Source of the DNA: Candidatus Nitrosopumilus sp. | GTDB taxonomy: Archaea; Thermoproteota; Nitrososphaeria; Nitrososphaerales; Nitrosopumilaceae | Direction of reading: 5' to 3' | Assembly (NCBI GenBank): GCA_029263475.1 | Contig: JAJCXK010000083.1 | Coordinates: 1-64,000, forward strand | Length of the DNA: 64,000 bases | Shown here: piece after piece, positions 1 to 64,000 of the stretch | Position numbering within the stretch: the stretch's first letter is position 1 | How the letters are laid out: each line of letters begins with the position of its first letter | The notes under the pieces: generated by a model | Database searches by the model: none | Told to the model about the DNA's origin: nothing | Seen by the model: the letters and a program-made list of their open reading frames with translations, nothing else | Made by a program: the position numbers and the translations under genes

Positions 1-205
1 GCTGATCATAGACTTGCTTCTTTTCAGGATCCGAAATAACCGCATAGGCTTCAGAAATTTCTTTGAAATGCTCGCCAGCTTCTGAGGACTGGTTGCGGTC
101 TGGATGAAATTTCAAGGCTAACTTTCTATACTGTTGCTTGACTTCGTCAGGCGAAGAAGTTTTTGAGACGCCTAAAACCTCGTAGTAATCACGTTTTGCA
201 GCCAT
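1..205 (-). CDS. dnaJ: Chaperone DnaJ, N-terminal part (gene runs off the window edge)
   Basis: The first about 68 codons of a DnaJ/Hsp40 co-chaperone, which stimulates the ATPase of DnaK. The translation opens [15 protein letters not shown] and carries the J-domain HPD triplet (FHPDRNQ) followed by the helix III/IV region ([15 protein letters not shown]). The start is the ATG whose complement lies at 203-205. The Gly/Phe region and zinc domains lie outside the window, so full-length DnaJ versus a shorter J-protein cannot be decided, though the N-terminus is typical of true DnaJ. In archaea dnaJ normally sits with dnaK and grpE; that side is not visible here. Confidence 0.93.
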
Positions 206-389
206 GAATCAAACAATTAGCACAATTATTGTATAAATGATTGAATTGGAAACTTGGATTGTTTTTGTTTCATTAGTTGAATATTTCCTCGGGGTTGATT
301 TGTTCACAATTAAGAATAAAGAATGAAGAATCATAAAATGACAATTGAAAAAACTAATCATATAACTTTAGATTATCGAAATTTGGAAT

Positions 390-629
390 CTAATCCCTGT
401 GTTTTTTGTTATACTTTAATAGCTCATCTAAAGGCATGATAATTGTTCTATCTGAGCCTTTACAGTAATTCTTTCCTTTGAAATGCTTGTGAATTTTGAT
501 TTTGGCCATCATAACACTGTCTATACCATAGTTTCCCTGGTGATCTGTGATTTCTTGACTCACAATATGACAAATTTTAGTAACATTACACCATTTACAC
601 ATGATCTTCGTTTTTTCCTCGCCTGTCAT
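390..629 (-). CDS. Small hypothetical protein with a CxxC motif
   Basis: A 79-residue basic protein that I do not recognise. It has a CKWC pair near residue 11, one more Cys about 8 residues later and another near residue 57, so metal binding is possible. The start could be the first Met or Met10 (MCKWCNVTK). An overlapping reading frame on the other strand is hydrophobic and unstructured and is less likely to be real. Function unknown. Confidence 0.5.
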   Translation of the reverse strand: MTGEEKTKIMCKWCNVTKICHIVSQEITDHQGNYGIDSVMMAKIKIHKHFKGKNYCKGSDRTIIMPLDELLKYNKKHRD

Positions 630-910
630 GAAGTTTCTTCAAGAATTTTGAACTTAAGCGTATTGGGTTTAGGATCACTTTTTAATTCAATTACTCTATA
701 TGTTCAAATACGGACATATATCATACTAATTTCAAAAAATATGTCGGAATAGATTCCAATTGAAACAAAATCCAGAAATAACAGATTTAAAATAAATTTA
801 CAACTTATGTCATTGACGTATTATTTCATTTTAAAATCATAGATTTTTTGTTTCGTGACTAGATCGATGTTCTGATTTTATTAAGGCAAGAATAATGTCA
901 ATAACGTAAC

Positions 911-1729
911 ATGAATGAATTAAAAATTAAAAAAGATTTTACAAACATCTACACGCAAAATTCTCCATGTGAATATCTAAAGGAAATGGACAGATTGGAT
1001 TATTCAATATCTGATTCTACAAAACCTTTGTACAACTCCATTATCAAAAAGCTTGAAGAGACAATATCTAGACCCATTAATGTTTTAGATTTGGGAAGTT
1101 CTTATGGTATCAACTCATCTTTGATGAAATACAATTTAACAATGTCAGAATTAAATGATTTCTTTTTAAGCAGTTCTGAACCTACAAAAGAAGAAACAAA
1201 GCAATTCTACGAGAAATGTACGAGTAATGATGCCTTGAATTTCTTTCAAATAGATATTTCAAAAGAGGTTCTAAAGTTCTCCAAAGATATGAATCTGTGT
1301 GAGATGGGAATGGATGTAAATCTTGAATCTGAAAAATTGAATCTACTTGAATCCTTACCATCCGTGGACGTGGTGATTGCAACTGGTTGTGTGGGTTATA
1401 TTGGATACAAGGCATTTTTGAATCTTCTAAGAATAATTAAAAACAGACAGTCCAATTCAATTGAATCTGAAGCGGGATGTGTCTTCCCTGTCTTTGCATT
1501 CTCTGTTCTTAGAATGTTTGACATGAAGGACATTAAAGATACTTTTGAGATGTACGGTTACTCCATTGTAAAAAGTGACATAAAGCCTATACGTCAAAGA
1601 AATTTTTCAGATCAACAAGAAAAAATGCAGACAGTTTCCTTGTTGCATGGCATGGGAATAAACACTGAAAAATATGAAGATGATGGTAACCTCTATGCCG
1701 ACTTTTATATTGCAAAATACGAGGAATAG
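911..1729 (+). CDS. SAM-dependent methyltransferase-like protein
   Basis: A 272-residue protein with a class I methyltransferase motif I (VLDLGSSYGINS, about residues 60-71) and a motif IV-like segment (DVVIATGCVGYIG, about residues 153-165), suggesting a Rossmann-fold SAM enzyme. The substrate is unknown. The region between the motifs is longer than usual and contains a helical insertion (about residues 85-115), so this is a divergent member. It stands alone with its own promoter; the start ATG follows an AT-rich leader of about 150 bp. The fold assignment rests on two motifs only. Confidence 0.7.
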   Translation: MNELKIKKDFTNIYTQNSPCEYLKEMDRLDYSISDSTKPLYNSIIKKLEETISRPINVLDLGSSYGINSSLMKYNLTMSELNDFFLSSSEPTKEETKQFYEKCTSNDALNFFQIDISKEVLKFSKDMNLCEMGMDVNLESEKLNLLESLPSVDVVIATGCVGYIGYKAFLNLLRIIKNRQSNSIESEAGCVFPVFAFSVLRMFDMKDIKDTFEMYGYSIVKSDIKPIRQRNFSDQQEKMQTVSLLHGMGINTEKYEDDGNLYADFYIAKYEE

Positions 1730-1820
1730 GTTCTAATAAAATTATTATCTTCTCTTGAGGATAAACTTGTACAAGATCTGATTAGAAGACTTCTTTTTCA
1801 TGAAAATTATGTTCAGATTA

Positions 1821-1892
1821 GTCAGTAATTTAAAGAACTAGTCAGTATTTCACATGTTAAATTATTGTCGATATTTCACATGTCAAATTATA
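1821..1892. repeat. Interspersed intergenic repeat, two half-units
   Basis: A segment GTCAGTAATTTAAAGAAC..GTCAGTATTTCACATG is followed at once by a second, related half (GATATTTCACATGTCAAATT). A near copy of the first unit lies at 19304-19349, and the second half is matched at about 6890-6912. All copies are downstream of genes, in non-coding DNA. Function unknown. Confidence 0.7.
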
Positions 1893-1910
1893 CCTGTAGT
1901 GTTTTTTTAA

Positions 1911-2483
1911 TTACAATGAATTAATGATATCTTCAAATCCTGATGCCATCTGTTCTGATCTTTTTATTTTGTATTCTGAAATCAGTCTGTATACCAATTG
2001 TTTATTGTAAAGATAGTACTTTCTTTTACGGCTAAAATCTCTGATGGTCGTTACAATATCATCTTTTATCAACTGTGAAAGACAAAGTGAAACAGTTGAT
2101 GGTGATTTTTTTACTTCTTTAACCAACTGAGAAAATCCTAATCCCTCCTTTTTGTTCAATGCAAGTAGCAGATTCCGTGGAGTTTGTTTTCTTAGTGCTT
2201 TGATAACCATTGATTCGTCTTCAGTAATTCGTGGAGGATAAAATCTGGATTGGCGCGGACCGCGAATGACTTTGATAATGCCCTTTTTTTCTAATTTTTC
2301 GAGATAGTGGCTTAGAACTCCGTTCTTTAATCCAGACAAACGCATGATTTCACGAAATTGGATTCCTGGTTCCTGCTCGATTATTTTCACCAATGAACTT
2401 TTTCTGAATCTGGATTGGAATTTTCCATCACCTAAAACTGAATTTCCATCTTTTTTGCAGTCTAGGCATAGACAACTACTCAT
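1911..2483 (-). CDS. Transcriptional regulator with two winged-helix domains
   Basis: A 190-residue protein with a short Cys-bearing N-terminus (C4, C6, C9) and then two consecutive winged helix-turn-helix domains. The first (about 30-85) resembles the archaeal HTH family with the pattern PGIQFREIMRLSGLKNGVLS followed by a wing (GIIKVIRGPRQSRF). The second (about 95-170) repeats it (GFSQLVKEVKKSPSTVSLCL, wing DFSRKRKYYLY). The N-terminal cysteines could bind metal or sense redox state. It lies head-to-tail with a membrane-protein gene upstream. A decayed copy of its 3' end lies at 6926-7015. Just before its start is a TGGAAA/TTTCC pair, which resembles but does not match the 29-bp element found upstream of neighbouring genes. 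Confidence 0.8.
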   Translation of the reverse strand: MSSCLCLDCKKDGNSVLGDGKFQSRFRKSSLVKIIEQEPGIQFREIMRLSGLKNGVLSHYLEKLEKKGIIKVIRGPRQSRFYPPRITEDESMVIKALRKQTPRNLLLALNKKEGLGFSQLVKEVKKSPSTVSLCLSQLIKDDIVTTIRDFSRKRKYYLYNKQLVYRLISEYKIKRSEQMASGFEDIINSL

Positions 2484-2540
2484 TTTTAATTTCCTTCAAA
2501 AACGTTAGTGGAAAAAATAATGCTGATGTGGATGTTATCA

Positions 2541-2963
2541 TCATTTTCTCACATCAAGCGTGTCTTCGGTTTGCAGCCATGCTTCCTTCTTGGTCTGTAT
2601 TAGTGCCCAGATTGAACCAATTATGATTCCCACTTGTACTACCTTGGATACCATGCCGAGATGTCCTATATTTCCTGCATGTTCCAAGCCAAATGCCATT
2701 GCACCTGCATCGATTCTGGTGACTGCGTATAATGCAATTATTCCGATGGTTCCTGCTATGGTTACGACATATGGGGCAGAACTGTTCGGACTCTTTAGCA
2801 TCCAAATTGCAATTGGAATGTATGATATTGCCACTACCAAAAAGAATGGACCTTTTATCATGTCTTGCTCTTCAAATAGTTCTTCTGATGTTTCAACAAA
2901 GTATACTGTAGAGGTTGCTATCATGAGACCAACGACAATTCCGATTATGGATTTCTTGTTCAT
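2541..2963 (-). CDS. Small membrane protein, four predicted TM helices
   Basis: A 140-residue hydrophobic protein with about four membrane helices (SIIGIVVGLMIATSTVYF near the N-terminus, then about 40-57, 65-85 and 105-125) and a short charged C-terminus. I do not recognise the family; it looks like one of the many lineage-specific thaumarchaeal membrane proteins. Its start (MNKKSIIG) lies exactly 42 nt from the end of a 29-bp promoter element (3006-3034), the spacing shared by the other target genes, which supports this start and co-regulation. Confidence 0.75.
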   Translation of the reverse strand: MNKKSIIGIVVGLMIATSTVYFVETSEELFEEQDMIKGPFFLVVAISYIPIAIWMLKSPNSSAPYVVTIAGTIGIIALYAVTRIDAGAMAFGLEHAGNIGHLGMVSKVVQVGIIIGSIWALIQTKKEAWLQTEDTLDVRK

Positions 2964-3005
2964 GTATCAAGTATGATTGATTTCAAATATAACAAAAGGA
3001 CACAT

Positions 3006-3034
3006 TTTCCAGTATAGATTGCCAACAATGGAAA
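3006..3034 (-). promoter_or_regulatory. Shared 29-bp promoter element, copy 1
   Basis: TTTCCA-N17-TGGAAA, ending 42 nt before the start of the four-helix membrane protein. Read toward that gene, the central core begins with TG four bases after TTTCCA, as in the other copies. A TATA-like stretch (TTATATTTGAAA) lies between the element and the start codon. Confidence 0.75.
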
Positions 3035-3117
3035 TTGCACATCATAGTTGTTGAAGATGGATGCAGTGTCATTAAATTTTTCATAAAAAATAGGGTGATT
3101 AAAAAAAGAATTAAAAA

Positions 3118-3420
3118 TTAGTTTGTGGGATTCATCAGGGCTGCACGTTCCTTTGTCTTTTGATCAACTAGGGCATTGACATACTGACCTGATTGTGCAT
3201 TGCAATCACCTATGTTTACCGCATAACCATCCATGGTTTCGGCAACACATCCTTCATCTGTGACTGCTATGATCTTGACTAGCTCCGTTGTTTCTACTGG
3301 TGATGTATACAACATCAAATATGCAAAAAGCAAGCCTGCCCCCAGTGCAATTGCCCCTGCTATGATGACTGTGGTATTTTTGCCTGACTTTTTGTCAGGG
3401 CGATTATTTATTGCAGACAT
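3118..3420 (-). CDS. Membrane-anchored protein with two conserved cysteines (paired paralogue A)
   Basis: I use the internal Met (MSAINNRPDKKSGKN), giving 100 residues, rather than the ATG at 3462. The upstream ATG overlaps the 29-bp promoter element, and the internal start restores the 42-nt spacing seen at other target genes. One N-terminal TM helix (TTVIIAGAIALGAGLLFAYL) is followed by a short extracytoplasmic domain with the pattern IAVTDEGCVAE..G..V..GDCNAQSGQYVNA. The divergently transcribed neighbour at 3554 has the same layout and pattern (GCVGES and PECDAQVGDIVSA), so the two are paralogues. Function unknown; the two conserved Cys could form a disulfide or bind metal. Confidence 0.75.
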   Translation of the reverse strand: MSAINNRPDKKSGKNTTVIIAGAIALGAGLLFAYLMLYTSPVETTELVKIIAVTDEGCVAETMDGYAVNIGDCNAQSGQYVNALVDQKTKERAALMNPTN

Positions 3421-3462
3421 GCAAACACTTTCTTCCAAATTGGTTATAACACGAGTAGACAT

Positions 3463-3491
3463 TTTCCATCAGTAGTTTTCACAGATGGAAA
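3463..3491 (-). promoter_or_regulatory. Shared 29-bp promoter element, copy 2, between divergent paralogues
   Basis: TTTCCA-N17-TGGAAA. Read toward the left gene, the core is TGAAAACT, the same as in the copy at 17824. It ends 42 nt before the left gene's preferred start (3420) and 62 nt before the right gene (3554), so it may serve both. Confidence 0.8.
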
Positions 3492-3553
3492 TTGCATGTG
3501 GGAATTGTTTCTGGATATTATATCTCATCTTCACCCATTCATGATGAGGAAAA

Positions 3554-3874
3554 ATGTTAGAACAAAAACAAAAAGAAAAGAAACCGCCTCAACTGGCAAT
3601 GTGGGGAATGGTGGCTGCGGGAGCGGCTGTTATCCTTCTTTTGCTACTGACTCCGTGGAATTTCATTCCAGTTCAGGTAACTGAGGACGTGACAGTCATA
3701 GCCAACATGGAATATGGTTGTGTGGGGGAATCTCAGTACGGTGTTAGTGTTGTTGTGCCTGAATGTGATGCACAAGTCGGAGATATAGTATCTGCCACGT
3801 TTTATGTGCCTTCGATGAAATTGAATGGGTACTACGACATACTCCAAGACAGGGTTGAAATGGTTCAACCTTGA
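3554..3874 (+). CDS. Membrane-anchored protein with two conserved cysteines (paired paralogue B)
   Basis: A 106-residue protein: a charged N-terminus (MLEQKQKEKKPPQ), one TM helix (about 15-36, ending LLLLLTPWN) and an extracytoplasmic domain with two Cys (EYGCVGESQYG and PECDAQVGD). Layout and motif match the divergently transcribed protein at 3118-3420. The short domain may adopt an OB-like or small beta fold, but that is only an inference. It likely shares the bidirectional promoter element at 3463-3491. Confidence 0.75.
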   Translation: MLEQKQKEKKPPQLAMWGMVAAGAAVILLLLLTPWNFIPVQVTEDVTVIANMEYGCVGESQYGVSVVVPECDAQVGDIVSATFYVPSMKLNGYYDILQDRVEMVQP

Positions 3875-3916
3875 CTCTGTCCTTTTTTGATTTTTCAATA
3901 AAAATTGGTTATGAGA

Positions 3917-4303
3917 CTATTTTGAATTCTCTATGATTCGGATTAGGTTGTTTTCAATTTCTTCTCCAGAAAACTTGAGACTGTTGTTTGATGCCATTGC
4001 AAGCAGCGATGTAGGTCTTGCTAAGCTAATAAAGTTCTCATTGTCCTTTTGATACACTGCAATCGTACATGGCAACAATAGTCCTAAGTCTGGATTGGCT
4101 TCCAGTACCTGCTTTGCAAGACTGGGATGACATACCTCCATCAGCTTGTAATTGTTTGAGAATTCCAATCCATTATCTGACAATGTTTTCTTAAAGTCCA
4201 AAGTCTCTAATACCCCGAATCCAATCTCTTTAAGATTCTCAGTGATTGTTGTGATTGCATCGTCAATGCCTTTTTGGGTTTTTACTGTATGTGTAAAACT
4301 CAT
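3917..4303 (-). CDS. DUF302 domain protein
   Basis: A 128-residue protein starting MSFTHTVKTQKGIDDAI. The pattern of an early Lys-rich strand, the helix ITENLKEIGFGVLETLDFK, the segment YKLMEVCHPSLAKQVLEANP and the strand LLLPCTIAVYQK is typical of the DUF302 family, which often sits near heavy-metal, thiol or sulfur-handling genes. The reading frame extends upstream, but the extension would run across the promoter region. The chosen Met lies 42 nt from the 29-bp element at 4346-4374, which is shared with the divergent rhodanese gene. The biochemical role is unknown. Confidence 0.85.
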   Translation of the reverse strand: MSFTHTVKTQKGIDDAITTITENLKEIGFGVLETLDFKKTLSDNGLEFSNNYKLMEVCHPSLAKQVLEANPDLGLLLPCTIAVYQKDNENFISLARPTSLLAMASNNSLKFSGEEIENNLIRIIENSK

Positions 4304-4345
4304 TGTGTTTATTCTATTTTTGAATAATATATTACAGAAATACAA

Positions 4346-4374
4346 TTTCCACACATGGAAATTATTGGTGGAAA
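4346..4374 (+). promoter_or_regulatory. Shared 29-bp promoter element, copy 3, bidirectional
   Basis: TTTCCA-N17-TGGAAA located 42 nt from the DUF302 start on the left and 41 nt from the rhodanese start on the right. This near symmetry suggests one operator controlling both promoters. TATA-like sequences follow on both sides (GATATAATAG on the right). Confidence 0.8.
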
Positions 4375-4415
4375 ATGTGTCTTGATATAATAGTAAAATG
4401 TGAAACGTTGATTTC

Positions 4416-5159
4416 ATGCAAACAAAAAACGTTGGAATCATTGCATCCATAATAATCTGGATTGCGATAGTTGGCACAATAACTGTGATGACAACTTCAT
4501 CGCAAAGTGATGCTGACATCTATGCTGTAAATCCAGATACGCTTGACGTATTGTTGCAAAACAAGGAACACGTGTTAGTAGTAGACATCAGAACTGCCGA
4601 ACTGTATCAATCAGGGCATTTGTATGGGGCATCACATGATGCCTTGGATTCAGTAACCATGGATAAACGAGTGAAAACCAATCAGAGTAGATTGCCTGAA
4701 GTGGCCTCCACATACAATTTCGTCTTAATTGATGAAGACGGAACAAAGGCAAAGCAGACAGCTCAAATCATGACTGAGATGGGAGTACACACCTACTATC
4801 TCAAGGGCGGAATGAGCAGTATCTCTGAAAATATAGTATCCAGTTCTCAGACCGTAGTTGATTCAGAAGAGTTGGCAGACAGACTTGCTGCTGACGAGGA
4901 TCTATACCTGCTTGATGTTAGGCAGCCTGAGGAGTTATTACAATCAAAGATTGACGGCTCAGTGAACGTTCCTCTTGCAGAGATATTTCAGCCAAATGGA
5001 ATGGATGACATTCCAACCGACAAACCAGTGGTAGTAATATGCGGCTCTGGCAACAGGGCAACAATTGCCTCCTACATGCTTGCTCAGGAAGGCATTGACT
5101 TTCAGATTCTGGAAGGCGGGATAAATTCTTGGAATTCTCAAATGCAATCCGAAAAATAA
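4416..5159 (+). CDS. Secreted or membrane-anchored tandem rhodanese protein
   Basis: A 247-residue protein with an N-terminal TM or signal helix (about 7-26), then two rhodanese domains. Domain 1 (about 40-137) has LVVDIRTAELYQSGHLYGA, but Asp/Glu residues stand where the catalytic Cys would be, so it is probably inactive. Domain 2 (about 147-245) has LLDVRQPEELL, a CGSGNRA active-site loop with Cys209, and EGGINSW. Rhodaneses transfer sulfane sulfur or act in thiol redox chemistry; this one would work outside the cytoplasmic membrane. It is divergent from the DUF302 gene across a shared promoter element. Confidence 0.9.
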   Translation: MQTKNVGIIASIIIWIAIVGTITVMTTSSQSDADIYAVNPDTLDVLLQNKEHVLVVDIRTAELYQSGHLYGASHDALDSVTMDKRVKTNQSRLPEVASTYNFVLIDEDGTKAKQTAQIMTEMGVHTYYLKGGMSSISENIVSSSQTVVDSEELADRLAADEDLYLLDVRQPEELLQSKIDGSVNVPLAEIFQPNGMDDIPTDKPVVVICGSGNRATIASYMLAQEGIDFQILEGGINSWNSQMQSEK

Positions 5160-5224
5160 ATTCTTAATTTTTTCTTATTTTTTAAATCAAGATTATATTG
5201 TATGGTGATCTTGTCATTCATAGA

Positions 5225-5575
5225 ATGGCGGATTTTAAAATTTTGGCAAATGATTCGGTTCTCAGAAAAGCAATTCTCAAGGCGCTATCTGATGAATATT
5301 CTAGAACTATAATGAATGCCACAATTGAGAGATCAAAGTCTGTAGTGGATCTCGTCAAAGAATGCGACATTCCGATGACCACTGCATACAGACGCATTCA
5401 TGAACTTGAAGATGGCAAGATCCTCAAGGTTACAGGGGCGATAGTAACCGATGACGGAAAAAAATACTATCTTTATCAAAACAGGATAAAATCCATCTAT
5501 GTTACATTTGGATTGGAATCCTTGGATGTACAAATTGTAGATAATGATGGTATGGGAACTAGCGCTTACTGGTAA
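5225..5575 (+). CDS. Winged-helix transcriptional regulator (ArsR/TrmB-like)
   Basis: About 116 residues starting MADFKILAND; the frame could extend to a TTG nine codons upstream. It contains a winged helix: LKALSDEYSRTIMNA, SVVDLVKECDIPMTTAYRRI (recognition helix) and a wing with VTDDGKKYYLYQ. It is clearly paralogous to the regulator at 17894-18223 (shared DIPM/GIPM-T-YRRI and DGK motifs). It follows the rhodanese gene by 65 nt on the same strand and precedes the DUF1264 gene, so it may control the 29-bp element regulon. That link is an inference from position. Confidence 0.8.
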   Translation: MADFKILANDSVLRKAILKALSDEYSRTIMNATIERSKSVVDLVKECDIPMTTAYRRIHELEDGKILKVTGAIVTDDGKKYYLYQNRIKSIYVTFGLESLDVQIVDNDGMGTSAYW

Positions 5576-5617
5576 TCATTCTTCATAGATTAATTGTAGA
5601 TAAGATTTCAGATACGA

Positions 5618-5646
5618 TTTCCACACTTGAAAACCGCTAATGGAAA
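5618..5646 (+). promoter_or_regulatory. Shared 29-bp promoter element, copy 4
   Basis: TTTCCA-N17-TGGAAA with core TGAAAACC, ending 43 nt before the preferred start of the DUF1264 protein (5690). An alternative TTG start of that frame would lie inside the element, which argues against it. Confidence 0.8.
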
Positions 5647-5689
5647 ATATCTTTTGTTTATTAATATCAAATCCAATATCTGTTTTTCA

Positions 5690-6625
5690 ATGCAAAGAAA
5701 CATGCTCATGGCAATGGCTCTAATGGCAGTAACATTGACTGTAGTTACAGTATCCATTACGGATTTTCAAGCTGCAGAAGCAGCCAAAGTCTCAGGCACA
5801 ACTACTCAAAAATTTGGTTTAGCTACCAAAGACAAGGTTTGTGGCGACCAACTATGTGCAGATATTTCACAACAGCAAAATACAGTCTCAGTACCTGTTT
5901 CTAAACTTAGTTCATTATTAGATCAAATGGATTTAGTTCATGAAGATCATCAAAATCAGATGATCCGACAATGGCAAACAATGTCGTTTGAAAAACAGAC
6001 TGAAATGATTGCAAAAATGAGTGAGAAAATCACCATGATGGAATCCCTGGATATGTCGCAGCACATGTCTGCAATGGATAACATGATGAAAAAAGATGGC
6101 AAACATCATGATAAAAAAATGATGATGAAGGCCCAATCAGAGTCAATCTATAATGAGGTACTCAACCCACGACAGATTGACTATCCAAACACTCTGGGAT
6201 TCAGCGATCTTCACATTCATGCAATCAGACATCTTGATGTGAACCAATCACATGGCACAGTTGATCATCTGTTACAAACGATAGTCCATCATCACTGTAA
6301 AGTGTACGATGACAGTACCGCAACATGCTTGCTCTTTCCAAAAGGAATGACTGATCAAGACAAGCCATATGGCATTGAATACGTCATTACATCTGACCAG
6401 TATCATGATCTACCTGAAGAAGAAAAGGCATATTGGCACTATCACAAGACTGAATTTCCAAGAGCACTGGCAACATTCCCAGAACTTACTGATGATGAAT
6501 TGGCCAAAGTCCAACCCATTTTAGATGAGACGTATGGAAAAGTGGTCTACTTTTGGAATTTAGGTGATACGTATCCTATAGGCGAACCATACATCCTAGT
6601 TGTTCAGGAGATCCCTGATCGATGA
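5690..6625 (+). CDS. Secreted DUF1264-family protein
   Basis: A 311-residue protein with a signal peptide (MQRNMLMAMALMAVTLTV..AAEAAKVSG), a Met/His/Lys-rich helical region (about 60-150) and a C-terminal DUF1264 domain (about 165-305) with LHIHAIRHLD, a HHHC segment, CLLFPKG, GIEYVITSDQY, LPEEEKAYWHYHKTEF and LGDTYPIGEPYI. DUF1264 is best known from plant oil-body-associated proteins and from bacteria; its biochemical role is unknown. The His/Met-rich middle could bind metal such as copper. The start was chosen because it places the 29-bp element 43 nt upstream. Confidence 0.8.
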   Translation: MQRNMLMAMALMAVTLTVVTVSITDFQAAEAAKVSGTTTQKFGLATKDKVCGDQLCADISQQQNTVSVPVSKLSSLLDQMDLVHEDHQNQMIRQWQTMSFEKQTEMIAKMSEKITMMESLDMSQHMSAMDNMMKKDGKHHDKKMMMKAQSESIYNEVLNPRQIDYPNTLGFSDLHIHAIRHLDVNQSHGTVDHLLQTIVHHHCKVYDDSTATCLLFPKGMTDQDKPYGIEYVITSDQYHDLPEEEKAYWHYHKTEFPRALATFPELTDDELAKVQPILDETYGKVVYFWNLGDTYPIGEPYILVVQEIPDR

Positions 6626-6925
6626 CTTTTTTTCTTTTTAAGATTAAAAAAATTGGTACAATAAAACACCTTAAGGAAAACAATACAACTTACAAAGCAC
6701 ATTGGTGGAGAGCCATGTCGATGAGTGTTGCATTGTTTATTCATGCCTGGGTGCCATCTTTGCTTCCAACTTATGCTTCTGATAAAATGAATCATAATCA
6801 AGAGTCTAAGTGAACTATGAGAAATATGTTGTTTGGACCATTGTCTGGCTAAATCTTACATCTCAAAGCCTGCAATTGAAAGAAATAATCAATATTTCTC
6901 ATATCAAATAATGGGGAGTGTTTTT

Positions 6926-7015
6926 TTAATTACATGGATTACCCATATCTTCAAATTTGGATGCTGTCTTATTTGATCTTTTTATTTTGTACTCCACAAT
7001 TAATTTACAGATGAG
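6926..7015 (-). pseudogene. Decayed duplicate of the C-terminus of the two-domain regulator
   Basis: Reverse-strand translation gives LIVEYKIKRSNKTASKFED, which matches LISEYKIKRSEQMASGFED at the C-terminus of the regulator at 1911-2483. The DNA match continues past both stop codons (GTGTTTTTTTAATTACA in both) into the intergenic ATATTTC-CAT-TCAAAT repeat. An in-frame stop precedes the fragment and no start is present, so it is a remnant. Confidence 0.75.
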
Positions 7016-7059
7016 TTATTTTATCACCTTTCACAAGCCAATCAGTCTCAGAAAAATAA

Positions 7060-7434
7060 TCAGCTTAAACGTTTGTAAATCTCTTTGAATTCCATTGAGA
7101 GATTGTATGAAATGTTTAGTACGTGCGTTAATTTGTTCATAGATGTCATATCATTTCCAATCTGTCTTAGAATTGTCAAAGCTTTTTGCGGTGAAGTTGC
7201 AGATGGCTGTTTCTGACCTGTCCATGTCTTAAAAGAATCCCCTATATCCAGACAAAAATTCAAAACAAACTCCTTCCAGTTTGGCATTTCATTCAGATTT
7301 TTCCCTCCAAAGCACATTTCAGACATCTCACGAAACTCATTTTCTCTGTCTATGTATAGCATTTCAAGGGCTTTGTGGACTTTTTCTTCTGTATATTCTG
7401 AAGAATTTAGCATGTACATTCCTTCCAGGCTCAT
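7060..7434 (-). CDS. Hypothetical helical protein
   Basis: A 124-residue, mostly helical soluble protein (MSLEGMYMLNSSEYTEEKV...). It has no recognisable motif; two Cys and several Trp lie in the middle (NWKEFVLNFCLDIGDSFKTW). The end KEIYKRLS is charged. It lies next to the regulator remnant and upstream of the UspA island, on the opposite strand to the first UspA. The 7435-7731 gap after its start holds no supported gene. Confidence 0.6.
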   Translation of the reverse strand: MSLEGMYMLNSSEYTEEKVHKALEMLYIDRENEFREMSEMCFGGKNLNEMPNWKEFVLNFCLDIGDSFKTWTGQKQPSATSPQKALTILRQIGNDMTSMNKLTHVLNISYNLSMEFKEIYKRLS

Positions 7435-7731
7435 GTGGATAATTTGATTAATTGATAATTAAACCAATTTAAAATTCTCATCTTTGAAAATACATGTTTA
7501 AGATTTTATCATACAAGTATTACACATCAAACATCTTCAAACAATATTTGAATTATCTAAAATAGGGCCATCTTTTCTATGTCTATGATAAATTCTCCAA
7601 TCTCCTTTTCTTTATCTTGTAATTGATTATGATTTGGTATTATTTCAGGTAACTTGTCTTTTAGGTTTTACACATATTCAAAACTAATAATCATCATTTA
7701 GGATATATGAATAATAGTTGGTCTATTTTCT

Positions 7732-8160
7732 ATGAACAAGAAAATCATGGTTTGTTTAGATGGATCTAAGAACTCTCTTAGAGGTTTACAAACTGCAATA
7801 ATGATTGCAAAACAATCTGATGCCGTAATCATCGGCGTTCATAGTGATACAAGCTTTAGTGCATTTTCTGCAGTTCGTGCACCATTACTCCCAGAGGAAA
7901 AATGGGCAAATGATGTGAGGCGATTGATGAGTGTTGCAGAGAGAAAAGTAGAGAAAGATGAAATCAAATTTGAAGGTGTTGTAATCGGGGGGCATTCTTC
8001 AGGCACTGACTTGACCACATTTGCCAACAATCCCGCAAACAAGATTGATCAAATTGTCCTTGGATCAAGGGGGATGGGGTTTCCAAAGGAATTGTTCTTT
8101 GGAAGCACGTCAAACTTTGTGTTGAATAAGGCAAAGGCTCCAGTAACGGTAGTGAAATAA
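7732..8160 (+). CDS. Universal stress protein (UspA family)
   Basis: A 142-residue single-domain Usp. The nucleotide-binding signature G-x2-G-x9-G-S is present near the C-terminus (GSRGMGFPKELFFGSTSN), with the N-terminal MVCLDGSKNSLRG strand-loop. Usp proteins of this type bind ATP and act as stress modulators. It is the first of six Usp genes in an island up to 16.4 kb. It faces the K+ channel gene end-to-end with a 31-nt gap. Confidence 0.93.
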   Translation: MNKKIMVCLDGSKNSLRGLQTAIMIAKQSDAVIIGVHSDTSFSAFSAVRAPLLPEEKWANDVRRLMSVAERKVEKDEIKFEGVVIGGHSSGTDLTTFANNPANKIDQIVLGSRGMGFPKELFFGSTSNFVLNKAKAPVTVVK

Positions 8161-8191
8161 CTGTAGAGATATGATTACAGAATGAATTAGT

Positions 8192-8650
8192 CTACCTGCT
8201 TTTTTTACGATTATTTCTTGCCTCATCATGCAAATCTTTGACCATGGAGATTAGCACTTCTACTTCATGTTTTTCAAGACTCTCGATGTCTTCTATTTTT
8301 TTAATTATCATGTGCTTGGTGGATGATTCCACTGTTTCATATTTTTTCAATCTGGAGCCTATCAGCATTGCTCCCAACGTAGAGATGAAAGTGCCTATAA
8401 TGGAAATACCTACAAACATTAACGCAATACCCATTAATCTCCCAAGCTCAGTCACAGGAACTACATCCCCGTATCCTACGGTAGTAACAGTTGCAGAAAC
8501 CCACCAAAATGCATCAATTAGACTTGTAATTTGTGCACCTTCATGAGGGGATTCTATTAAATAAATTCCAATACTGCTACCCACAACCACTGATGCTGAG
8601 ATTATTAGCAGGTAGATTAGAATCTTCAACGGAAATAATTCTATAATCAC
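8192..8650 (-). CDS. Two-TM potassium channel
   Basis: A 152-residue protein: TM1 (about 8-30), pore helix and selectivity filter TVGYGD (about residue 57-62), TM2 (about 70-98), and a charged helical C-terminus of about 50 residues (IKKIEDIESLEKHEVEV). This is the KcsA/MthK pore layout without an RCK domain, so regulation would be by the coiled C-terminus or by a separate RCK subunit. The location among Usp, CBS and Kef genes fits ion homeostasis under stress. Confidence 0.92.
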   Translation of the reverse strand: MIIELFPLKILIYLLIISASVVVGSSIGIYLIESPHEGAQITSLIDAFWWVSATVTTVGYGDVVPVTELGRLMGIALMFVGISIIGTFISTLGAMLIGSRLKKYETVESSTKHMIIKKIEDIESLEKHEVEVLISMVKDLHDEARNNRKKSR

Positions 8651-8711
8651 CTACTAAAAACCAAAATAAGATTTCCAAATCCGAGAACGCGCGTCCTTCT
8701 TTTATCAAATA

Positions 8712-10052
8712 ATGCAGAACCCCAATCACATGATAATAAAATCATTCAAGTATCCAATTCCTCAAATCACGTATCTAGTTAAGAAAAAACTTTGGGCTCA
8801 AGTGCTTTTTGCATTATTTTTAGGATTGATCGTGGGTATAGTTCTGGGACCTGAAGTGGGAATTGTCGAAAAAGATACGGCAGAAGTAATTACAGACTGG
8901 CTATCGATTCCAGCTAATCTGTTTCTAAAGATCATTCAAATGATCATCATACCGCTAATTTTTGCATCTATCATACGTGGCATTACATCATCAGGAAGTT
9001 TAGAACAGCTTCAAAGACTGGGATTGGGAGTGTCGGTGTATTTTATCATAACAACAATCATTGCATTAACAATCGGGATTCTTCTCGTAACCGCCATTGC
9101 ACCTGGACACTTTATCGACAGTTCACTGATCAGAGAAAGTTTTGGAATCGGAAACATGGAGACAATTGAAAAAACAGAATTCAACTTGCAGGATATTCCG
9201 CAGAGTGTTGTGGGTCTGATACCAAGCAACCCGATAGCATCTTTCATGTCTGGAGAGATGCTGAGCATAATCATTTTTGCATTAATTGTCGGAGTCTCCC
9301 TGATTTCATTGCCTAAGCAGAGTTCTCAACTGATACTGGACTTGCTGGAATCCATACAAAAACTTACCCTGAAGGTTGTGTCATGGGCTATGCGTCTGGC
9401 ACCCTTTGCAGCATTTGGATTGATAGCCGGAATCACCTCAAAGATTGGTCTTTCTGCACTTGCAGTACTTGGTGCATACATGCTGACTGTGGTAATTGGT
9501 CTTTTTGCAATAATTTTTGTCTACATCATAATCATTAAATTTTTCACAAAGAGACCTCTGTCATCCACATTCGCAATGATGAAGGATGCGCAACTGCTTG
9601 CATTTTCAACTTCCAGCTCTGCTGCCGTAATGCCACTATCCATTAAAACAGCAGAAGAGAAAATGAATGTAAAGCCAAAGGTTTCGCAATTCATCATTCC
9701 GCTGGGAGCTACAATTAACATGGATGGAACAGCGATATACCAAATCATAGCGGTATTTTTCCTTGCCCAACTTTTCAGTATTGATTTGGGCTTCACCACA
9801 ATTCTTCTAATTACGATAACTGCCCTTGCCGCATCCATTGGAGCTCCTTCAGCTCCTGGAACTGGAATTGTGATACTTTCGACAATACTCATTGCAGCAG
9901 GCATTCCTCCCATGGCAGTCATACTTTTACTCGGCGTTGACCGTGTGTTGGACATGACAAGAACTACAGTCAATGTTACCGGAGATCTTACGGCCTGTTT
10001 GTTCTTTGATAATAAAATTAAGGTAGATGATCCTCTCAAAAAGAAACTATGA
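8712..10052 (+). CDS. Dicarboxylate/amino acid:cation symporter (DAACS family)
   Basis: A 446-residue protein with 8 or more TM segments and the re-entrant hairpin motifs of the GltP/DctA family: FSTSSSAAVMPLS (HP1, Ser-rich), GATINMDGTAIYQ (TM7, NMDGT motif), GAPSAPGTG (HP2) and RVLDMTRTTVNVTGD (TM8). It imports dicarboxylates such as glutamate, aspartate or C4 acids with Na+ or H+. Presence in an ammonia oxidiser suggests uptake of organic acids or osmolytes. The PII gene follows on the opposite strand. Confidence 0.93.
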   Translation: MQNPNHMIIKSFKYPIPQITYLVKKKLWAQVLFALFLGLIVGIVLGPEVGIVEKDTAEVITDWLSIPANLFLKIIQMIIIPLIFASIIRGITSSGSLEQLQRLGLGVSVYFIITTIIALTIGILLVTAIAPGHFIDSSLIRESFGIGNMETIEKTEFNLQDIPQSVVGLIPSNPIASFMSGEMLSIIIFALIVGVSLISLPKQSSQLILDLLESIQKLTLKVVSWAMRLAPFAAFGLIAGITSKIGLSALAVLGAYMLTVVIGLFAIIFVYIIIIKFFTKRPLSSTFAMMKDAQLLAFSTSSSAAVMPLSIKTAEEKMNVKPKVSQFIIPLGATINMDGTAIYQIIAVFFLAQLFSIDLGFTTILLITITALAASIGAPSAPGTGIVILSTILIAAGIPPMAVILLLGVDRVLDMTRTTVNVTGDLTACLFFDNKIKVDDPLKKKL

Positions 10053-10160
10053 ACTAATCATTTCTTGTAATCAATGAGGAAGATTATCTACAATACATGC
10101 AGGTCTTATCATCAAAATCCGACATTCCAAATAATGTACTATTCAAAATATATTTTATGA

Positions 10161-10475
10161 TTAGATTGAAGATGTTCCACGTTTTTTTGTACACAGATCA
10201 AGTGCATCTTCTATCGGGGTAATGAAGACTTTGCCATCTCCTTTGGTTCCAGTACAAGCAACACTTGCTATTGAATCTAAAACGTCTTCCACTTTTGGTC
10301 CATCTACGGCGCAAATGATCATTTCTCGATTAAAATATTGACCAACCAGTGGTGGATCTTCAGCTCCTTGACCCTTGACAGAATAGACGGTTATTCCTCC
10401 CACGCCGTTCTTCTTAATCGCAGATACAACGGCATTTCTTAATTCAGTCCTTACTATGGCTTCAATTTTTTTCAT
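10161..10475 (-). CDS. glnK: Nitrogen regulatory protein P-II
   Basis: A 104-residue PII trimer subunit starting MKKIEAIVRTELRNAV; an ATG five codons upstream is an alternative. The B-loop (TGTKGDGKVFITPIEDA) is intact, so ATP/2-oxoglutarate binding is likely. The T-loop (GQGAEDPPLVGQYFNREM) is about six residues shorter than in E. coli GlnB and lacks the tyrosine that is uridylylated in enteric bacteria. No amtB or glnA is adjacent. It probably senses energy and 2-oxoglutarate by ligand binding alone. Confidence 0.92.
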   Translation of the reverse strand: MKKIEAIVRTELRNAVVSAIKKNGVGGITVYSVKGQGAEDPPLVGQYFNREMIICAVDGPKVEDVLDSIASVACTGTKGDGKVFITPIEDALDLCTKKRGTSSI

Positions 10476-10769
10476 GCCATGTAGTGGCATGGAGTTTTTT
10501 TAAACCATTAGTATAATTCTCATTTTTGATTTTCATTGTTATCTGATTCTTTTTAAAAATCACTGTCTTTTTTGTAATTTACCTGTAAATCACCATATGT
10601 CACATAATTCTCTCATTTCCAGATTCTATGTGCCTAGAAATATTCATATTTTTACCTGTGTTGGCGAGTTTAATCATCAATTACATGTTTACGAATTGAA
10701 AATTATAAAAAGCGATTCAATGTGATTCTCTCATCATTGTATACCTCAATTAAAAAATTGGCGATGGGA

Positions 10770-11192
10770 TTACTTCACTATCAGTATTGGGATCTTTGTC
10801 TTGTGCATGACATAGTTTGATGTACTTCCTAGGAATGCTTCTTTTACCCCTCCTTGGCCCCTGGCACCGATTACAATCATGTCAAACTCACCTTTTTGAG
10901 AATGCTTGACAATTTCAGAACCTGTATGTCCACCACCAGTTTCATATTTGAATACGACATCTGATTTTTCTGCACGATTCAATGCTGGACCGATAGCTTT
11001 TACTGCCTTTTTCTCTGCCTCATCATCCATTTTTTTCGTATATTTTATTCCTGCAGCTAATGGCAAATGAAATACATACAATCCTGTAATTTCGGCATTA
11101 CTGCCTTTTGCAATTTCAATTGCTTGATCTAGTCCTCTAACGGAATTTGATGATCCATCAAGTGGAACAAGAATTTTTTTCAATTTTGACAT
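10770..11192 (-). CDS. Universal stress protein (UspA family)
   Basis: 140 residues starting MSKLKKILVPLDGSSNSVRG; the frame extends 16 codons upstream, but those residues are hydrophobic and not Usp-like. The ATP-binding G-x2-G-x9-GS signature is present (GARGQGGVKEAFLGSTSN). Second Usp of the island, transcribed away from the VIT1/CCC1 transporter gene. Confidence 0.92.
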   Translation of the reverse strand: MSKLKKILVPLDGSSNSVRGLDQAIEIAKGSNAEITGLYVFHLPLAAGIKYTKKMDDEAEKKAVKAIGPALNRAEKSDVVFKYETGGGHTGSEIVKHSQKGEFDMIVIGARGQGGVKEAFLGSTSNYVMHKTKIPILIVK

Positions 11193-11277
11193 AATTTGCA
11201 ACAATGAATATGCCATATAAGAAACGACTATGATTTTCAATATTGAAATTATTCGGATTAGTTAATGACATGTGTGA

Positions 11278-11982
11278 ATGATCAATAAATTAAAAATGAA
11301 ATGGTTTTTTGATGACTTTGTTTATGGTTCCATAGATGGAGCCGTAACAACATTTGCAATTGTTGCAGGTGTCATGGGTGCAGGATTGTCCCCGGGGATA
11401 ATTCTGATTTTAGGATTTGCCAACTTGTTTGCAGATGGTTTCTCAATGGCTGCCGCAAACTTTCAAGCATCAAGAGCTAGAAATGAGTACATCGAAATGA
11501 AAAGAAAACAGAAAGAATGGAAAATGGATCATCAGAAAGACCAAGAAAAAGATGAGGTTAGAGACATTTACCGTAAGAAAGGATTCAAAGATGAATTATT
11601 GGAAGAGGTTGTCAGAACAATCACATCTAGACGAAAAGTATGGGCTGATACCATGATGAAAGAAGAACTGGGATTAATAAGTGGGGGGAAACGCCCCATC
11701 TACAGCTCAATTAGCACGTTTGTCGGATTTAATTTAATTGAATTAATCCCATTGATTCCGTTCATGCTGTTCGTCCTAATTGGAAATACTACCAATCATG
11801 ACGGAGCTTTTACGTATTCCATAATGTTGGTGGCATCGGCCTTTTTCACCGTTGGATTCATCAAGGGGAAAATAGTCAAAAAGTCAAAAACACTGTCAGG
11901 TTTATTTACGTTGATGATAGGTGGAATTGCAGCAATGGTTGCATATTTGATAGGCTATGGATTAAATTTCCTCATAAACTAA
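11278..11982 (+). CDS. VIT1/CCC1-family iron/manganese transporter
   Basis: A 234-residue membrane protein with the family's N-terminal DFVYGSIDGAVTTFAIVAG segment (TM1 with conserved Asp), GFANLFADGFSMAAANF (TM2), a cytoplasmic helical metal-binding domain (about 75-145, rich in Glu/Lys: KDEVRDIYRKKGF..LLEEVV), and three further TM helices. VIT1/CCC1 proteins export Fe2+ or Mn2+ from the cytosol in exchange for H+. Its place in the stress island suggests metal detoxification. Confidence 0.9.
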   Translation: MINKLKMKWFFDDFVYGSIDGAVTTFAIVAGVMGAGLSPGIILILGFANLFADGFSMAAANFQASRARNEYIEMKRKQKEWKMDHQKDQEKDEVRDIYRKKGFKDELLEEVVRTITSRRKVWADTMMKEELGLISGGKRPIYSSISTFVGFNLIELIPLIPFMLFVLIGNTTNHDGAFTYSIMLVASAFFTVGFIKGKIVKKSKTLSGLFTLMIGGIAAMVAYLIGYGLNFLIN

Positions 11983-12137
11983 TTTACACGGATTTAATGC
12001 AATCTCAAATACTTTGTGTATGTGTTTTGAATAATCGTTGTGTATATTTGTAAAATACGCATATGTTAAATTTTAATGATTGATCTCTCGGATTGTTCAC
12101 CTACACATACTACTGACCAAATGTATTGTTACTAGGA

Positions 12138-12575
12138 TTATTTTACGATTAAGACTGGACATTTAGTTTTTTGAGACACCCCATTTGCAACGCTTCCCAA
12201 AAGTAGTTTGTCTACCCCCGTTCTTCCATGTGAGCCAATTACGACAAGATCATGCTTTCGTGATTTTGCAAAAGTCACAATATCATTAACAACTGATTCT
12301 GATGTTAAAATTTGAGACTTGAAAGAAATGTCGTTTTTCTCTGCAATTGATTCCAATTTTTCAAGGTGTTTTTGTGTAACCTTGCGTTGTTTTTTAATTA
12401 GTTCCTTGTCTGCCCTAGAATCATAGTATTTGTGATGCCATGCGTCACCTTCAAGGCAGGTTAGAAGGGTTATTTTTGATTGGTATTTTTTTGCAATATC
12501 TATTGCCACTTTGAAAGATCTTATGGAATGATTAAACAGATCAAAAGGAACAAGGATATTTCTAAACAATCTCAA
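12138..12575 (-). CDS. Universal stress protein (UspA family)
   Basis: 145 residues, MRLFRNILVPFDLFNHSIRS, ATP-binding signature GSHGRTGVDKLLLGSVANG. It overlaps the stop of the upstream HPF-like gene by 4 nt (ATGA), so the two are translationally coupled. This pairing of a Usp with a hibernation-factor-like protein suggests joint expression in stationary phase or stress. Confidence 0.93.
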   Translation of the reverse strand: MRLFRNILVPFDLFNHSIRSFKVAIDIAKKYQSKITLLTCLEGDAWHHKYYDSRADKELIKKQRKVTQKHLEKLESIAEKNDISFKSQILTSESVVNDIVTFAKSRKHDLVVIGSHGRTGVDKLLLGSVANGVSQKTKCPVLIVK

Positions 12576-12913
12576 TACTCCTCTTTTTTACGAATACTTT
12601 CTCTTTGGCGCTTATCGTCATGTTTAGGCAATTCCCCTTCCAATTTTCTACACAATTCATCTGCAATTTTGAGAATATCCCAGCCTGATTCAGTGTAGAC
12701 CAGTTGCTTTTTTGGGGTTATCACAGCAGATGTGACATCGTAATGTGTTCTTGTTCCATCCGGGTTTTGGGATTTCACGTCTATCTTTGCCTCTATGATC
12801 TCTGGGAATACTTGCTGGACTTTTTCCAACGCATTATCAAACTTTGATACAAGCAATCCGTTAACGGGTTCATCTTGCGGTAAGCCAGTCACATACAGGG
12901 GAATTTTTATCAA
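12572..12913 (-). CDS. HPF/RaiA-like putative ribosome hibernation protein
   Basis: A 113-residue protein whose second half resembles bacterial HPF/YfiA: a beta strand region (THYDVTSAVITPKKQLVYTE) followed by the helix DILKIADELCRKLEGELPKHDDK, which mirrors the D-hydrophobic-AID-hydrophobic-DKLERQL-KHK pattern of the HPF signature. The first half has the expected strand-helix (MIKIPLYVTG, LVSKFDNALEKVQQVFPE). HPF proteins block the 30S decoding channel. The assignment is by pattern only, but the coupling to UspA and the divergent four-CBS gene fit a dormancy role. Confidence 0.55.
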   Translation of the reverse strand: MIKIPLYVTGLPQDEPVNGLLVSKFDNALEKVQQVFPEIIEAKIDVKSQNPDGTRTHYDVTSAVITPKKQLVYTESGWDILKIADELCRKLEGELPKHDDKRQRESIRKKEEY

Positions 12914-13027
12914 CCATGTCTATTTCGTGTAAAATCAAATTAAAAACCAATACAACAATTATCAAACATGATTTTCAACAATGAAACTGTTGAAGATGTA
13001 TTTAACAAATAATGAAATAGAACTGTG

Positions 13028-13882
13028 ATGAATGTCAAAAATTTAAAATTATCGGAGGTAATTTCTAATCCCGTTACTGTTGGTCCAAATACGACGCTGA
13101 TCAAAGCAAGGGAAATTCTATTAAAAAATAAAATAAAACGAGTAATAGTTGTAGATAAAAGAAAACCTGTTGGCGTAATTACCGAAAAAGACATTGCAAA
13201 AAAAATTTATGAACTGGGTACGCAGTCAATAAAGTCAGTCAGGGCAGTGGATTTCAAACCGAGAACCATCTTTACGTTAACTCGAGATAATTCCGTTCAA
13301 GAATGTGCAAAACTAATGAAAAGGCATAGGATCAATTCGGTTATCATCCTAAATGATGATAAGACGTTAGATGGAATTGTAACAAAAACAAGTTTGATGT
13401 CTTCTTACCTTACTAAAGAAGTAACATCAGTCAAAGTTTCAAAAATAATGAAAAGAAAATTGATTACCGTAACTCCGAGTGATCCTATTCTGTATGTGGA
13501 GAGTCTGCTTCTAAAATATGGCATATCCGGGATTATTGTCAAGCAAAATCAGGTCCCTGTTGGAATGATCACTTTTCGAGACTTTGTGCCTGCCAAAATA
13601 CCCCAATGGATTGCAGAATCCGCAGATCCAAAGGATGTTCAGGAATACAAATTCAAAAAAGGACTAAAAGAAAACCATTCAAATGAACTGAGCTATCTGT
13701 TCCCATTTCATGCTACTGACATAATGTCTACAAAATTGGTTACGATTGAAATGGATAAAGATGTCAAAATTGCCATAACTCGTATGATCAAGCATAACAT
13801 CAGTGGACTTCCAGTGGTAAAAAACTCAAAACTGGTTGGCATCATTACAAAATCAGATATTGTAAATGAGCTGTGCGAATAA
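13028..13882 (+). CDS. Four-CBS-domain protein
   Basis: 284 residues made of four CBS motifs in two Bateman modules: VSK-type repeats beginning LSEVISNPVTVGP, AVDFKPRTIFTLTRDN, VSKIMKRKLITVTPSDPI and ATDIMSTKLVTIEMD. Each ends in a G-hydrophobic-I-T/F-x-D segment (GVITEKDI, GIVTKTSL, GMITFRDF, GIITKSDI). CBS modules bind adenine nucleotides and sense energy charge. No enzymatic domain is attached. The first codon is taken as ATG at 13028 (GTG one codon upstream is possible). It lies divergent to the HPF-like gene. Confidence 0.9.
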   Translation: MNVKNLKLSEVISNPVTVGPNTTLIKAREILLKNKIKRVIVVDKRKPVGVITEKDIAKKIYELGTQSIKSVRAVDFKPRTIFTLTRDNSVQECAKLMKRHRINSVIILNDDKTLDGIVTKTSLMSSYLTKEVTSVKVSKIMKRKLITVTPSDPILYVESLLLKYGISGIIVKQNQVPVGMITFRDFVPAKIPQWIAESADPKDVQEYKFKKGLKENHSNELSYLFPFHATDIMSTKLVTIEMDKDVKIAITRMIKHNISGLPVVKNSKLVGIITKSDIVNELCE

Positions 13883-13884
13883 CC

Positions 13885-14316
13885 CTATTTCACAATTAGC
13901 AACGAGCAAGAGGATGATTGCGCAAGTTTGCTCGAAACGCTTCCCAGTAAAAGTTTGGTAACTGAACCTAGCCCTTTACTTCCAACGATTACCAAATCAC
14001 ATTTTTCTGCCTTGACAGTTTTTTCAATCTCCGTTATAATGTTTCCTTCCTTCAGGATTATTTTTGCGTTTATTCCCTCTTTCAAAACATCATCATTTGC
14101 TTTTTTCAACGTATTGGTTCCAAACTTACGAAGCAGTTCAAGGTATTCCTTACGATCCAGGATGCTCAACGTGGGGGATTTTTCTACCACGTAAAGTAAA
14201 ATGATCTTGGCATCTAATGCTTTCACCATTTTACATGCGCGCTGCAATGCCTTTTCAGAAAATTTGGATCCGTCAAGTGGTACAAGTATTTTACTAAAAT
14301 TGTATCTGTCAGTCAT
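13885..14316 (-). CDS. Universal stress protein (UspA family)
   Basis: 143 residues, MTDRYNFSKILVPLDGSKFSE, ATP-binding signature GSKGLGSVTKLLLGSVSSK. Its start overlaps the stop of the next Usp gene upstream (14313-14744) by 4 nt, forming a two-gene operon of divergent Usp paralogues. It ends 2 nt from the convergent four-CBS gene. Confidence 0.93.
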   Translation of the reverse strand: MTDRYNFSKILVPLDGSKFSEKALQRACKMVKALDAKIILLYVVEKSPTLSILDRKEYLELLRKFGTNTLKKANDDVLKEGINAKIILKEGNIITEIEKTVKAEKCDLVIVGSKGLGSVTKLLLGSVSSKLAQSSSCSLLIVK

Positions 14317-14744
14317 TTCACAATCAACGTTGGTTTCTTGGATTTATGCAATACGTGATTTGAAACGCTTCCCAAGAACATCTCTTTAGCGGAGCCTCTT
14401 CCGCGTGCACCAATTACGATTAGGTCGATTCCATTCTTTGCATTGTTTGCAAATCTCGCTATGTCGTATCCTGGATCTCCCGCAAGTGCTTTTCCAGTTA
14501 GTTGGATGCCTTTCTTTGCAGCTCTGACTTTTGCGTTCTCAAGTAATTTCTTCACTTCTGTCATGGAATTGAAATCCAAAAATCCCAACGGATGAAGAGC
14601 GTATGCTCCAGGCACGGATTTTACAGATAATGCGGTTATTGTTCCGTGGGATTGTCGGGCAATATGGATAGCCATATCCAGCCCTCTGATTGAATTCTTT
14701 GAGCCATCCAGTGGTACCAGTATTTTTTTAGTTTTGACTGCCAT
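14313..14744 (-). CDS. Universal stress protein (UspA family)
   Basis: 143 residues, MAVKTKKILVPLDGSKNSIRG, signature GARGRGSAKEMFLGSVSNH. Closest in motif to the Usps at 16017 and 55481, which share G-x-R-G-x-G/R-x-AK. First gene of a two-Usp operon (4-nt ATGA overlap with the next). Confidence 0.93.
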   Translation of the reverse strand: MAVKTKKILVPLDGSKNSIRGLDMAIHIARQSHGTITALSVKSVPGAYALHPLGFLDFNSMTEVKKLLENAKVRAAKKGIQLTGKALAGDPGYDIARFANNAKNGIDLIVIGARGRGSAKEMFLGSVSNHVLHKSKKPTLIVK

Positions 14745-14855
14745 GTTTTAAAATATGTATATTAACAGTTTAAAGGCTGTTGTGATTTCCCCAAATGATT
14801 TTCAAATGTGAAAATGTATGATTCATCTAATATAATTGAAAATAGAATACATCTC

Positions 14856-15290
14856 ATGAATAGTACATTTGTAAATGAAGTAATGAACAAGCATGTGGCG
14901 ATGGTTGGGAAATCATCATCATTACAACAAGTAGCAGAAAGCATGAAAAAATCAAACATAGGCTGTGTAGTTATTACAGATAAAACAAAACCCATAGGAA
15001 TAATTACCGAAAGAGACTTTGTGAATGTCGCTGCAAAAGGAATTCCTCTGTTTACTGATGTACACGAAGCAATGTCATCCCCACTAATTACAATTGATTC
15101 TGAGGAAACGGTTTGGGAAGCATCTGAAATAATGAAGGAAAAAGGAATTCACAAGCTTCCAGTAATGCAAAATGAAAAGATTGCTGAAATTATTACAACT
15201 ACGGATATTGTAAGGATTTCCAGCATAGGATCTGATTCAGAAATGCGTAGGATTTGTGATCAAATTCTTTTAAGAATGAAAAATGAGTAA
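14856..15290 (+). CDS. CBS-pair (Bateman module) protein
   Basis: 144 residues starting MNSTFVNEVMNKHVAM; an in-frame ATG and GTG lie 14-16 codons upstream, but the extension is not CBS-like. Two CBS motifs: VNEVMNKHVAMVGKSS..IGIITERDFV and VHEAMSSPLITIDSEET..EIITTTDIV. It is a stand-alone adenine-nucleotide-sensing module with a short helical tail. Paralogous to the CBS protein at 15440-15901. Confidence 0.88.
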   Translation: MNSTFVNEVMNKHVAMVGKSSSLQQVAESMKKSNIGCVVITDKTKPIGIITERDFVNVAAKGIPLFTDVHEAMSSPLITIDSEETVWEASEIMKEKGIHKLPVMQNEKIAEIITTTDIVRISSIGSDSEMRRICDQILLRMKNE

Positions 15291-15321
15291 TAAGTTGTTT
15301 GTTAAATTATAATATGTTTAA

Positions 15322-15432
15322 TCAGTCCATTCTATCTCGCAACTGATGACAATCGCATAGACAGCCTTTTGAGCATTTCATTCTTTTACAATCCGAGCAG
15401 ACTCTGCTGTTCCAATATGGTGCCGTGTTCAT
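15322..15432 (-). CDS. Cys-rich zinc-binding microprotein, 36 residues
   Basis: Translation begins MNTAPYWNSRVCSDCKRMKC and continues with SKGCLCDCHQLRD. Six cysteines and one His in 20 residues (CxxC-x4-CxxxCxCxCH) are enough for one or two zinc sites. It is preceded by nothing on its strand for about 470 nt except intergenic DNA from the divergent side of the CBS gene, and lies 8 nt from the CBS gene's stop. Too short for standard gene calling. Its role is unknown, possibly nucleic-acid or protein binding. Confidence 0.55.
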   Translation of the reverse strand: MNTAPYWNSRVCSDCKRMKCSKGCLCDCHQLRDRMD

Positions 15433-15439
15433 ACCTATT

Positions 15440-15901
15440 CTAACCATATGGGCTGTAATCTGCAAAAATCTTTACTACTGAATGAAAATATATGTCTCTT
15501 ACGTCATCTTCTACACATGTTGCCAACAAATTAACAATATCTCTGGCAGTGATTATTCCGACGACATCTTCTCCGTCAATAACTGGCAATTTCATTATTT
15601 CACGTTCATGCATTAGATCTGCTGCCGTTCTAACAGACTCGTCTGAATTTATTAAAAATAACGGCGTGGACATGATTTGCTTTACTGGGGATGTGATTTG
15701 ATAAGCGTGAGCTGCAACCTTTATCGCAAAGTCTTTGTCAGTAACGATCCCTACTGGCAAGTTATCTTCCATAACTATAACTGTGCCAACTCTTGCATCC
15801 TCCATCATCTTTGCAGATTCATTTATCATCATTGAAGAATCTACCGAAACTATAGATTTGGTCATAACATCTCCAACGGTCAAGCTTTTTGCATTTTTCA
15901 T
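15440..15901 (-). CDS. CBS-pair (Bateman module) protein
   Basis: 153 residues with two CBS motifs (VGDVMTKSIVSVDSSM..PVGIVTDKDFAIKV and VKQIMSTPLFLINSDE..VVGIITARDIVNLL) and a C-terminal tail (DDVRDIYFHSVVKIFADYSPYG). A nucleotide-sensing regulator without a fused effector. Located between another CBS gene and a Usp gene. Confidence 0.9.
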   Translation of the reverse strand: MKNAKSLTVGDVMTKSIVSVDSSMMINESAKMMEDARVGTVIVMEDNLPVGIVTDKDFAIKVAAHAYQITSPVKQIMSTPLFLINSDESVRTAADLMHEREIMKLPVIDGEDVVGIITARDIVNLLATCVEDDVRDIYFHSVVKIFADYSPYG

Positions 15902-16016
15902 ATTATGTCTATTCTATGTCTGATTGGATATTTTACCTTCATCTAGAATGTCAAAGATGAAAATCAAGTAAGAAAATCTTAACTGTGTTTAAATTAAAAA
16001 TCACTTATCTCTGTCT

Positions 16017-16442
16017 GTGGTAATAAAAATAAAAGAAATTCTTGTTCCGTTAGATGGATCTCCTAACTCTTTTCGAGGGTTGGATGTTGCAATCCAAATG
16101 GCAAGAGAATCCCATTCCACCATTACGGGACTTTACGTGTTGGGGATGATCAAACCTCAAATCAATGAGCAAATTGATCCTTTGGAGAAAATGCTTTTGG
16201 AACGTGCGCAAAGCATTATGAAAAAGGCCAAATTAATATCCGCACAGAAAGGAATTTTATTTTTTGACAGAACATCGTATGGCGATTACGGAAAAAGAAT
16301 TGTGGAAATAGCCAGAAAAAAAGATTTTGATCTTATAGTAATTGGTTCAAGGGGGATGGGGGCTGCAAAAGAAATATTCCTAGGAAGCACATCAAATTAT
16401 GTGCTTCATAAATCAAAGAAACCAGTATTAATTGTAAAGTGA
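16017..16442 (+). CDS. Universal stress protein (UspA family)
   Basis: 141 residues with GTG start (VVIKIKEILVPLDGSPNSFRG), signature GSRGMGAAKEIFLGSTSNY. Sixth Usp of the island, 67 nt before the Kef-type antiporter on the same strand. Usp and cation/proton antiporters are often linked functionally, since Usp domains regulate some K+ transporters; here they are separate proteins. Confidence 0.92.
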   Translation: MVIKIKEILVPLDGSPNSFRGLDVAIQMARESHSTITGLYVLGMIKPQINEQIDPLEKMLLERAQSIMKKAKLISAQKGILFFDRTSYGDYGKRIVEIARKKDFDLIVIGSRGMGAAKEIFLGSTSNYVLHKSKKPVLIVK

Positions 16443-16509
16443 TCTTTTGGAATCTGGAGAACAAGAACCATCATCGTTAATTTTATCTGGTCAAAGTTTT
16501 TTCTAAGAT

Positions 16510-17736
16510 ATGTTTGGAGAAATAGATGTCATTCCAACTCTTGTTGGAATTTTATTCATTGTAATTCCTTCAATGTTACTTGGAAAACTCTGTTCTCGTT
16601 TTGGACTTTCAGAAATCATAGGCTTTGTAATTGGCGGAGTGCTGCTGGGTCCATTTGCTCTTGGAGGATTAATTCCATTTTTTGACAAGCCCATCATGGT
16701 GCTGGATGATCTCACTTTGGGATTGTGGCAAATGTCGGGAATTGTAATATTATTTTCAGCAGGACTTCATTTCACATTCAATGATCTTAAAAGTGCAGGA
16801 TATGGGGCAGGAATAATAGGCGTATTGGGAGTAATCACTCCGCTAATTTTGGGCTACTTGTTTTCTGCATTGTTTGGATTTGATTGGACCATTTCAGTGT
16901 TAATTGGTGCTACATTGAGTGCAACAAGTATTGCAATTTCGGTAACCTTGCTGGAAGAATTGGATAAAGAAAAAACACGAGAGGGAAATATTCTGGTAAA
17001 TGCTGCGGTTTTAGATGATGTATTGGGACTTGCAATCCTATCCGCAATAGTTTCAATCATTACGGTGGGCTCACTGCCTAGCATAGAATCAATATTGATT
17101 ACGACTGGCGAATCAGTTATTTTCTGGTTGTTACTGTTGCTTGGTGCGGTCTTTATCTTGCCAAGAATCGTTCACGGCATTGCTCTTGCAAAACCTACAT
17201 CCCTTGAAATGAGAGGAACCAAACAGGCTACAGCATTAGGATCTGCCTTTGGATTTGCGGCAATAGCCTCTGCTGTGGGACTCAATCCGATAGTCGGTGC
17301 ATTTGCTGCAGGAATGGGACTTGCAGGGTCTAAGCTTGGTGGACAAGTCAGAGAATTCATGGGAGAACTAAAAATTATCGTGGCGCCCCTATTCTTTGCG
17401 ATTATTGGAGCACATGTGGATCTTAGACAGATTTCGGAAGTAAGTATAATTTTTGTCTTAGGGCTATTGGGAGTTGCTGTATCAAGTAAAATGATTGGTT
17501 GTGGAATTCCTGCAATGGTTCTGCTAAAAAATAAAACAAAAGGATTGCGAATAGGCTATGGGATGATTGCCAGGGGAGAGGTTGCATTTATCATCGTGGG
17601 AATTGGAATCACTGGTGGAATTCTAACTGATATGGTTTACACCTCCCTTGTTTTAGTCATATTGACAACAATCATAATCGCGCCATTTCTTCTCAAGAAC
17701 TCATATGGTAATATGACCCAAAAAAAGAAACCGTGA
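16510..17736 (+). CDS. Kef-type cation/proton antiporter (CPA2 family)
   Basis: A 408-residue membrane protein with about 12 TM segments. Family motifs: GFVIGGVLLGPFALGG (N-terminal), GATLSATSIAISVTLLEEL and VNAAVLDDVLGLAILSAIV with the conserved Asp-Asp pair of CPA ion-binding sites, NPIVGAFAAGMGLAGS, and RIGYGMIARGEVAFIIVGIG. It exchanges K+ or Na+ for H+. It lacks the C-terminal RCK (TrkA-N) domain of KefB/C, so regulation would be by partner proteins, plausibly the neighbouring CBS or Usp proteins. Confidence 0.93.
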   Translation: MFGEIDVIPTLVGILFIVIPSMLLGKLCSRFGLSEIIGFVIGGVLLGPFALGGLIPFFDKPIMVLDDLTLGLWQMSGIVILFSAGLHFTFNDLKSAGYGAGIIGVLGVITPLILGYLFSALFGFDWTISVLIGATLSATSIAISVTLLEELDKEKTREGNILVNAAVLDDVLGLAILSAIVSIITVGSLPSIESILITTGESVIFWLLLLLGAVFILPRIVHGIALAKPTSLEMRGTKQATALGSAFGFAAIASAVGLNPIVGAFAAGMGLAGSKLGGQVREFMGELKIIVAPLFFAIIGAHVDLRQISEVSIIFVLGLLGVAVSSKMIGCGIPAMVLLKNKTKGLRIGYGMIARGEVAFIIVGIGITGGILTDMVYTSLVLVILTTIIIAPFLLKNSYGNMTQKKKP

Positions 17737-17823
17737 ACATGTGCCAATGCATGTCTCCAAACATTCTAGAAATTTGATTAAACAAATATCTGTAAATGTT
17801 GCAAGTCTATTTTATCCAGCTGA

Positions 17824-17852
17824 TTTCCATATCTGAAAACTGGCCGTGGAAA
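17824..17852 (+). promoter_or_regulatory. Shared 29-bp promoter element, copy 5
   Basis: TTTCCA-N17-TGGAAA with core TGAAAACT. It ends 41 nt before the ATG at 17894 of the winged-helix regulator. It lies 12 kb from the other copies, but the architecture is identical. Confidence 0.8.
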
Positions 17853-17893
17853 TTGTCTCTACTGATTATATCAAATTATGACATATGTTAGTC

Positions 17894-18223
17894 ATGCAAA
17901 CATTACAACAAACTTTTAGAATTGAAGAAACAGAAAAACAAGATAGCCTGCTTGAGATATTATCAGATAGGTATTGCAGGGCAATAATTGAGTCAATTAC
18001 GGACAAACCAAAGTCAGTAGTAGAGATCACTGATGAGACAGGGATTCCGATGAGTACCGTATATCGTAGAATTCAGACGCTTCATGACAGCAAATTACTT
18101 GCGACATCAGGCACAATTACCAACGATGGAAAGCGATTATTCCTTTACAAAAGCAAGGTAAAAGGAATTCAGAGCGTGTTTAATGATGGCAAAACAGAGG
18201 TCGAGTTAATTCTTAACAGATAA
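17894..18223 (+). CDS. Winged-helix transcriptional regulator, target of the 29-bp element
   Basis: 109 residues from ATG 17894 (MQTLQQTFRIEETEK); an ATG three codons earlier is possible. Winged helix: LLEILSDRYCRAIIESI, SVVEITDETGIPMSTVYRRI, and a wing with TNDGKRLFLYKSK. It is a paralogue of the regulator at 5225-5575, and its own promoter carries the 29-bp element. This makes it a good candidate for an autoregulated controller of that regulon (inference). Confidence 0.82.
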   Translation: MQTLQQTFRIEETEKQDSLLEILSDRYCRAIIESITDKPKSVVEITDETGIPMSTVYRRIQTLHDSKLLATSGTITNDGKRLFLYKSKVKGIQSVFNDGKTEVELILNR

Positions 18224-18461
18224 CTCTTATCTCTGATCTGTGATTCATCAAAATACCTCCTTTTATTTGCAAAAAATCAAAATTAAATCCAAAGATTACT
18301 CCAAAATCCTGGGAATGACACATTCACAAATAGTCAATGTTTTCATGTTTTAGTTGAAGTTCAGGCATCCATCCTAGGTTTAATTTTTTGATTGAAGAGG
18401 GCATCTATCATCTGTGAGAATAACGAGATGTTGTTTTATTTCATGGCATCCATGTTCAAAC

Positions 18462-19283
18462 ATGTCGCAGGATGTATCTTTGGCAGAAAGAACTCTTGGA
18501 GAACTACTTCCAGATACGCTGAGATCTTCAAATTGCGTTCACATAAACAAAGGAAAAGAAATTTGGGATGTCGCAGGTATGCTGGTTCAGTATTTGGAAT
18601 CTGTTACGGATTCAGTCGTAGTAAAAGACGGAAGAGAACTAGTAGGCATAGTTGGAGGCAAAGAAATTATTCGGCATCTCTTGAAAAATTCAACTCCCAA
18701 GTTATTTTATGAGAGAAGAGTGGAAGAGATAATGGATCCTCGTATCATCACCGTATTAGAAAAGACAAAGTATGGAGATCTAATGGATGACTGGAGGAAA
18801 AATGAAAGAGCATATGCTGTTATTTCTAACAATGCAGGATTCTATTCGGCAATTTCAGCTAGGAAGATCTTAGAGTTCGGAATGAGGTGTGAGACGAATA
18901 TGTCCATTAGCGATTTATCAAAGAAACAGCACGTGACTTTCAAAAAGAACGACACGTTTCGGTCAGTCATAAATTCCATGGTAGATAATAAGACTCGAAA
19001 GGTATTGTTGGAGAATTCAAACAAATACGTCAACGATAGATTGATCATAGAAGAAATCACTCAAAAAATGAGCTATCTCAGAGGAGAAGAGGACTTTTTG
19101 GATAATGTTGTAAATATGGAATTGGAGGAAGCAAAGATTATTTCTGAAAATCTGAAAATCAACAAAGTTTCAGTCATCATGCATGACATGGAGCATCCCT
19201 GTGTAATCTACAAAGATTGGATTGTCACGCCACATGATGTCTGCAATGCCTTACTATCACCAGAAATTACGGAATATTCGTAG
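18462..19283 (+). CDS. Divergent CBS-domain protein
   Basis: 273 residues from MSQDVSLAERTLGELL; the frame is open 16 codons upstream. CBS-like repeats are visible: ESVTDSVVVKDGRELVGIVGGKEI, VEEIMDPRIITVLEKTKYGDL, and MSISDLSKKQHVTFKKNDTFRSV. The last 90 residues form another alpha/beta region (KINKVSVIMHDMEHPCVIYK) with no clear CBS motif. Probably an energy- or ligand-sensing regulator with degenerate modules. It ends the CBS/Usp island. Confidence 0.72.
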   Translation: MSQDVSLAERTLGELLPDTLRSSNCVHINKGKEIWDVAGMLVQYLESVTDSVVVKDGRELVGIVGGKEIIRHLLKNSTPKLFYERRVEEIMDPRIITVLEKTKYGDLMDDWRKNERAYAVISNNAGFYSAISARKILEFGMRCETNMSISDLSKKQHVTFKKNDTFRSVINSMVDNKTRKVLLENSNKYVNDRLIIEEITQKMSYLRGEEDFLDNVVNMELEEAKIISENLKINKVSVIMHDMEHPCVIYKDWIVTPHDVCNALLSPEITEYS

Positions 19284-19303
19284 AATTGAATATGGTTGGC
19301 AAA

Positions 19304-19349
19304 GTCAGTGATTAAAAGAACAAGTCAGTATTTCATATGTCAAATTATA
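19304..19349. repeat. Second copy of the interspersed intergenic repeat
   Basis: GTCAGTGATTAAAAGAAC and GTCAGTATTTCATATGTC, followed by AAATTAT, match the unit at 1821-1864 with only a few substitutions. Like that copy it lies directly downstream of a gene, here 20 nt past the stop of the CBS-like gene. Confidence 0.7.
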
Positions 19350-19447
19350 GTTCAAAAGTCTAACCATGAAAAAAATAATGTATATTTTAAACCTCTATCA
19401 GTGGATCTAACAGTATACAACTAAAATAAAATCAAGAAAAGGTATAT

Positions 19448-21049
19448 CTAAAAGACTTCTTTTGGACGGTATTCTCCAAACACTTCTCTGAATGTATTGC
19501 TGATTTCGCCTGTCGTTGCCAGTGCTTTGGCAGCTGTGACTATGTATGGCATGAGATTTTCTTCGGTATCTGCTGCACTCTTCATTGAAGACAGTGCATC
19601 TTCCCACTTCTTTGTATCTCTAGAATCTCTTAATTTTTTGATTGCCTTGTTTTGCTGAATTTCGATCCTGCCATCAACTCTGAGCAAATCTGGCTGTTCT
19701 TCTTCTTCGGAATACTTGTTTACTCCTACAATGACTCTATCTTGGTCATCTGTTTCTTTTTTGAGCCGATATGCATTTGCTCTTATTTCTGATTGGAAAA
19801 ATCCCTTTTCGATTGCCTTTACAGAGCCGCCCATTTTTTGAATCTTCTTAAGATATTTCCATACGTCAGCCTCAATTTGGTCACACAGCTCCTCCAGATA
19901 GTATGATCCTGCAAGAGGATCTGCTGTCTTTGTAATGCCACTCTCATGGGCCACGATTTGCTGTGTTCTGAGTGCAATCTTTGCAGATTCCTGGGTAGGA
20001 AGTGCAAGTGCTTCATCTCGAGAATTGGTATGAAGAGATTGAGTGCCGCCGGCAACTGCTGCCATTGTTTGTATGGCAACACGAACTATGTTGTTGTTTG
20101 GCTGCTGTGCCGTAAGGGATTCTCCGCTTGTTTGCGTATGGAATTTTAACTGTAATGAACGGGGATTCTTTGCGTGAAACATTTCTTTTAGAATTTTTGC
20201 ATAGACTTTTCTTGCAACCCTGAACTTTGCAACTTCTTCAAAGAACTCTATGGTACAGCAAAAGAAGAATGAAAGTCGTGGGGCAAAGTCATCAATTTTC
20301 AATCCCTTGTCGATGCAAGTTTGTATGTATGCGATTGCATTGGCCAGTGTGAATGCGACTTCCTGCGTTGCCGTACATCCGGCTTCTCTCATATGATATC
20401 CTGATATTGAAACGGGGTACCATGATGGGACCTTTTCTGCGCAGTACTCGATCATGTCTCCGATAAGTCGCATTGATGGTTCTGGAGGGTAGATGTAGGT
20501 GTTTCTTGCAATGTATTCTTTTAAGATATCATTTTGCGTGGTTCCTCGAAGATCATTGCTCTTGAATCCCTGCGCCTCACCTACTGCGATATAGTATGCA
20601 AGAAGTGTGGATGCTGAGGAATTAATTGTCATGGACGAGCTTACTTTGCCCAAAGGTATGCCGTCAAATGCGGTCATCATGTCCTTGACTGACGTAATGG
20701 ATACTCCAACTTTTCCTACTTCGCCTTCGGCCTGCGGTGAATCAGAATCATATCCGATTTGAGTGGGAAGATCAAATGCCATGCTGAGGCCAGTTTGACC
20801 CTTCTCCAACATGAATTTGAATCGCTCGTTGGTAAGTTTGGCATCTCCAAATCCCGAATACTGTCTCATGGTCCAAAATCTTTCACGGAACATTCCTGGA
20901 TGAATTCCTCTGGTAAACGGATATTTTCCTGCATCTTCTGTAGTTTTCTTTTTAGAAGATTTTTGATAAATTCGCTTTACCTGATATGTGGAATCGGTGA
21001 ATATTTTCTTTTCAGGACCTTTTGTTTTGATTGATTTTTTTGCTGCCAT
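19448..21049 (-). CDS. Methylmalonyl-CoA mutase, large (catalytic) subunit
   Basis: A 533-residue TIM-barrel subunit. The signature YPFTRGIHPGMFRERFWTMR at about 43-62, then RQYSGFGDAK, AFDLPTQIGYDSD, and SISGYHMREAG is typical of the substrate-binding domain. The B12-binding domain is absent; it is encoded separately at 27317. Together with MeaB (next gene) it interconverts succinyl-CoA and methylmalonyl-CoA, a step of the 3-hydroxypropionate/4-hydroxybutyrate cycle used by these archaea for CO2 fixation. MeaB is 4 nt upstream on the same strand. Confidence 0.96.
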   Translation of the reverse strand: MAAKKSIKTKGPEKKIFTDSTYQVKRIYQKSSKKKTTEDAGKYPFTRGIHPGMFRERFWTMRQYSGFGDAKLTNERFKFMLEKGQTGLSMAFDLPTQIGYDSDSPQAEGEVGKVGVSITSVKDMMTAFDGIPLGKVSSSMTINSSASTLLAYYIAVGEAQGFKSNDLRGTTQNDILKEYIARNTYIYPPEPSMRLIGDMIEYCAEKVPSWYPVSISGYHMREAGCTATQEVAFTLANAIAYIQTCIDKGLKIDDFAPRLSFFFCCTIEFFEEVAKFRVARKVYAKILKEMFHAKNPRSLQLKFHTQTSGESLTAQQPNNNIVRVAIQTMAAVAGGTQSLHTNSRDEALALPTQESAKIALRTQQIVAHESGITKTADPLAGSYYLEELCDQIEADVWKYLKKIQKMGGSVKAIEKGFFQSEIRANAYRLKKETDDQDRVIVGVNKYSEEEEQPDLLRVDGRIEIQQNKAIKKLRDSRDTKKWEDALSSMKSAADTEENLMPYIVTAAKALATTGEISNTFREVFGEYRPKEVF

Positions 21050-21053
21050 ATTA

Positions 21054-21971
21054 TCACTTTAACAACGATTTTGTAATCTTATCTCCAGCAAGGAATGGAT
21101 CTATGTCTTTTGACTGTAATTTTTTAAGATATTTTGAAAAAGTTTTATCAGAATCTAACATATCATCAATCTTTTCTTTAATGTTATTTAAAACAATATC
21201 TTTTAGCTCTACCTCGAGTCTTTCAAGACACTTGCTCTCTTGCTCTTTCTTTTTTGCTGCCATCATGTCTTTCAGAGTCTTTGCAAAGACCTTGATTCCT
21301 GAATTCTTCTTTACCGATGTTTTTAGGATGACTGGATTTCTCTCCGAATCCCCTATGAAATCCCGAACTGCATCAAACAATTGGTTTGTTCCGGCAAGAT
21401 CGCTTTTGTTGACCAAGTAAATGTCGCCAATTTCGGTGAGCCCTGACTTGATTGTCTGAATACTGTCTCCTGTGTTTGGATTGAAAACTACGACTGTAAT
21501 GTCTGCAATGTTTGATATTTCAACTTCTGTCTGTCCTGCCCCAACACTCTCTATAATAATCGGATTAAATCCTGCATACTCTAAAACTCTAATGCTGTTG
21601 CGCAATGAGCGAGATATTGCACCAGATGCCCCTCTTGATGCAATGCTTCGGATGTATGTTCCAGAATCCGTAGATTCAGTCATTCTGACTCTATCTCCCA
21701 GTATTGCACCTCCGGTAAGGTGACTGGTAGGATCAATTGCCAATACTGCAGGTTTTGCACCCAATTTTTTTAGCTCCATTGCAGTCTTGTTGATTAGTGA
21801 ACTTTTTCCTGCTCCTGCAGGACCTGTGATTCCTATGATGATGGAATTGCCTGTATCTTTGAAAATTTTCTTTAGCAGTTTTTTTGCCTCTGTTTGATCG
21901 TTTTCTACGATACTAATTGCCTTGGCTATCACTCCTCGTTTACCTTTTTTTAGCTCTGCAAGTAATTCCAA
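21054..21971 (-). CDS. meaB: Methylmalonyl-CoA mutase-associated GTPase MeaB
   Basis: A 305-residue G3E-family GTPase/chaperone that loads or protects adenosylcobalamin in the mutase. Walker A at about 48-55 (GPAGAGKSS), switch region with DPTSHLTGGAILGDRVRM, ESVGAGQTEVEI (Walker B-like, ES/D-x-G) and NKSDLAGTN (G4). The length fits the family. First gene of the operon meaB-mutase large subunit (4-nt gap). Confidence 0.95.
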   Translation of the reverse strand: MELLAELKKGKRGVIAKAISIVENDQTEAKKLLKKIFKDTGNSIIIGITGPAGAGKSSLINKTAMELKKLGAKPAVLAIDPTSHLTGGAILGDRVRMTESTDSGTYIRSIASRGASGAISRSLRNSIRVLEYAGFNPIIIESVGAGQTEVEISNIADITVVVFNPNTGDSIQTIKSGLTEIGDIYLVNKSDLAGTNQLFDAVRDFIGDSERNPVILKTSVKKNSGIKVFAKTLKDMMAAKKKEQESKCLERLEVELKDIVLNNIKEKIDDMLDSDKTFSKYLKKLQSKDIDPFLAGDKITKSLLK

Positions 21972-22016
21972 CTTATAATAGAGTTTGAGAGGTACAATAA
22001 AATCTTGCTTGTTGAT

Positions 22017-22424
22017 CTAAGGTGTGGAATAAATGATGTTTGGGACTTGTTCCCCAACTGCATGTATCTCTGTTTTTAGTTGAACGTGTCCAAATTCTTC
22101 ATGCTCCACCTCCATTACTATGGGATGGATTGCCCAACCATATTTTGGCACGTTTGGAAATGGAACTATTTCAATGAATTCTGAACCGTAGAATGTTTTT
22201 TGAAAAGAATCATCCATCCCGAGAATCTCCAATACGACTGAATCTGTTTGGTCAGAATTATCAAGATATGAGATCTCAACATGTCCAGAATCATAATAGA
22301 CTGCCTCTATCTGGAGTATTTGGCGCATCTCATCCTTGTCATCTGTGCCGCCTCCCGTTAAAAAGACAATTGCCAGCACGGTAAAAACTCCGAGAAATAT
22401 TGGAGGTCCTAGTTTTTTAGCCAT
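22017..22424 (-). CDS. Hypothetical membrane-anchored protein
   Basis: A 135-residue protein with an N-terminal TM/signal helix (GPPIFLGVFTVLAIVFLTGG) and an extracytoplasmic beta-rich domain without Cys. It overlaps the end of the aminopeptidase gene by 8 nt and is probably co-transcribed with it. I do not recognise the family. Confidence 0.7.
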   Translation of the reverse strand: MAKKLGPPIFLGVFTVLAIVFLTGGGTDDKDEMRQILQIEAVYYDSGHVEISYLDNSDQTDSVVLEILGMDDSFQKTFYGSEFIEIVPFPNVPKYGWAIHPIVMEVEHEEFGHVQLKTEIHAVGEQVPNIIYSTP

Positions 22425-24921
22425 CTTTGAACTCTTTTCTCATACGTCTGAGGAATTTGGAGTTTATTCTGATTCTTTCTAGAGTTTGAGTTTGAGTTCT
22501 TTCGGTACCTGGAGTAGGATTGTTCTTGAAGAATGTCTTGATTTCTTTTTCCATGGAATCATCTGCAATCGCAGTGATGCTTGCCACGATTCTATTGAAG
22601 AGCGGGTTTCCATGTCCCACCTTTTTGTTTATTCTCTTCCAATTTTTCTTCAGCCATGGCCACAAAACCAAATCGCCATACGGATTACCTGCAACTTTCA
22701 TTATTGGAAGCTGCATGTTTTGAGAACGTACTTCTGGTGTCTGTGAAAAGTCAAGGGATTTACGAAGAAGCTTTTTATCTTGAAATCCGCACATGGCTCC
22801 CAAGAAACGAAGCTTTTCTTCCATGGTCTTGGCATTTTTGTATAGCTTGACAAGTTTGACATGAGTCTTTTCATTTCCGTTCCATGCCGCAATCGAACAA
22901 ATTGGTTCTATTAGATCAGGGGATAATGATCTTGGGAATTTGAGGAACTTGTTGTATCTTCTAAGCGCTTCTTCTGTTACATCATCGTCATCCATTTTAC
23001 CCAGAACTGAAATTGCAAATGTGCGTAGCAATGCATCTGTATGCTTGTCCTCTTTTCGAGGTTCCCATCCCAGGTTGGATAGAATCTTTCTAAAGTAATT
23101 TAGAACGTATCCTCTAATCTCTTCAGCAAATGACTCGTTAAACGCGCGGAAATACAATGATGCCAAATTATGCGCGACATTGACTGATGCAAGATAGCTG
23201 TCCTCGTTAAAGTATGCGTCAGAAAAGTCAAGATAGTTTCTTACCTGCTCGTCTCCAGAAATGCAAAGGGAGAACAAATCGTTTTGCACTGCCCATCGAT
23301 CAATGGCTGGAATACGTTTTTCATCCACTAGCATTTTCAAATCAAGAAGAATTCCCTCATCATACTTGACACGATAGAATCCCTTTCTACCGTAATTTGC
23401 GACAAAGCCAATTGTATTTTTGGGGATCTTTACAGACATTGATTTCTTGGAAAATAGTTTCTTACTTGTCTCTGATTCCAATCCAATCGAAAGTGGAATT
23501 GACCACAAGCCCTTACTGAATTTCTTATCAGATTCCAGCAAGTATCGCTTCTGTTTGAGTTTTAAGGTATTTCCGTTCTGATTGATCTCGATTAGTGGAA
23601 ATCCTGGTTGTTTTAGCCATGTATTGATCATAGATGTTACTGGCATTTTGGATGCCTTGCCAATGGCATCCCATAGATCCTGACCCTTTGCATTTTTGTA
23701 CTTGAAATCTGAAAGATACTTCTTTAATCCTTTTTGGAAATTTGGCTCTCCTACGTAATGTTCCAGCATTCGCAATACGCATCCGCCTTTATCGTAGGAA
23801 ATTGCATCAAAGATTTCTCTAATCTCTGCTGGAGAGTTGACTTTGACATCTATGGGGTGGGTGGTCTTTAGTGAATCAAGGCCCATTGCCACGTTCATCG
23901 CGTCTTCTACAAACTGATTCCACAAGTCCCACTCTGGATAGAATTTGTCTACGAATTTGGTTGCCATGAATGTTGCAAAGCTTTCATTTAACCATAGATC
24001 ATTCCACCATTTCATCGTAACCAGATTTCCAAACCACATGTGTGCAATCTCGTGAGAGATAACCTCTGCGATGAATTGCTTGGTTCTGGTGGATGACGTT
24101 TTAGGATCATATAGTAAAATTGTCTCTCTGAACGTTACGGCTCCCCAATTTTCCATTGCCCCTGCCGCAAAGTCTGGTACTGCAATCAGGTCCAATTTTG
24201 GTAGGGGGTATTTTATTCCAAAGTATTTTTCATATGATGTAAGGAGTTTTTTTGCCAATTCCAAAGAGAACTTTCCCTTGGTTTTGTTTCCCTTTGTGGT
24301 GATGACTCTTACCTGTGTTTTGTTAATCTTGCTTGTGAGGTATTCGAATTCCCCGACTCCGAGATAAATTAAATACGTTGAAACAACCGGTGTTTTCATA
24401 AAATTATAAGTTGTCTTGTTGCCAATTTTTTTCTTTGATTTGATTGGCATGTTTGAGATTGCGGTGAACTTGTTGTCTGCAATTATTGAAATGTCAAATG
24501 TTGCCTTTGCCTCTGGTTCATCCCAGCAAGGAAATGCACGCCTGGCATCTGCTGCCTCAAATTGAGTTGTGGCAAGATATTTTGTCTTTCCGTTTTGATT
24601 GTATTGACTACGATAAAACCCTAGAAGTCTGTCGTTAAGAATTCCCTGAAATTCCAAGTCAATGGTGCATTTGCCTTTGATTTTTTCACCAAGTATGATT
24701 TTCAATTCCTCTTTTTTGTCCACTGTTTTTGGATTTGTCTTGACTTGATTTCCATTATATTTTACCTGACAAGACAAGATCTTCAGTTCTGCACAATGCA
24801 TAGTGATTATTTTTGTAGATTTTTTACAATCAATGAGAATTGAACTTGTTCCATGAAACGTAAACTTTTTGAGATCTGGCTCAAATGATAACTGATAATT
24901 TATTGGAATCACATCGTCCAT
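22417..24921 (-). CDS. M1-family zinc aminopeptidase
   Basis: An 834-residue gluzincin of the tricorn-interacting factor/puromycin-sensitive aminopeptidase type. The substrate-recognition motif GAMEN is at 254-258, the zinc-binding HEIAH at 290-294 and the second zinc ligand Glu at 313 (LNESF). The M1 four-domain layout and an ERAP-type C-terminal helical domain (about 500-834) fit the length. It releases N-terminal amino acids from peptides produced by the proteasome and is probably cytosolic (no signal peptide). Confidence 0.96.
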   Translation of the reverse strand: MDDVIPINYQLSFEPDLKKFTFHGTSSILIDCKKSTKIITMHCAELKILSCQVKYNGNQVKTNPKTVDKKEELKIILGEKIKGKCTIDLEFQGILNDRLLGFYRSQYNQNGKTKYLATTQFEAADARRAFPCWDEPEAKATFDISIIADNKFTAISNMPIKSKKKIGNKTTYNFMKTPVVSTYLIYLGVGEFEYLTSKINKTQVRVITTKGNKTKGKFSLELAKKLLTSYEKYFGIKYPLPKLDLIAVPDFAAGAMENWGAVTFRETILLYDPKTSSTRTKQFIAEVISHEIAHMWFGNLVTMKWWNDLWLNESFATFMATKFVDKFYPEWDLWNQFVEDAMNVAMGLDSLKTTHPIDVKVNSPAEIREIFDAISYDKGGCVLRMLEHYVGEPNFQKGLKKYLSDFKYKNAKGQDLWDAIGKASKMPVTSMINTWLKQPGFPLIEINQNGNTLKLKQKRYLLESDKKFSKGLWSIPLSIGLESETSKKLFSKKSMSVKIPKNTIGFVANYGRKGFYRVKYDEGILLDLKMLVDEKRIPAIDRWAVQNDLFSLCISGDEQVRNYLDFSDAYFNEDSYLASVNVAHNLASLYFRAFNESFAEEIRGYVLNYFRKILSNLGWEPRKEDKHTDALLRTFAISVLGKMDDDDVTEEALRRYNKFLKFPRSLSPDLIEPICSIAAWNGNEKTHVKLVKLYKNAKTMEEKLRFLGAMCGFQDKKLLRKSLDFSQTPEVRSQNMQLPIMKVAGNPYGDLVLWPWLKKNWKRINKKVGHGNPLFNRIVASITAIADDSMEKEIKTFFKNNPTPGTERTQTQTLERIRINSKFLRRMRKEFKDG

Positions 24922-24982
24922 GTTTGAGATAATTTTGTTACACTTTAAGTAGATTTTCTATTGTATGTTTTTTGGTTTAGAT

Positions 24983-25138
24983 CTATAAATCATATTTTTC
25001 ATACTTTGATTTTTCACCGACTTTATTCTCTATAATCAAATCACTGTCTTTGATCAAATTCATTAGACATTCATCAGAACAATGAATAATGTTCGAATTC
25101 TTCAAAAATTTTCCACGATTTTCGCTATGTTGGCCCAT
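24983..25138 (-). CDS. Possible 51-residue hypothetical protein
   Basis: Reverse-strand translation MGQHSENRGKFLKNSNIIHC, then SDECLMNLIKDSDLIIENKV, is basic-acidic balanced, has an HCSDEC motif and ends KYEKYDL. It occupies the otherwise empty 375-nt gap upstream of the aminopeptidase. Composition looks coding, but there is no recognised family and no neighbour overlap to support it. Confidence 0.4.
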   Translation of the reverse strand: MGQHSENRGKFLKNSNIIHCSDECLMNLIKDSDLIIENKVGEKSKYEKYDL

Positions 25139-25296
25139 GCTTCAAATGAATCCCTGCCGCGTTCTGAATCCTAGTTTTCCTCAAAATCCACAATGTTGAA
25201 ACTATTTTTAAAAATACCCGTATTGTTATCTTTTGGAACGGCGTGCATATGTGATAAGTTATTTTATAACAAATCCAACATTTAAGAGCGAACCCT

Positions 25297-25884
25297 TTGA
25301 GTTCAAGTGTATTGAAACATCAGGTGCATTCTCCAAAAAAAGAAAAAACGCGTAGCATTACGTATCGTCTGCCTGTAAAATTGGTTGAAGCAATTGAAAA
25401 TGAGGCAATGAATCACAACATTTCTCACAATGTCATGGCCCGGCAAATTTTAGAAAAATACATCGAATGGGATCGATTTGCAAACAAGATTGGCATGATA
25501 CCAGTACCTAAAAAAATACTGGATATGCTGGGAATTGAGATGAGTGCAACTGAGATAAATGAAATTATTAACGTGATTAAGCCTGTAATCAAGGACACTG
25601 TATTATTCATCAAGGGCAAATATGATTTGAAAAGATGCATTGAAACTCTTGAGGACTATATGCGTGCATCTGGAATGAAATCAGACCATAGGATTGAGGG
25701 AGAATTACATCATTTCATAATTCAGCATGACCTTGGAAGCAATTGGTCAATCTTTACCGAACAATTACTGCAAGAAATTTTCAAAGAATTTCTGCCTGAT
25801 TCAAAAATGAAATGCCAGACAACAGAATCCACAGTAATTGCATCGATAGGATTGGGAAGTGATTTTAGCGAGCATGAATACTGA
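25297..25884 (+). CDS. Ribbon-helix-helix domain protein with TTG start
   Basis: 195 residues. About residues 17-56 resemble a CopG/Arc ribbon-helix-helix DNA-binding domain (RSITYRLPVKLVEAIENEAM, HNISHNVMARQILEKYIEW). The rest is a helical alpha/beta domain of unknown type. The only in-frame start that keeps the RHH domain is TTG (25297 or 25312); the first ATG would cut off the ribbon strand. Probably a transcriptional regulator. It is convergent with the TFB gene. Confidence 0.7.
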   Translation: MSSSVLKHQVHSPKKEKTRSITYRLPVKLVEAIENEAMNHNISHNVMARQILEKYIEWDRFANKIGMIPVPKKILDMLGIEMSATEINEIINVIKPVIKDTVLFIKGKYDLKRCIETLEDYMRASGMKSDHRIEGELHHFIIQHDLGSNWSIFTEQLLQEIFKEFLPDSKMKCQTTESTVIASIGLGSDFSEHEY

Positions 25885-25909
25885 AACTTATATTACAAAT
25901 TTAGAATGC

Positions 25910-26833
25910 CTATTCAGAATTTAGGGATTGATCTGCCTTCAATCCTTTGTACCTATTTCTGATTGTAACCTCTGTGACCCCTGCAGCTTCTGCAAGATCA
26001 CGTTGAGTGATTGATACTCCGTTCTTAACGCAGGAGAGGTAGAGTGCAGTTGCTGCAAGACCCATTGGATCCTTACCTGCTGATTCTTTACGCTCTTGCG
26101 CTTCTTTGAGAACTTTTACTGCGTATCTTTTTGTTTTTTCAGATATCTCAAGCTTGCTTGAAATTCGTGCGATACACTGAATTGAATCAACAACTGGCAT
26201 TTTTAATTCGAGTTCGTGATGTAACAGTCTGTAACACCTGGCAATGTCTTTTCGTTTTACGTTTGCAGCATCTGCAACATCTTTTAGCGTTCTAGGCGTT
26301 TCAGTATCCCTACATGCTGCATAAAGTGATGCTGCAATCATTGCAGATATTGATCTTCCGCGAACAAGTTTTTTCTCTAATGCTTTTCTGTAAATGTAAG
26401 CAGCTTTCTCAAGAACGTTTGCAGGTATTGATACTTTGTCTTTTAATTTATTCAAATCACTGAGTGCTTGCCTCAAATTTCTATCAACAGGTGCGTGAAC
26501 CTGGCTTCTGCTGTCCCATGTTCTCAGTCTTTCAATTGTACTCTTCATGGATGTGGACAGTGGCTTTCCTGAGGCATCTTTGTTTAGCGGATTGATAACT
26601 GTGGATAACCCCATATCGTGTATCATCAATGAAGATGGAGCGCCAGTTCTTGCCGGATCTGCACCGCCATCTTTTTGAAATGATCTCCATTCTGGACCTG
26701 ATTCTTGAGATTTTTCGGTAATCACATAGCCACATTTGCCACAAAAGTTTTCACCCGTAACCTCATCAGTTAGGATGGAATTCTTTCCACAACGTGCACA
26801 TGTCGGATTGGAATTTTTATTTTGATTTGACAT
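25910..26833 (-). CDS. tfb: Transcription initiation factor IIB
   Basis: A 307-residue TFB: zinc ribbon (CARCGKNS..NFCGKCG, about 12-37), B-finger/reader (GPEWRSFQKDGG), then two cyclin folds (about 110-200 and 205-300) with RGRSISAMIAASLYAACR and the C-terminal HTH AAGVTEVTIRNRYKGL. It recruits RNA polymerase to TBP-bound promoters. One of two TFB genes in this window; the other (49991) differs in linker and C-terminus. Confidence 0.96.
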   Translation of the reverse strand: MSNQNKNSNPTCARCGKNSILTDEVTGENFCGKCGYVITEKSQESGPEWRSFQKDGGADPARTGAPSSLMIHDMGLSTVINPLNKDASGKPLSTSMKSTIERLRTWDSRSQVHAPVDRNLRQALSDLNKLKDKVSIPANVLEKAAYIYRKALEKKLVRGRSISAMIAASLYAACRDTETPRTLKDVADAANVKRKDIARCYRLLHHELELKMPVVDSIQCIARISSKLEISEKTKRYAVKVLKEAQERKESAGKDPMGLAATALYLSCVKNGVSITQRDLAEAAGVTEVTIRNRYKGLKADQSLNSE

Positions 26834-26980
26834 GTTAAATCCTCAACACATCATCCTACTTGCTGGGCTTGTTATGAGAGAAAAGTGAATACTTTGTTTA
26901 TCTTGATTCATGTCTTAGAAATTATTCTCAGGTATAAGAAGTGTGAGTATCTTGGTTGGGTATTTGAAATTTTTTGTAAG

Positions 26981-27241
26981 TTATGAGATAACTGTAATTT
27001 CCGGAGTTGACGCACCTCCATATCCGGGATCAATGGTTTGTTTGGGATTTAGCGTGGTATCATGATGACATGGCTTGTTACATACGGGACAAAATTTTCT
27101 GTCGAGGACAATACATTGACAGATGTGATTTTTTACATATGCTTGTGCAGCTTGATTCCATTCACCGGTACCGTTACAATATACGCAAACATATGATGGA
27201 GAAGTCACTCCCTTACAGAAATCGCATACGTCCTCAGTCAT
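26981..27241 (-). CDS. Small zinc-finger protein (DnaJ-type Cys motifs)
   Basis: 86 residues with CDFC, CVYCNGTG, CQC and CPVCNKPCH clusters. The CxxCxGxG element is like one repeat of the DnaJ zinc domain, and the later CPVC/CxH may form another site. It lacks a J-domain. Possibly a protein-folding or RNA-binding helper; function unknown. Divergent from the mutase B12 subunit gene. Confidence 0.75.
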   Translation of the reverse strand: MTEDVCDFCKGVTSPSYVCVYCNGTGEWNQAAQAYVKNHICQCIVLDRKFCPVCNKPCHHDTTLNPKQTIDPGYGGASTPEITVIS

Positions 27242-27316
27242 GTCTTATGACGTTAAGATGATCAAATCAATATATTTGCAGAGATCACAAGGTAAAAACC
27301 AAATAAAGCTTTTAAA

Positions 27317-27763
27317 ATGTCCTCGAATACAAGTATGCGTATGAAGCAAAAAACTGCATCTCGAAGTATCAAAATTTTGGTAGCCAAATTGGGTCTTGAT
27401 GGACATGATAGAGGGGCTCTTGTACTTTGTAGAGCGTTTAGGGATGCAGGCATGGAGGTAATCTATTCAGGGCTTTTTGCAACTCCTGACAGAATTGCTC
27501 AAATTGCAGAGGATGAAGACGTTGATGCAGTGGCAATGAGCTTGCTTAACGGTGCACATGGAACCCTTTTCCCAAGAGTGGTCAAGACCATGAAGAAGAA
27601 AGGAATCAAAGATGTTCTGATAGTCGGCGGAGGGGTAATTCCTGAAATTGACCATAAAGACTTGGTCAAGTCCGGGGTGGATCACGTGTTTGGTCCTGGT
27701 ACGCCATTACCTACAATCATTGATCATATTACAATCGGCGTTTCTAAATTAAGAAAAATATAA
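27317..27763 (+). CDS. Methylmalonyl-CoA mutase, small (B12-binding) subunit
   Basis: Up to 148 residues: KILVAKLGLDGHDRGALVL contains the cobalamin-ligating DxHxxG motif, followed by VDAVAMSLLNGAH and the GGGVIP dimethylbenzimidazole-tail pocket. It is the cobalamin domain that partners with the large subunit encoded 5.4 kb away on the opposite strand. A TATA-like TTTTAAAA overlaps the first ATG, so the leaderless start may be Met7 or Met9 (27335 or 27341). Confidence 0.95.
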   Translation: MSSNTSMRMKQKTASRSIKILVAKLGLDGHDRGALVLCRAFRDAGMEVIYSGLFATPDRIAQIAEDEDVDAVAMSLLNGAHGTLFPRVVKTMKKKGIKDVLIVGGGVIPEIDHKDLVKSGVDHVFGPGTPLPTIIDHITIGVSKLRKI

Positions 27764-27772
27764 GAAAAAAGA

Positions 27773-28771
27773 TTATTCTGTGGATTCAGGCCACATCATT
27801 TTACGCATCTCTTTGCCAACTTTTTCAATTTGGTGTGCGTCATATTCTTTCATGTATTTGTCAAAGGATTCTTTACCTTTACTTTGGTACTCAGAAATCC
27901 ACTCTTTGTTGAATGTACCATCTTGAATCATGGTGAGGACTTTTTTCATGTTTGCCTTACTTGCAGAATCCATAACCATTGGACCTCGTGTCAGTCCGCC
28001 ATACCTGGCAGTCTCACTTACACGTCTCCACATTCCATTGATACCATATCTCTGAATCAAATCTACAATGAGTTTAAGCTCATGTAAAACTTCAAAGTAT
28101 GCAATTTCGGGTTGATACCCTGCTTCAACTAGAGTCTCAAATGCATTTGTAACCATCGAAGCTGCACCGCCACAAAGGTCTGCTTGTTCGCCAAACCAAT
28201 CTGTCTCCACTTCTTCTTTGAAAGCGGTTTTGATTAGTCCTGCTCTAGCACTACCTATGGCCTTTGCAATTCCTAATGTTCTATCCCAAGCTTTTCCTGT
28301 AAAGTCTTGTTCTACTGCAACAATTGATGGGGTTCCAAAGTTTTCAAGGTATGTCTCTCTGACTTTGGATCCTGGACCCTTTGGTGCAACCATGATTAAA
28401 TCTACATTGCTTGGGGCCTCAATCCATTTCCAATAAATTGCAGCTGCATGAGAAAATGACAATGCTTTTCCTTCTGAAAGATTTGGTCCGATGTCATCTT
28501 TGTATACCTGACCCTGAATCATGTCTGGAATCAATACGTGAATGATGTCTGCTTGTTTTGTTGCATCTGCAACAGACATCACCTTGTGACCGTCAGCTTC
28601 TGCCTTTTTCCAGCTATTACCGCCTTCTTTAAGACCGATTATCACATTAAGACCTGAGTCTTTCATGTTGTTTGCTTGCGCATCACCTTGGATTCCATAA
28701 CCAATAACAGCTATTGTTTGATCTTTGATAGGATCAAGACTGATATCGTTATCTTTCCATGTTTTTGCCAT
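27773..28771 (-). CDS. ilvC: Ketol-acid reductoisomerase
   Basis: A 332-residue class I KARI of valine/isoleucine synthesis, which converts acetolactate to dihydroxyisovalerate with NAD(P)H and Mg2+. N-terminal Rossmann motif GYGIQGDAQANN, then VAPKGPG, and the knotted C-terminal domain with metal ligands (DLCGGAASM, EVLHELKLIVDLI, and SETARYGG). It ends 10 nt from the convergent mutase small-subunit gene. No ilvBN nearby. Confidence 0.97.
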   Translation of the reverse strand: MAKTWKDNDISLDPIKDQTIAVIGYGIQGDAQANNMKDSGLNVIIGLKEGGNSWKKAEADGHKVMSVADATKQADIIHVLIPDMIQGQVYKDDIGPNLSEGKALSFSHAAAIYWKWIEAPSNVDLIMVAPKGPGSKVRETYLENFGTPSIVAVEQDFTGKAWDRTLGIAKAIGSARAGLIKTAFKEEVETDWFGEQADLCGGAASMVTNAFETLVEAGYQPEIAYFEVLHELKLIVDLIQRYGINGMWRRVSETARYGGLTRGPMVMDSASKANMKKVLTMIQDGTFNKEWISEYQSKGKESFDKYMKEYDAHQIEKVGKEMRKMMWPESTE

Positions 28772-28972
28772 AGCAAAATTCCGGAATAACCCTATTTTAT
28801 GCGTAATGGTTTTTGAGGCATGCTTTCCAAATTTTGCATGTCAAACATTGGGGAAAATTAATTCAATAAAAAATCCAAACCGACAGATTATTTTTTCAAG
28901 TTTTTCTATTTTTGGAAAATGATTGCTAGTTTGTTGTAATTGACATGTCGCTTGGGGGATTGGTTCTTTTCA

Positions 28973-29224
28973 TCATACATTTAGAATGCAAATTAAAGCA
29001 TCAATCTCTTGAATACGATCATTTAGAGTCAAGTTAGATGTTGATGGTTGCGCGATATCTGCAATAATTTTTATTCGATGTATGATGGATTCCTCTACGG
29101 GATATCGTTCAATGTCTATTTTTAGTAAATCACATAATTGATACACTTTGGCAATGTCTCTGCTTTCAAGATTTATCTTGATATCCTGTAATTTTTGCCT
29201 TATGATGATCTCATTTTGTCCCAC
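28973..29224 (-). CDS. Small hypothetical helical protein
   Basis: 83 residues, MGQNEIIIRQKLQDIKINLE, wholly alpha-helical in character, no Cys, no motif I recognise. Coding character is fair (balanced charge, ATG start). The region upstream to 29554 contains no supported gene. Confidence 0.5.
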   Translation of the reverse strand: MGQNEIIIRQKLQDIKINLESRDIAKVYQLCDLLKIDIERYPVEESIIHRIKIIADIAQPSTSNLTLNDRIQEIDALICILNV

Positions 29225-29554
29225 ACTTATTGTCTAAATGAAATACTGATAACTTTTTCTTATTTCACAAATTACAATCTATGCTAATCTGTGTTATCTG
29301 TTTTGTAGTAAATGACTGTCTACTCTGTCCACATTCTTCAGATGTGCGTTATATTACTTCAAAACCTAATTCACCAATGACATCTGTGAAACTTGAGCAT
29401 ATTTTGATTCTTTTTCAATTTGTGGGTTTTTCTGATGTTGATCTGAAAAGTTTGAATCTGCTCTGGATTATTCTGTAAAATATTTTTTAACATATCTGCA
29501 TGTTTGGAGATTTATCTTAATTAATTGATTATTGAGAGATTATTATTTGCGAGA
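29225..29554. other. Intergenic stretch with nothing recognised
   Basis: About 330 nt, AT-rich. A plus-strand frame at 29281-29478 looks non-coding (Leu/Cys/Phe-rich without pattern). I see no RNA gene, repeat or strong inverted repeat here. Confidence 0.5.
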
Positions 29555-29953
29555 ATGGGACAAAAGTTGTTGTTTGAAAAGAATACAGATCGGTTAATAA
29601 TAATTTCGATGAGTTTCTCATGTGATTCGCAAGAGGAACATCATCTAGTCAAATATCTCAAAGCCAACTTACCCGTAGCACTCAAACGTAGGGTAGAAAG
29701 TCTGTCTTGCGATGTAGTTCAACAGGGTGCTGATAACGCAACTGTCTCTGTAAATGTAGAATTTTTGCTTGGATTGATGGAAAAGCCTCGTGTAATGTAT
29801 GGAATTTCTCATTTGCTGTTTCTGACAATAACAAAATTTCAAAAAATGAATGTTGAAATTGATGGAAACAAAGTATCATCAGAGATCACTGATGAAGGAT
29901 TAAGAAAATTGATTAAAAAAATTTATGAACAATTGAAAGAGGAAAAAGGATAA
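29555..29953 (+). CDS. Hypothetical archaeal protein
   Basis: About 132 residues from MGQKLLFEKNTDRLII; the frame is open ten codons earlier from a TTG. It reads as an alpha/beta protein (strand RLIIISMSFSCD, helix HHLVKYLKANLPVALKRRV, strand NATVSVNVEFLL, helix-rich end). No function recognised. A 39-residue zinc-ribbon gene converges on its end. Confidence 0.65.
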   Translation: MGQKLLFEKNTDRLIIISMSFSCDSQEEHHLVKYLKANLPVALKRRVESLSCDVVQQGADNATVSVNVEFLLGLMEKPRVMYGISHLLFLTITKFQKMNVEIDGNKVSSEITDEGLRKLIKKIYEQLKEEKG

Positions 29954-29974
29954 CTTTTCAGAATCTGTTAAAAT

Positions 29975-30094
29975 TTAGATTTCAATTACTTTACCACATG
30001 AACGACATTTTACAGTGACTTTCTTACCTGCCAGTCTGATGAATCGCTTTGAGCCACATTCTGGACAAATTGGACATGAGCGTGCAGGTTCCAT
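29975..30094 (-). CDS. Zinc-ribbon microprotein, 39 residues
   Basis: The translation starts MEPARSCPICPECGSKRFIR and continues LAGKKVTVKCRSCGKVIEI. Two CxxC knuckles (CPEC, CRSC) separated by about 17 residues form a classic zinc ribbon; an extra CPIC overlaps the first knuckle. Such ribbons occur in transcription or ribosome-associated proteins. It lies 38 nt upstream of the SelB-like gene and is on the same strand, so it may be co-transcribed with it. Missed by length-filtered gene finding. Confidence 0.7.
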   Translation of the reverse strand: MEPARSCPICPECGSKRFIRLAGKKVTVKCRSCGKVIEI

Positions 30095-30132
30095 GAGTTT
30101 TCAATCATGTTTTTTGATTATATAAAATCAGC

Positions 30133-31053
30133 CTATTGTATTGCGCCACTTCCGAGTATTCTAATTGTTGTTGATTCAGGTTTTAGAATTACCGCAATCT
30201 GACCTGTCTTACATACTACTGGCTTTTCAAACGTTAGTTTCAACGGAGAAATCGATGTGAATTTTGCGGCCTTGATCTGCAATCCTATGTTTACCAAGCA
30301 GCCCTGATTTTCTGCAATGTCATTTTTGTAAAAGGGACTTTTCTGGAAGTCAAGTTCAATCTCAGTTTTTACGTCCACTGCTTCTTCTTCAGAGATTACG
30401 TCTCCACGCCCTACATCATCCGGCTTGACGCCTTTTACTGCCAATCCCACCCTTGCAGGACATATTGATTCGTTAACTGGATCGTCGTGCATTTGAATCG
30501 ACTTTATCATAACATCAATTCCTGCAGGGTATAGTTTTAGATTGTCATACTGTTTTATCATTCCATTTGTTACCTGGCCTAAAATCACAGTTCCAACACC
30601 CTTGACGTCAAAACAATGATCGATTACCATTTCAGACGGTTCGTTATTTGTGATTGGCTCAAGCTTATTCATCTCTTCTTTAATCGTATCGTGATCAACC
30701 TTCACATAATTTTCTACAACTGTACCCTTGATCATCATGTCTAGTTTTACCTCATCGACATCAAAAGTGTGAGATAAAATCCCTTTTTCCTTTTTTAATA
30801 AATCCAGTGCAATAATCTGTTCACCTGTAAATTTGTCTAATTTATCAACATACAGTATGGCATATTCAGCTAGATTAATTGCCTGAAAAAGAGGTTGTAT
30901 TTTATCTGGAAATCCACTCGGCACTACCCATGTTTTGATCACATCTGATTCTTTTCTGTCATAAAGTGTAAGATCCGTTTCTGTACCTTTTTTCCCAAAT
31001 TCAGTTACGATATCCTGTTTTCCTAAAACTACAAAATTTACAGATCTGACCAC
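30133..31053 (-). CDS. EF-Tu/SelB-like translation factor paralogue lacking a GTPase P-loop
   Basis: 306 residues. The C-terminal two-thirds look like EF-Tu domains II and III (DHCFDVKGVGTVILGQVTNG, IMIKSIQMHDDPV-like strand, GLAVKGV, RGDVIS, KTGQIAVILKPESTTIRILG). The N-terminal 110 residues keep the shape of a G domain (SVNFVVLGKQDIV, YAILYVDKLDKFTGEQIIA) but have no GHVDHGKT P-loop or proper G2/G3 motifs, so GTP binding is unlikely. This matches the archaeal family of SelB-related pseudo-GTPases, whose role is unclear. Confidence 0.75.
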   Translation of the reverse strand: MVRSVNFVVLGKQDIVTEFGKKGTETDLTLYDRKESDVIKTWVVPSGFPDKIQPLFQAINLAEYAILYVDKLDKFTGEQIIALDLLKKEKGILSHTFDVDEVKLDMMIKGTVVENYVKVDHDTIKEEMNKLEPITNNEPSEMVIDHCFDVKGVGTVILGQVTNGMIKQYDNLKLYPAGIDVMIKSIQMHDDPVNESICPARVGLAVKGVKPDDVGRGDVISEEEAVDVKTEIELDFQKSPFYKNDIAENQGCLVNIGLQIKAAKFTSISPLKLTFEKPVVCKTGQIAVILKPESTTIRILGSGAIQ

Positions 31054-31227
31054 ATAATTAGAACTAAAAATCGAACTTATGAAGTTTTGAATTTTTTTAA
31101 CTCAGTACACAGATAACTTGGCAAATTTTCCTTCTTTTAATATTAAATTCAAAATTGTGATAATTGTTGGAACTTGATGCTTGCAATTTCTGTTTTGTAA
31201 AATTATCTGCACGTTATGTATGAAAAA

Positions 31228-31989
31228 TCACGGATATGAATTCAAAACTTCTGAATAACTTACGAATCTGTGATTTTTTGGTTTTACCAGTTTTTGATAA
31301 TACTTGCTAACGGGTTTGCCTGTTGAACCATTTAGACCCAACGGACCTTTGACATATTTTTCATTATTTGCCCAATTGAGAACCTCATCTTTTGGGGCAT
31401 AGTGATTTAGGATTTTTGTATTTACCACTGTTTGAAGAATTTTGCCATATTTTTTAGAAGATGGCACATCCTCGGTAATTGATGCTCCAAAAAAATATGC
31501 GCTTTCTACAATTCCTGAATTCTCTTTCTTTTTTGCAAGAAATTCAAGCGTACTCAATATTACCTGTGAGCCTAAAGAGTGCCCCATCAGTCTAATCTTG
31601 GTCTTGGGACTGGTTGTTTTGAAATCTTCTATAAACTTTCCAAGATTTCGACCGTTTTTCTTGGCAATTTTTTGGCCAACTGCAAGTGCATGTTTTGCAT
31701 TTTTCATCAAATGAGCTCCCGTGACATTTGAATCGTAACTAAAGCCGATGACGGGCTGATCGTAGCCTAGCTTGTGCAATCTGTTTTTTGCCAATACTAC
31801 CTTTGCAACCGCACCTGCATTGTCATTTCTTAATCCGTGAATCATTATTGTAAATTCTTTTGAGTTAACTAATTTCTTAAAATCGTTTTTTGGATACGTA
31901 TAGTATGAGTTATTTTTCAAAGTATTCCCGTCGGATAGATCATAATACCCCCTGGTTGAAATTCTTGCTACGGGTTTCAAATCATTCAT
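31228..31989 (-). CDS. Alpha/beta hydrolase (DUF900-like)
   Basis: 253 residues starting with the ATG that overlaps the end of metG (MNDLKPVARISTRGYYDLS). The nucleophile elbow GHSLGSQV is at about residue 137, with FTIMIHGLRND as the oxyanion-side strand and a late NHYAPKDEVLNW (acid) and NHRFVSY (His). It belongs to the esterase/lipase-like hydrolases; the substrate is unknown. No signal peptide. Translationally coupled to MetRS. Confidence 0.8.
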   Translation of the reverse strand: MNDLKPVARISTRGYYDLSDGNTLKNNSYYTYPKNDFKKLVNSKEFTIMIHGLRNDNAGAVAKVVLAKNRLHKLGYDQPVIGFSYDSNVTGAHLMKNAKHALAVGQKIAKKNGRNLGKFIEDFKTTSPKTKIRLMGHSLGSQVILSTLEFLAKKKENSGIVESAYFFGASITEDVPSSKKYGKILQTVVNTKILNHYAPKDEVLNWANNEKYVKGPLGLNGSTGKPVSKYYQKLVKPKNHRFVSYSEVLNSYP

Positions 31990-33637
31990 CTGGTCCCAAT
32001 TCAGTTTTATATTTTTCAATGTCTGATTTCTCGACTTTAACAAATAACGGTGATGATTCGCCTAGTATGTGACCTGAAGCAATTTCTAATTTTGACATGT
32101 CATTCCAAGACGAATTATCAATCATTTCATCCAATCCTAGCTGATCCCAAATTTTTTGTGCGGATTCGGGAATGAATGGAAATATGGCAACAGCTAGGCT
32201 TCTGGCGGCATTTACTGATAGGTATACGCAGTTTGTTGTCCCGGGACCATTTTTCCATGGTTCCTTATGCTGGAAATATTGGTTAAAGTGTGATGAGAAC
32301 TCCATGATTTTCTTCAAAGCTCTGTCTAGATGATTCTGTTCCATTAGGGCGCCAATTTCGGTTGAAAGATTTTTAATTTTCTGTTCTGCCTCCAAATCTT
32401 TTTCATCAAACTGTTCTGTCTCTGGAACTTTTCCGTCAAATGCTTTTTTCGTAAAGCCAAGCGCCCGGTTTACAAAATTCCCTAGATTCCCAATTAACTC
32501 TGAATTAATTCTGGTAGTGAAATCATCCCAGTCAAAGTTCAAATCATCTTGAGAGTATGGGTTTATTGATACAAGATAGAATCTGAGATAGTCTGCAGGA
32601 TAGTATTTTAAAAACTGTTTCAATCCGATATACCAATTTCTGCTTTTGGATATTTTCTTTCCTTGTAATGTAAGATGTCCTCTAGTTGGAATGTAGTCTG
32701 GCAATTTGTATTCCTTATTCAGTCCCAATCTCATTGAAGTCAAGAAAAGATAGTGGTGGTAAACGATATCTTTTCCAATAAAATGGTAGATGTCCGCAGA
32801 GTTCCAGAATTCTTTTCCGTCAATTCCTTTATCATTCAAAAATTTCATTGCAGTTGAAATGTATGCCAAATGGTTGTCAAACCACCCGTAGAACACCTTT
32901 CCATTTGCTTCATCCAATGGCACTGGAACACCCCATGGAATGTCTCGGGTGATGTCCCAATCAATCAGTCCTGACTTAATCCAATTCTGAACGTATTTCT
33001 TTACATCTTTTTGAAGGTGCTCGTTACCTTCTAGCCATTCTGATAATGCATCTCCAAATGTTGTTAGGCGGTAAAAGTAATGACTTGTTTTTTCCTTTGT
33101 GGGGGGTTGTCCGCATAGAGAACATTTGGGATCCGTAATCTCTTCAGGTACTCGTCCACACTTTTCGCACAGATCTGAATACTGATCTTCTGCCTTGCAA
33201 TACGGACAGATGCCTTTAACATATCTGTCTGGCAAGAATTTTCCATCATTCTTACAATAGAATTGGATGATTTCTTTTTCATAAACATGTCCTGAGGCAT
33301 TTAACTTCTTAAAGACATCCTGAACAAACGCAATATTTTCAGCAGAGCTGGTTTTGTAAAAGAAATCAAAATTGATGTTGAATGCAGAAAAATCATCGTA
33401 ATCTCGTTTATTCCAATGAGCGACATATTCAGACGTTGTTTTTCCTTCTTTTTCTGATTGAATCAAAATGGGTGTTCCAAAATCATCTGATGCACATACA
33501 TAGTATGCTTCAACTCCGCTCAGTTTTAGAAATCTGGTTGTAACGTCTGCAGGAAGATACGTTGATGCAACATGTCCTAAATGAATTTCACCGTTTGCAT
33601 ATGGCAACGCACTTGTAATGATAGCTCTTTTGTTCAT
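31982..33637 (-). CDS. metG: Methionyl-tRNA synthetase
   Basis: A 551-residue class I synthetase: HLGH signature (GEIHLGHVAS, about 16-25), CP zinc knuckles (ICPYCKAEDQYSDLCEKCG and CSLCG), a KMSKS loop as KISKSRN, and the anticodon-binding helical domain (about 390-551). The C-terminal dimerisation domain of bacterial-type MetRS is absent, as expected for archaea. Overlaps the start of the downstream hydrolase gene. Confidence 0.97.
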   Translation of the reverse strand: MNKRAIITSALPYANGEIHLGHVASTYLPADVTTRFLKLSGVEAYYVCASDDFGTPILIQSEKEGKTTSEYVAHWNKRDYDDFSAFNINFDFFYKTSSAENIAFVQDVFKKLNASGHVYEKEIIQFYCKNDGKFLPDRYVKGICPYCKAEDQYSDLCEKCGRVPEEITDPKCSLCGQPPTKEKTSHYFYRLTTFGDALSEWLEGNEHLQKDVKKYVQNWIKSGLIDWDITRDIPWGVPVPLDEANGKVFYGWFDNHLAYISTAMKFLNDKGIDGKEFWNSADIYHFIGKDIVYHHYLFLTSMRLGLNKEYKLPDYIPTRGHLTLQGKKISKSRNWYIGLKQFLKYYPADYLRFYLVSINPYSQDDLNFDWDDFTTRINSELIGNLGNFVNRALGFTKKAFDGKVPETEQFDEKDLEAEQKIKNLSTEIGALMEQNHLDRALKKIMEFSSHFNQYFQHKEPWKNGPGTTNCVYLSVNAARSLAVAIFPFIPESAQKIWDQLGLDEMIDNSSWNDMSKLEIASGHILGESSPLFVKVEKSDIEKYKTELGPDE

Positions 33638-33674
33638 CAGATGTAGTTAGATTGCCTAATTGATCTTAAGAAGT

Positions 33675-34916
33675 TTACCAGTTGTTTGAGTATTTTACTT
33701 GTTCAGCTGTGAGTTTATCTATCTTGACATCCATTGCACTTAGGGCATCAACTGCAACTTGTTTGTCTATTTCCTCTGGCACATCTATGATCTTATTTTC
33801 CATTTTACTGTGATTCTTTAGAATGTGTAGAACAGATAGAATTTGATTTGAAAATGACTGTGCCATAACCTCTGGAGGATGTCCTTCTGCTGCAACCAAG
33901 TTTGCAAGACGACCTTGTCCAATTAGGTAAACAATTTTCCCATTTTTCAAAGTACATTCATCAAGATTAGGCCTTACCTCTCTAACTGATTTTGAAGATT
34001 TTAGCAAAAATTCACTGTCAATTTCCACATCAAAGTGACCGACATTTCCCATGATTGCACCGTTTTTCATTTTTAAAATATGCTCTTTTCTGATAACGCT
34101 GGTCATTCCTGTACATGTAACAAACATGTCTCCCACTTTTGCAGCTTGCGACATTGGCATCACTTCAAATCCGTCCATGTGGGCTTCAAGACCTTTGACC
34201 GGATCTACTTCGGTGACAATTACCTTGGAGCCCATTCCATGAAATCTCGCTGCTACGCCGCGTCCGACCCAGCCATATCCTACTACAACAACACGTTTGG
34301 ATGCCATTAGCAAATTCATTGCTCGTAAATAGCCATCAATTGAACTCTGCCCTGTACCGTATCTGTTATCAAACATGTGCTTTGTCTGTGCTTCGTTAAC
34401 TAAGATTACTGGATAGCGCAGTTTGCCTTGATTTTCCACAGCTCTAATTCTGGTAACGCCTGCGGTGGTTTCTTCTGTGGCACCGAGAACCTCCATATCT
34501 TTGAATCTTTTGTCAAAGTGAGCCTTGATGTTCATATCCGCACCATCATCTGTTAGGATGCTTGGTTTGTGTTTCAGAACTTGATCAATACACCAGTCAT
34601 AGTCTTTGACGGACTGACCGTGCCATGAATAAACGTGAATTCCTTGAGATGCCAGATATGCTGCAATGTCATCTTGAGTTGTAAGTGGATTTCCGCCACA
34701 GCACGCGACAGTAGCACCCAATTCCTTGGCACCCATCAATAAAACAGATGTTTCCTTTGTAATGTGTAAACAAAATCCAAGAGTGATACCTTTGAGCGGC
34801 TTGGATTTTTTAAAGCGATTAATTGTATTGTCTAAAATTTGCATGTGAGATCTTGCCCATTCATAGGATATCTTTCCTTCCTTGATTAGTTTTGGACTAG
34901 AGTTTACTTTACTCAC
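33675..34916 (-). CDS. ahcY: S-adenosylhomocysteine hydrolase
   Basis: A 413-residue NAD-dependent enzyme that splits S-adenosylhomocysteine into adenosine and homocysteine. Motifs: CLHITKETSVLL, TDDGADMN, ETTAGV, NEAQTKHMFDNRYGTGQS, the NAD-binding VVVGYGWVGRGVAARF, MKNGAIMGNVGHFDVEID, and GRLANLVAAEGHP; the C-terminus ends with the expected YSNNW-type tail. It lies 37 nt upstream of metG on the same strand, linking methionine salvage and charging. Confidence 0.97.
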   Translation of the reverse strand: MSKVNSSPKLIKEGKISYEWARSHMQILDNTINRFKKSKPLKGITLGFCLHITKETSVLLMGAKELGATVACCGGNPLTTQDDIAAYLASQGIHVYSWHGQSVKDYDWCIDQVLKHKPSILTDDGADMNIKAHFDKRFKDMEVLGATEETTAGVTRIRAVENQGKLRYPVILVNEAQTKHMFDNRYGTGQSSIDGYLRAMNLLMASKRVVVVGYGWVGRGVAARFHGMGSKVIVTEVDPVKGLEAHMDGFEVMPMSQAAKVGDMFVTCTGMTSVIRKEHILKMKNGAIMGNVGHFDVEIDSEFLLKSSKSVREVRPNLDECTLKNGKIVYLIGQGRLANLVAAEGHPPEVMAQSFSNQILSVLHILKNHSKMENKIIDVPEEIDKQVAVDALSAMDVKIDKLTAEQVKYSNNW

Positions 34917-34991
34917 GAAAACTCGATAGTAATTAGACTATAAAGTCCTATCATGCGAATGTAAATAAATGACAAGAATATTAGAAAAAAT

Positions 34992-35294
34992 ATGACTTGG
35001 AAGAGAATTGCAGACAAAGGCGAAGTCGCAGTAGGAAAGGGTAAGGCTTTCAAAATAGACGGAAAGCAAGTCGCAGTTTTCAATCAAGACGGATATCACG
35101 CAATGGATGATCTATGTGTTCATCAAGACGGATCTATTGCCCCTGGTAAACTAGAAGGTGATATTGTAGAATGCCCGTTACATTTTTGGCATTATAACAT
35201 AAAGACTGGAGAGCTTGTAGACTACCTAAAGGAAGTCAAGCTTGAGACGTATCAAGTTCAAGCTAGAGATGATGGCATCTATATTGACATTTAG
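34992..35294 (+). CDS. Rieske [2Fe-2S] ferredoxin
   Basis: 100 residues, cytosolic. The two cluster ligand pairs are CVH (LCVHQDGSI, residues about 43-45) and CPLHFW (C-x2-H, residues about 62-65). No TM helix, so it is a soluble Rieske-type ferredoxin such as those feeding oxygenases or reductases. Divergent from ahcY. Its electron partner is not visible here. Confidence 0.93.
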   Translation: MTWKRIADKGEVAVGKGKAFKIDGKQVAVFNQDGYHAMDDLCVHQDGSIAPGKLEGDIVECPLHFWHYNIKTGELVDYLKEVKLETYQVQARDDGIYIDI

Positions 35295-35486
35295 ATATTA
35301 AAAAAACTGATAAATTTTTGGCATGGTTCTGAATGCTGTATACTAAGAAATTGAGTGTTTTTTTGAATACAGAATTAACAAAACCTAATTCCACCCGATA
35401 TTTTTTAAAACAAAAAATATCTAAAAGAAACACACTGAATTAAGTTGGACACAAGCTTTATTCACAGATAGACTGAAAATTATTCA

Positions 35487-36284
35487 TTGATCCAAGATGT
35501 CATACATGAAATTACAAATCAAAATTATTCTAAAATTACCAAAACAATCGAAAATTTCTTGATTAGTCAAATAGAAAAAACAAATTCTAAAGGTGTCATC
35601 TTGGGATTAAGTGGGGGTATAGATTCCGCAGTTTTAGCTTACATTTGTAAAAGAAAGCTAAAAGACAAGACATTTACGTTGATAATGCCTGACACTGAAA
35701 TTACACCCGAATCAGAAACTGAAGATGCGCTAAAAATGAGCATGTTGACAGGACTTGAACACAAACTAATTGACATAAATCCCATTATCGATGAATACGC
35801 CGTACATGTAGAATCAAATGACAAGGCCAATGGAAATTTGCGCGCAAGAGTTAGGACAAATATTTTGTACTACTATGCAAACTCCAAAAACTATCTTGTT
35901 TTAGGCTCTAGTGATAAAAGTGAGCATTTGATTGGCTATTTTACAAAATTTGGAGATGGGGCATCTGATATCACCCCTATGGTTTCTCTGTACAAACTTC
36001 AGGTGAGGGAAATTGCAAAATATTTGGGAGTGCCTGAAAATGTGATTTTAAAAAAGAGCAGTCCACATCTGTGGAAAGATCACGAGGCAGAAAAGGAATT
36101 GGGAATATCCTATGAGGAAATTGACCCTATTCTGCATTGTCTATTTGACAAGAAATTATCCGTAAATGATACGGAAAGAGTCACCGAAATTGACAAGTCA
36201 ATCATAGAAAAAGTCAGACAACTAAAAATGTCAAGTGAACATAAGAGATTGATGTCCCAGAAACCTGAAGGAGTTCAATCATGA
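35487..36284 (+). CDS. nadE: NAD+ synthase (ammonia-dependent)
   Basis: A 265-residue enzyme, GTP-independent ATP pyrophosphatase type: SGGIDSAVLAYI is the P-loop (about 41-52), followed by GNLRARVRTNILYYYAN, LGSSDKSEHLIGYFTKFGDGA and the K-S-S-P loop (KKSSPHLW). It lacks a glutaminase domain. The start is TTG at 35487, taken because it gives the normal length. Overlaps cysS by 4 nt (ATGA). Confidence 0.96.
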   Translation: MIQDVIHEITNQNYSKITKTIENFLISQIEKTNSKGVILGLSGGIDSAVLAYICKRKLKDKTFTLIMPDTEITPESETEDALKMSMLTGLEHKLIDINPIIDEYAVHVESNDKANGNLRARVRTNILYYYANSKNYLVLGSSDKSEHLIGYFTKFGDGASDITPMVSLYKLQVREIAKYLGVPENVILKKSSPHLWKDHEAEKELGISYEEIDPILHCLFDKKLSVNDTERVTEIDKSIIEKVRQLKMSSEHKRLMSQKPEGVQS

Positions 36285-37750
36285 AACTCCAAGACACATT
36301 ATCTAATTCTGAACAAGAATTGAACATTTCAAAAAATATAAAAATTTACCTTTGCGGGGTCACTGTTTATGACGAATCTCACATAGGACATGCCAGAACA
36401 ATAATAGTTTTTGATGTGCTGAGAAAATATTTGGAGGATAAGGGAGTGAGAATAAACATGATTCAGAATTTTACTGACGTCGATGATAAAATAATCAATC
36501 GTGCAAACAAAGAAAATACAACTGCAGATAAGATCAGTACAAAATACATTGAAAATTATTTTGATGATTTTGACAGACTAAATGTAAAACGTGCAACAAA
36601 CTATCCAAAGGCAACAGAACACATTGAAGATATAATTCAGTTCATAGAAAAATTGATTTCCAAAGAATCTGCATACGTTTCTAAAAATGGAGTGTATTTC
36701 TCTGTATCAAAATTTTCTGAATATGGAAAGCTTTCCAAAAAGAAAATCGATGAGCTTCAATCGGGTTCAAGAATTCAGGTTGATGAACAAAAAAATGATC
36801 CGTTGGATTTTGCAATATGGAAGTTTACAGATGCTGAGCCCTCATGGTCCAGCCCTTGGGGCAAGGGAAGGCCCGGATGGCATATTGAATGCTCTGCGAT
36901 GAGCGTAAAGTATTTGGGAGAAAATTTTGATATTCATGGAGGTGGAAGGGATCTAATCTTCCCTCATCATGAAAATGAAATTGCTCAATCCGAATCATGC
37001 ACAGGTACGCAATTTGCCAAAATTTGGATGCATGTGGGAATGGTTACGATAAACGGCGAAAAAATGTCGAAATCCATTGGAAATGTAAAGTCAATAAAGC
37101 ACGTTTTGGAGAATTGGGGTCCAAACGTAATTCGATTGTTTTGTCTATCCGGACACTATTCCAAACCCATTGATTATTCTGAAGATTTGCTAAAACAGGA
37201 TCTTATAAAATGGAATCAAATTAGATTGGTTTACTATGAATTAATGCAGATCAAATATTTTGAGCAGAAAATAGATGTTATTTCAGATATTGAAAAGCAG
37301 ATTTATGAAAAAAGAGAAACTGTGACCATCAAAGAAGTATGTAATAGAATTAGCGAAGAAAGGAAAAATTTTGATTTGGCGTTAGAACAAAACATGAATT
37401 CTCATTTGGCATTACAAGCATTCTATAAAATTATTTCATTTTGTTTAACTTCAGAACATGAAATGACCGAAGAAGCTGCAAAACAAATTCGTCCAGAAAT
37501 GAAACGAATGATGGATATTTTGGGATTAGTTTTACCTGAAATTATTCCAAATGAAATAATTAAAATTAATAATTTGGTTGAATCTAGAAATGAATTTAGA
37601 AACAAGGCTAAAGAAAATAAAAAATTCTATGAAGAAGCAGATAAAATTAGAGACCAATTGAATGAATTGGGAATTGAAACTAGCGACAGATTAACTAAAA
37701 CCGTTTGGATGTATAAAGAAAAAATTAAACAAACGTTAAAAATTAGTTAA
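36281..37750 (+). CDS. cysS: Cysteinyl-tRNA synthetase
   Basis: A 489-residue class I synthetase: [18 protein letters not shown] includes the zinc Cys and HIGH-like motif, [12 protein letters not shown] and [15 protein letters not shown] give the remaining zinc ligands, and EKMSKSIGN is the KMSKS loop. The C-terminal anticodon-binding helical region follows. Translationally coupled to nadE. Confidence 0.97.
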
Positions 37751-37776
37751 CACTAATTTTCTTCATGCCTGAAAAG

Positions 37777-37804
37777 ATTAGGTAAATCTAATTAGGTAAA
37801 TCTA
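37777..37804. repeat. Perfect 14-bp tandem repeat downstream of cysS
   Basis: ATTAGGTAAATCTA occurs twice head-to-tail. Each unit is itself partly self-complementary (GATT-x-AATC), so the RNA could fold a hairpin near the 3' end of the nadE-cysS transcript. A related AGATTAGGTAAA occurs at about 49944 before the second TFB gene. Confidence 0.7.
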
Positions 37805-37836
37805 ATTTTCACAGTGTTTAATAGAATTGAAAAATT

Positions 37837-38130
37837 ATGTTACACATGAATGCATGGAATAAGTTTTGGCAATGGTATGAGAATAAAATACTGGGTAGCG
37901 TTGTACTGATTGCGATTATACAGTTCATTCAAGTTCCTCATATGGTATGGAATGCTGACATTATGTTGGAAGCTGGAATTGTATCAAGAGTTCATCCCGT
38001 GATTGATTGGTTCTTGTATGGTGTTGACCTGATAGAGATTATCTCAATTATCAACGTTGGGATGATAATGTTTAGTCTGATCAAGAAGAAAAGATCCGAG
38101 AAAAAACAAATCACTGCAAAATCTGAATGA
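37837..38130 (+). CDS. Small membrane protein, two TM helices
   Basis: 97 residues with TM segments at about 17-35 (ILGSVVLIAIIQFIQVPHMV) and about 65-85 (LIEIISIINVGMIMFSLI), a short lumenal loop and a Lys-rich cytoplasmic tail. Function unknown. Two nt from the end of the convergent MscS gene. Confidence 0.7.
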   Translation: MLHMNAWNKFWQWYENKILGSVVLIAIIQFIQVPHMVWNADIMLEAGIVSRVHPVIDWFLYGVDLIEIISIINVGMIMFSLIKKKRSEKKQITAKSE

Positions 38131-38131
38131 T

Positions 38132-38956
38132 TTAGTCTTTTGCTTTCCATATGACGCGTTGAGGGAAGGGAATTTCAATCCCAGATTTGTCCAAAGCACG
38201 CTTTACTGTGGTTAGAAGTATGGGTTGCGCCTGACTCCAATCATCTTTGGGGTGCCATACCAAAACCTGGATGTTTACGCTGGAATCTCCCAGCTCTTCT
38301 ACTCTGAATTCGGGTTCGGGAATGCTAAGAACAAATGGCATGGTAATCTGAATCTCTTTTTTTATTACAGATATTGCATTGTCAATATCATCCTTATAGG
38401 CAATTCCTACCATGATGTCTGCCCTTCTAACTGTTGAAGTACTAAGCGAGCGAATATTGGATGTAAAGAATTTTTCATTGGGAATTCTAATTACAGTGCC
38501 GTCAAATTTTCTCACTCTACTTGAAAACGTTGCAATATCCAGCAGGGTTCCGGATATTCCCATGTCTGGAATCTGTATTGTATCTCCATGTTTTACCGGC
38601 TTCTCAATCATTAAGAACAGTCCCGAGATCAAATTGGAGACCACCGACTGCGTTGCAAATCCTATCACAACTGCAAAAATTCCTCCGGCAACGGCCAAAC
38701 CAGAAAAGTCAATTCCCTGACTTGATGTGAATACAAAAAACGAAATAATGATTATTCCAAAGTAGATTAACTTACTGATATTTTGTGCAGTGTCTTTCGG
38801 TAACGTCGGTGCATAATATTTGTGAAATAATAGCTTTGCAATCTTGGCAATGATTGTGCCGATTGCCATTATTATTCCTCCTATTAGTAATGAAAGAACA
38901 GTCAGTTCTCCGATGATTTGCATTTGAGATAATCCCTGAAGAAATTCCAATACCAT
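38132..38956 (-). CDS. mscS: Small-conductance mechanosensitive channel (MscS family)
   Basis: 274 residues, about four TM helices, pore helix TM3 with AVAGGIFAVVIGFATQSVVSNLI, then the beta domain MIEKPVKHGDTI and the mixed C-terminal domain. Releases solutes on hypo-osmotic shock. Its start codon overlaps the stop of the upstream gene by one nt (TAATG), so the two are co-translated. Confidence 0.93.
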   Translation of the reverse strand: MVLEFLQGLSQMQIIGELTVLSLLIGGIIMAIGTIIAKIAKLLFHKYYAPTLPKDTAQNISKLIYFGIIIISFFVFTSSQGIDFSGLAVAGGIFAVVIGFATQSVVSNLISGLFLMIEKPVKHGDTIQIPDMGISGTLLDIATFSSRVRKFDGTVIRIPNEKFFTSNIRSLSTSTVRRADIMVGIAYKDDIDNAISVIKKEIQITMPFVLSIPEPEFRVEELGDSSVNIQVLVWHPKDDWSQAQPILLTTVKRALDKSGIEIPFPQRVIWKAKD

Positions 38957-39714
38957 TATTCTAGTCCCATCTCCATGCTATCTGTTACTGTGGTATCTTC
39001 CCATGTGGGAGACTGTGTCCACTCCGTATTGAGCAAATCTGTTTTAATATCTGCAATACTTACGGCCGCTCTTTTTTTCAATACAACTTTAATGCCATCA
39101 ATTGCTGTTTTGGAATTCTCATAATATAGAAAATTATCCGTTATTGGAAAGATTACTTTGTTGATATTTTGCCCGTTCTTCAAAGTGTTTTCAATGACAA
39201 TCTTCATGACGCCTTCAACATATGGTGTTGAATCACTGTAATCCGTAGCAAGGGTCACTTCTGCATACTTGCATAAGATTCCAGTATCTGGTGAGCCTGA
39301 AAGGCCAAATCTTGAATTCAGCGGATTGCAGGTAACCCAATCAAGGGATTCCCTGTCAGAATCATGAATCATGAAAATTCCAATCTCTATTGGACAGTGA
39401 ACAAAGATGCTTGCGGCGGAATCATGACTCAGATAGATCTCCTTATCAAATTTTAGGAACATGTGCCCTGTTCTTCTGGCGGGGTGATTTAGAGGTCTTA
39501 TCGGAGCTATCTCGATCTTGATATTGTTTGATTTCTTGGGGATGATCTTTTCAACAACTCCTCCCTCTGAATTTCTTCTAAAGTATGAAAATGCGCTATC
39601 GCCTATTTTTTCTATTTTGATAACAGTATCGGGTAGGAAAAGATCTAGATTTTCATTGATCTCATATATGCCATAATTGGAAAAATTAGGCTCTAAAGCA
39701 TCATCACTAATCAT
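38956..39714 (-). CDS. Hypothetical protein coupled to MscS
   Basis: 252 residues, no TM, beta-rich in its middle (NIKIEIAPIRPLNHPARRTGHMFLKF, then IFVHCPIEIGIFMI). It looks like a DUF432-type archaeal protein (inference from MscS coupling and composition). The one-nt TAATG overlap with mscS suggests it regulates or accompanies the channel. Confidence 0.65.
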   Translation of the reverse strand: MISDDALEPNFSNYGIYEINENLDLFLPDTVIKIEKIGDSAFSYFRRNSEGGVVEKIIPKKSNNIKIEIAPIRPLNHPARRTGHMFLKFDKEIYLSHDSAASIFVHCPIEIGIFMIHDSDRESLDWVTCNPLNSRFGLSGSPDTGILCKYAEVTLATDYSDSTPYVEGVMKIVIENTLKNGQNINKVIFPITDNFLYYENSKTAIDGIKVVLKKRAAVSIADIKTDLLNTEWTQSPTWEDTTVTDSMEMGLE

Positions 39715-39776
39715 TTCACTATGTTGCTTAAAATCTAGAATTTATTCGCTATCATTGACCAAAATCAAATACATGT

Positions 39777-40934
39777 TCAAAAGAAATCTGAAAGTACCTT
39801 TTGCCTCATTAATCTCAGAATGTTTCCATGGGCAAGCCATTCTGATTTACTGATACTCATTTTACTTGAAGCCAACGATAAAGCAGAATCAAAATCATCC
39901 GAAATTATTGGATTTTGTTTTACTGCCTCGCGTATTCCTTCACGAACTTGCCATACTCCAACTGGAATTGCGTATTCGGGACGAATTTCTCGTAAAATCA
40001 CGACGCCTGCTTGGGTTTTTGTTTTAGACAGATATTCTAAGACTCCCAATTTAGCAGCAAAGTATGCGCCGGCTATAGCCGGTGGATGATTAATCCCGCG
40101 TGCATCCTCAGAATCAGAACCAAATCCCAATATTCCGTTTGAATACCACGCTTCAATCATCTCATAGACCCATCTATGCGGAAATAAAACAACTGTGAAA
40201 ACATTTCCAAGATGAGCATAAAAAAACACCTTGCAAGAATCAATCAGACTATAATCTAAAATTTCATCTGTAAGTGATTTACAAATGATGTCATCCGTTG
40301 CAGTTATGCTCCATTTGGTCGGAACCAGTTTTCTTTTTTGTCCCAACATTCCTATGCTAAAACATTTCTGAATTTTTGAAATCTCAATTCCTGAATTGTA
40401 TAAATTCAAAACCGCATCATGGGCTTTCAGGTCTTTATCATAGTATGTTTTTTCAATTGGTTTGACGGAAGTTGTTCCTGAAAACTTTACTGATTTTATT
40501 TCTCCAATGGGACCAAAAGGTGCGCTTTCACCATCAAGAGATATGTTTGAAGATGGGGATTTTTTAAATGTTAAATCTGTATCAATGGGTTTTGATGACA
40601 TGGCTACTTCTTGCAAGTTTTCAATGTAGCGTCCTTTCGTCTGTTCAATTGGAATTTTTTGTATACCTCTAACCATATTCAATCTAAAGTTTACGATGTC
40701 TTCTAGGGATTTGCCTCTCCATTTCTCGGGACTGTCTAGCAAACTTGTATCGCCGTGTGTTGGAGGGACCATGGGTCCGACAAATACTTTGGGATAATTG
40801 TAAGAGCCTACAAATACCGATGGCGGACTAGCACCGCTTATAGAATCTGAAGAAAATAAATTTCCATGCTTGGAAAGTGCTTCATGCCATCTGCCCAAAA
40901 TTTCACGTCTAATCTCCTGAGATCCTATGGGCAT
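39777..40934 (-). CDS. nreA: Archaeal DNA repair protein NreA
   Basis: 385 residues of the Nre family: CxxC is not present but the family blocks SVFVGSYNYPKVFVGPM, GDTSLLDSPEKWRGKS, TARDDIICKSL-like TATDDIICKSLT, and RIVLREIRPEYAIPVGVWQVRE-type VGVWQVREGIREA are clear. The extreme C-terminus ends QKVLSDFF, a PCNA-interacting (PIP) box, which is the known way NreA binds PCNA in repair of DNA damage. Start at MPIGSQEIRREIL. Confidence 0.9.
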   Translation of the reverse strand: MPIGSQEIRREILGRWHEALSKHGNLFSSDSISGASPPSVFVGSYNYPKVFVGPMVPPTHGDTSLLDSPEKWRGKSLEDIVNFRLNMVRGIQKIPIEQTKGRYIENLQEVAMSSKPIDTDLTFKKSPSSNISLDGESAPFGPIGEIKSVKFSGTTSVKPIEKTYYDKDLKAHDAVLNLYNSGIEISKIQKCFSIGMLGQKRKLVPTKWSITATDDIICKSLTDEILDYSLIDSCKVFFYAHLGNVFTVVLFPHRWVYEMIEAWYSNGILGFGSDSEDARGINHPPAIAGAYFAAKLGVLEYLSKTKTQAGVVILREIRPEYAIPVGVWQVREGIREAVKQNPIISDDFDSALSLASSKMSISKSEWLAHGNILRLMRQKVLSDFF

Positions 40935-41031
40935 GTAATTTGTGCCTGAAATATGTCTATTAACTTGTCTTATTTGAAATTTAATGACTGATCACCGTAT
41001 GATGTTTAAGAGATAATTTGAAATCCATCCC

Positions 41032-41967
41032 ATGTCGGTAAGTCGAATTGTTTCATTTTTGCCTAGTGCTACGGAATTGCTTTATGAATTTGGAGTTCAA
41101 GATAATCTGTATGGGGTTACACATGAATGCAAATATCCACATGATGCAGTTTTAAAACCTCAGGTAATTAGTTCGGTAATCCACTCTGATGAGTTAACTA
41201 GTAAGGAAATTGATACTGTTGTTTGTAAATTGCTAAAAGATGGAAAAGATATTTTTGAATTAGATGAGAATAATCTCAAATATGCAAACCCAGACCTGAT
41301 TATTTCACAAGATACATGCGAAGTGTGTGCTGCATATACAAATCAGGTAAACAAGGCGATTGGAATTCTTAAAAGTAAACCCATCTTGCATTCAATGGAT
41401 CCGCACAATCTGAAAGAAATTCTGGATTCTGTTATTGAATTGGGAAATATCCTGCAAAAAGATGTAAAAGCAAATCAAATCGTGGATTCACTTGAAAAAA
41501 GAATTAACAACATCAAAGAAAAACAAAATGAGAAAAATGTCGACGTTCTTGCCATTGAATGGATTGAGCCATTTTTCACTGCAGGTCACTGGGTTCCAGA
41601 AATGATAGATATTGCGGGAGGGAAAAACATGATAAGTAAAACAGGAGAACATTCAAGGCGATTAACCCTGGATGAAATCATCAAGTCAAATCCCGATATT
41701 ATCATCTTCATGCCATGTGGATTTGATGTATTTAGAACAGTTTCAGAATATAAAAAAATTCTGAAAAATGATAAAAATTGGAATTTGCTAAATGCTGTTA
41801 AAAATAATCGTGTTTATGCCGTTGATGCAAATTCGTTTTTTAGCAAACCCAGCATACGCACCGTATATGGAATTGAAATCATTGCAAAAATAATTCAGCC
41901 TGAAAACTTTACTAATTTAGTAGTTCCAGACAAATCATTTGTCAAAATAGACATGATGCCCGTGTGA
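41032..41967 (+). CDS. Cobalamin-binding protein, BtuF-like, without signal peptide
   Basis: A 311-residue type III periplasmic-binding fold: RIVSFLPSATELLYEFG, YGVTHECKYPHDA, NPDLIISQDTCEVCAAY, a long linker helix (about 140-170), and VLAIEWIEPFFTAGHWVPEMI. The family usually feeds a BtuCD importer, but no signal peptide or ABC partner is seen, so a cytosolic role with corrinoids or another ligand is possible. The mutase in this window needs B12. Confidence 0.8.
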   Translation: MSVSRIVSFLPSATELLYEFGVQDNLYGVTHECKYPHDAVLKPQVISSVIHSDELTSKEIDTVVCKLLKDGKDIFELDENNLKYANPDLIISQDTCEVCAAYTNQVNKAIGILKSKPILHSMDPHNLKEILDSVIELGNILQKDVKANQIVDSLEKRINNIKEKQNEKNVDVLAIEWIEPFFTAGHWVPEMIDIAGGKNMISKTGEHSRRLTLDEIIKSNPDIIIFMPCGFDVFRTVSEYKKILKNDKNWNLLNAVKNNRVYAVDANSFFSKPSIRTVYGIEIIAKIIQPENFTNLVVPDKSFVKIDMMPV

Positions 41968-42230
41968 TGTTTAAATATTTTCTACACCCTGGAATTTTTT
42001 CTAAACTGTACTTACATGTGATCATAATGTGAAATAGTAACAGGTGTCAGTAGGATGTACTGTTCGTTGGAAAATTACGCTAATTTAGTAAATCAAAAAA
42101 ATATATTTTAGATTTAGTACCTGTAACAAAATCAGATAAAATTCACAAATTGAAAATAATATTTTTTCAAAGATATATTTGAAGATTAATTTATTTTGCT
42201 ATCTTCATAATCACAAGTAACATTCTAAAA

Positions 42231-42602
42231 TTAATGTTGAAATTCAAGAATTTGAAGATTTTCTATTTTATCTAGTGTTTGATTAATTTCTTTAATTGCC
42301 CATTTTATGTCTGAAAAATCATTTTCAGATAGTGTTCCTTTCCATTTTTCTAAAACACTGTTTGTAATTTCTGAACAATTGTATATTAAATTCCAATAAG
42401 GATGATGTTCAGCTGTTGTGTATGCAAGCTCTGTTACATCATTAAGGCCATTTTGTGCTCTGGACAATGAAGTAATTTTCTCACCAAATATTTTGATTAT
42501 GTCATTTTCAAGATCTTTTTCTATTTTTAGAGGAACATTTTGCATCTCATATTTTTTTGCCAACTCTAATAAATCGTGATAAAAATTTTCAAAATCTGCC
42601 AT
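42231..42602 (-). CDS. Hypothetical helical protein coupled to CoA-binding protein
   Basis: 123 residues from MADFENFYHDLLELAKKYE; the upstream part of the frame overlaps the CoA-binding gene. Mostly helical (about four helices), no recognised motif. Its ATG overlaps the stop of the upstream gene (TAATG), so they form an operon. Confidence 0.65.
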   Translation of the reverse strand: MADFENFYHDLLELAKKYEMQNVPLKIEKDLENDIIKIFGEKITSLSRAQNGLNDVTELAYTTAEHHPYWNLIYNCSEITNSVLEKWKGTLSENDFSDIKWAIKEINQTLDKIENLQILEFQH

Positions 42603-43012
42603 TATGACAATCTCTGATGCTCTGCCAGCATGCATCTGTTAAAAATTATTTTAATTCCAGCTTTTTTTGCCAACTCTTCAGCTTCTGAATTATGAATTCC
42701 TTCTTGAAGCCAAATGACTTTTGGTTTTATTTTAATTGCTTCTTGGATGAATGGCAACACCTGATCCGATGGCCTAAAGATATTGACGACATCGATGTCA
42801 TCAGTAATTTCGGAAACAGAATTGTAAGATCTTTTACCAAGAATTTCATTTGAAGTGGGATTGATAGGGGTGATGCTATATCCCTGCTCGGAGAGGTATT
42901 TGGGCACGTAATGTGCAGCTTTTGAGGAATTTTTAGACATGCCAATTACGGCTAATTTTTTGAAAGCAAGTATTTCACGGATTTCCTCGTCAGATGTGGG
43001 ATCTTCTTCCAT
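42602..43012 (-). CDS. CoA-binding domain protein (YccU type)
   Basis: 136 residues: KLAVIGMSKNSSKAAHYVPK is the Rossmann first motif of the CoA-binding family, then YSITPINPTSNEILGKRSYN, DVVNIFRPSDQVLP, VIWLQEGIHN and the end IIFNRCMLAEHQRL. Likely binds CoA or acyl-CoA; catalytic role unknown. It is the first gene of a two-gene operon. Confidence 0.92.
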   Translation of the reverse strand: MEEDPTSDEEIREILAFKKLAVIGMSKNSSKAAHYVPKYLSEQGYSITPINPTSNEILGKRSYNSVSEITDDIDVVNIFRPSDQVLPFIQEAIKIKPKVIWLQEGIHNSEAEELAKKAGIKIIFNRCMLAEHQRLS

Positions 43013-43095
43013 GATGAATTACAAATTATACGGAATATAATTTTAATTTTTTAACTAATCAAAGAATATTTTAATTGTATTAATCACAATAAATT

Positions 43096-43602
43096 ATGGA
43101 TTCAGAGCCTAAAGATATCGTTGTTCTTGGTGCAATAAAACATGGAATTAAGAAATTTGATAAAATACAAAAAATGACCCAGATTGAACCTGAGGAATTA
43201 AATTCAATTTTAGAGCAGCTTGAGAATAGGGGTTTCATTAGAACTGAGGAAAAGAAGGGATGGTTGGGAACAAAAATAGAGATAACTGCTACAGACAAAG
43301 GATCCCAAGAGGTAGATCAACGGGTTCATGAATTACAAGATAAATGGAATCAAATGTCTGTTTTATACAAAACAGGTGATAAAGACAAATTAAAACAAGA
43401 AATGGATAACAACAAATCCATACTTCCAACAATGATGTTTTTTGGAGTGATGGATATGATGATGTTTTCAATGATGTTTAGTATGATGGCCATCCCGATG
43501 TCAGATTACGTTTCATCTGAAAATATGCCTAATGCTGCTGATGGCGGAGATGCTGATGGCGGAGATGCTGATGGCGGATTTGATTTTGATATTGGTTTTT
43601 AA
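43096..43602 (+). CDS. Winged-helix protein with Met-rich and Asp/Gly-repeat tail
   Basis: 168 residues. The N-terminal 80 residues resemble a winged helix (IVVLGAIKHGIKKFDKIQKM, LNSILEQLENRGFIRTEEKK, wing GWLGTKIEITATDKG). A central hydrophobic, Met-rich segment (MMFFGVMDMMMFSMMFSMM) could insert in membrane. The C-terminus has three DADGG-like repeats (ADGGDADGG) before FDFDIGF. Possibly a membrane-tethered regulator; function unknown. Confidence 0.65.
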   Translation: MDSEPKDIVVLGAIKHGIKKFDKIQKMTQIEPEELNSILEQLENRGFIRTEEKKGWLGTKIEITATDKGSQEVDQRVHELQDKWNQMSVLYKTGDKDKLKQEMDNNKSILPTMMFFGVMDMMMFSMMFSMMAIPMSDYVSSENMPNAADGGDADGGDADGGFDFDIGF

Positions 43603-43678
43603 AATTTTGATTAAAAAACACCTGTAAAAATTATATAATTGGTTTTAAAATTTATTCCAATGATCTGATTTGGTATCT

Positions 43679-43903
43679 TTATTTTAAATTCTGATTTCTC
43701 AGAATATTTTTCATCAGGGGCAGATACAATTCATTTGATTTGTACTTTGAAGTTGTATGGGATAGTAATCTTTCACAATATTTTTTTTCATCAGATGTCA
43801 ATTGTGAAGAATGTCCATAGTTTTTCTTGATTGCTAGATCATAGAGAAATGAATAGTATTCTTCCATGATTGTCTTTTCTCTCATTTCTTGGTGTGTGCT
43901 CAT
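43679..43903 (-). CDS. Small hypothetical protein
   Basis: 74 residues, MSTHQEMREKTIMEEYYSFL, helical, charged. No recognised family. Lies opposite to the flanking genes with a clean ATG start and an AT-rich promoter. Likely real but unsupported by homology I can recognise. Confidence 0.5.
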   Translation of the reverse strand: MSTHQEMREKTIMEEYYSFLYDLAIKKNYGHSSQLTSDEKKYCERLLSHTTSKYKSNELYLPLMKNILRNQNLK

Positions 43904-44057
43904 TTTATTTCAAAAACACTATTAATTCAAATTATATATCATTCATCAGACTTTCAAATACTCGTTTGTTCATGTTATGAATTTTTTTAACAAGATTGGT
44001 TCATTTTGTGAACATCTGTCAATATCATCAAATTGATTGATTTCAATTGTTCAAATC

Positions 44058-44660
44058 ATGACTATGACTCAACCTGTACCTATGAAAAATAAAAAAGAAG
44101 TCATAATTGATAGTATTGACAGGCAGATCCTTAACTTGCTTATTGCAAATGCAAGGGATTCTACAAGAACTATTGTAAAAAAATTGGCAGGTTTGGGCAT
44201 AAACATGTCTGAGAGAGGAATTGGAAAGAGAATTGCAAGATTGGAAAAACTAAATGTGATTCATGGTTATACTGCAATGGTTGATCTAAATCAGGTGAAT
44301 ATGCCAATTTTGCGTCTTGTTACCGTTAAGTTCACCTCTCCCAAAGACTTTGTGAAGAGGGTGGAGGCAATGAAAGAATATCTTAAAAATGCCCCGTACT
44401 GTGATTTCTCAGCCAGGACAAATGGCAATATTGATTGGATTGAATTAAAATTTTTTAACAATCATGAGCAAGCACAACAAGAAGAGGATCTTTATCGGGC
44501 TTGGTTTGGAGACATTATTGAAGATTATAGATCATATGACTTGGATATCCATAAAATGGGATGGCAGCTGTTTGATGAATCTGATTTCAACAGATTCATT
44601 CAAAATACATGTAAAAAAGAAGGAGCAGAGACATGTCCTAATATTGCAAAAAATATGTAG
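44058..44660 (+). CDS. Lrp/AsnC-family transcriptional regulator
   Basis: 200 residues from ATG 44058 (MTMTQPVPMKNKKEV); the frame opens at a TTG 7 codons earlier. The HTH (IDRQILNLLIANARDSTRTI, MSERGIGKRIARLEKLNVIH) is followed by a long effector domain, more extended than the usual RAM domain, with IDWIELKFFNN and ending in an extra Cys pair (CKKEGAETC). It is about 90 nt before a palindrome and a small two-gene unit that it may regulate (inference). Confidence 0.85.
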   Translation: MTMTQPVPMKNKKEVIIDSIDRQILNLLIANARDSTRTIVKKLAGLGINMSERGIGKRIARLEKLNVIHGYTAMVDLNQVNMPILRLVTVKFTSPKDFVKRVEAMKEYLKNAPYCDFSARTNGNIDWIELKFFNNHEQAQQEEDLYRAWFGDIIEDYRSYDLDIHKMGWQLFDESDFNRFIQNTCKKEGAETCPNIAKNM

Positions 44661-44734
44661 TGAGATAAGATTCTAGTTAATCATAGCTATTGCTTTTGAA
44701 TTCACTTGTCTTTCAAATTTAATTTGTAGACTAA

Positions 44735-44751
44735 AGTTCAGTTCTTGAACT
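44735..44751. promoter_or_regulatory. Palindrome abutting a microprotein start codon
   Basis: AGTTCA-GTTCT-TGAACT, perfect 6+6 arms with a 5-nt spacer, ending one base before the ATG at 44752. A dimeric repressor bound here would cover the transcription start of a leaderless mRNA. Confidence 0.6.
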
Positions 44752-44841
44752 ATGGCTGGGTATTTTGATTCAAATTCTGAACAAAGTACCATCAAAAAGT
44801 CAGATCCATTTCAAGTACTGCGACCCCCTTACAACTTATGA
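44752..44841 (+). CDS. 29-residue microprotein overlapping the next gene
   Basis: Translation starts MAGYFDSNSEQSTIKKSDPF and continues QVLRPPYNL. Its stop overlaps the start of the 77-residue membrane protein (ATGA, 4 nt), which supports translation. No TM or Cys; function unknown, perhaps a partner or leader peptide of the downstream protein. Confidence 0.55.
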   Translation: MAGYFDSNSEQSTIKKSDPFQVLRPPYNL

Positions 44842-45071
44842 TTACAATGAGTACATACAACATACAGCAAAACGTCGTCTCCGAGCAGACCAGAACCAAA
44901 CTCGGAGTAGTCGGACTGGTAGCCTTGCCCGTTGTAGCAGCAATGTATTCCTCCGGAAGCATTGCATTGGAACAGGTACCACAGATACTCTCAAACGGGA
45001 TATTCCCAATCGGATTCACTATGATGTCTTGGGCAATCGCTGCAAAGTTGGCACTGAAGTTGAGAAAATAG
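44838..45071 (+). CDS. Small two-helix membrane protein
   Basis: 77 residues, MITMSTYNIQQNVVSEQTRT, then TM1 (KLGVVGLVALPVVAAMYSSG) and TM2 (IFPIGFTMMSWAIAAKLALK). C-rich synonymous codons (ACC, GTC, CTC) give it higher GC than neighbours, as seen in highly expressed or recently acquired genes. The ATG start is supported by the 4-nt overlap with the microprotein ahead. Function unknown. Confidence 0.7.
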   Translation: MITMSTYNIQQNVVSEQTRTKLGVVGLVALPVVAAMYSSGSIALEQVPQILSNGIFPIGFTMMSWAIAAKLALKLRK

Positions 45072-45204
45072 GACTGTAAATCCTTTTTTTCTATATTTTA
45101 AAAATCATTTTTGTGAATAATGAATGTTATAAAATATTCTCATTCACTGATTTGTCTGAATGGTAGATTAATGTACGACATTTATTCTAACACAATTTAG
45201 AAAA

Positions 45205-45690
45205 ATGATGCTGAATAAAACAGACGTTGAGATACTCTGGACTTTAAAACATTTCTCTAAGAATTTGACCAAATCCGATATAGTAAGAAATAATGACAAG
45301 CTTACTTTTAATGACAAATTTAGATTAAGGCTCCTTTTTTTAAAAGATAATGATTTTGTTGAAATGGATTCGATTCAGGATTATGGCGTACATTATAGAA
45401 TCAAGAAGAAGTCCCTTGACTTAATTTGGTCCAACGTTATCCGGGAAAACATCTTAAACCTAATTCAAATTACTGAATACACTCTTGATGAAATCTTACG
45501 AATCATTGATGATTCTGATGAGAATATTCGTACTGAACTAAGTATGTTGGAGCATGAAAATTTTCCTAAGGTGGAGTTTATCCCGATTAATGAAGAAAAG
45601 AAATTTAGATTGACTTCAGTTGGCAAACAATACATTGGTAATATTTTGCATGAGAACCAAATCCAAAAAAATGATGTTATTAAAAAATAA
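45205..45690 (+). CDS. Hypothetical protein with winged-helix-like domains
   Basis: 161 residues: MLNKTDVEILWTLKHFSKN, KFRLRLLFLKDNDFVEMDSI, and a second similar unit (LIQITEYTLDEILRII, ELSMLEHENFPKVEFI, RLTSVGKQYIGN). Two weak winged-helix repeats are likely, which suggests DNA binding, but no family is recognised. It starts at a solitary ATG after an AT-rich promoter. Confidence 0.6.
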   Translation: MMLNKTDVEILWTLKHFSKNLTKSDIVRNNDKLTFNDKFRLRLLFLKDNDFVEMDSIQDYGVHYRIKKKSLDLIWSNVIRENILNLIQITEYTLDEILRIIDDSDENIRTELSMLEHENFPKVEFIPINEEKKFRLTSVGKQYIGNILHENQIQKNDVIKK

Positions 45691-45802
45691 CTAGAAAATA
45701 AATTGAATTGTGGCTAGACACATTAAATTTGTAAAATACACTTTATGGTAAATTCATTATTGATAGAAAAATATGGTAAAAATTATTAAAAATAACGTAA
45801 GA

Positions 45803-46020
45803 CTAACTATTTTTTATTATATCTATGCTGTTTGGACATTGTATTTTCAGCAACGTTGTGTTGTAATCTGAAAATTTCTCTACTTTAGTTTTATACTCTT
45901 TCATCTTTTCATGCTTCTCGTCATAGTGAAATATGTTCAATTTCCATTTGATTGCATTTTTGTGATTTCCATCAACATTCAATGCTTATTCGTATTACCA
46001 CATGGACAAACTAAGCTCAT
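45803..46020 (-). pseudogene. Frameshifted small gene
   Basis: A reverse-strand frame begins MSLVCPCGNTNKH at 46020 and stops after 13 codons. In a second frame, from about 45982 to 45803, the sequence continues convincingly: NVDGNHKNAIKWKLNIFHYD, then EKHEKMKEYKTKVEKFSD and a C-terminal LLKIQCPNSIDII. A one-base change near 45980 would join them into a protein of about 70 residues. Divergent from the next broken gene. Confidence 0.45.
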
Positions 46021-46053
46021 TCATATCAAAATACACATTTCCAAGCCCAATCA

Positions 46054-46758
46054 ATGCCGCGAAGTTCAATCACCCGGGGAGAGCGCAGAACATCAGAATT
46101 CTTGGTAGTCAAACGGTGCAGAAGATGTAACTTGATAATTCCATTCAATGCTTCTGTTAAGTTCTGGGATGTAAAAGATGTCGTGGGGAAAGTTATTTTG
46201 AGTCGTCATCACATGGGAATGATACGAAGGAAAATAGGAACATTAGAAAACGATGGCACATTGGACAATGAAAGATCTAAATCAAAAGTATCGGAAAGAT
46301 ACTGGGCTCATACAAGTGCTCCTGCGGATGTGAGTATAATTTCATTACCGGAAAGAAATACAATGACATTACCAACGAAAGCGTTCTTCACAAATTCATA
46401 TGGGATGAAAAGAAAGCAACCATTCCAATCTCACTAAAAAACAAAAAGCTCAACGTGTTTCAAATTGGCGATAAAATATTTGCAAAGAAGATCAGAGTTA
46501 CAGTTAAAAAATACGATGTTGCAAAAGAGAAAAAGTTGAAATCCAAAGTTGAATCAAAAAAACAATAAGATAGTTTTCAGGACTGCAGATATTGCAGACG
46601 TGCAATCCGAATCAAAGCACGACACATATTATATCGTAAATTTCATCGAGAGGACATGCACGTGCGAATGGGCAACGATGGAGTTTTCACGTAAGGAAAA
46701 GAAGGGTGTCGTATGCAGGCATCTAAGAGACGTGCTTGAATTACTAGGTCGATCATAA
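46054..46758 (+). pseudogene. Zinc-ribbon/SWIM-domain gene split by two compensating frameshifts
   Basis: Frame 1 from the ATG at 46054 reads MPRSSITRGERRTSEFLVVK, then RCRRCNLIIPFNASVKFWDV and up to KSKVSERYWA at about 46308. Frame 2 from 46311 continues YKCSCGCEYNFITGKKYNDI and ends KLKSKVESKKQ at 46568, where a run of seven A lies. Frame 1 then resumes (NNKIVFRTADIADVQ) and ends with a SWIM zinc motif, CTCEW...VVCRHLRDVL (46549-46758). The shifts are of opposite sense, so one intact protein of about 230 residues with an N-terminal zinc ribbon and C-terminal SWIM domain is implied. Confidence 0.65.
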
Positions 46759-46815
46759 ACGCATAGTTAAATCATGAACAGTAATCATAAATCATACTGA
46801 CGGTTCCATTTCATT

Positions 46816-47280
46816 ATGAATAAGAAACTGGTTGCCCCGATAATCTTGGGGGTGGCAGTAGCAGTAATGCTTGCAATACCAATATCTCCACCTGCGTCTG
46901 TTGACCAATTGCAATGCTCAGAAGACATAGGGGAATGCTTTGTGGCTGAGGTAACCCGAGTCATAGACGGGGATACTCTGGAAATCCTTCATGAGGAAAG
47001 AATAAGATTATCCCTTGCATCGGCACCGGAACTAAACGATTCAGGAGGACAGGAAGCCAGACAGTTCATCGAGGAAATATGTCCAGTAGGATCAATGGTA
47101 CTCATTGACGAGGATGACGAACAGTTGACAGGAAGTTTTGGAAGAATAATAGCACAGGTAACGTGTAATGGAGTCAACCTCAATGATAGACTGGTAGAGG
47201 GAGGACATGGTACCATAAACACAAGATTCTGTGGTACGAGTGAGTTTGCAGAGGAATCATGGGCCAGCGAATGTGATTAG
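46816..47280 (+). CDS. Secreted thermonuclease-like (SNase) protein
   Basis: 154 residues with signal peptide or TM anchor (about 7-25) and an SNase OB fold: VTRVIDGDTLEI, RIRLSLASAPELNDSGGQEA, SFGRIIAQVTCNGVNLNDRL, GHGTINTRFC. Key Arg and Glu of the family appear (IRLSLASAPE, QEAR, FGR), but the usual Asp before the PE dipeptide is Ser (ASAPE). This may weaken Ca2+ binding. Several Cys suggest disulfides outside the cell. Confidence 0.85.
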   Translation: MNKKLVAPIILGVAVAVMLAIPISPPASVDQLQCSEDIGECFVAEVTRVIDGDTLEILHEERIRLSLASAPELNDSGGQEARQFIEEICPVGSMVLIDEDDEQLTGSFGRIIAQVTCNGVNLNDRLVEGGHGTINTRFCGTSEFAEESWASECD

Positions 47281-47302
47281 AATCTGATAATTTTAAAACT
47301 GA

Positions 47303-47665
47303 TTAACGGGGAGGTAGTATGGATAATTGTCTTCCGTCTGGGGGAAGGCTTGGTATATTCAGTTCCACCACCGAATCTGACATTCGAGCACCGCTTTCAG
47401 CATCAAAACTCGTCAGGTTTCGTATAAGGGTCCGAAACGTGGGAACAGGTATGACAAGCGGAACTGCCAAGATATGCGATGATGGGTCTGCAATTGCTGC
47501 TGCAACCATTATCAGTATAGCAAACGATTCAAAGAATGCTTCAGTGGTACTTTCCAACTCAATCGGGGCGGCTTCTGATATTTCATTCAGCTTTAAACCA
47601 AATGATGCATGCAGTCTTTGAATTTTTCGTGGCAGAGTTTGAGTATGCTTGATTACTCTCTGCAT
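47303..47665 (-). CDS. Small membrane protein, last gene of a microprotein chain
   Basis: 120 residues, MQRVIKHTQTLPRKIQRLHA, TM hairpin (FFESFAILIMVAAAIADPSS, HILAVPLVIPVPTF), then a soluble tail. The start lies inside the end of the preceding zinc ribbon gene (13-nt overlap), which argues for this strand over an opposite-strand frame. Function unknown. Confidence 0.5.
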   Translation of the reverse strand: MQRVIKHTQTLPRKIQRLHASFGLKLNEISEAAPIELESTTEAFFESFAILIMVAAAIADPSSHILAVPLVIPVPTFRTLIRNLTSFDAESGARMSDSVVELNIPSLPPDGRQLSILPPR

Positions 47666-47748
47666 TTTTCACAGACGGTAAGGCCTGATTCGTCATTGAA
47701 GGTAATCTCTACTCCCAAACTGTGACATTCAGAACATAGGTATTTCAT
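47653..47748 (-). CDS. Zinc-ribbon microprotein, 31 residues
   Basis: Reads MKYLCSECHSLGVEITFNDE, then SGLTVCEKCRE. Two CxxC knuckles separated by 17 residues make a minimal zinc ribbon. Its start overlaps the stop of the 44-residue gene upstream by 4 nt, and its own end overlaps the next gene. The double overlap supports real translation. Confidence 0.6.
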   Translation of the reverse strand: MKYLCSECHSLGVEITFNDESGLTVCEKCRE

Positions 47749-47879
47749 GTGAAAAATTCCCTGCTATCCTTGCATATCAGAATTGATATCTCCTGACCTC
47801 TCAATGAATGTCCTTGTAGGTCACGTCTGCCATGTCCTGACGCAATGATGACATTCCTATCATAGGATGGTGGATTCAT
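47745..47879 (-). CDS. 44-residue microprotein, first of the chain
   Basis: Reads MNPPSYDRNVIIASGHGRRD, then LQGHSLRGQEISILICKDSR and a short tail. Basic, with two His; not recognised. It overlaps the zinc ribbon gene by ATGA and lies 69 nt downstream of a perfect palindrome (47948-47969). Confidence 0.5.
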   Translation of the reverse strand: MNPPSYDRNVIIASGHGRRDLQGHSLRGQEISILICKDSREFFT

Positions 47880-47947
47880 TCAGAGATAATTTGAAGATGT
47901 TTGTGCAATTTTGATTCGATCAGGGTCAACATTTGAAAATCTTTTTG

Positions 47948-47969
47948 TATTGACAATAACATGTCAATA
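47948..47969. promoter_or_regulatory. Palindrome between the microprotein chain and birA
   Basis: TATTGACA-ATAACA-TGTCAATA, perfect 8+8 arms with a 6-nt spacer. It lies 69 nt from the left operon start and 130 nt from the birA start, so it is a candidate operator for one or both. It does not resemble the 29-bp element. Confidence 0.55.
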
Positions 47970-48099
47970 TATCAAGAATGTCTGAAATATTTTCCTCAAT
48001 ATCGTGACATTTTTCCATCAACCTAGCCACTAAAAAAAGTATAATTGATAAATAAATGACGTATATCATACAGATAAGTAACTATATCATTAAGATTGC

Positions 48100-49128
48100 A
48101 TGGTTAACAATTTGATCAATCAATCTTACAATTCATTTGATAGTCCAGGATTGGTAAAGGTACTGACATTTTTACAAACTCACAATACTGAATATCTTTC
48201 TGGACAGGACTTGAGTGATGTTTTACGAATTAGTAGAGTTGCAATATGGAAACATATCAAAAAGATTGAAGATCTAGGATATGTGATTGAGTCAAGACAG
48301 AAACTCGGTTACAAGCTCGTGTCAAATTCTGATCTGCTTTTCCCTTGGGAAATCACTTCAAATTTAAAAACAGAGTTGATTGGGCAACATGCATATTATT
48401 TTGACACTCTTGATTCTACTCAAAATCAGGCATTAAAAATGGCAGGTGATGTGACAAACAACGGCTCAGTAATCGTAGCATCGAAACAGACAGGCGGGAA
48501 AGGAAGGGGTGGAAGGAAATGGATTTCACCCAAAGGTGGAATTTGGATGTCCATAATACTGCAACCTAATTTTGATATTTCTATTGCTACGTTGTTTCCA
48601 ATTGCATCATCTCTTGCATTGTCAATTGCGATAGAGAAATTATTCTTCATACGACCTGAATTGAAATGGCCAAATGATTTGACAATAAAGGGGAAAAAAT
48701 TGGCAGGCATGCTGGTTGATGCGTCTCTAGAATCAAACAGAATTGAAAATCTAGTATTGGGTGTGGGGATAAACTTTGATGTAAATGTAAAGGAAGTAGA
48801 GAAAGATCTCAAGCAAACACCAAATTTTTACGGTGTAGCATCGTTGAGCATGGAAAAAAAGAAAATCAAACCAATTCAATTGGTTCAGACATTTTTAGTT
48901 GAATTGGAAAAAATTTACAAATCTTTAGTTGCAAGACAAACAAACAAAATTATTTCTGAATGGACATCTCGTTCATCAACAATTGGAAAAAATGTAGAAC
49001 TTCATACTGGTGATGGAAAAATTAAAGGGAAAGCAATTAAAATCGATGATGATGGTGCATTGATAGTTTTAGAAGATAATAAACCTAAAAGAGTCATTGC
49101 AGGCGATATTGTTCACTTATCAAAATAG
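48100..49128 (+). CDS. birA: Biotin-protein ligase BirA with N-terminal HTH
   Basis: 342 residues: winged helix (about 25-75, ISRVAIWKHIKKIEDLGYVI), then the catalytic domain with TLDSTQNQALKM, QTGGKGRGGRKWISPKGGIW (adenylate-binding GRGGR loop), KWPNDLTIKGKKLAGMLVD, and a C-terminal SH3-like cap (LHTGDGKIKGKAIKIDDDGA). It charges the biotin carrier protein of acetyl/propionyl-CoA carboxylase, a key enzyme of the HP/HB cycle, and may repress biotin genes. Confidence 0.96.
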   Translation: MVNNLINQSYNSFDSPGLVKVLTFLQTHNTEYLSGQDLSDVLRISRVAIWKHIKKIEDLGYVIESRQKLGYKLVSNSDLLFPWEITSNLKTELIGQHAYYFDTLDSTQNQALKMAGDVTNNGSVIVASKQTGGKGRGGRKWISPKGGIWMSIILQPNFDISIATLFPIASSLALSIAIEKLFFIRPELKWPNDLTIKGKKLAGMLVDASLESNRIENLVLGVGINFDVNVKEVEKDLKQTPNFYGVASLSMEKKKIKPIQLVQTFLVELEKIYKSLVARQTNKIISEWTSRSSTIGKNVELHTGDGKIKGKAIKIDDDGALIVLEDNKPKRVIAGDIVHLSK

Positions 49129-49136
49129 GATTATTA

Positions 49137-49448
49137 TTATTTAGGATCTGTTTTAGATTGGTTTGAAATTATGGATGATTGTTCTTTTAGAATTTCTTTT
49201 AAATCCACCTGTATCTCAAAAACGGTTGTTAGCAATTCTTCCATAGCTGATGAATGTTGGAGGTACATAGACAACAATTCATTTTGTTTATCATTAATTT
49301 TAGATAGATGTTCATTGGTACGCAGTAAATTTGTTGGAGTGATTAATTCTTGCATGTTGGGCAAAGGGTTACTTAATTCATTTAATTCATTGTGTATTTC
49401 ATCTATTTGTTTCTTCAAGTGATATATTGTTTTTCCTGTACCAGTCAT
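49137..49448 (-). CDS. Hypothetical coiled-coil protein
   Basis: 103 residues, MTGTGKTIYHLKKQIDEIHN, almost entirely helical with heptad-like Leu/Ile spacing (QIDEIHNELNELSN, LRTNEHLSKINDKQNELL). Ends near birA on the opposite strand (8 nt). Function unknown. Confidence 0.6.
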   Translation of the reverse strand: MTGTGKTIYHLKKQIDEIHNELNELSNPLPNMQELITPTNLLRTNEHLSKINDKQNELLSMYLQHSSAMEELLTTVFEIQVDLKEILKEQSSIISNQSKTDPK

Positions 49449-49990
49449 TACAAAATAATGTATTTGTTGGTAAATTAAACATTTATTGAAATATGTTTTC
49501 TGATTAATAAGTTAAATTAGAGCCTGTCTAAAATTGTAAAAATTATTTAAGAGAAATAATCTAATAATGTGAATTGATTTGATTCATTCAAATTTTTAAA
49601 AAATTTATTAATTTCTCATAAACAACAATCTCTTAAAATTCCTTTGAGTAATAGATCATTTTTATCATAATGGGGAGAATAAAATTTCTGAATAATACCA
49701 AATAACGTGATGTACATATTTTACACCAAACAATCTTTCTACTGTATTGACGATGTTTTATTTTTTAACAAAATAAAAATTGATTTTATCTGCTATTCAG
49801 TCCATATTACTATATTATTAATCTGATATTTTTTACCGATAACAATCTTTATGCAACATGGTCTTAATCCATTTGATCAATCTTATGACATTCTAAAAAT
49901 CATGAATAAGTGTTAGCTTAACCTACACACAATTAACCTGCAGAGATTAGGTAAAATGGATAATAAGGCATTTCATAAATCTTTGTTATT
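49449..49990. other. 542-bp AT-rich intergenic region upstream of the second TFB
   Basis: No supported gene on either strand. Short inverted sequences are present (ATTTTTAAAAAATTTAT, TGTTAGCTTAACC at about 49910), but none is long enough to call a structured RNA. The region likely holds the tfb promoter and an unusually long upstream control region. Confidence 0.5.
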
Positions 49991-50902
49991 ATGCTTAAAA
50001 ATTCAATGATGTCCAGTCCAAAATGCCCTTCGTGTGGAAATAGAAAAATAGTCTCAGATCAAAATACTGGGGAATTGTTTTGCAGTAAATGTGGGTTAGT
50101 TATTACGGATAAAATTGTAGACACTGGTGCTGAATGGCGTTCATTTTCAAATGATGAAGGTAACAAAGCAAGGACAGGCGCAGGAACATCATTGACCATG
50201 CATGACAGGGGTTTATCTACTGTAATTGGTGCTGCTAACAAGGATGCAACGGGTAAGCCGTTATCAGCAGGAGTTAAAAGTTCCATTGAAAGACTGAGAA
50301 CCTGGGATAGTAGAAGTCAAGCACATTCTTCTGCAGATAGAAATTTGAGACAAGCACTAAATGAAATGGGTAAACTCAAGGATAAACTTGCATTAACAGA
50401 TGCCGTTGTTGAAAAAGCAGCCTATATCTACAGAAAATCTATGGAAAAAAAACTCGTTAGGGGTCGTTCAATTCAGGGTTTGGTTGCAGCTTGTCTTTAC
50501 GCATCATGTAGGAACACTGAGACTCCTCGGACTTTGGACGACATTGCAAAAGGAATTAACATTAGAAGAAAAGATGTTGCAAGGTGCTACAGACTGATTT
50601 ACAGGGAATTGGAATTAAAAATGCCTGTAGTAGATCCTGTAAAAGGTGTTTCTAGAATTGCAAGCATTGCAGAACTAAGTGAAAAAAGCAAACGAAAAGC
50701 AATCAAAATTTTGAATCAGGCAAAAGATGAAGGAATAGTGGCAGGAAAAGATCCAATGGGGATTGCTGCGGCTGCACTTTATCTTGCATGCATCAGTACA
50801 GGTGAGGTGAAATCACAAAAAGACATCTCTATTGCATCTGGGGTGACTGAAGTAACCATTAGAAACCGGTGTGCAGGATTGAGAAAAATGCTTAATATTT
50901 AA
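49991..50902 (+). CDS. tfb: Transcription initiation factor IIB, second copy
   Basis: 303 residues: zinc ribbon (CPSCGNRK..LFCSKCGLVI), B-reader (AEWRSFSNDEGNKARTGAG), cyclin repeats with RGRSIQGLVAACLYASCR and AAALYLACISTGEVKSQKDI, and C-terminal SGVTEVTIRNRCAGLR. About two thirds identical in the core to the TFB at 25910. Multiple TFBs in these archaea allow alternative promoter choice. The region upstream is unusually long. Confidence 0.96.
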   Translation: MLKNSMMSSPKCPSCGNRKIVSDQNTGELFCSKCGLVITDKIVDTGAEWRSFSNDEGNKARTGAGTSLTMHDRGLSTVIGAANKDATGKPLSAGVKSSIERLRTWDSRSQAHSSADRNLRQALNEMGKLKDKLALTDAVVEKAAYIYRKSMEKKLVRGRSIQGLVAACLYASCRNTETPRTLDDIAKGINIRRKDVARCYRLIYRELELKMPVVDPVKGVSRIASIAELSEKSKRKAIKILNQAKDEGIVAGKDPMGIAAAALYLACISTGEVKSQKDISIASGVTEVTIRNRCAGLRKMLNI

Positions 50903-51115
50903 ATGAAATCTTGCAAATTTATCCATTGCCAATTAGGTTGTATGGATGTTTAAAAATAATTGACTCGTGAGAAAATTCCAAATGAATAACTGAGAGTTCT
51001 GAGTCTACTTGATTAACATCAAACAATTTAATCAATTAATACCATGCAAATTTTAAAGTTTTAACAATGAGAACTTGTGGATTCTAAAAAAATTTGTGTT
51101 GACATACTTTACACG

Positions 51116-51535
51116 TTAAATTGTAGAATTATTCTTTTTAGAATTTTGAAATTCTAAATTGTCCCATGGAAAAACAACATATGCTTCACTATCTGTTTCT
51201 TTTGCATAAATCAACTGTGCAGGAAATTTTTCCCCACGTCTAGCATACAAAGTTACAAATAGTAATTGTGATGGTTCATCAACTTTTGATAAGATTTTTT
51301 TAAAAGTTAAACCCGAGTCAAAAATGTCATCGACAAATAGGGATTTTGAAGAAATGGTTCCTTGATCAACAAGAATCGTCTGTATTCCTAAACGATCTGC
51401 CAATAAGCGTGAGGGTACTAATCCTCCTCTACCAATTGTTGTAATGCTGGAAAAAGTTCTAGATGATTTCGTGATGTGATCAGAAAGTATGTCTATCAAT
51501 GAATCTATTTCAGACCAATTTACAAATTGTACCAA
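51116..51535 (-). CDS. Phosphoribosyltransferase family protein
   Basis: 139 residues with the PRPP-binding motif SLFVDDIFDSGLT (about residue 64-76) and a hood/strand segment TTIGRGGLVPSRLLADRL. Similar to archaeal hypoxanthine/xanthine or Gpt-like PRTases; base specificity unknown. Ends in a Lys/Asn-rich tail. Stands as a single gene. Confidence 0.88.
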   Translation of the reverse strand: MVQFVNWSEIDSLIDILSDHITKSSRTFSSITTIGRGGLVPSRLLADRLGIQTILVDQGTISSKSLFVDDIFDSGLTFKKILSKVDEPSQLLFVTLYARRGEKFPAQLIYAKETDSEAYVVFPWDNLEFQNSKKNNSTI

Positions 51536-51577
51536 GGTTACATAAATGGTTTAAGAATTAGAATTAAGTTGTTTTGA

Positions 51578-51979
51578 TTAGAATGTCTTTGTAGGTGTTT
51601 TTTTTAATGGCTTGATAATTTTAAGTACTTTGAATGCTATGGTGGCAAAATCAATATCTTTTTCACATGATAGCAATAATACTGAATCATTATTCAATGG
51701 AAAACTCATCACAACCACTTTATCTCTATATGACATTGAAAAATGAACTTCGCCAAATTCTGCATCAAATTCACGTCTCATTCTAACTCGTAAGGCAAGT
51801 TCCATGAACATCATTTCATCATGCTTTTGATCCTCTAGTGAAAACGTGCCATCTTTCATCCCTCCTGCAGTTAGATGACCTCTACTGCTAATGTGCCTGG
51901 CTGACCTCATTTTTGGATCTAAATTGATGATTTTTTGACACATTTTTTCTAGATTCTCTACGTCATCCATGAACAACAT
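51578..51979 (-). CDS. Thaumarchaeal small alpha/beta protein (paralogue of 57505)
   Basis: 133 residues, MLFMDDVENLEKMCQKIINL (Met4 is an alternative start). Helix, GHLTAGGMKDG, MRREFDAEFGEVHFSMSYRD, KVVVMSFPLNNDSVLLLSCE, helix. A roadblock/LC7-like fold is possible. The protein at 57505-57888 shares GG-x-K-x-G, RKEFD, RRDKAVLVSFP and LLL patterns. Function unknown. Confidence 0.75.
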   Translation of the reverse strand: MLFMDDVENLEKMCQKIINLDPKMRSARHISSRGHLTAGGMKDGTFSLEDQKHDEMMFMELALRVRMRREFDAEFGEVHFSMSYRDKVVVMSFPLNNDSVLLLSCEKDIDFATIAFKVLKIIKPLKKTPTKTF

Positions 51980-52023
51980 ATAGCAATCGAACTATTTATT
52001 GCGACCTGTGACAATGAATATAC

Positions 52024-52599
52024 GTGCAGCCAGATTCATCAAAAAACCCTGCTGATTATTATAAGCATTTATCGTTATTTTGGACTGATTTGATACATCT
52101 GATGTCCAGTAAACCTCAGGCATTAACCTCTACTGGACCCATGAGGGCATTTACAACAAATTCTAAAAAAGTCACAACTGAACTGATTGAAATCAATGAG
52201 GATTTAATTGGATTCAATGAGTATCTTACAGAATACTACAAACAGCTTTCTGATGCGTGGAAAGATGCTCAGAAGAAAGTAAATCTGAAAGCTCCTGAGG
52301 TGCCACATGATGTTGAACAAATTGATGCGTTCAAACGTATCTGGATAGATATTTTTGATAATGATTTTACAGAGTTGTTTGACTCCAAAAAATTTGGTGA
52401 GAATTATGGAAAACTTGTTTCCAAAGAGCTTGAACTCACCAAACATTGGAATAATATCACGAATGTAGTTTTACAGTCCGTCAACCTTCCAAGTAAAGAA
52501 GAGATTGATGAAGTGTACAAAGAGATTCATTCACTTAAAAAAAGAATTAGCAAATTGGAATTGGATCTAAAGAAAAGGAGAACAAAAAATAATGCATAG
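52024..52599 (+). CDS. phaE: Poly(3-hydroxyalkanoate) synthase subunit PhaE
   Basis: 191 residues with GTG start (VQPDSSKNPADYYKHLSLFW). Helical PhaE with a late coiled coil (EIDEVYKEIHSLKKRISKLE) typical of class III PHA synthase. It overlaps the phaC start by 8 nt. Forms the PhaEC complex that polymerises hydroxyacyl-CoA into storage granules. Confidence 0.92.
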   Translation: MQPDSSKNPADYYKHLSLFWTDLIHLMSSKPQALTSTGPMRAFTTNSKKVTTELIEINEDLIGFNEYLTEYYKQLSDAWKDAQKKVNLKAPEVPHDVEQIDAFKRIWIDIFDNDFTELFDSKKFGENYGKLVSKELELTKHWNNITNVVLQSVNLPSKEEIDEVYKEIHSLKKRISKLELDLKKRRTKNNA

Positions 52600-53656
52600 T
52601 GAGTCAAGCATAGATCCAAAAATATTGGAAGCGATTTTAAAATTTGGTAAGAATATCATCGACGCTCCAAAATTAGTTTCAGCACCTGATGAAATTAGTT
52701 TAGAGGTAACCCCTCATGACACCGTATTAGAAATAGACAAAACAAGATTGATACATTACGATTCACTTACAGAAAAACAACACAAGACACCGCTACTGAT
52801 ATCGTATGCACTAATTAACCGATATCACATACTGGATATCCAACCTGAAAAGAGTTGGGTGAGAAATCTGCTTTTGCAAGGATTTGATATTTACATGTTG
52901 GATTGGGGAACTCCAACCAGCATGGACAAATATTTGGATTTTGATGATTATGTGAATGGGTATTTGGATTCAGCTGTAGAGCATGTAAAGGATGAGTCAT
53001 CTGTTGAAAAAATATCATTGCAGGGATATTGTACTGGGGGGACCATTGCAACGATCTATGCTGCATTGCATCCTGAGAGTGTAAAAAATTATGTCGCTAC
53101 GGCACCAGTTATTGATGGTTGGCGTGATACTACCGTCATCAGTAATCTCGCCAAGCACATGGATGTAGATAAAATGGTAGAAACAATAGGAAATATGCCT
53201 CCTGAATTCATGTATTATTGCTTTTCAGTGCTTAAACCATTTGAGCAAGGAATAGAGAAATACATCAAATTTTTTAAAAATATAGACAACAAAAAGTTTG
53301 TAGATAATTTCCTTAGGGTGGAAAAATGGTTGGGCGATACACCTCCTATTCCAGGTGAGCTGTTCAAGCAATGGATCAAAGACATCTATCAGAAGAATTT
53401 GCTTGTTCAAAACAAGATGTATGTAGGTGGAGAGCGAGTAGATTTGAAGAAAATAGACATGCCCACATTTACTCAGATTGCAGTTGGTGATCATTTGGTT
53501 TCTCCTGAATGTAGTATGCCACTTCATTATGCAATTGCAAGTGAAGATAAAACATTGAGAATGTATCCTACAGGGCATGTGGGTATGATTGCAAGTTCAC
53601 TCTCACAAAAGAAGGTACTGCCAGAGCTAGGTGCATGGCTATCTGAAAGATCTTAA
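52592..53656 (+). CDS. phaC: Poly(3-hydroxyalkanoate) synthase subunit PhaC (class III)
   Basis: 354 residues. The lipase-like box is GYCTGG with nucleophile Cys147. A later Asp (VGDHLVSPE) and His (TGHVGMIAS) complete the triad. MLDWGTP and YCTGGTIATIYAALHP are class III hallmarks. With PhaE it makes carbon-storage polyester. The genes around (53669-55352) look like granule-associated partners. Confidence 0.96.
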   Translation: MHSESSIDPKILEAILKFGKNIIDAPKLVSAPDEISLEVTPHDTVLEIDKTRLIHYDSLTEKQHKTPLLISYALINRYHILDIQPEKSWVRNLLLQGFDIYMLDWGTPTSMDKYLDFDDYVNGYLDSAVEHVKDESSVEKISLQGYCTGGTIATIYAALHPESVKNYVATAPVIDGWRDTTVISNLAKHMDVDKMVETIGNMPPEFMYYCFSVLKPFEQGIEKYIKFFKNIDNKKFVDNFLRVEKWLGDTPPIPGELFKQWIKDIYQKNLLVQNKMYVGGERVDLKKIDMPTFTQIAVGDHLVSPECSMPLHYAIASEDKTLRMYPTGHVGMIASSLSQKKVLPELGAWLSERS

Positions 53657-53668
53657 AAATAATTCTTT

Positions 53669-54100
53669 TTACTTATTGCTCTTTGTCATAAACATGGAGA
53701 TCCAAGATTGAAAGATATTTTTGTTTAATTCTGCAAAGTATTCTGTATTGTCACTAAATGTTTTGATATTTTGCTGTGTTGCATCTATCGTTGCAAGTGT
53801 CATTTGACTTTGGATTGAAGATGCTTTGACAAATTTTTCAGTGGCATCGTGGATTATTTTCAGTGTTACATTGGGAATTCTTGCCGATATTCCTGATTTC
53901 TTGGCAAATTCTTTTTGCAATGCAATTGATGTACCAAATAAATTCTCATATGCTTGAAGGTATTCTTGCTGTACATTGGTTATTGACTGATGATAATGAG
54001 GAACTGAACGTCTAATTCCGTTGATTAGTATGTCGACATTTTCTTGATATGCCAAAAATATATTTTCAGAATCGTTTTGTATAGTTTCATTTTTATTCAT
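53669..54100 (-). CDS. Phasin-like helical protein
   Basis: 143 residues, wholly helical, no Cys, rich in Gln/Asn (NVQQEYLQAYENLFGTSIAL, QSQMTLATIDATQQNIKTFS). The resemblance to amphipathic phasins rests on composition and on location in the PHA cluster. Overlaps the AbrB-domain gene by 4 nt (operon). Probably coats PHA granules. Confidence 0.65.
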   Translation of the reverse strand: MNKNETIQNDSENIFLAYQENVDILINGIRRSVPHYHQSITNVQQEYLQAYENLFGTSIALQKEFAKKSGISARIPNVTLKIIHDATEKFVKASSIQSQMTLATIDATQQNIKTFSDNTEYFAELNKNIFQSWISMFMTKSNK

Positions 54101-54522
54101 TGCTTTTTCTCCTTGTTTTTTGATTTTTTTGCAATTGGTAAAATAATCACTTGTACCAAATCCCCGTCACCCAATCCGAGTGCGTTACGTTCAGCTTCTG
54201 GTATTGATATTCTCCCATTACTACTGATGGTAGTTTTGTAAGCGCCCCAATGCATGAATGATGGAAGCATTTGACCAATATTGAACATGGTATTCATGCT
54301 TTTATTCTGCATATCTGACATGTTACTCATCATGTCTGATTGCGTTTGTTTTGTACTTTCAGAAATCCCTTTTAGCGTTTCTAATGGATTGAAAGTTTGA
54401 TTTGATTGATTAATCATTAAAGAACCAAAATTTTTTATAAATTCTGCTTGTGATCGTCCACTTTTTTGAATCCAAGATTTAAACATCTCAGTAGGATCAT
54501 ATGGGTTTTGATTACCATTCAT
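54097..54522 (-). CDS. Phasin-like protein with C-terminal AbrB domain
   Basis: 141 residues. The N-terminal about 90 residues are helical with Met/Asn/Gln-rich segments (SDMMSNMSDMQNKSMNTMF). The C-terminal about 45 residues form a swapped-hairpin AbrB/SpoVT motif (KTTISSNGRISIPEAERNAL, GLGDGDLVQVIILP). This combination resembles the haloarchaeal PHA proteins that pair a granule-binding part with an AbrB domain. It may bind granules and DNA, coupling storage to transcription. Confidence 0.75.
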   Translation of the reverse strand: MNGNQNPYDPTEMFKSWIQKSGRSQAEFIKNFGSLMINQSNQTFNPLETLKGISESTKQTQSDMMSNMSDMQNKSMNTMFNIGQMLPSFMHWGAYKTTISSNGRISIPEAERNALGLGDGDLVQVIILPIAKKSKNKEKKQ

Positions 54523-54557
54523 TGGTAAATATGGGAATCAATTATATTTAAATGAAT

Positions 54558-55352
54558 CTAATTTGTAGCAAGAAATTCCAAAACCTTGGAGCTAAATGCT
54601 TCAGGATCCTGAACGTATGGTGTATGACCACACCCGTTCATTTCGTAAAAAATACAATTTTGAATTGATGAGGTAAAACCATTTGCATGTATGATTGGGA
54701 TTACGGGATCATCTGTTCCCCATATCAACAAGGTGGGTATAGAAATCAATTCAAGCTTAGATGTGATGGATTTAGAATTTTTTAATCCTAAAATTGTGGA
54801 CATGAAAGCAAGCTTTGCATTTGGCAATCGCATCCGCTCGATGAATTCTGAAATAATCCTCTCTTCTACATGTTTTCCAGAACCTTCCATTAACTCAAAT
54901 GCATTTTTTGCACTTATTTTATTTGGATACATGGCAGCCATGATGTATCCATCAAGTGCAGGTGTGGATTGCTTCATTATTCCAGATGGGGAAACCAGTA
55001 CAAGCATTTTAATTTTTTGTGAGTGCAAAGATGCGTATTCTGCAGAAATTTGTCCGCCAAGAGATGACCCAACTATGATGGGATGATTAATTTCTAATAT
55101 CGCAATGAATTTTTCAAGAAAATCTACAAAAAAATTCACCGTATAGTCTATAGTTGGTTTATCACTCTGCCCAAACCCTATCAGATCCGGAACTATTACT
55201 CTATACTGATCTGAGAAAATGGGGATCACACTACTCCATCTTTCAGCTGATGCCCCCAAACCATGAATTAACAAAAGTGTATTTTTAGAACTACCTGATT
55301 CAAGATATCTTATTTTATGTCCGTCAACATGAAGAAATTTTTCTTCCACCAT
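54558..55352 (-). CDS. Alpha/beta hydrolase in the PHA cluster
   Basis: 264 residues: LLLIHGLGASAERW (oxyanion region), GSSLGGQISAEYASLH (nucleophile elbow, Ser at about residue 94), WGTDDPVIPIIHA (Asp) and NGCGHTPYVQDPE (His). No signal peptide. It may be an intracellular PHA depolymerase or a general esterase; the adjacency to PhaEC supports the former but does not prove it. Confidence 0.85.
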   Translation of the reverse strand: MVEEKFLHVDGHKIRYLESGSSKNTLLLIHGLGASAERWSSVIPIFSDQYRVIVPDLIGFGQSDKPTIDYTVNFFVDFLEKFIAILEINHPIIVGSSLGGQISAEYASLHSQKIKMLVLVSPSGIMKQSTPALDGYIMAAMYPNKISAKNAFELMEGSGKHVEERIISEFIERMRLPNAKLAFMSTILGLKNSKSITSKLELISIPTLLIWGTDDPVIPIIHANGFTSSIQNCIFYEMNGCGHTPYVQDPEAFSSKVLEFLATN

Positions 55353-55480
55353 TTAAGCAACAATGATCATTACTAGATAAGTTTTAGTTAATTTGACGAT
55401 CTAAAAATCTAGCATTATCTATATTTTTGAAATAATTCAATTACAAGCATGTTTTTTAGGGTCAAAAATTATCCAAAAAT

Positions 55481-55912
55481 ATGTTAAAGAAGAAAATTAC
55501 CAAAATACTAGTACCACTTGACGGCTCCAAAAACTCCAATAGGGGACTGGAGATGGCTATTGTTTTGGCAAGGCAATGTGGGGCAATAATTACTGGTGTA
55601 TATTCAATTCATGCTCCACCTCATTCTGAGTTTAGAGGTGTGGGTTCAGTTGAAAAGTCACATAACACAGAGGTGGAAAAAATTATGGATTCCGCAAAGG
55701 TGCTGGCAGCACAAAATGGTATCGTTTTCAAAGAGAAAATTCTGAGGGGGGATATAGGATACAATATAGTAAAACTGGCACACGGCAAGGACAAGTTTGA
55801 CATGATCGTATTGGGTTCGCGAGGTCGAAGTTCTGCCAAGCAAATGTTTTTTGGAAGCATATCAAACTACGTTATTCACGCATCAAAAATACCTGTTGTA
55901 ATCGTAAAGTAG
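55481..55912 (+). CDS. Universal stress protein (UspA family)
   Basis: 143 residues, MLKKKITKILVPLDGSKNSN, ATP-binding signature GSRGRSSAKQMFFGSISNY. It is outside the main Usp island, adjacent to the PHA cluster and MsrA, but is clearly a paralogue of the proteins at 14313 and 16017. Confidence 0.93.
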   Translation: MLKKKITKILVPLDGSKNSNRGLEMAIVLARQCGAIITGVYSIHAPPHSEFRGVGSVEKSHNTEVEKIMDSAKVLAAQNGIVFKEKILRGDIGYNIVKLAHGKDKFDMIVLGSRGRSSAKQMFFGSISNYVIHASKIPVVIVK

Positions 55913-55913
55913 C

Positions 55914-56384
55914 TTAAGAAAATCCCTGTTTCTTGAAATACTTTTGATGATATTCTTCGGCTTTGTAAAATGATGGTGCCGGAATAATTTCAGTTACAAT
56001 TGATTCTTTATACTTTCCAGACTGTTCAAGATTTTGCTTGGATTTTTCAGCAATATTTTTTTGCTCTTCGTCATGATAAAAAATGGCTGAGCGATATTGA
56101 TTGCCGATATCTGGACCCTGACGATTCAGTGTTGTAGGGTTGTGGTTGTTCCAAAAAACATCCAGTAGCTCAGCAAAAGTGATTTCGCTAGGATCAAATT
56201 CTACCTGTACAGCCTCGGCATGCCCTGTTCTGTCTGTACATACTTCCTCATAAGTCGGATTTGGTAACTGTCCACCAATATATCCAACTGCAGTTGACTT
56301 GACACCCTTGGTTTTGTAAAGTAGATCCTCCACATGCCAAAAACATCCTGCACCAAACGTAGCTTTCAATCTAACAAATTTCAA
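55914..56384 (-). CDS. msrA: Peptide methionine sulfoxide reductase A
   Basis: 156 residues: GAGCFWHVEDLL has the catalytic Cys in the GCFW motif, then GYIGGQLPNPTYEEVCTDRTGH, DQGPDIGNQYRSAIF-type GPDIGNQYRSAIFYHDE, and FYKAEEYHQKYF. Reduces Met-S-sulfoxide in proteins. The second Cys is in the CTDRTGH segment. Ends 2 nt from the convergent Usp gene. Confidence 0.96.
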   Translation of the reverse strand: MKFVRLKATFGAGCFWHVEDLLYKTKGVKSTAVGYIGGQLPNPTYEEVCTDRTGHAEAVQVEFDPSEITFAELLDVFWNNHNPTTLNRQGPDIGNQYRSAIFYHDEEQKNIAEKSKQNLEQSGKYKESIVTEIIPAPSFYKAEEYHQKYFKKQGFS

Positions 56385-56421
56385 ATCATACCAGATTAAA
56401 ACTATTTCTTGAATGCAGAAT

Positions 56422-57447
56422 TTAATTGATAGTTATGATGCCCTGTTGAATTAAAAATTTCAAAGAATTGATGAATTCCTCTTCTGAGATCAGATCTTGT
56501 GACCACCAATGAGCACTATTACGAATCCAGGGCGGTATTTCCTCTTCTGAAATATTTCCAGATGGCAAGATGTTTGAAACCCTGATTATGTTATTTTTTA
56601 ACATAAACTCTATTCCTGATACAAACGTAGAGTCGTTAATCTCTCCGATTGCCCACCATTCTGCATTGTTTCTAATCCAATCTGGCACTGATACCGGATT
56701 TTTGTATCCTAAAATATTGTAAATTGAGTCATTTGGAAACTGTGAGTCAAACCACTTTTTGTAACTTTGCTCGTCGTTGTACCTGTCAATGTAGTATTGT
56801 GGGGGTTTGTCAAGGGCGGGAAAATTTGATACATTCGTTGGGTTATATCCTACAACATCTATTATCGAGTCATTTGGAAACTGTGAGTCAAACCACTTTT
56901 TGTAACTTTGCTCGTCGTTGTACCTGTCAATGTAGTATTGTGGGGGTTTGTCAAGGGCGGGAAAATTGGGAATTTTGAATTTCAAAGTTATGAAATTAGA
57001 TGCCTGTTCTGAAATGATGACTGCTTCAGGTTCTGGGCTAGGTGCTGCTGTAACTTCAGGTTCTGGGCTAGGTGCTGCTGTAACTTCATCAGAAAATTCT
57101 TTGTATGATATGGTTTTTTCCATGTTTCCATCATAGGTGACTTTAATTGGATAATTTCCATTGGTGGTCCATGTAGGTCCGCCAACATGAAATGTGGCAG
57201 AAAATATCCCGTCAGAATCTACAGGAAATGTTTTAAAATCTGCAAAACCTGATTTTCCAGGAGTGAAGATCTGAACTGTCACAAATGGGACGTTTGGGTC
57301 ATATTCAACATTTCCAGATATGTTTAGCTGATCATCTTTATGATAAATTGACTTGTCTGTAAAAAAGCCATTCACTTCTCCGTTGGCTAATGCAAAACTT
57401 ACGGGTACTACCAACGACAAAAAAACCAGTGTGACATAACTTTTCAT
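56422..57447 (-). CDS. Secreted repeat protein with WIRN-type C-terminal domains
   Basis: 341 residues. Signal peptide (about 1-21), a beta domain with YHKDDQLNISGNVEYDP and VQIFTPGKSG, a Pro/Glu/Ala spacer with a 10-residue tandem (PSPEPEVTAA), then two 47-residue units beginning NFPALDKPPQYYIDRYNDEQ, and two C-terminal repeats with the WIRNNAEWWAIGEI and WIRNSAHWWSQDLI pattern known from thaumarchaeal cell-surface proteins. Extracellular or S-layer associated; function unknown. Confidence 0.82.
   Translation of the reverse strand: MKSYVTLVFLSLVVPVSFALANGEVNGFFTDKSIYHKDDQLNISGNVEYDPNVPFVTVQIFTPGKSGFADFKTFPVDSDGIFSATFHVGGPTWTTNGNYPIKVTYDGNMEKTISYKEFSDEVTAAPSPEPEVTAAPSPEPEAVIISEQASNFITLKFKIPNFPALDKPPQYYIDRYNDEQSYKKWFDSQFPNDSIIDVVGYNPTNVSNFPALDKPPQYYIDRYNDEQSYKKWFDSQFPNDSIYNILGYKNPVSVPDWIRNNAEWWAIGEINDSTFVSGIEFMLKNNIIRVSNILPSGNISEEEIPPWIRNSAHWWSQDLISEEEFINSLKFLIQQGIITIN
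56726..56967. repeat. Perfect 101-bp direct repeat in the secreted protein gene
   Basis: Positions 56726-56826 and 56867-56967 are identical over 101 bp, 141 bp apart, which is 47 codons. The DNA identity over synonymous sites indicates recent duplication or gene conversion. A second, 30-bp tandem lies at 57025-57084 in the Pro/Glu spacer. Confidence 0.85.
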
Positions 57448-57504
57448 GTTTTAAAATTCAATTTTTCCCATAATTAAAGAATTTGTAAAAATATTTTGAT
57501 ATGT

Positions 57505-57888
57505 CTAATTGACACCCGAAAAAATTTCTACAACCTTTTTTGCCAAATCTTCAATATCGACTGTGGGTTCTGCAGAAATCAGCAGTAAAATATGTGATAC
57601 CGGAAATGGAAAGCTTACTAACACGGCCTTGTCTCGTCTTGCTGCAAGATAATTTATTGGACCGAGACTGTCATCAAACTCTTTTCTAATGGATGCTTTT
57701 GAAACAAAATCAAAAAAAGACTGCAGCCTTGTCTCATCACCTTCATAGGGCGTTAGGCCTTCTTTAAAACCCCCAGTAACTAGATTTCCATCCTTATCCA
57801 CAATGCCTGAAAAACGAATTTCAGGCTCATCGAGTAATTTAGAACATTTATCGCTAAATTGATTTGATATGTTATCTTTATCTGACAT
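57505..57888 (-). CDS. Thaumarchaeal small alpha/beta protein (paralogue of 51578)
   Basis: 127 residues: helix, IRFSGIVDKDGNLVTGGFKEG, SIRKEFDDSLGPINYLAARR, DKAVLVSFPFPVSHILLLIS, helix. The order of strands and helices, with a central GG-x-K/F-G, suggests a roadblock/LC7-like sensor. The paralogue at 51578 shares it. Function unknown. Confidence 0.75.
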   Translation of the reverse strand: MSDKDNISNQFSDKCSKLLDEPEIRFSGIVDKDGNLVTGGFKEGLTPYEGDETRLQSFFDFVSKASIRKEFDDSLGPINYLAARRDKAVLVSFPFPVSHILLLISAEPTVDIEDLAKKVVEIFSGVN

Positions 57889-57944
57889 TATACTAAGTGT
57901 TGATATATCAAAAATAAAAACCTAGCCTCAAGATTAATAATATT

Positions 57945-58781
57945 TTAGGATAAATGGCACTTTAGCAGTATGTATTCTATAGTTTTTTCTTCTGACGCTT
58001 TTTTCATTTTTTGAAGTGATTTGAATAGAATTTTTTCAACATACTGCGGATACTGTTTTATGATGGATTTCTTCATCTTGTTTCTGTTGTCTATATAATA
58101 GTCAGCAAGTGGCTCATATACACTGTCACCAATCAACCTCTCATCTAAAATAGAAAACCCTCCGGATTGAATCAAATTTTTCAAATACTCTATATTATAA
58201 TGCTCTGAAGACCATGTAAATTTTAAAAGATCCAGTTTTCCCAGAGTTGAATTATCTGTGATTACGGGCACAGCCATCACTAGTAATCCAGAATTAGTCA
58301 ATACTCGTCTTGATTCAGAAATAAAATCTCCTAACGGTTTGAAATGCTGGGCTGATTCTAATGCCAGGACACGATCCATGGAGTTGTTTGCAAAAGGAAT
58401 CTTTGAGGATGTTGAATTTATGAATTCAATATTTTTTTGATTCCCTGAAAAAGACAATTGCTTTAGGTTAATGTTTACGTTATACAAGAGGAGTTCTGGG
58501 AATGCATCTCTCCACAATTTAGATGGGGCAGATAGGCCACTGCCAACGTCAATTGCATGTTTTCCTGATGATAGTTCGGCCATATCTGCAAAAATCATGC
58601 ATAGGTTGTCCTGTGCAGAAATGGGATTCGTGTTTTTTGAAGACCAGTATCCAAAGTTAAGCATGGAACCGCCTGTAGCCAGTTGCATTACCGGTGAGAG
58701 TGTATTGTACAGGTTTATGACATCTTTTTCGTTTCTTCTAAATGTCCACAAAAAAAAGTGGATAGGGTTTATTGAGTTCAA
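57945..58781 (-). CDS. SAM-dependent methyltransferase (class I)
   Basis: 278 residues. Motif I HAIDVGSGLSAPSKLW (about 74-89), post-I NINLKQLSF, motif IV FANNSMDRVLALESAQHFKP (about 130), and SESRRVLTNSGLLVMAVPVI. Resembles the UbiE/CoqG-like small-molecule methyltransferases. Substrate unknown. Confidence 0.87.
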   Translation of the reverse strand: MNSINPIHFFLWTFRRNEKDVINLYNTLSPVMQLATGGSMLNFGYWSSKNTNPISAQDNLCMIFADMAELSSGKHAIDVGSGLSAPSKLWRDAFPELLLYNVNINLKQLSFSGNQKNIEFINSTSSKIPFANNSMDRVLALESAQHFKPLGDFISESRRVLTNSGLLVMAVPVITDNSTLGKLDLLKFTWSSEHYNIEYLKNLIQSGGFSILDERLIGDSVYEPLADYYIDNRNKMKKSIIKQYPQYVEKILFKSLQKMKKASEEKTIEYILLKCHLS

Positions 58782-58876
58782 AAATAATTCTACACTTATT
58801 CGTGATTAATGACTATAAATTTTAAAGCCAACCTTGAATTAACATGTTTTATTAATTTGAAATTTATAACCTAGTC

Positions 58877-59362
58877 GTGAATGATGAGAAGTCTAAAGTT
58901 GGATCTAGGATAATTCTTGCCAAATGGACTGACCGATTTCTTGCTTGGCTGATTGATTTTGTGGTGATTTCCAGTATCTCTACGTTGATCATTTTTGCAT
59001 TGTTTGGAACGATATATTACGAAATGAATGATGATGGTCTCTGGGCTGAAAACACTCAGTACATACCTACCAGTATTCTGTTTTTTGTATATTGGGTAAT
59101 TTTAGAATATAAAACGGGCCAAACAATCGGAAAAAAAATACTTAATCTAAAAGTGATACGTGTCGATGGATACAAACCTGATCTGAAAGGGATTTTATTA
59201 AGCTCATTTGGAAAATCATTCTTACTTCCCATCGATGTAATTTTGGGTGGGATATTGACTAATGAAAAACGTCAGCGAATATTCAACAAATTGGGCGATA
59301 CCGTGGTTGTAAAGCTCAAGGAGAGTAAAGACATGTCTGATATAACATATCTAAAAGACTGA
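58877..59362 (+). CDS. RDD-family membrane protein
   Basis: 161 residues with GTG start. RDD signature WTDRFLAWLIDFVVISSIS (with R-x3-WLID), TM1 (about 22-42), TM2 (about 60-80), and TGQTIGKKILNLKVIRVDG plus a third TM. Function of RDD proteins is mostly unknown, with transport roles suggested for some. Divergent from the methyltransferase gene. Confidence 0.88.
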   Translation: MNDEKSKVGSRIILAKWTDRFLAWLIDFVVISSISTLIIFALFGTIYYEMNDDGLWAENTQYIPTSILFFVYWVILEYKTGQTIGKKILNLKVIRVDGYKPDLKGILLSSFGKSFLLPIDVILGGILTNEKRQRIFNKLGDTVVVKLKESKDMSDITYLKD

Positions 59363-59583
59363 TTATTGACAAGATTGATTTCTGAGATGTAGTAAATTAA
59401 TTGCAGGTCCTAATTCAGTTTAACATTTTTTATTCATCAAACAAAAATTTGTCCCTTTTGATTTGGATTGAATTGACTACGTTTACAACATTTACAGTTA
59501 TACAAAATACCTCATTAATTCAGTGTAGCTGAGGAATGATGAATTTTCATTGAGTTTAAATTTACAAATTATTTAATCTTGAC

Positions 59584-59781
59584 GTGGAAGAAAAAGCGCT
59601 AGAATGTCCTGTGTGTAAGAGCAACAAGGCTGAGATTGCAGGGGAGAATGTAAAATTAAGTGGAAAATTTGAAAACAAGGAATTTCTGACCACTGATCTT
59701 ACTGTATTGAGATGTGTAAAATGTGGGTTTTACATGTTCTTTGATAAACAGGCAAAATTTACAACCAAAGAAGATTCTTAA
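59584..59781 (+). CDS. Small zinc-ribbon protein
   Basis: 65 residues with GTG start (VEEKALECPVCKSNKAEIAG). Two knuckles, CPVC and CVKC, separated by about 36 residues; the C-terminus is YMFFDKQAKFTTKEDS. A soluble zinc ribbon of unknown partner. The preceding 220 nt hold no other gene. Confidence 0.7.
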   Translation: MEEKALECPVCKSNKAEIAGENVKLSGKFENKEFLTTDLTVLRCVKCGFYMFFDKQAKFTTKEDS

Positions 59782-59785
59782 AATT

Positions 59786-60382
59786 TTATTTGATCAATTG
59801 CTGATTTTTTAATTGAAGTAGGTGTTCTTTTGTTTCTTCATCTGTTTCAGCACCAAATTGAATCAGTATTCTGTCGTCTTCCATTATCTCATAATCTCTT
59901 ATGTCGTCAACTTGCTCCCCGTTGATGAAGAATTTTAAAGTATACTCTTCGTTTGTACAAAATGACTTTCCATCTGGGAATATGTAGCACTGATCATCTA
60001 GTCCGATTGCCAATGTTTCAAAGAGATATCCTAAATCTACTCCTGTTGCATGCTTGTGAATGGTAGAACCATCATTTCCTTCAAAATGAATCCAGCTAGA
60101 CTTAATCTGAAATGCCGGACTGGCAAACTCAAATGTATCTCCAAATATCTTTACAAGTAGTGCTGCATGTGAATGTTCGCTACCCAATGCACCTGCATTC
60201 TCTGGTCCTCCTGGTGCAGTTTCGGTCATGTTGATAAACAGGTATCCTGCATACCCCACAATTACCGCGATTAGAGATAGAACTCCAATAGCAATTAGAG
60301 TTTGCTTTCTTTTTGCAGCCGAATGTTTTGTAGCATAGTTTTCACGTTTTTCTTCGCGATTTTGCCTTTCTTTTCTGCCCAT
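59786..60382 (-). CDS. Membrane-anchored His-rich extracellular protein
   Basis: 198 residues: basic cytoplasmic start (MGRKERQNREEKRENYATKH), one TM helix (TLIAIGVLSLIAVIVGYAGY), then an extracytoplasmic domain with HSHAAL, WIHFEG, IHKHATGVDL, two Cys (DDQCYIFPDGKSFCT) and YTLKFFINGEQVDDIRDYEI. The His cluster could bind copper. Lineage-specific, function unknown. Confidence 0.75.
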   Translation of the reverse strand: MGRKERQNREEKRENYATKHSAAKRKQTLIAIGVLSLIAVIVGYAGYLFINMTETAPGGPENAGALGSEHSHAALLVKIFGDTFEFASPAFQIKSSWIHFEGNDGSTIHKHATGVDLGYLFETLAIGLDDQCYIFPDGKSFCTNEEYTLKFFINGEQVDDIRDYEIMEDDRILIQFGAETDEETKEHLLQLKNQQLIK

Positions 60383-60642
60383 GAGTAATTCAAACTCTGA
60401 AATTTGCCCTAATTAACCATTCGTCAATATTGTTCTATTGTTGTCATGCGAATGATTTCTTTATTGTGAATTTTCAAATAATCTCTCAATTTCAAAAATA
60501 TAATTCAATTCATGAAGTGCTTTCTGTGTTGATTTCATAAAATGAACTGATTCCTGATCGTCAATATTGCTATGTTAGTTTCATGTGAAAACTAATCCTA
60601 TTGGTTCAAAACAATAAATAAAATCCCCTGGTAGTGTTTGAC

Positions 60643-61050
60643 ATGACTTGTATTTTTTGTGATATCTTGTCTGGAAAACGATCTGGTCATTTTCTCTATG
60701 AAGACGAGTCACACGTGGCATTTTTAGATAAATATCCTATAGATGTGGGCCACAGCTTGGTCATTCCGAGAAAACACCATGAAAGAATTACGGATATGAC
60801 TCCTGAAGATGTGGGGAATGTATTTTCAATAGTTCCAAAAATTGCTAAGGCAATTCTAACTGCGACAGACGCAGATGCTTTTAGTTTGGGTCAGAACAAT
60901 GGTAGAGCTGCCAAACAGATAATTCCACATGTCCATATACACATCATTCCAAGATATAATAGTAAAGGAACAGTGTGGACAAAACGACAAATTTCAAGTG
61001 ATGCAGAACTTCTGAAATTATCTAAACAAATTCACAGTCTACTTATTTAG
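60643..61050 (+). CDS. HIT-family hydrolase
   Basis: 135 residues from ATG 60643 (MTCIFCDILSGKRSGHF); the frame opens at a GTG three codons earlier. The catalytic HIT triad is HVHIHIIP (about residue 95-102), and an N-terminal CIFC motif supports zinc. HIT proteins hydrolyse AMP-linked nucleotides such as AppppA or AMP-lysine. Its end overlaps the convergent aRF1 gene by 8 nt. Confidence 0.93.
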   Translation: MTCIFCDILSGKRSGHFLYEDESHVAFLDKYPIDVGHSLVIPRKHHERITDMTPEDVGNVFSIVPKIAKAILTATDADAFSLGQNNGRAAKQIIPHVHIHIIPRYNSKGTVWTKRQISSDAELLKLSKQIHSLLI

Positions 61051-62323
61051 CGTGTCCAGGATTATATCTCAAGATCGCCCCTATTTTTCCAAGACTCGCA
61101 AGCATGTTTCCATGCTCTGCGCTTCCAGAAATAACCTCTAACTGAGATCCTGTTTTTGCAGCAAGGGTTTCAAGATAATCTACTATGTCCTGCTCGTTTA
61201 CTTCCACTTCCATTGAATTGCATCCTGGACATGGATTATTTTTAAATTCAGTTTTTTTTGGAATGACTAATGGCCGTTCTAAAATCTCTTCTTGGACATG
61301 TTGACATCTTTTGCATTTCGCCTCAATTCGATTCAAGTTTGTATTGTCTGTGATTATCAAAATCTTGACAACGTTATTTTTTAGATACCCTATGACCTCT
61401 TGCAATCCGTAGGATCCCTTTCCTGTATTGCCGTTAATTTCTCTGAACAAATTCTCGATCAGTTTCTTTTCTTCTACCAATCTGAAATTTCCTAGGATGT
61501 CTGCAGATTTTGCAAATGCCTCTCGAATTCCCTCTGCGCCCGAATATGATGCGTCAATTGTATTTATGATGTTATTTTGTAATCGATATTCAAGATAATT
61601 TCCGTTAATGAAATCCTCTTTTGTGGGTCCTGGACCTGAGATTATCAATCCCTTAACTGGGTATATGTCAATAAAATACTCCCTAGTTGTTTGCGCCACT
61701 CTGTTGTAAAAATAACTTAATTCCATCTCTCTAAGTTTCTGAAACCTCTTTGCTGATTGTCCACCTTGCCTGTGTTTTCCTGCTACTCCTGAACCTGTTT
61801 GAGACAGCACTTCGATTTTATCACCGTATAGTAATCCCCAACCTGCATCTTTGGCATCTATCGCTAGAAATCCTATAAGATTGTCGTCTTTTAACATGTC
61901 TTTTAAAATATCTACGTGAAAGTGATCATCACACCTGTACAGGTACTGGTTCAAATCCTTTGGTGGATCTATTTCCCATACTGTGACAACCTCACTTCCT
62001 AATGGGCCTCCTTCTTCTGGCGGGAGTGCGCCGCAAAACATCACCAATCCTCTCTCAGGAGTTTTTTTATACATCTTTAACCTCTGTACAACTTTGCCTA
62101 GTGAATCAACAACGTGTGACCTTGTAAGATCTGACTTGATATTGTCTGCTGTTCCTTGCTCTTGCTGTAGAGAGCTAATTATTTCGTGCAATTGCTTTCC
62201 TTTTGGAATGTATACTGTAATAAGCTCTGTACCTCTGCCTGATTTTTTTGATAATTCTTCTAGGGTCTTTCTGATTTTATAGAGTTTTACTGAATCTTGT
62301 TTCTCTATAGTAATTTTACCCAT
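61043..62323 (-). CDS. prf1: Archaeal peptide chain release factor 1
   Basis: 426 residues: N-domain with NIKS at 61-64 (ADNIKSDLTRSHV), GGQ at 187-189 (GKHRQGGQSAKRFQ), and a C-terminal domain with zinc-type CKRC and CPGC. Recognises all stop codons and triggers peptide release. Sits alone, convergent to the HIT gene. Confidence 0.97.
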   Translation of the reverse strand: MGKITIEKQDSVKLYKIRKTLEELSKKSGRGTELITVYIPKGKQLHEIISSLQQEQGTADNIKSDLTRSHVVDSLGKVVQRLKMYKKTPERGLVMFCGALPPEEGGPLGSEVVTVWEIDPPKDLNQYLYRCDDHFHVDILKDMLKDDNLIGFLAIDAKDAGWGLLYGDKIEVLSQTGSGVAGKHRQGGQSAKRFQKLREMELSYFYNRVAQTTREYFIDIYPVKGLIISGPGPTKEDFINGNYLEYRLQNNIINTIDASYSGAEGIREAFAKSADILGNFRLVEEKKLIENLFREINGNTGKGSYGLQEVIGYLKNNVVKILIITDNTNLNRIEAKCKRCQHVQEEILERPLVIPKKTEFKNNPCPGCNSMEVEVNEQDIVDYLETLAAKTGSQLEVISGSAEHGNMLASLGKIGAILRYNPGHAK

Positions 62324-62386
62324 TTGCAGTTTCCCTTGTTTCTAAGGATATTAATTTTGATTTACCCTCTTTTGACTTTTTTTAAA

Positions 62387-63031
62387 TTACATTTCATCGA
62401 ATGTTTTAAGAAATACTTCCAATGGTTGATTGCCTCTAATTTTGATAACTTTTTGATCATTAAAGATAAGAAATGACGGCGTTGCATCAACCCCTACTTC
62501 TTTTCCAAATTCATACATAGAAATGACTTTGTCTTTATGTTTATGTTCATTCAAGCATGTGTTAAAATCTTGCATGTTCAAATTTACTGTGTTTCCAAAT
62601 TTCTTTAATGATTCTGGTGTGATCCACCCAGTTCTTTCGCCTCCCCAATTACTGTATAGTTCATCATGATATTCCCAGTATTTGTTTTGATCTTGTGCAC
62701 AATATGATGCCTCTGCTGCCAGAACTGAGTCAGGTCCGTTTAAAGGATAATCCTTGAAAACTAGTTTTACCTTTCCTGTCTTGATAAAATTCTCATTAAT
62801 TTTATCTAATGTGTTTTGATGGAATTTATAACAATAAGTGCACTGATAATCTCCCCATTCTAAAATTGTTATTGGTGCATTAAAATTTCCCATTATGGGG
62901 GAACCTCCCTCGATTAATTTTTTAGATGTCAGTAAATTTGACTCTGATTCAGATTCTGGATAAAATGTTAAGAATACTCCAGTGATAATTCCTATGAATA
63001 TTGGAATTATCAACAGATGGTATTTTATCAT
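62387..63031 (-). CDS. DsbA-like thiol:disulfide oxidoreductase
   Basis: 214 residues: N-terminal TM (about 5-25, HLLIIPIFIGIITGVFL), then a thioredoxin fold with helical insertion. Active site CTYC in WGDYQCTYCYKFH (about residue 62-65), cis-Pro segment VDATPSFLIFND. Oxidises or isomerises disulfides in exported proteins, such as the Cys-rich secreted proteins in this window. Confidence 0.92.
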   Translation of the reverse strand: MIKYHLLIIPIFIGIITGVFLTFYPESESESNLLTSKKLIEGGSPIMGNFNAPITILEWGDYQCTYCYKFHQNTLDKINENFIKTGKVKLVFKDYPLNGPDSVLAAEASYCAQDQNKYWEYHDELYSNWGGERTGWITPESLKKFGNTVNLNMQDFNTCLNEHKHKDKVISMYEFGKEVGVDATPSFLIFNDQKVIKIRGNQPLEVFLKTFDEM

Positions 63032-63673
63032 GTTATGATGAAATTCATTTCAAGTAAATATCTTCTTTAATCTGTATCGGAGCAAAATATTTTGGGACTT
63101 AAGGTTACTTGTCTTGTGTCGTAGATATTTCACCTTGAAACGTATGCTGCTAACTACTTTAAAATTGAATTTTTTAATACTAGATTGTTTAATCATTTCA
63201 AAATTATGATTCTCTGGATATGTTCGTCTGGAATTGTTCTATATGTGAATAATCATTCCTTTTCTCTCACGCGTATTCTTTATTCTATTTTTAATCATAT
63301 TAGTTGCAATTATGTGCTTTTTAGATGAGGTATATTTTTTGATAAATCTACAGATGATTGGATAGATAACTCGTGTATTTCACAATTTGTCTTTTAATTC
63401 ATTCATTTCCATCTTTACTCTGTTAATTGACATATTCTTCATACTTTATGAAGATCAACTGTTTAATCAGAAATAATCTCCTGTTCTTAATTTTTGTATT
63501 GCCAACATTGATTTTTATTCCTAAATCTTTTAACCTGTAAAATTTTTGGGAAAAAAGCTTAAAATTTATTTTCTTAGATCTTCTAATATGCTTTTTTCAT
63601 AACAAAATCATACTCTATGATGATTTTGACAAATATACAAGAGCTTAAATATATTCAGAGAATGTAACTCATT
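63032..63673. other. 642-bp AT-rich intergenic region upstream of cbtB
   Basis: No supported gene. The last 40 nt hold a TATA-like TTAAATATA about 25 nt before the cbtB ATG, in line with a leaderless mRNA. I found no conserved cobalamin-riboswitch elements. The rest is very AT-rich with no repeat I can name. Confidence 0.5.
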
Positions 63674-63889
63674 ATGTCTGTATCAAGACAAATTGCCGTA
63701 TCAAAAACTAGTGTATCCAAACTAGCAATACTTGCTTTAGCTATAGTCTTTGCAGTAGGATTGTTTGTTGTAGGATTTGACCAAGGTCATATCTTTAGTC
63801 TAGTTTATGGTGAACAAGCATTTACTGATCTTTACATTCATGAACTTACTCATGATATGAGACACGCAGCCGGTTTTCCCTGTCACTAG
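63674..63889 (+). CDS. cbtB: Cobalt transporter subunit CbtB
   Basis: 71 residues with one TM helix (SKLAILALAIVFAVGLFVVG) and the family C-terminus IHELTHDMRHAAGFPCH, whose His and Cys residues are thought to bind cobalt. CbtAB is a predicted cobalt uptake system linked to B12 synthesis. The cbtA start lies 12 nt downstream. Confidence 0.93.
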   Translation: MSVSRQIAVSKTSVSKLAILALAIVFAVGLFVVGFDQGHIFSLVYGEQAFTDLYIHELTHDMRHAAGFPCH

Positions 63890-63901
63890 GAATTCTTTGT
63901 C

Positions 63902-64000
63902 GTGAAAACATTTCTTTTTATAATTATAGTCCTACTTTCAGGTGCATTTGCTGGATTTATTCATGGTATGGTCAATTTTGCAATAGTAGAACCCTATCTT
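63902..64000 (+). CDS. cbtA: Cobalt transporter subunit CbtA, N-terminal part (gene runs off the window)
   Basis: First 33 codons with GTG start: VKTFLFIIIVLLSGAFAGFI, then HGMVNFAIVEPYL. The first TM helix and the His-containing HGMVN motif fit CbtA, and adjacency to CbtB supports the call. The rest is outside. Confidence 0.85.
   Translation, partial: MKTFLFIIIVLLSGAFAGFIHGMVNFAIVEPYL

Follow-up and report, generated by a model that had tools for sequence, protein, structure and literature searches.

A zinc-ribbon microprotein locus of Nitrosopumilus as the probable decaying copy of a multi-copy two-gene unit

We consider it likely that the minus-strand locus described here, which lies in a window of 64,000 nucleotides (the whole stretch of DNA analysed) from a Candidatus Nitrosopumilus sp. 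contig, is a two-gene unit in decay, one copy from a multi-copy zinc-ribbon family of Nitrosopumilus and close relatives. On the best reading of the sequences, the family would consist of zinc-ribbon microprotein genes that are leaderless, regulated together, and rapidly gained and lost. Marine ammonia-oxidizing archaea are very abundant, and little is known of how they are regulated. The window copy is of minor importance; the interest rests with the family. Its promoter element marks 30-residue genes almost without exception, which offers a way to find genes near or below the size limit of gene callers, and it points towards an isolable regulator. Coupled homologous zinc-ribbon pairs with high turnover would also provide a test of the role of archaeal zinc-finger microproteins.

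A sequence-only reading of this DNA had proposed a chain of three overlapping microproteins, and the three minus-strand frames are indeed present: 44 codons (47745-47879), 31 codons (47653-47748; MKYLCSECHSLGVEITFNDESGLTVCEKCRE) and 120 codons (47303-47665), overlapping by 4 and 13 nt. A DNA search of the same genome (G000) returned further copies, C61 (84% over 282 nt) and C29 (76% over 292 nt), whose alignments span the promoter through the end of the 31-codon frame, hereafter ORF2, and stop near those limits. Both carry an intact zinc-ribbon ORF1 of 40-41 aa (MIGMCHHCSQDKADVTYKDITLRGKEISILICKDCREFFT in C61) that runs into ORF2 through an ATGA overlap, and a third intact pair of the C61/C29 type occurs in G067, another species. 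At the window locus, this start/stop overlap, which is kept in tandem loci, lies at 47745-47748 (minus strand). Besides the window locus, seven intact ORF1-ORF2 pairs (in G000, G016, G067 and G094) have an RTGA overlap. The first junction of the proposed chain is therefore kept in four genomes, but the trio is not: ORF1 is broken here, only the ORF1-ORF2 pair is found conserved elsewhere, and nothing conserved follows ORF2 at paralogous loci. What stands above chance at the locus is the 31-aa ORF with the 4-nt overlap, both of which recur in paralogues and in other species. By these comparisons, the only ancestral parts of the trio are the 31-residue ORF2 and the 4-nt start/stop overlap that precedes it. 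Profiles of the ORF1 and ORF2 families align with a probability of 97.7, and since the two are homologous, the pair arose by duplication.

The ancestral ATG of the window ORF1, at 47863, still lies exactly 66 nt after the TTGAC of the promoter, and the frame that it opens now ends after 20 codons (47801-47863, minus strand; MIGMSSLRQDMADVTYKDIH up to the stop). Aligned with three intact pairs, C61 and C29 of this genome and that of G067 from the other species, the window ORF1 shows three deletions, of 2 nt after 47854 and of a single nt after each of 47842 and 47807 (positions fall along the minus strand). Its first CxxC is destroyed, with both cysteines gone, and its last cysteine has become a serine (47763-47765). 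The 44-aa frame, which had been taken for a basic peptide, is a frameshift relic with a net charge of only +1. It starts at a non-conserved ATG, and the sole part that matches homologues is its last 20 residues, which are the end of ORF1. Judged by its alignment, this frame is a piece running from an accidental ATG to the old ORF1 stop and not a gene. Because the early ORF1 stop falls about 50 nt short of the ORF1/ORF2 overlap, ORF2 probably yields little protein or none. It is still open and keeps all four cysteines, and two residues that hardly vary across the family are changed in it, G3 to Y and S11 to L. We conclude that the window locus is probably a decaying copy of a two-gene zinc-ribbon unit.

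The 31-aa frame had been described as a minimal zinc ribbon, and on this point the description was right: CxxC-x17-CxxC is present, and the family to which it belongs is under purifying selection. A profile built from five copies detected the ORF2 family in 91 of 95 genomes of the genus of G000, whose named members are deposited as Nitrosopumilus. Copies per genome reach 16, the number in G000, an assembly with 8% estimated contamination; the multi-copy state recurs in G067, a single contig with 11. A broader profile placed the family in 148 of 275 genomes of the order, with all the matches listed coming from a single archaeal family. The window ORF2 matches the family models with E values of 6.6e-22 (for a model that includes the window ORF2 itself) and 2.5e-16 (for the broader model). 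As defined here, the family comprises homologous ribbons of 30-38 aa with M-x-G-L-C-x-x-C, to which the window copy conforms except at G3. One near-universal copy (MKGLCQKCHSSNVEVTVQ...; at L106, L128, L137, L143, L150 and others) differs from the expanded copies in its upstream region, where it has a strongly conserved block of its own, AATTATAAATTGCTAAGTATT...AAATTTAAA.

Across 48 distinct 31-codon copies, compared in 286 non-independent pairs, ORF2 has a dN/dS of 0.10 (pS 0.617, pN 0.119), and shifted-frame controls gave pN/pS of 1.18 and 1.86. For ORF1, C61 and G067 differ at 9.0 of 16.8 synonymous and 3.0 of 79.2 non-synonymous sites. As these counts indicate, the ORF1 and ORF2 families are both under purifying selection, and conservation extends beyond the cysteines (GLCSKCYSSGV...). 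No Pfam family reached its cut-off for any of the three window frames, NCBIfam had no family for the 31-aa frame, and neither a PDB-sequence profile search nor Foldseek on the 31-aa model returned anything significant. In Pfam, the 31-aa frame comes closest to the TFIIB ribbon PF08271, at 16.8 bits against a gathering cut-off of 29. An AlphaFold2 model of the 31-aa protein has a pLDDT of 70 and shows a beta hairpin; such a model says nothing of bound metal. We found no paper on the family in the open-access literature searched. The zinc-ribbon family looks undescribed and new to the model libraries searched; the novelty that had been claimed for a three-gene module appears to belong to this family and not to the module.

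The copies share a promoter of the form TTGAC-N3-GATCGAAY-N-AA...TTCAAAT, which starts 66 nt before the first start codon. In the window it reads TTGACCCTGATCGAATCAAAATT (47907-47929, minus strand), an exact match to TTGAC-N3-GATCGARY-N-AA-N2-TT placed 66 nt before the ORF1 remnant, and is followed by a TATA-like element, TTCAAATT (47888-47895, minus strand), at -32 to -25 from the ancestral ORF1 start. Allowing at most three mismatches, the upstream pattern has 15 sites in G000 and its reversed control none. The consensus of 48 sites is TTGACccaGATCGAAc-AAatTT-aAt ... tTcaAATt, and across these sites there is little conservation in the stretch that separates the TATA-like part from the bases immediately preceding the ATG. 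The TTGAC-to-ATG distance, measured in the 36 copies whose promoter matched a simple search, is 66 nt in 18 and 63-67 nt in 33. Other zinc-ribbon microproteins (e.g. MLGVCRVCRSFTEVRLSQISGDNDTKLAYICTKCSNSN) carry the element at 62-63 nt. We set aside the idea that the leader is a structured RNA, as the conserved bases are those of the promoter and few remain from there to the ATG, past the TATA-like site; an Rfam scan of 44.5-50.5 kb returned no RNA family.

An exact-pattern census that was blind to the protein found 38 sites in 250 genomes of the archaeal family, and control patterns gave scattered single matches only. Behind 37 of the 38 sites lies a zinc-ribbon gene: 27 are intact, nine are damaged (the window copy among them) and one is in second position. 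An intact zinc-ribbon ORF starts 55-100 nt downstream at 27 of the 38 sites, against 0.7% of random positions, which were drawn from the same loci and are themselves enriched in zinc-ribbon genes; the remaining 11 sites were classified by eye. The single exact site with neither an intact nor a damaged zinc-ribbon gene is that of G052. At the exact site of G067, a 105-aa ORF is followed by the zinc-ribbon ORF. The element precedes a 105-aa ORF (MVKFIVSIQPTVANGNSMIRDLKAVRNLEKEFKKF..., no Pfam family) at L141:3087-3404 (-) and at L146 (G067).

From this geometry we infer that transcription is leaderless, that translation of the paired genes is coupled and that the copies have a common regulator. 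A single regulator would bind the element and turn on the whole set, acting just upstream of the TBP/TFB site; the position of the element immediately upstream of the TATA-like box suggests a regulator site. The mRNA would be leaderless, with transcription from the ATG, and this would explain the near-fixed distance between the TATA-like element and the ATG. Ribosomes would read ORF1 from the 5' end and reach ORF2 through termination-reinitiation at the 4-nt overlap, a scheme that the conserved RTGA of the seven pairs fits, and the outcome would be two related zinc-ribbon proteins produced in step. By analogy, because of the known behaviour of zinc ribbons and of the haloarchaeal regulator Brz, the proteins most likely serve as small adaptors that act on nucleic acid or on the transcription machinery. 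We can propose only tentatively a full regulon, in which one regulator and one element would drive many zinc-ribbon proteins of 30-45 residues, including some translationally coupled pairs and some non-homologous Cys-rich genes, as a switchable pool of micro-adaptors for the transcription or translation machinery. Duplication together with the promoter may explain the sharing, and one present-day regulator for all copies is not required.

The sequence-only reading had seen instead a small sensing or defence module of three genes (basic peptide, zinc ribbon and membrane protein) under a palindromic operator, which is almost certainly wrong. The overlapping frames do form a chain, and the inverted repeat, TATTGACA-N6-TGTCAATA at 47948-47969, is perfect and lies 69 nt upstream. 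Yet the 44-aa frame is a frameshift relic, and the frames are unconserved as a trio. For the 120-aa frame, which falls outside the unit, a search of 94 other genomes of the genus returned no homologue, and the fetched loci, including those beside nuclease paralogues, contain no relative of it. In place of the transmembrane hairpin attributed to it, there is one hydrophobic region, which contains D and P and has a best 19-residue Kyte-Doolittle mean of 1.84. The operator was rejected as well: perfect 8-bp inverted repeats occur in the window at chance level (7 with N6 spacing, 60 with N0-20), and none of the other promoter sites examined has the TATTGACA arm within its 60 upstream nt, so that the palindrome recurs before no other copy. 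Other copies have varied ORFs as neighbours, among which we could recognise no defence or mobile genes by eye. An opposing 100-aa frame on the plus strand (47319-47621) lies 38 nt downstream of a nuclease gene, with a Shine-Dalgarno-like GGGGAGGT (47308-47315) before its ATG, and has no homologue in the genus; its weak match in G089 is spurious, being by eye a carbonic-anhydrase-like gene, and its CARDB-like look has no Pfam match behind it. Codon scores are 0.135 for the 120-aa frame and 0.143 for the plus-strand frame, against a minimum of 0.175 in confident window genes; the two scores are about equal and do not settle which strand codes, and inside real genes of the window long frames on the antisense strand often score positive as well.

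It also seems unlikely that the window copy is functional, with ORF2 translated alone and the loss of ORF1 an adaptive simplification to a one-ORF layout. ORF2 may still work, with its open frame and four cysteines; its promoter match is exact, and the one-ORF layout is common, being found in most copies. However, ORF2 starts 181 nt from TTGAC behind a broken ORF1, whereas single-ORF copies start at about 66 nt, and the two changed positions are nearly invariant. As to the family, we think it improbable that its members are metallothionein-like zinc buffers or stores, induced by metal stress and with a capacity set by copy number. Four cysteines per 31 residues and many copies under one promoter type would suit such a store, but one zinc per 31 residues is poor storage, and the conserved sequence outside the cysteines would be needless. 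Free-standing mimics of the TFB zinc ribbon, which would occupy its RNA polymerase site and tune initiation, are suggested by an hhalign probability of 85 between the family and the two TFB ribbons of the window, and by the rank of the TFIIB ribbon as top Pfam match of the window ORF. That Pfam score is far under the gathering cut-off, though, and another member matched other families about equally; the cysteine pairs are separated by x17 and not by the x15 of TFB, no PDB profile match is significant, and generic zinc-ribbon similarity can explain the hhalign match, a comparison that covered the TFB ribbons. We regard such mimicry as quite improbable. A selfish or mobile mini-cassette, consisting of a promoter and one or two ORFs and not a host regulon, would account for dispersed copies beside unrelated genes, for high turnover (9 of 38 sites damaged) and for the joint duplication of some copies with a Cys-rich gene that converges on them. 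Nevertheless, the proteins are under strong purifying selection, terminal repeats are not seen in paralogue alignments, and no virus contig carries the unit, a result on which we also rejected a virus origin; the cassette is a highly improbable reading.

Read as a co-regulated set of zinc-ribbon microprotein genes, the family resembles the CPxCG-related proteins, such as Brz (PMC2253796): those archaeal proteins too are very short, have two Cys pairs, are numerous in each genome and mostly lack annotation, and a role in transcription is proposed for them. In Halobacterium salinarum, deletion of Brz lowers bop mRNA (PMC2253796). As that class was defined (Tarasov 2008), its members have fewer than 100 residues (30-46 aa in the present family) and two Cys/His pairs 7-40 residues apart (here CxxC-x17-CxxC), and at least one pair reads CPxCG, CPxCx or CxxCG. 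The window pairs, CSEC-H and CEKC-R, have none of these forms, and a CPxCG-like pattern occurs in only 2 of 64 members of the present family, which differs further in consisting of paralogues with a common promoter, often with an overlapping partner, confined to one archaeal family. The one-domain micro-proteins of Haloferax volcanii (PMC6562870, PMC11241148, PMC10716476) are, by description, similar in having a single zinc-ribbon-like domain of fewer than 70 residues and multiple genes, but the published accounts present them as C(P)XCG proteins whose sequences vary. Deletion of Haloferax zinc-finger micro-proteins has phenotypes (PMC6562870). Some proteins of this type bind no zinc (PMC11241148), and the experimental papers caution that a motif of this kind may carry no metal or a different one (PMC6562870, PMC11241148, PMC10716476); hence, metal binding in the present family is a prediction. 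The TFIIB/TFB ribbon shares CxxC...CxxC, with a turn rich in D/E ahead of the second Cys pair, whereas the present family has two more residues between the pairs, stands alone without cyclin-like domains and, by its score, falls outside PF08271.

A second Cys-rich family (MPCKGACSRHKVTKPP..RYGVGQKRCTACDIFTDWKGIRCPCCAGVLRTKP) of about 60-70 aa, with 40 matches in G000 and no Pfam or NCBIfam match, is convergent to at least 10 zinc-ribbon copies; its loci include L016:3790-4008 (-), L064, L062, L030, L123, L115, L134, L021 and L148. In three G000 copies the gap between the Cys-rich and zinc-ribbon matches is an identical 44 nt, as if one cassette had been duplicated. Members of the second family at L018:1499-1566, L110 and L132 have a similar element, TTCACC-N-TGATCGAG...TTCAAAT, at about the same distance from the start, which hints at a promoter class wider than the zinc-ribbon family. 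Next to the window unit, and outside it, is the staphylococcal-nuclease-like (SNase) gene (46816-47280, plus strand), a type with many further paralogues in related genomes; a SWIM-like small ORF and this gene (46549-47280, plus strand) are duplicated together at L007, with 88% and 62% identity. Elsewhere in the window, positions 7732-18223 hold a dense run of genes that, by eye from their translations, are universal-stress-protein-like and CBS-domain-like.
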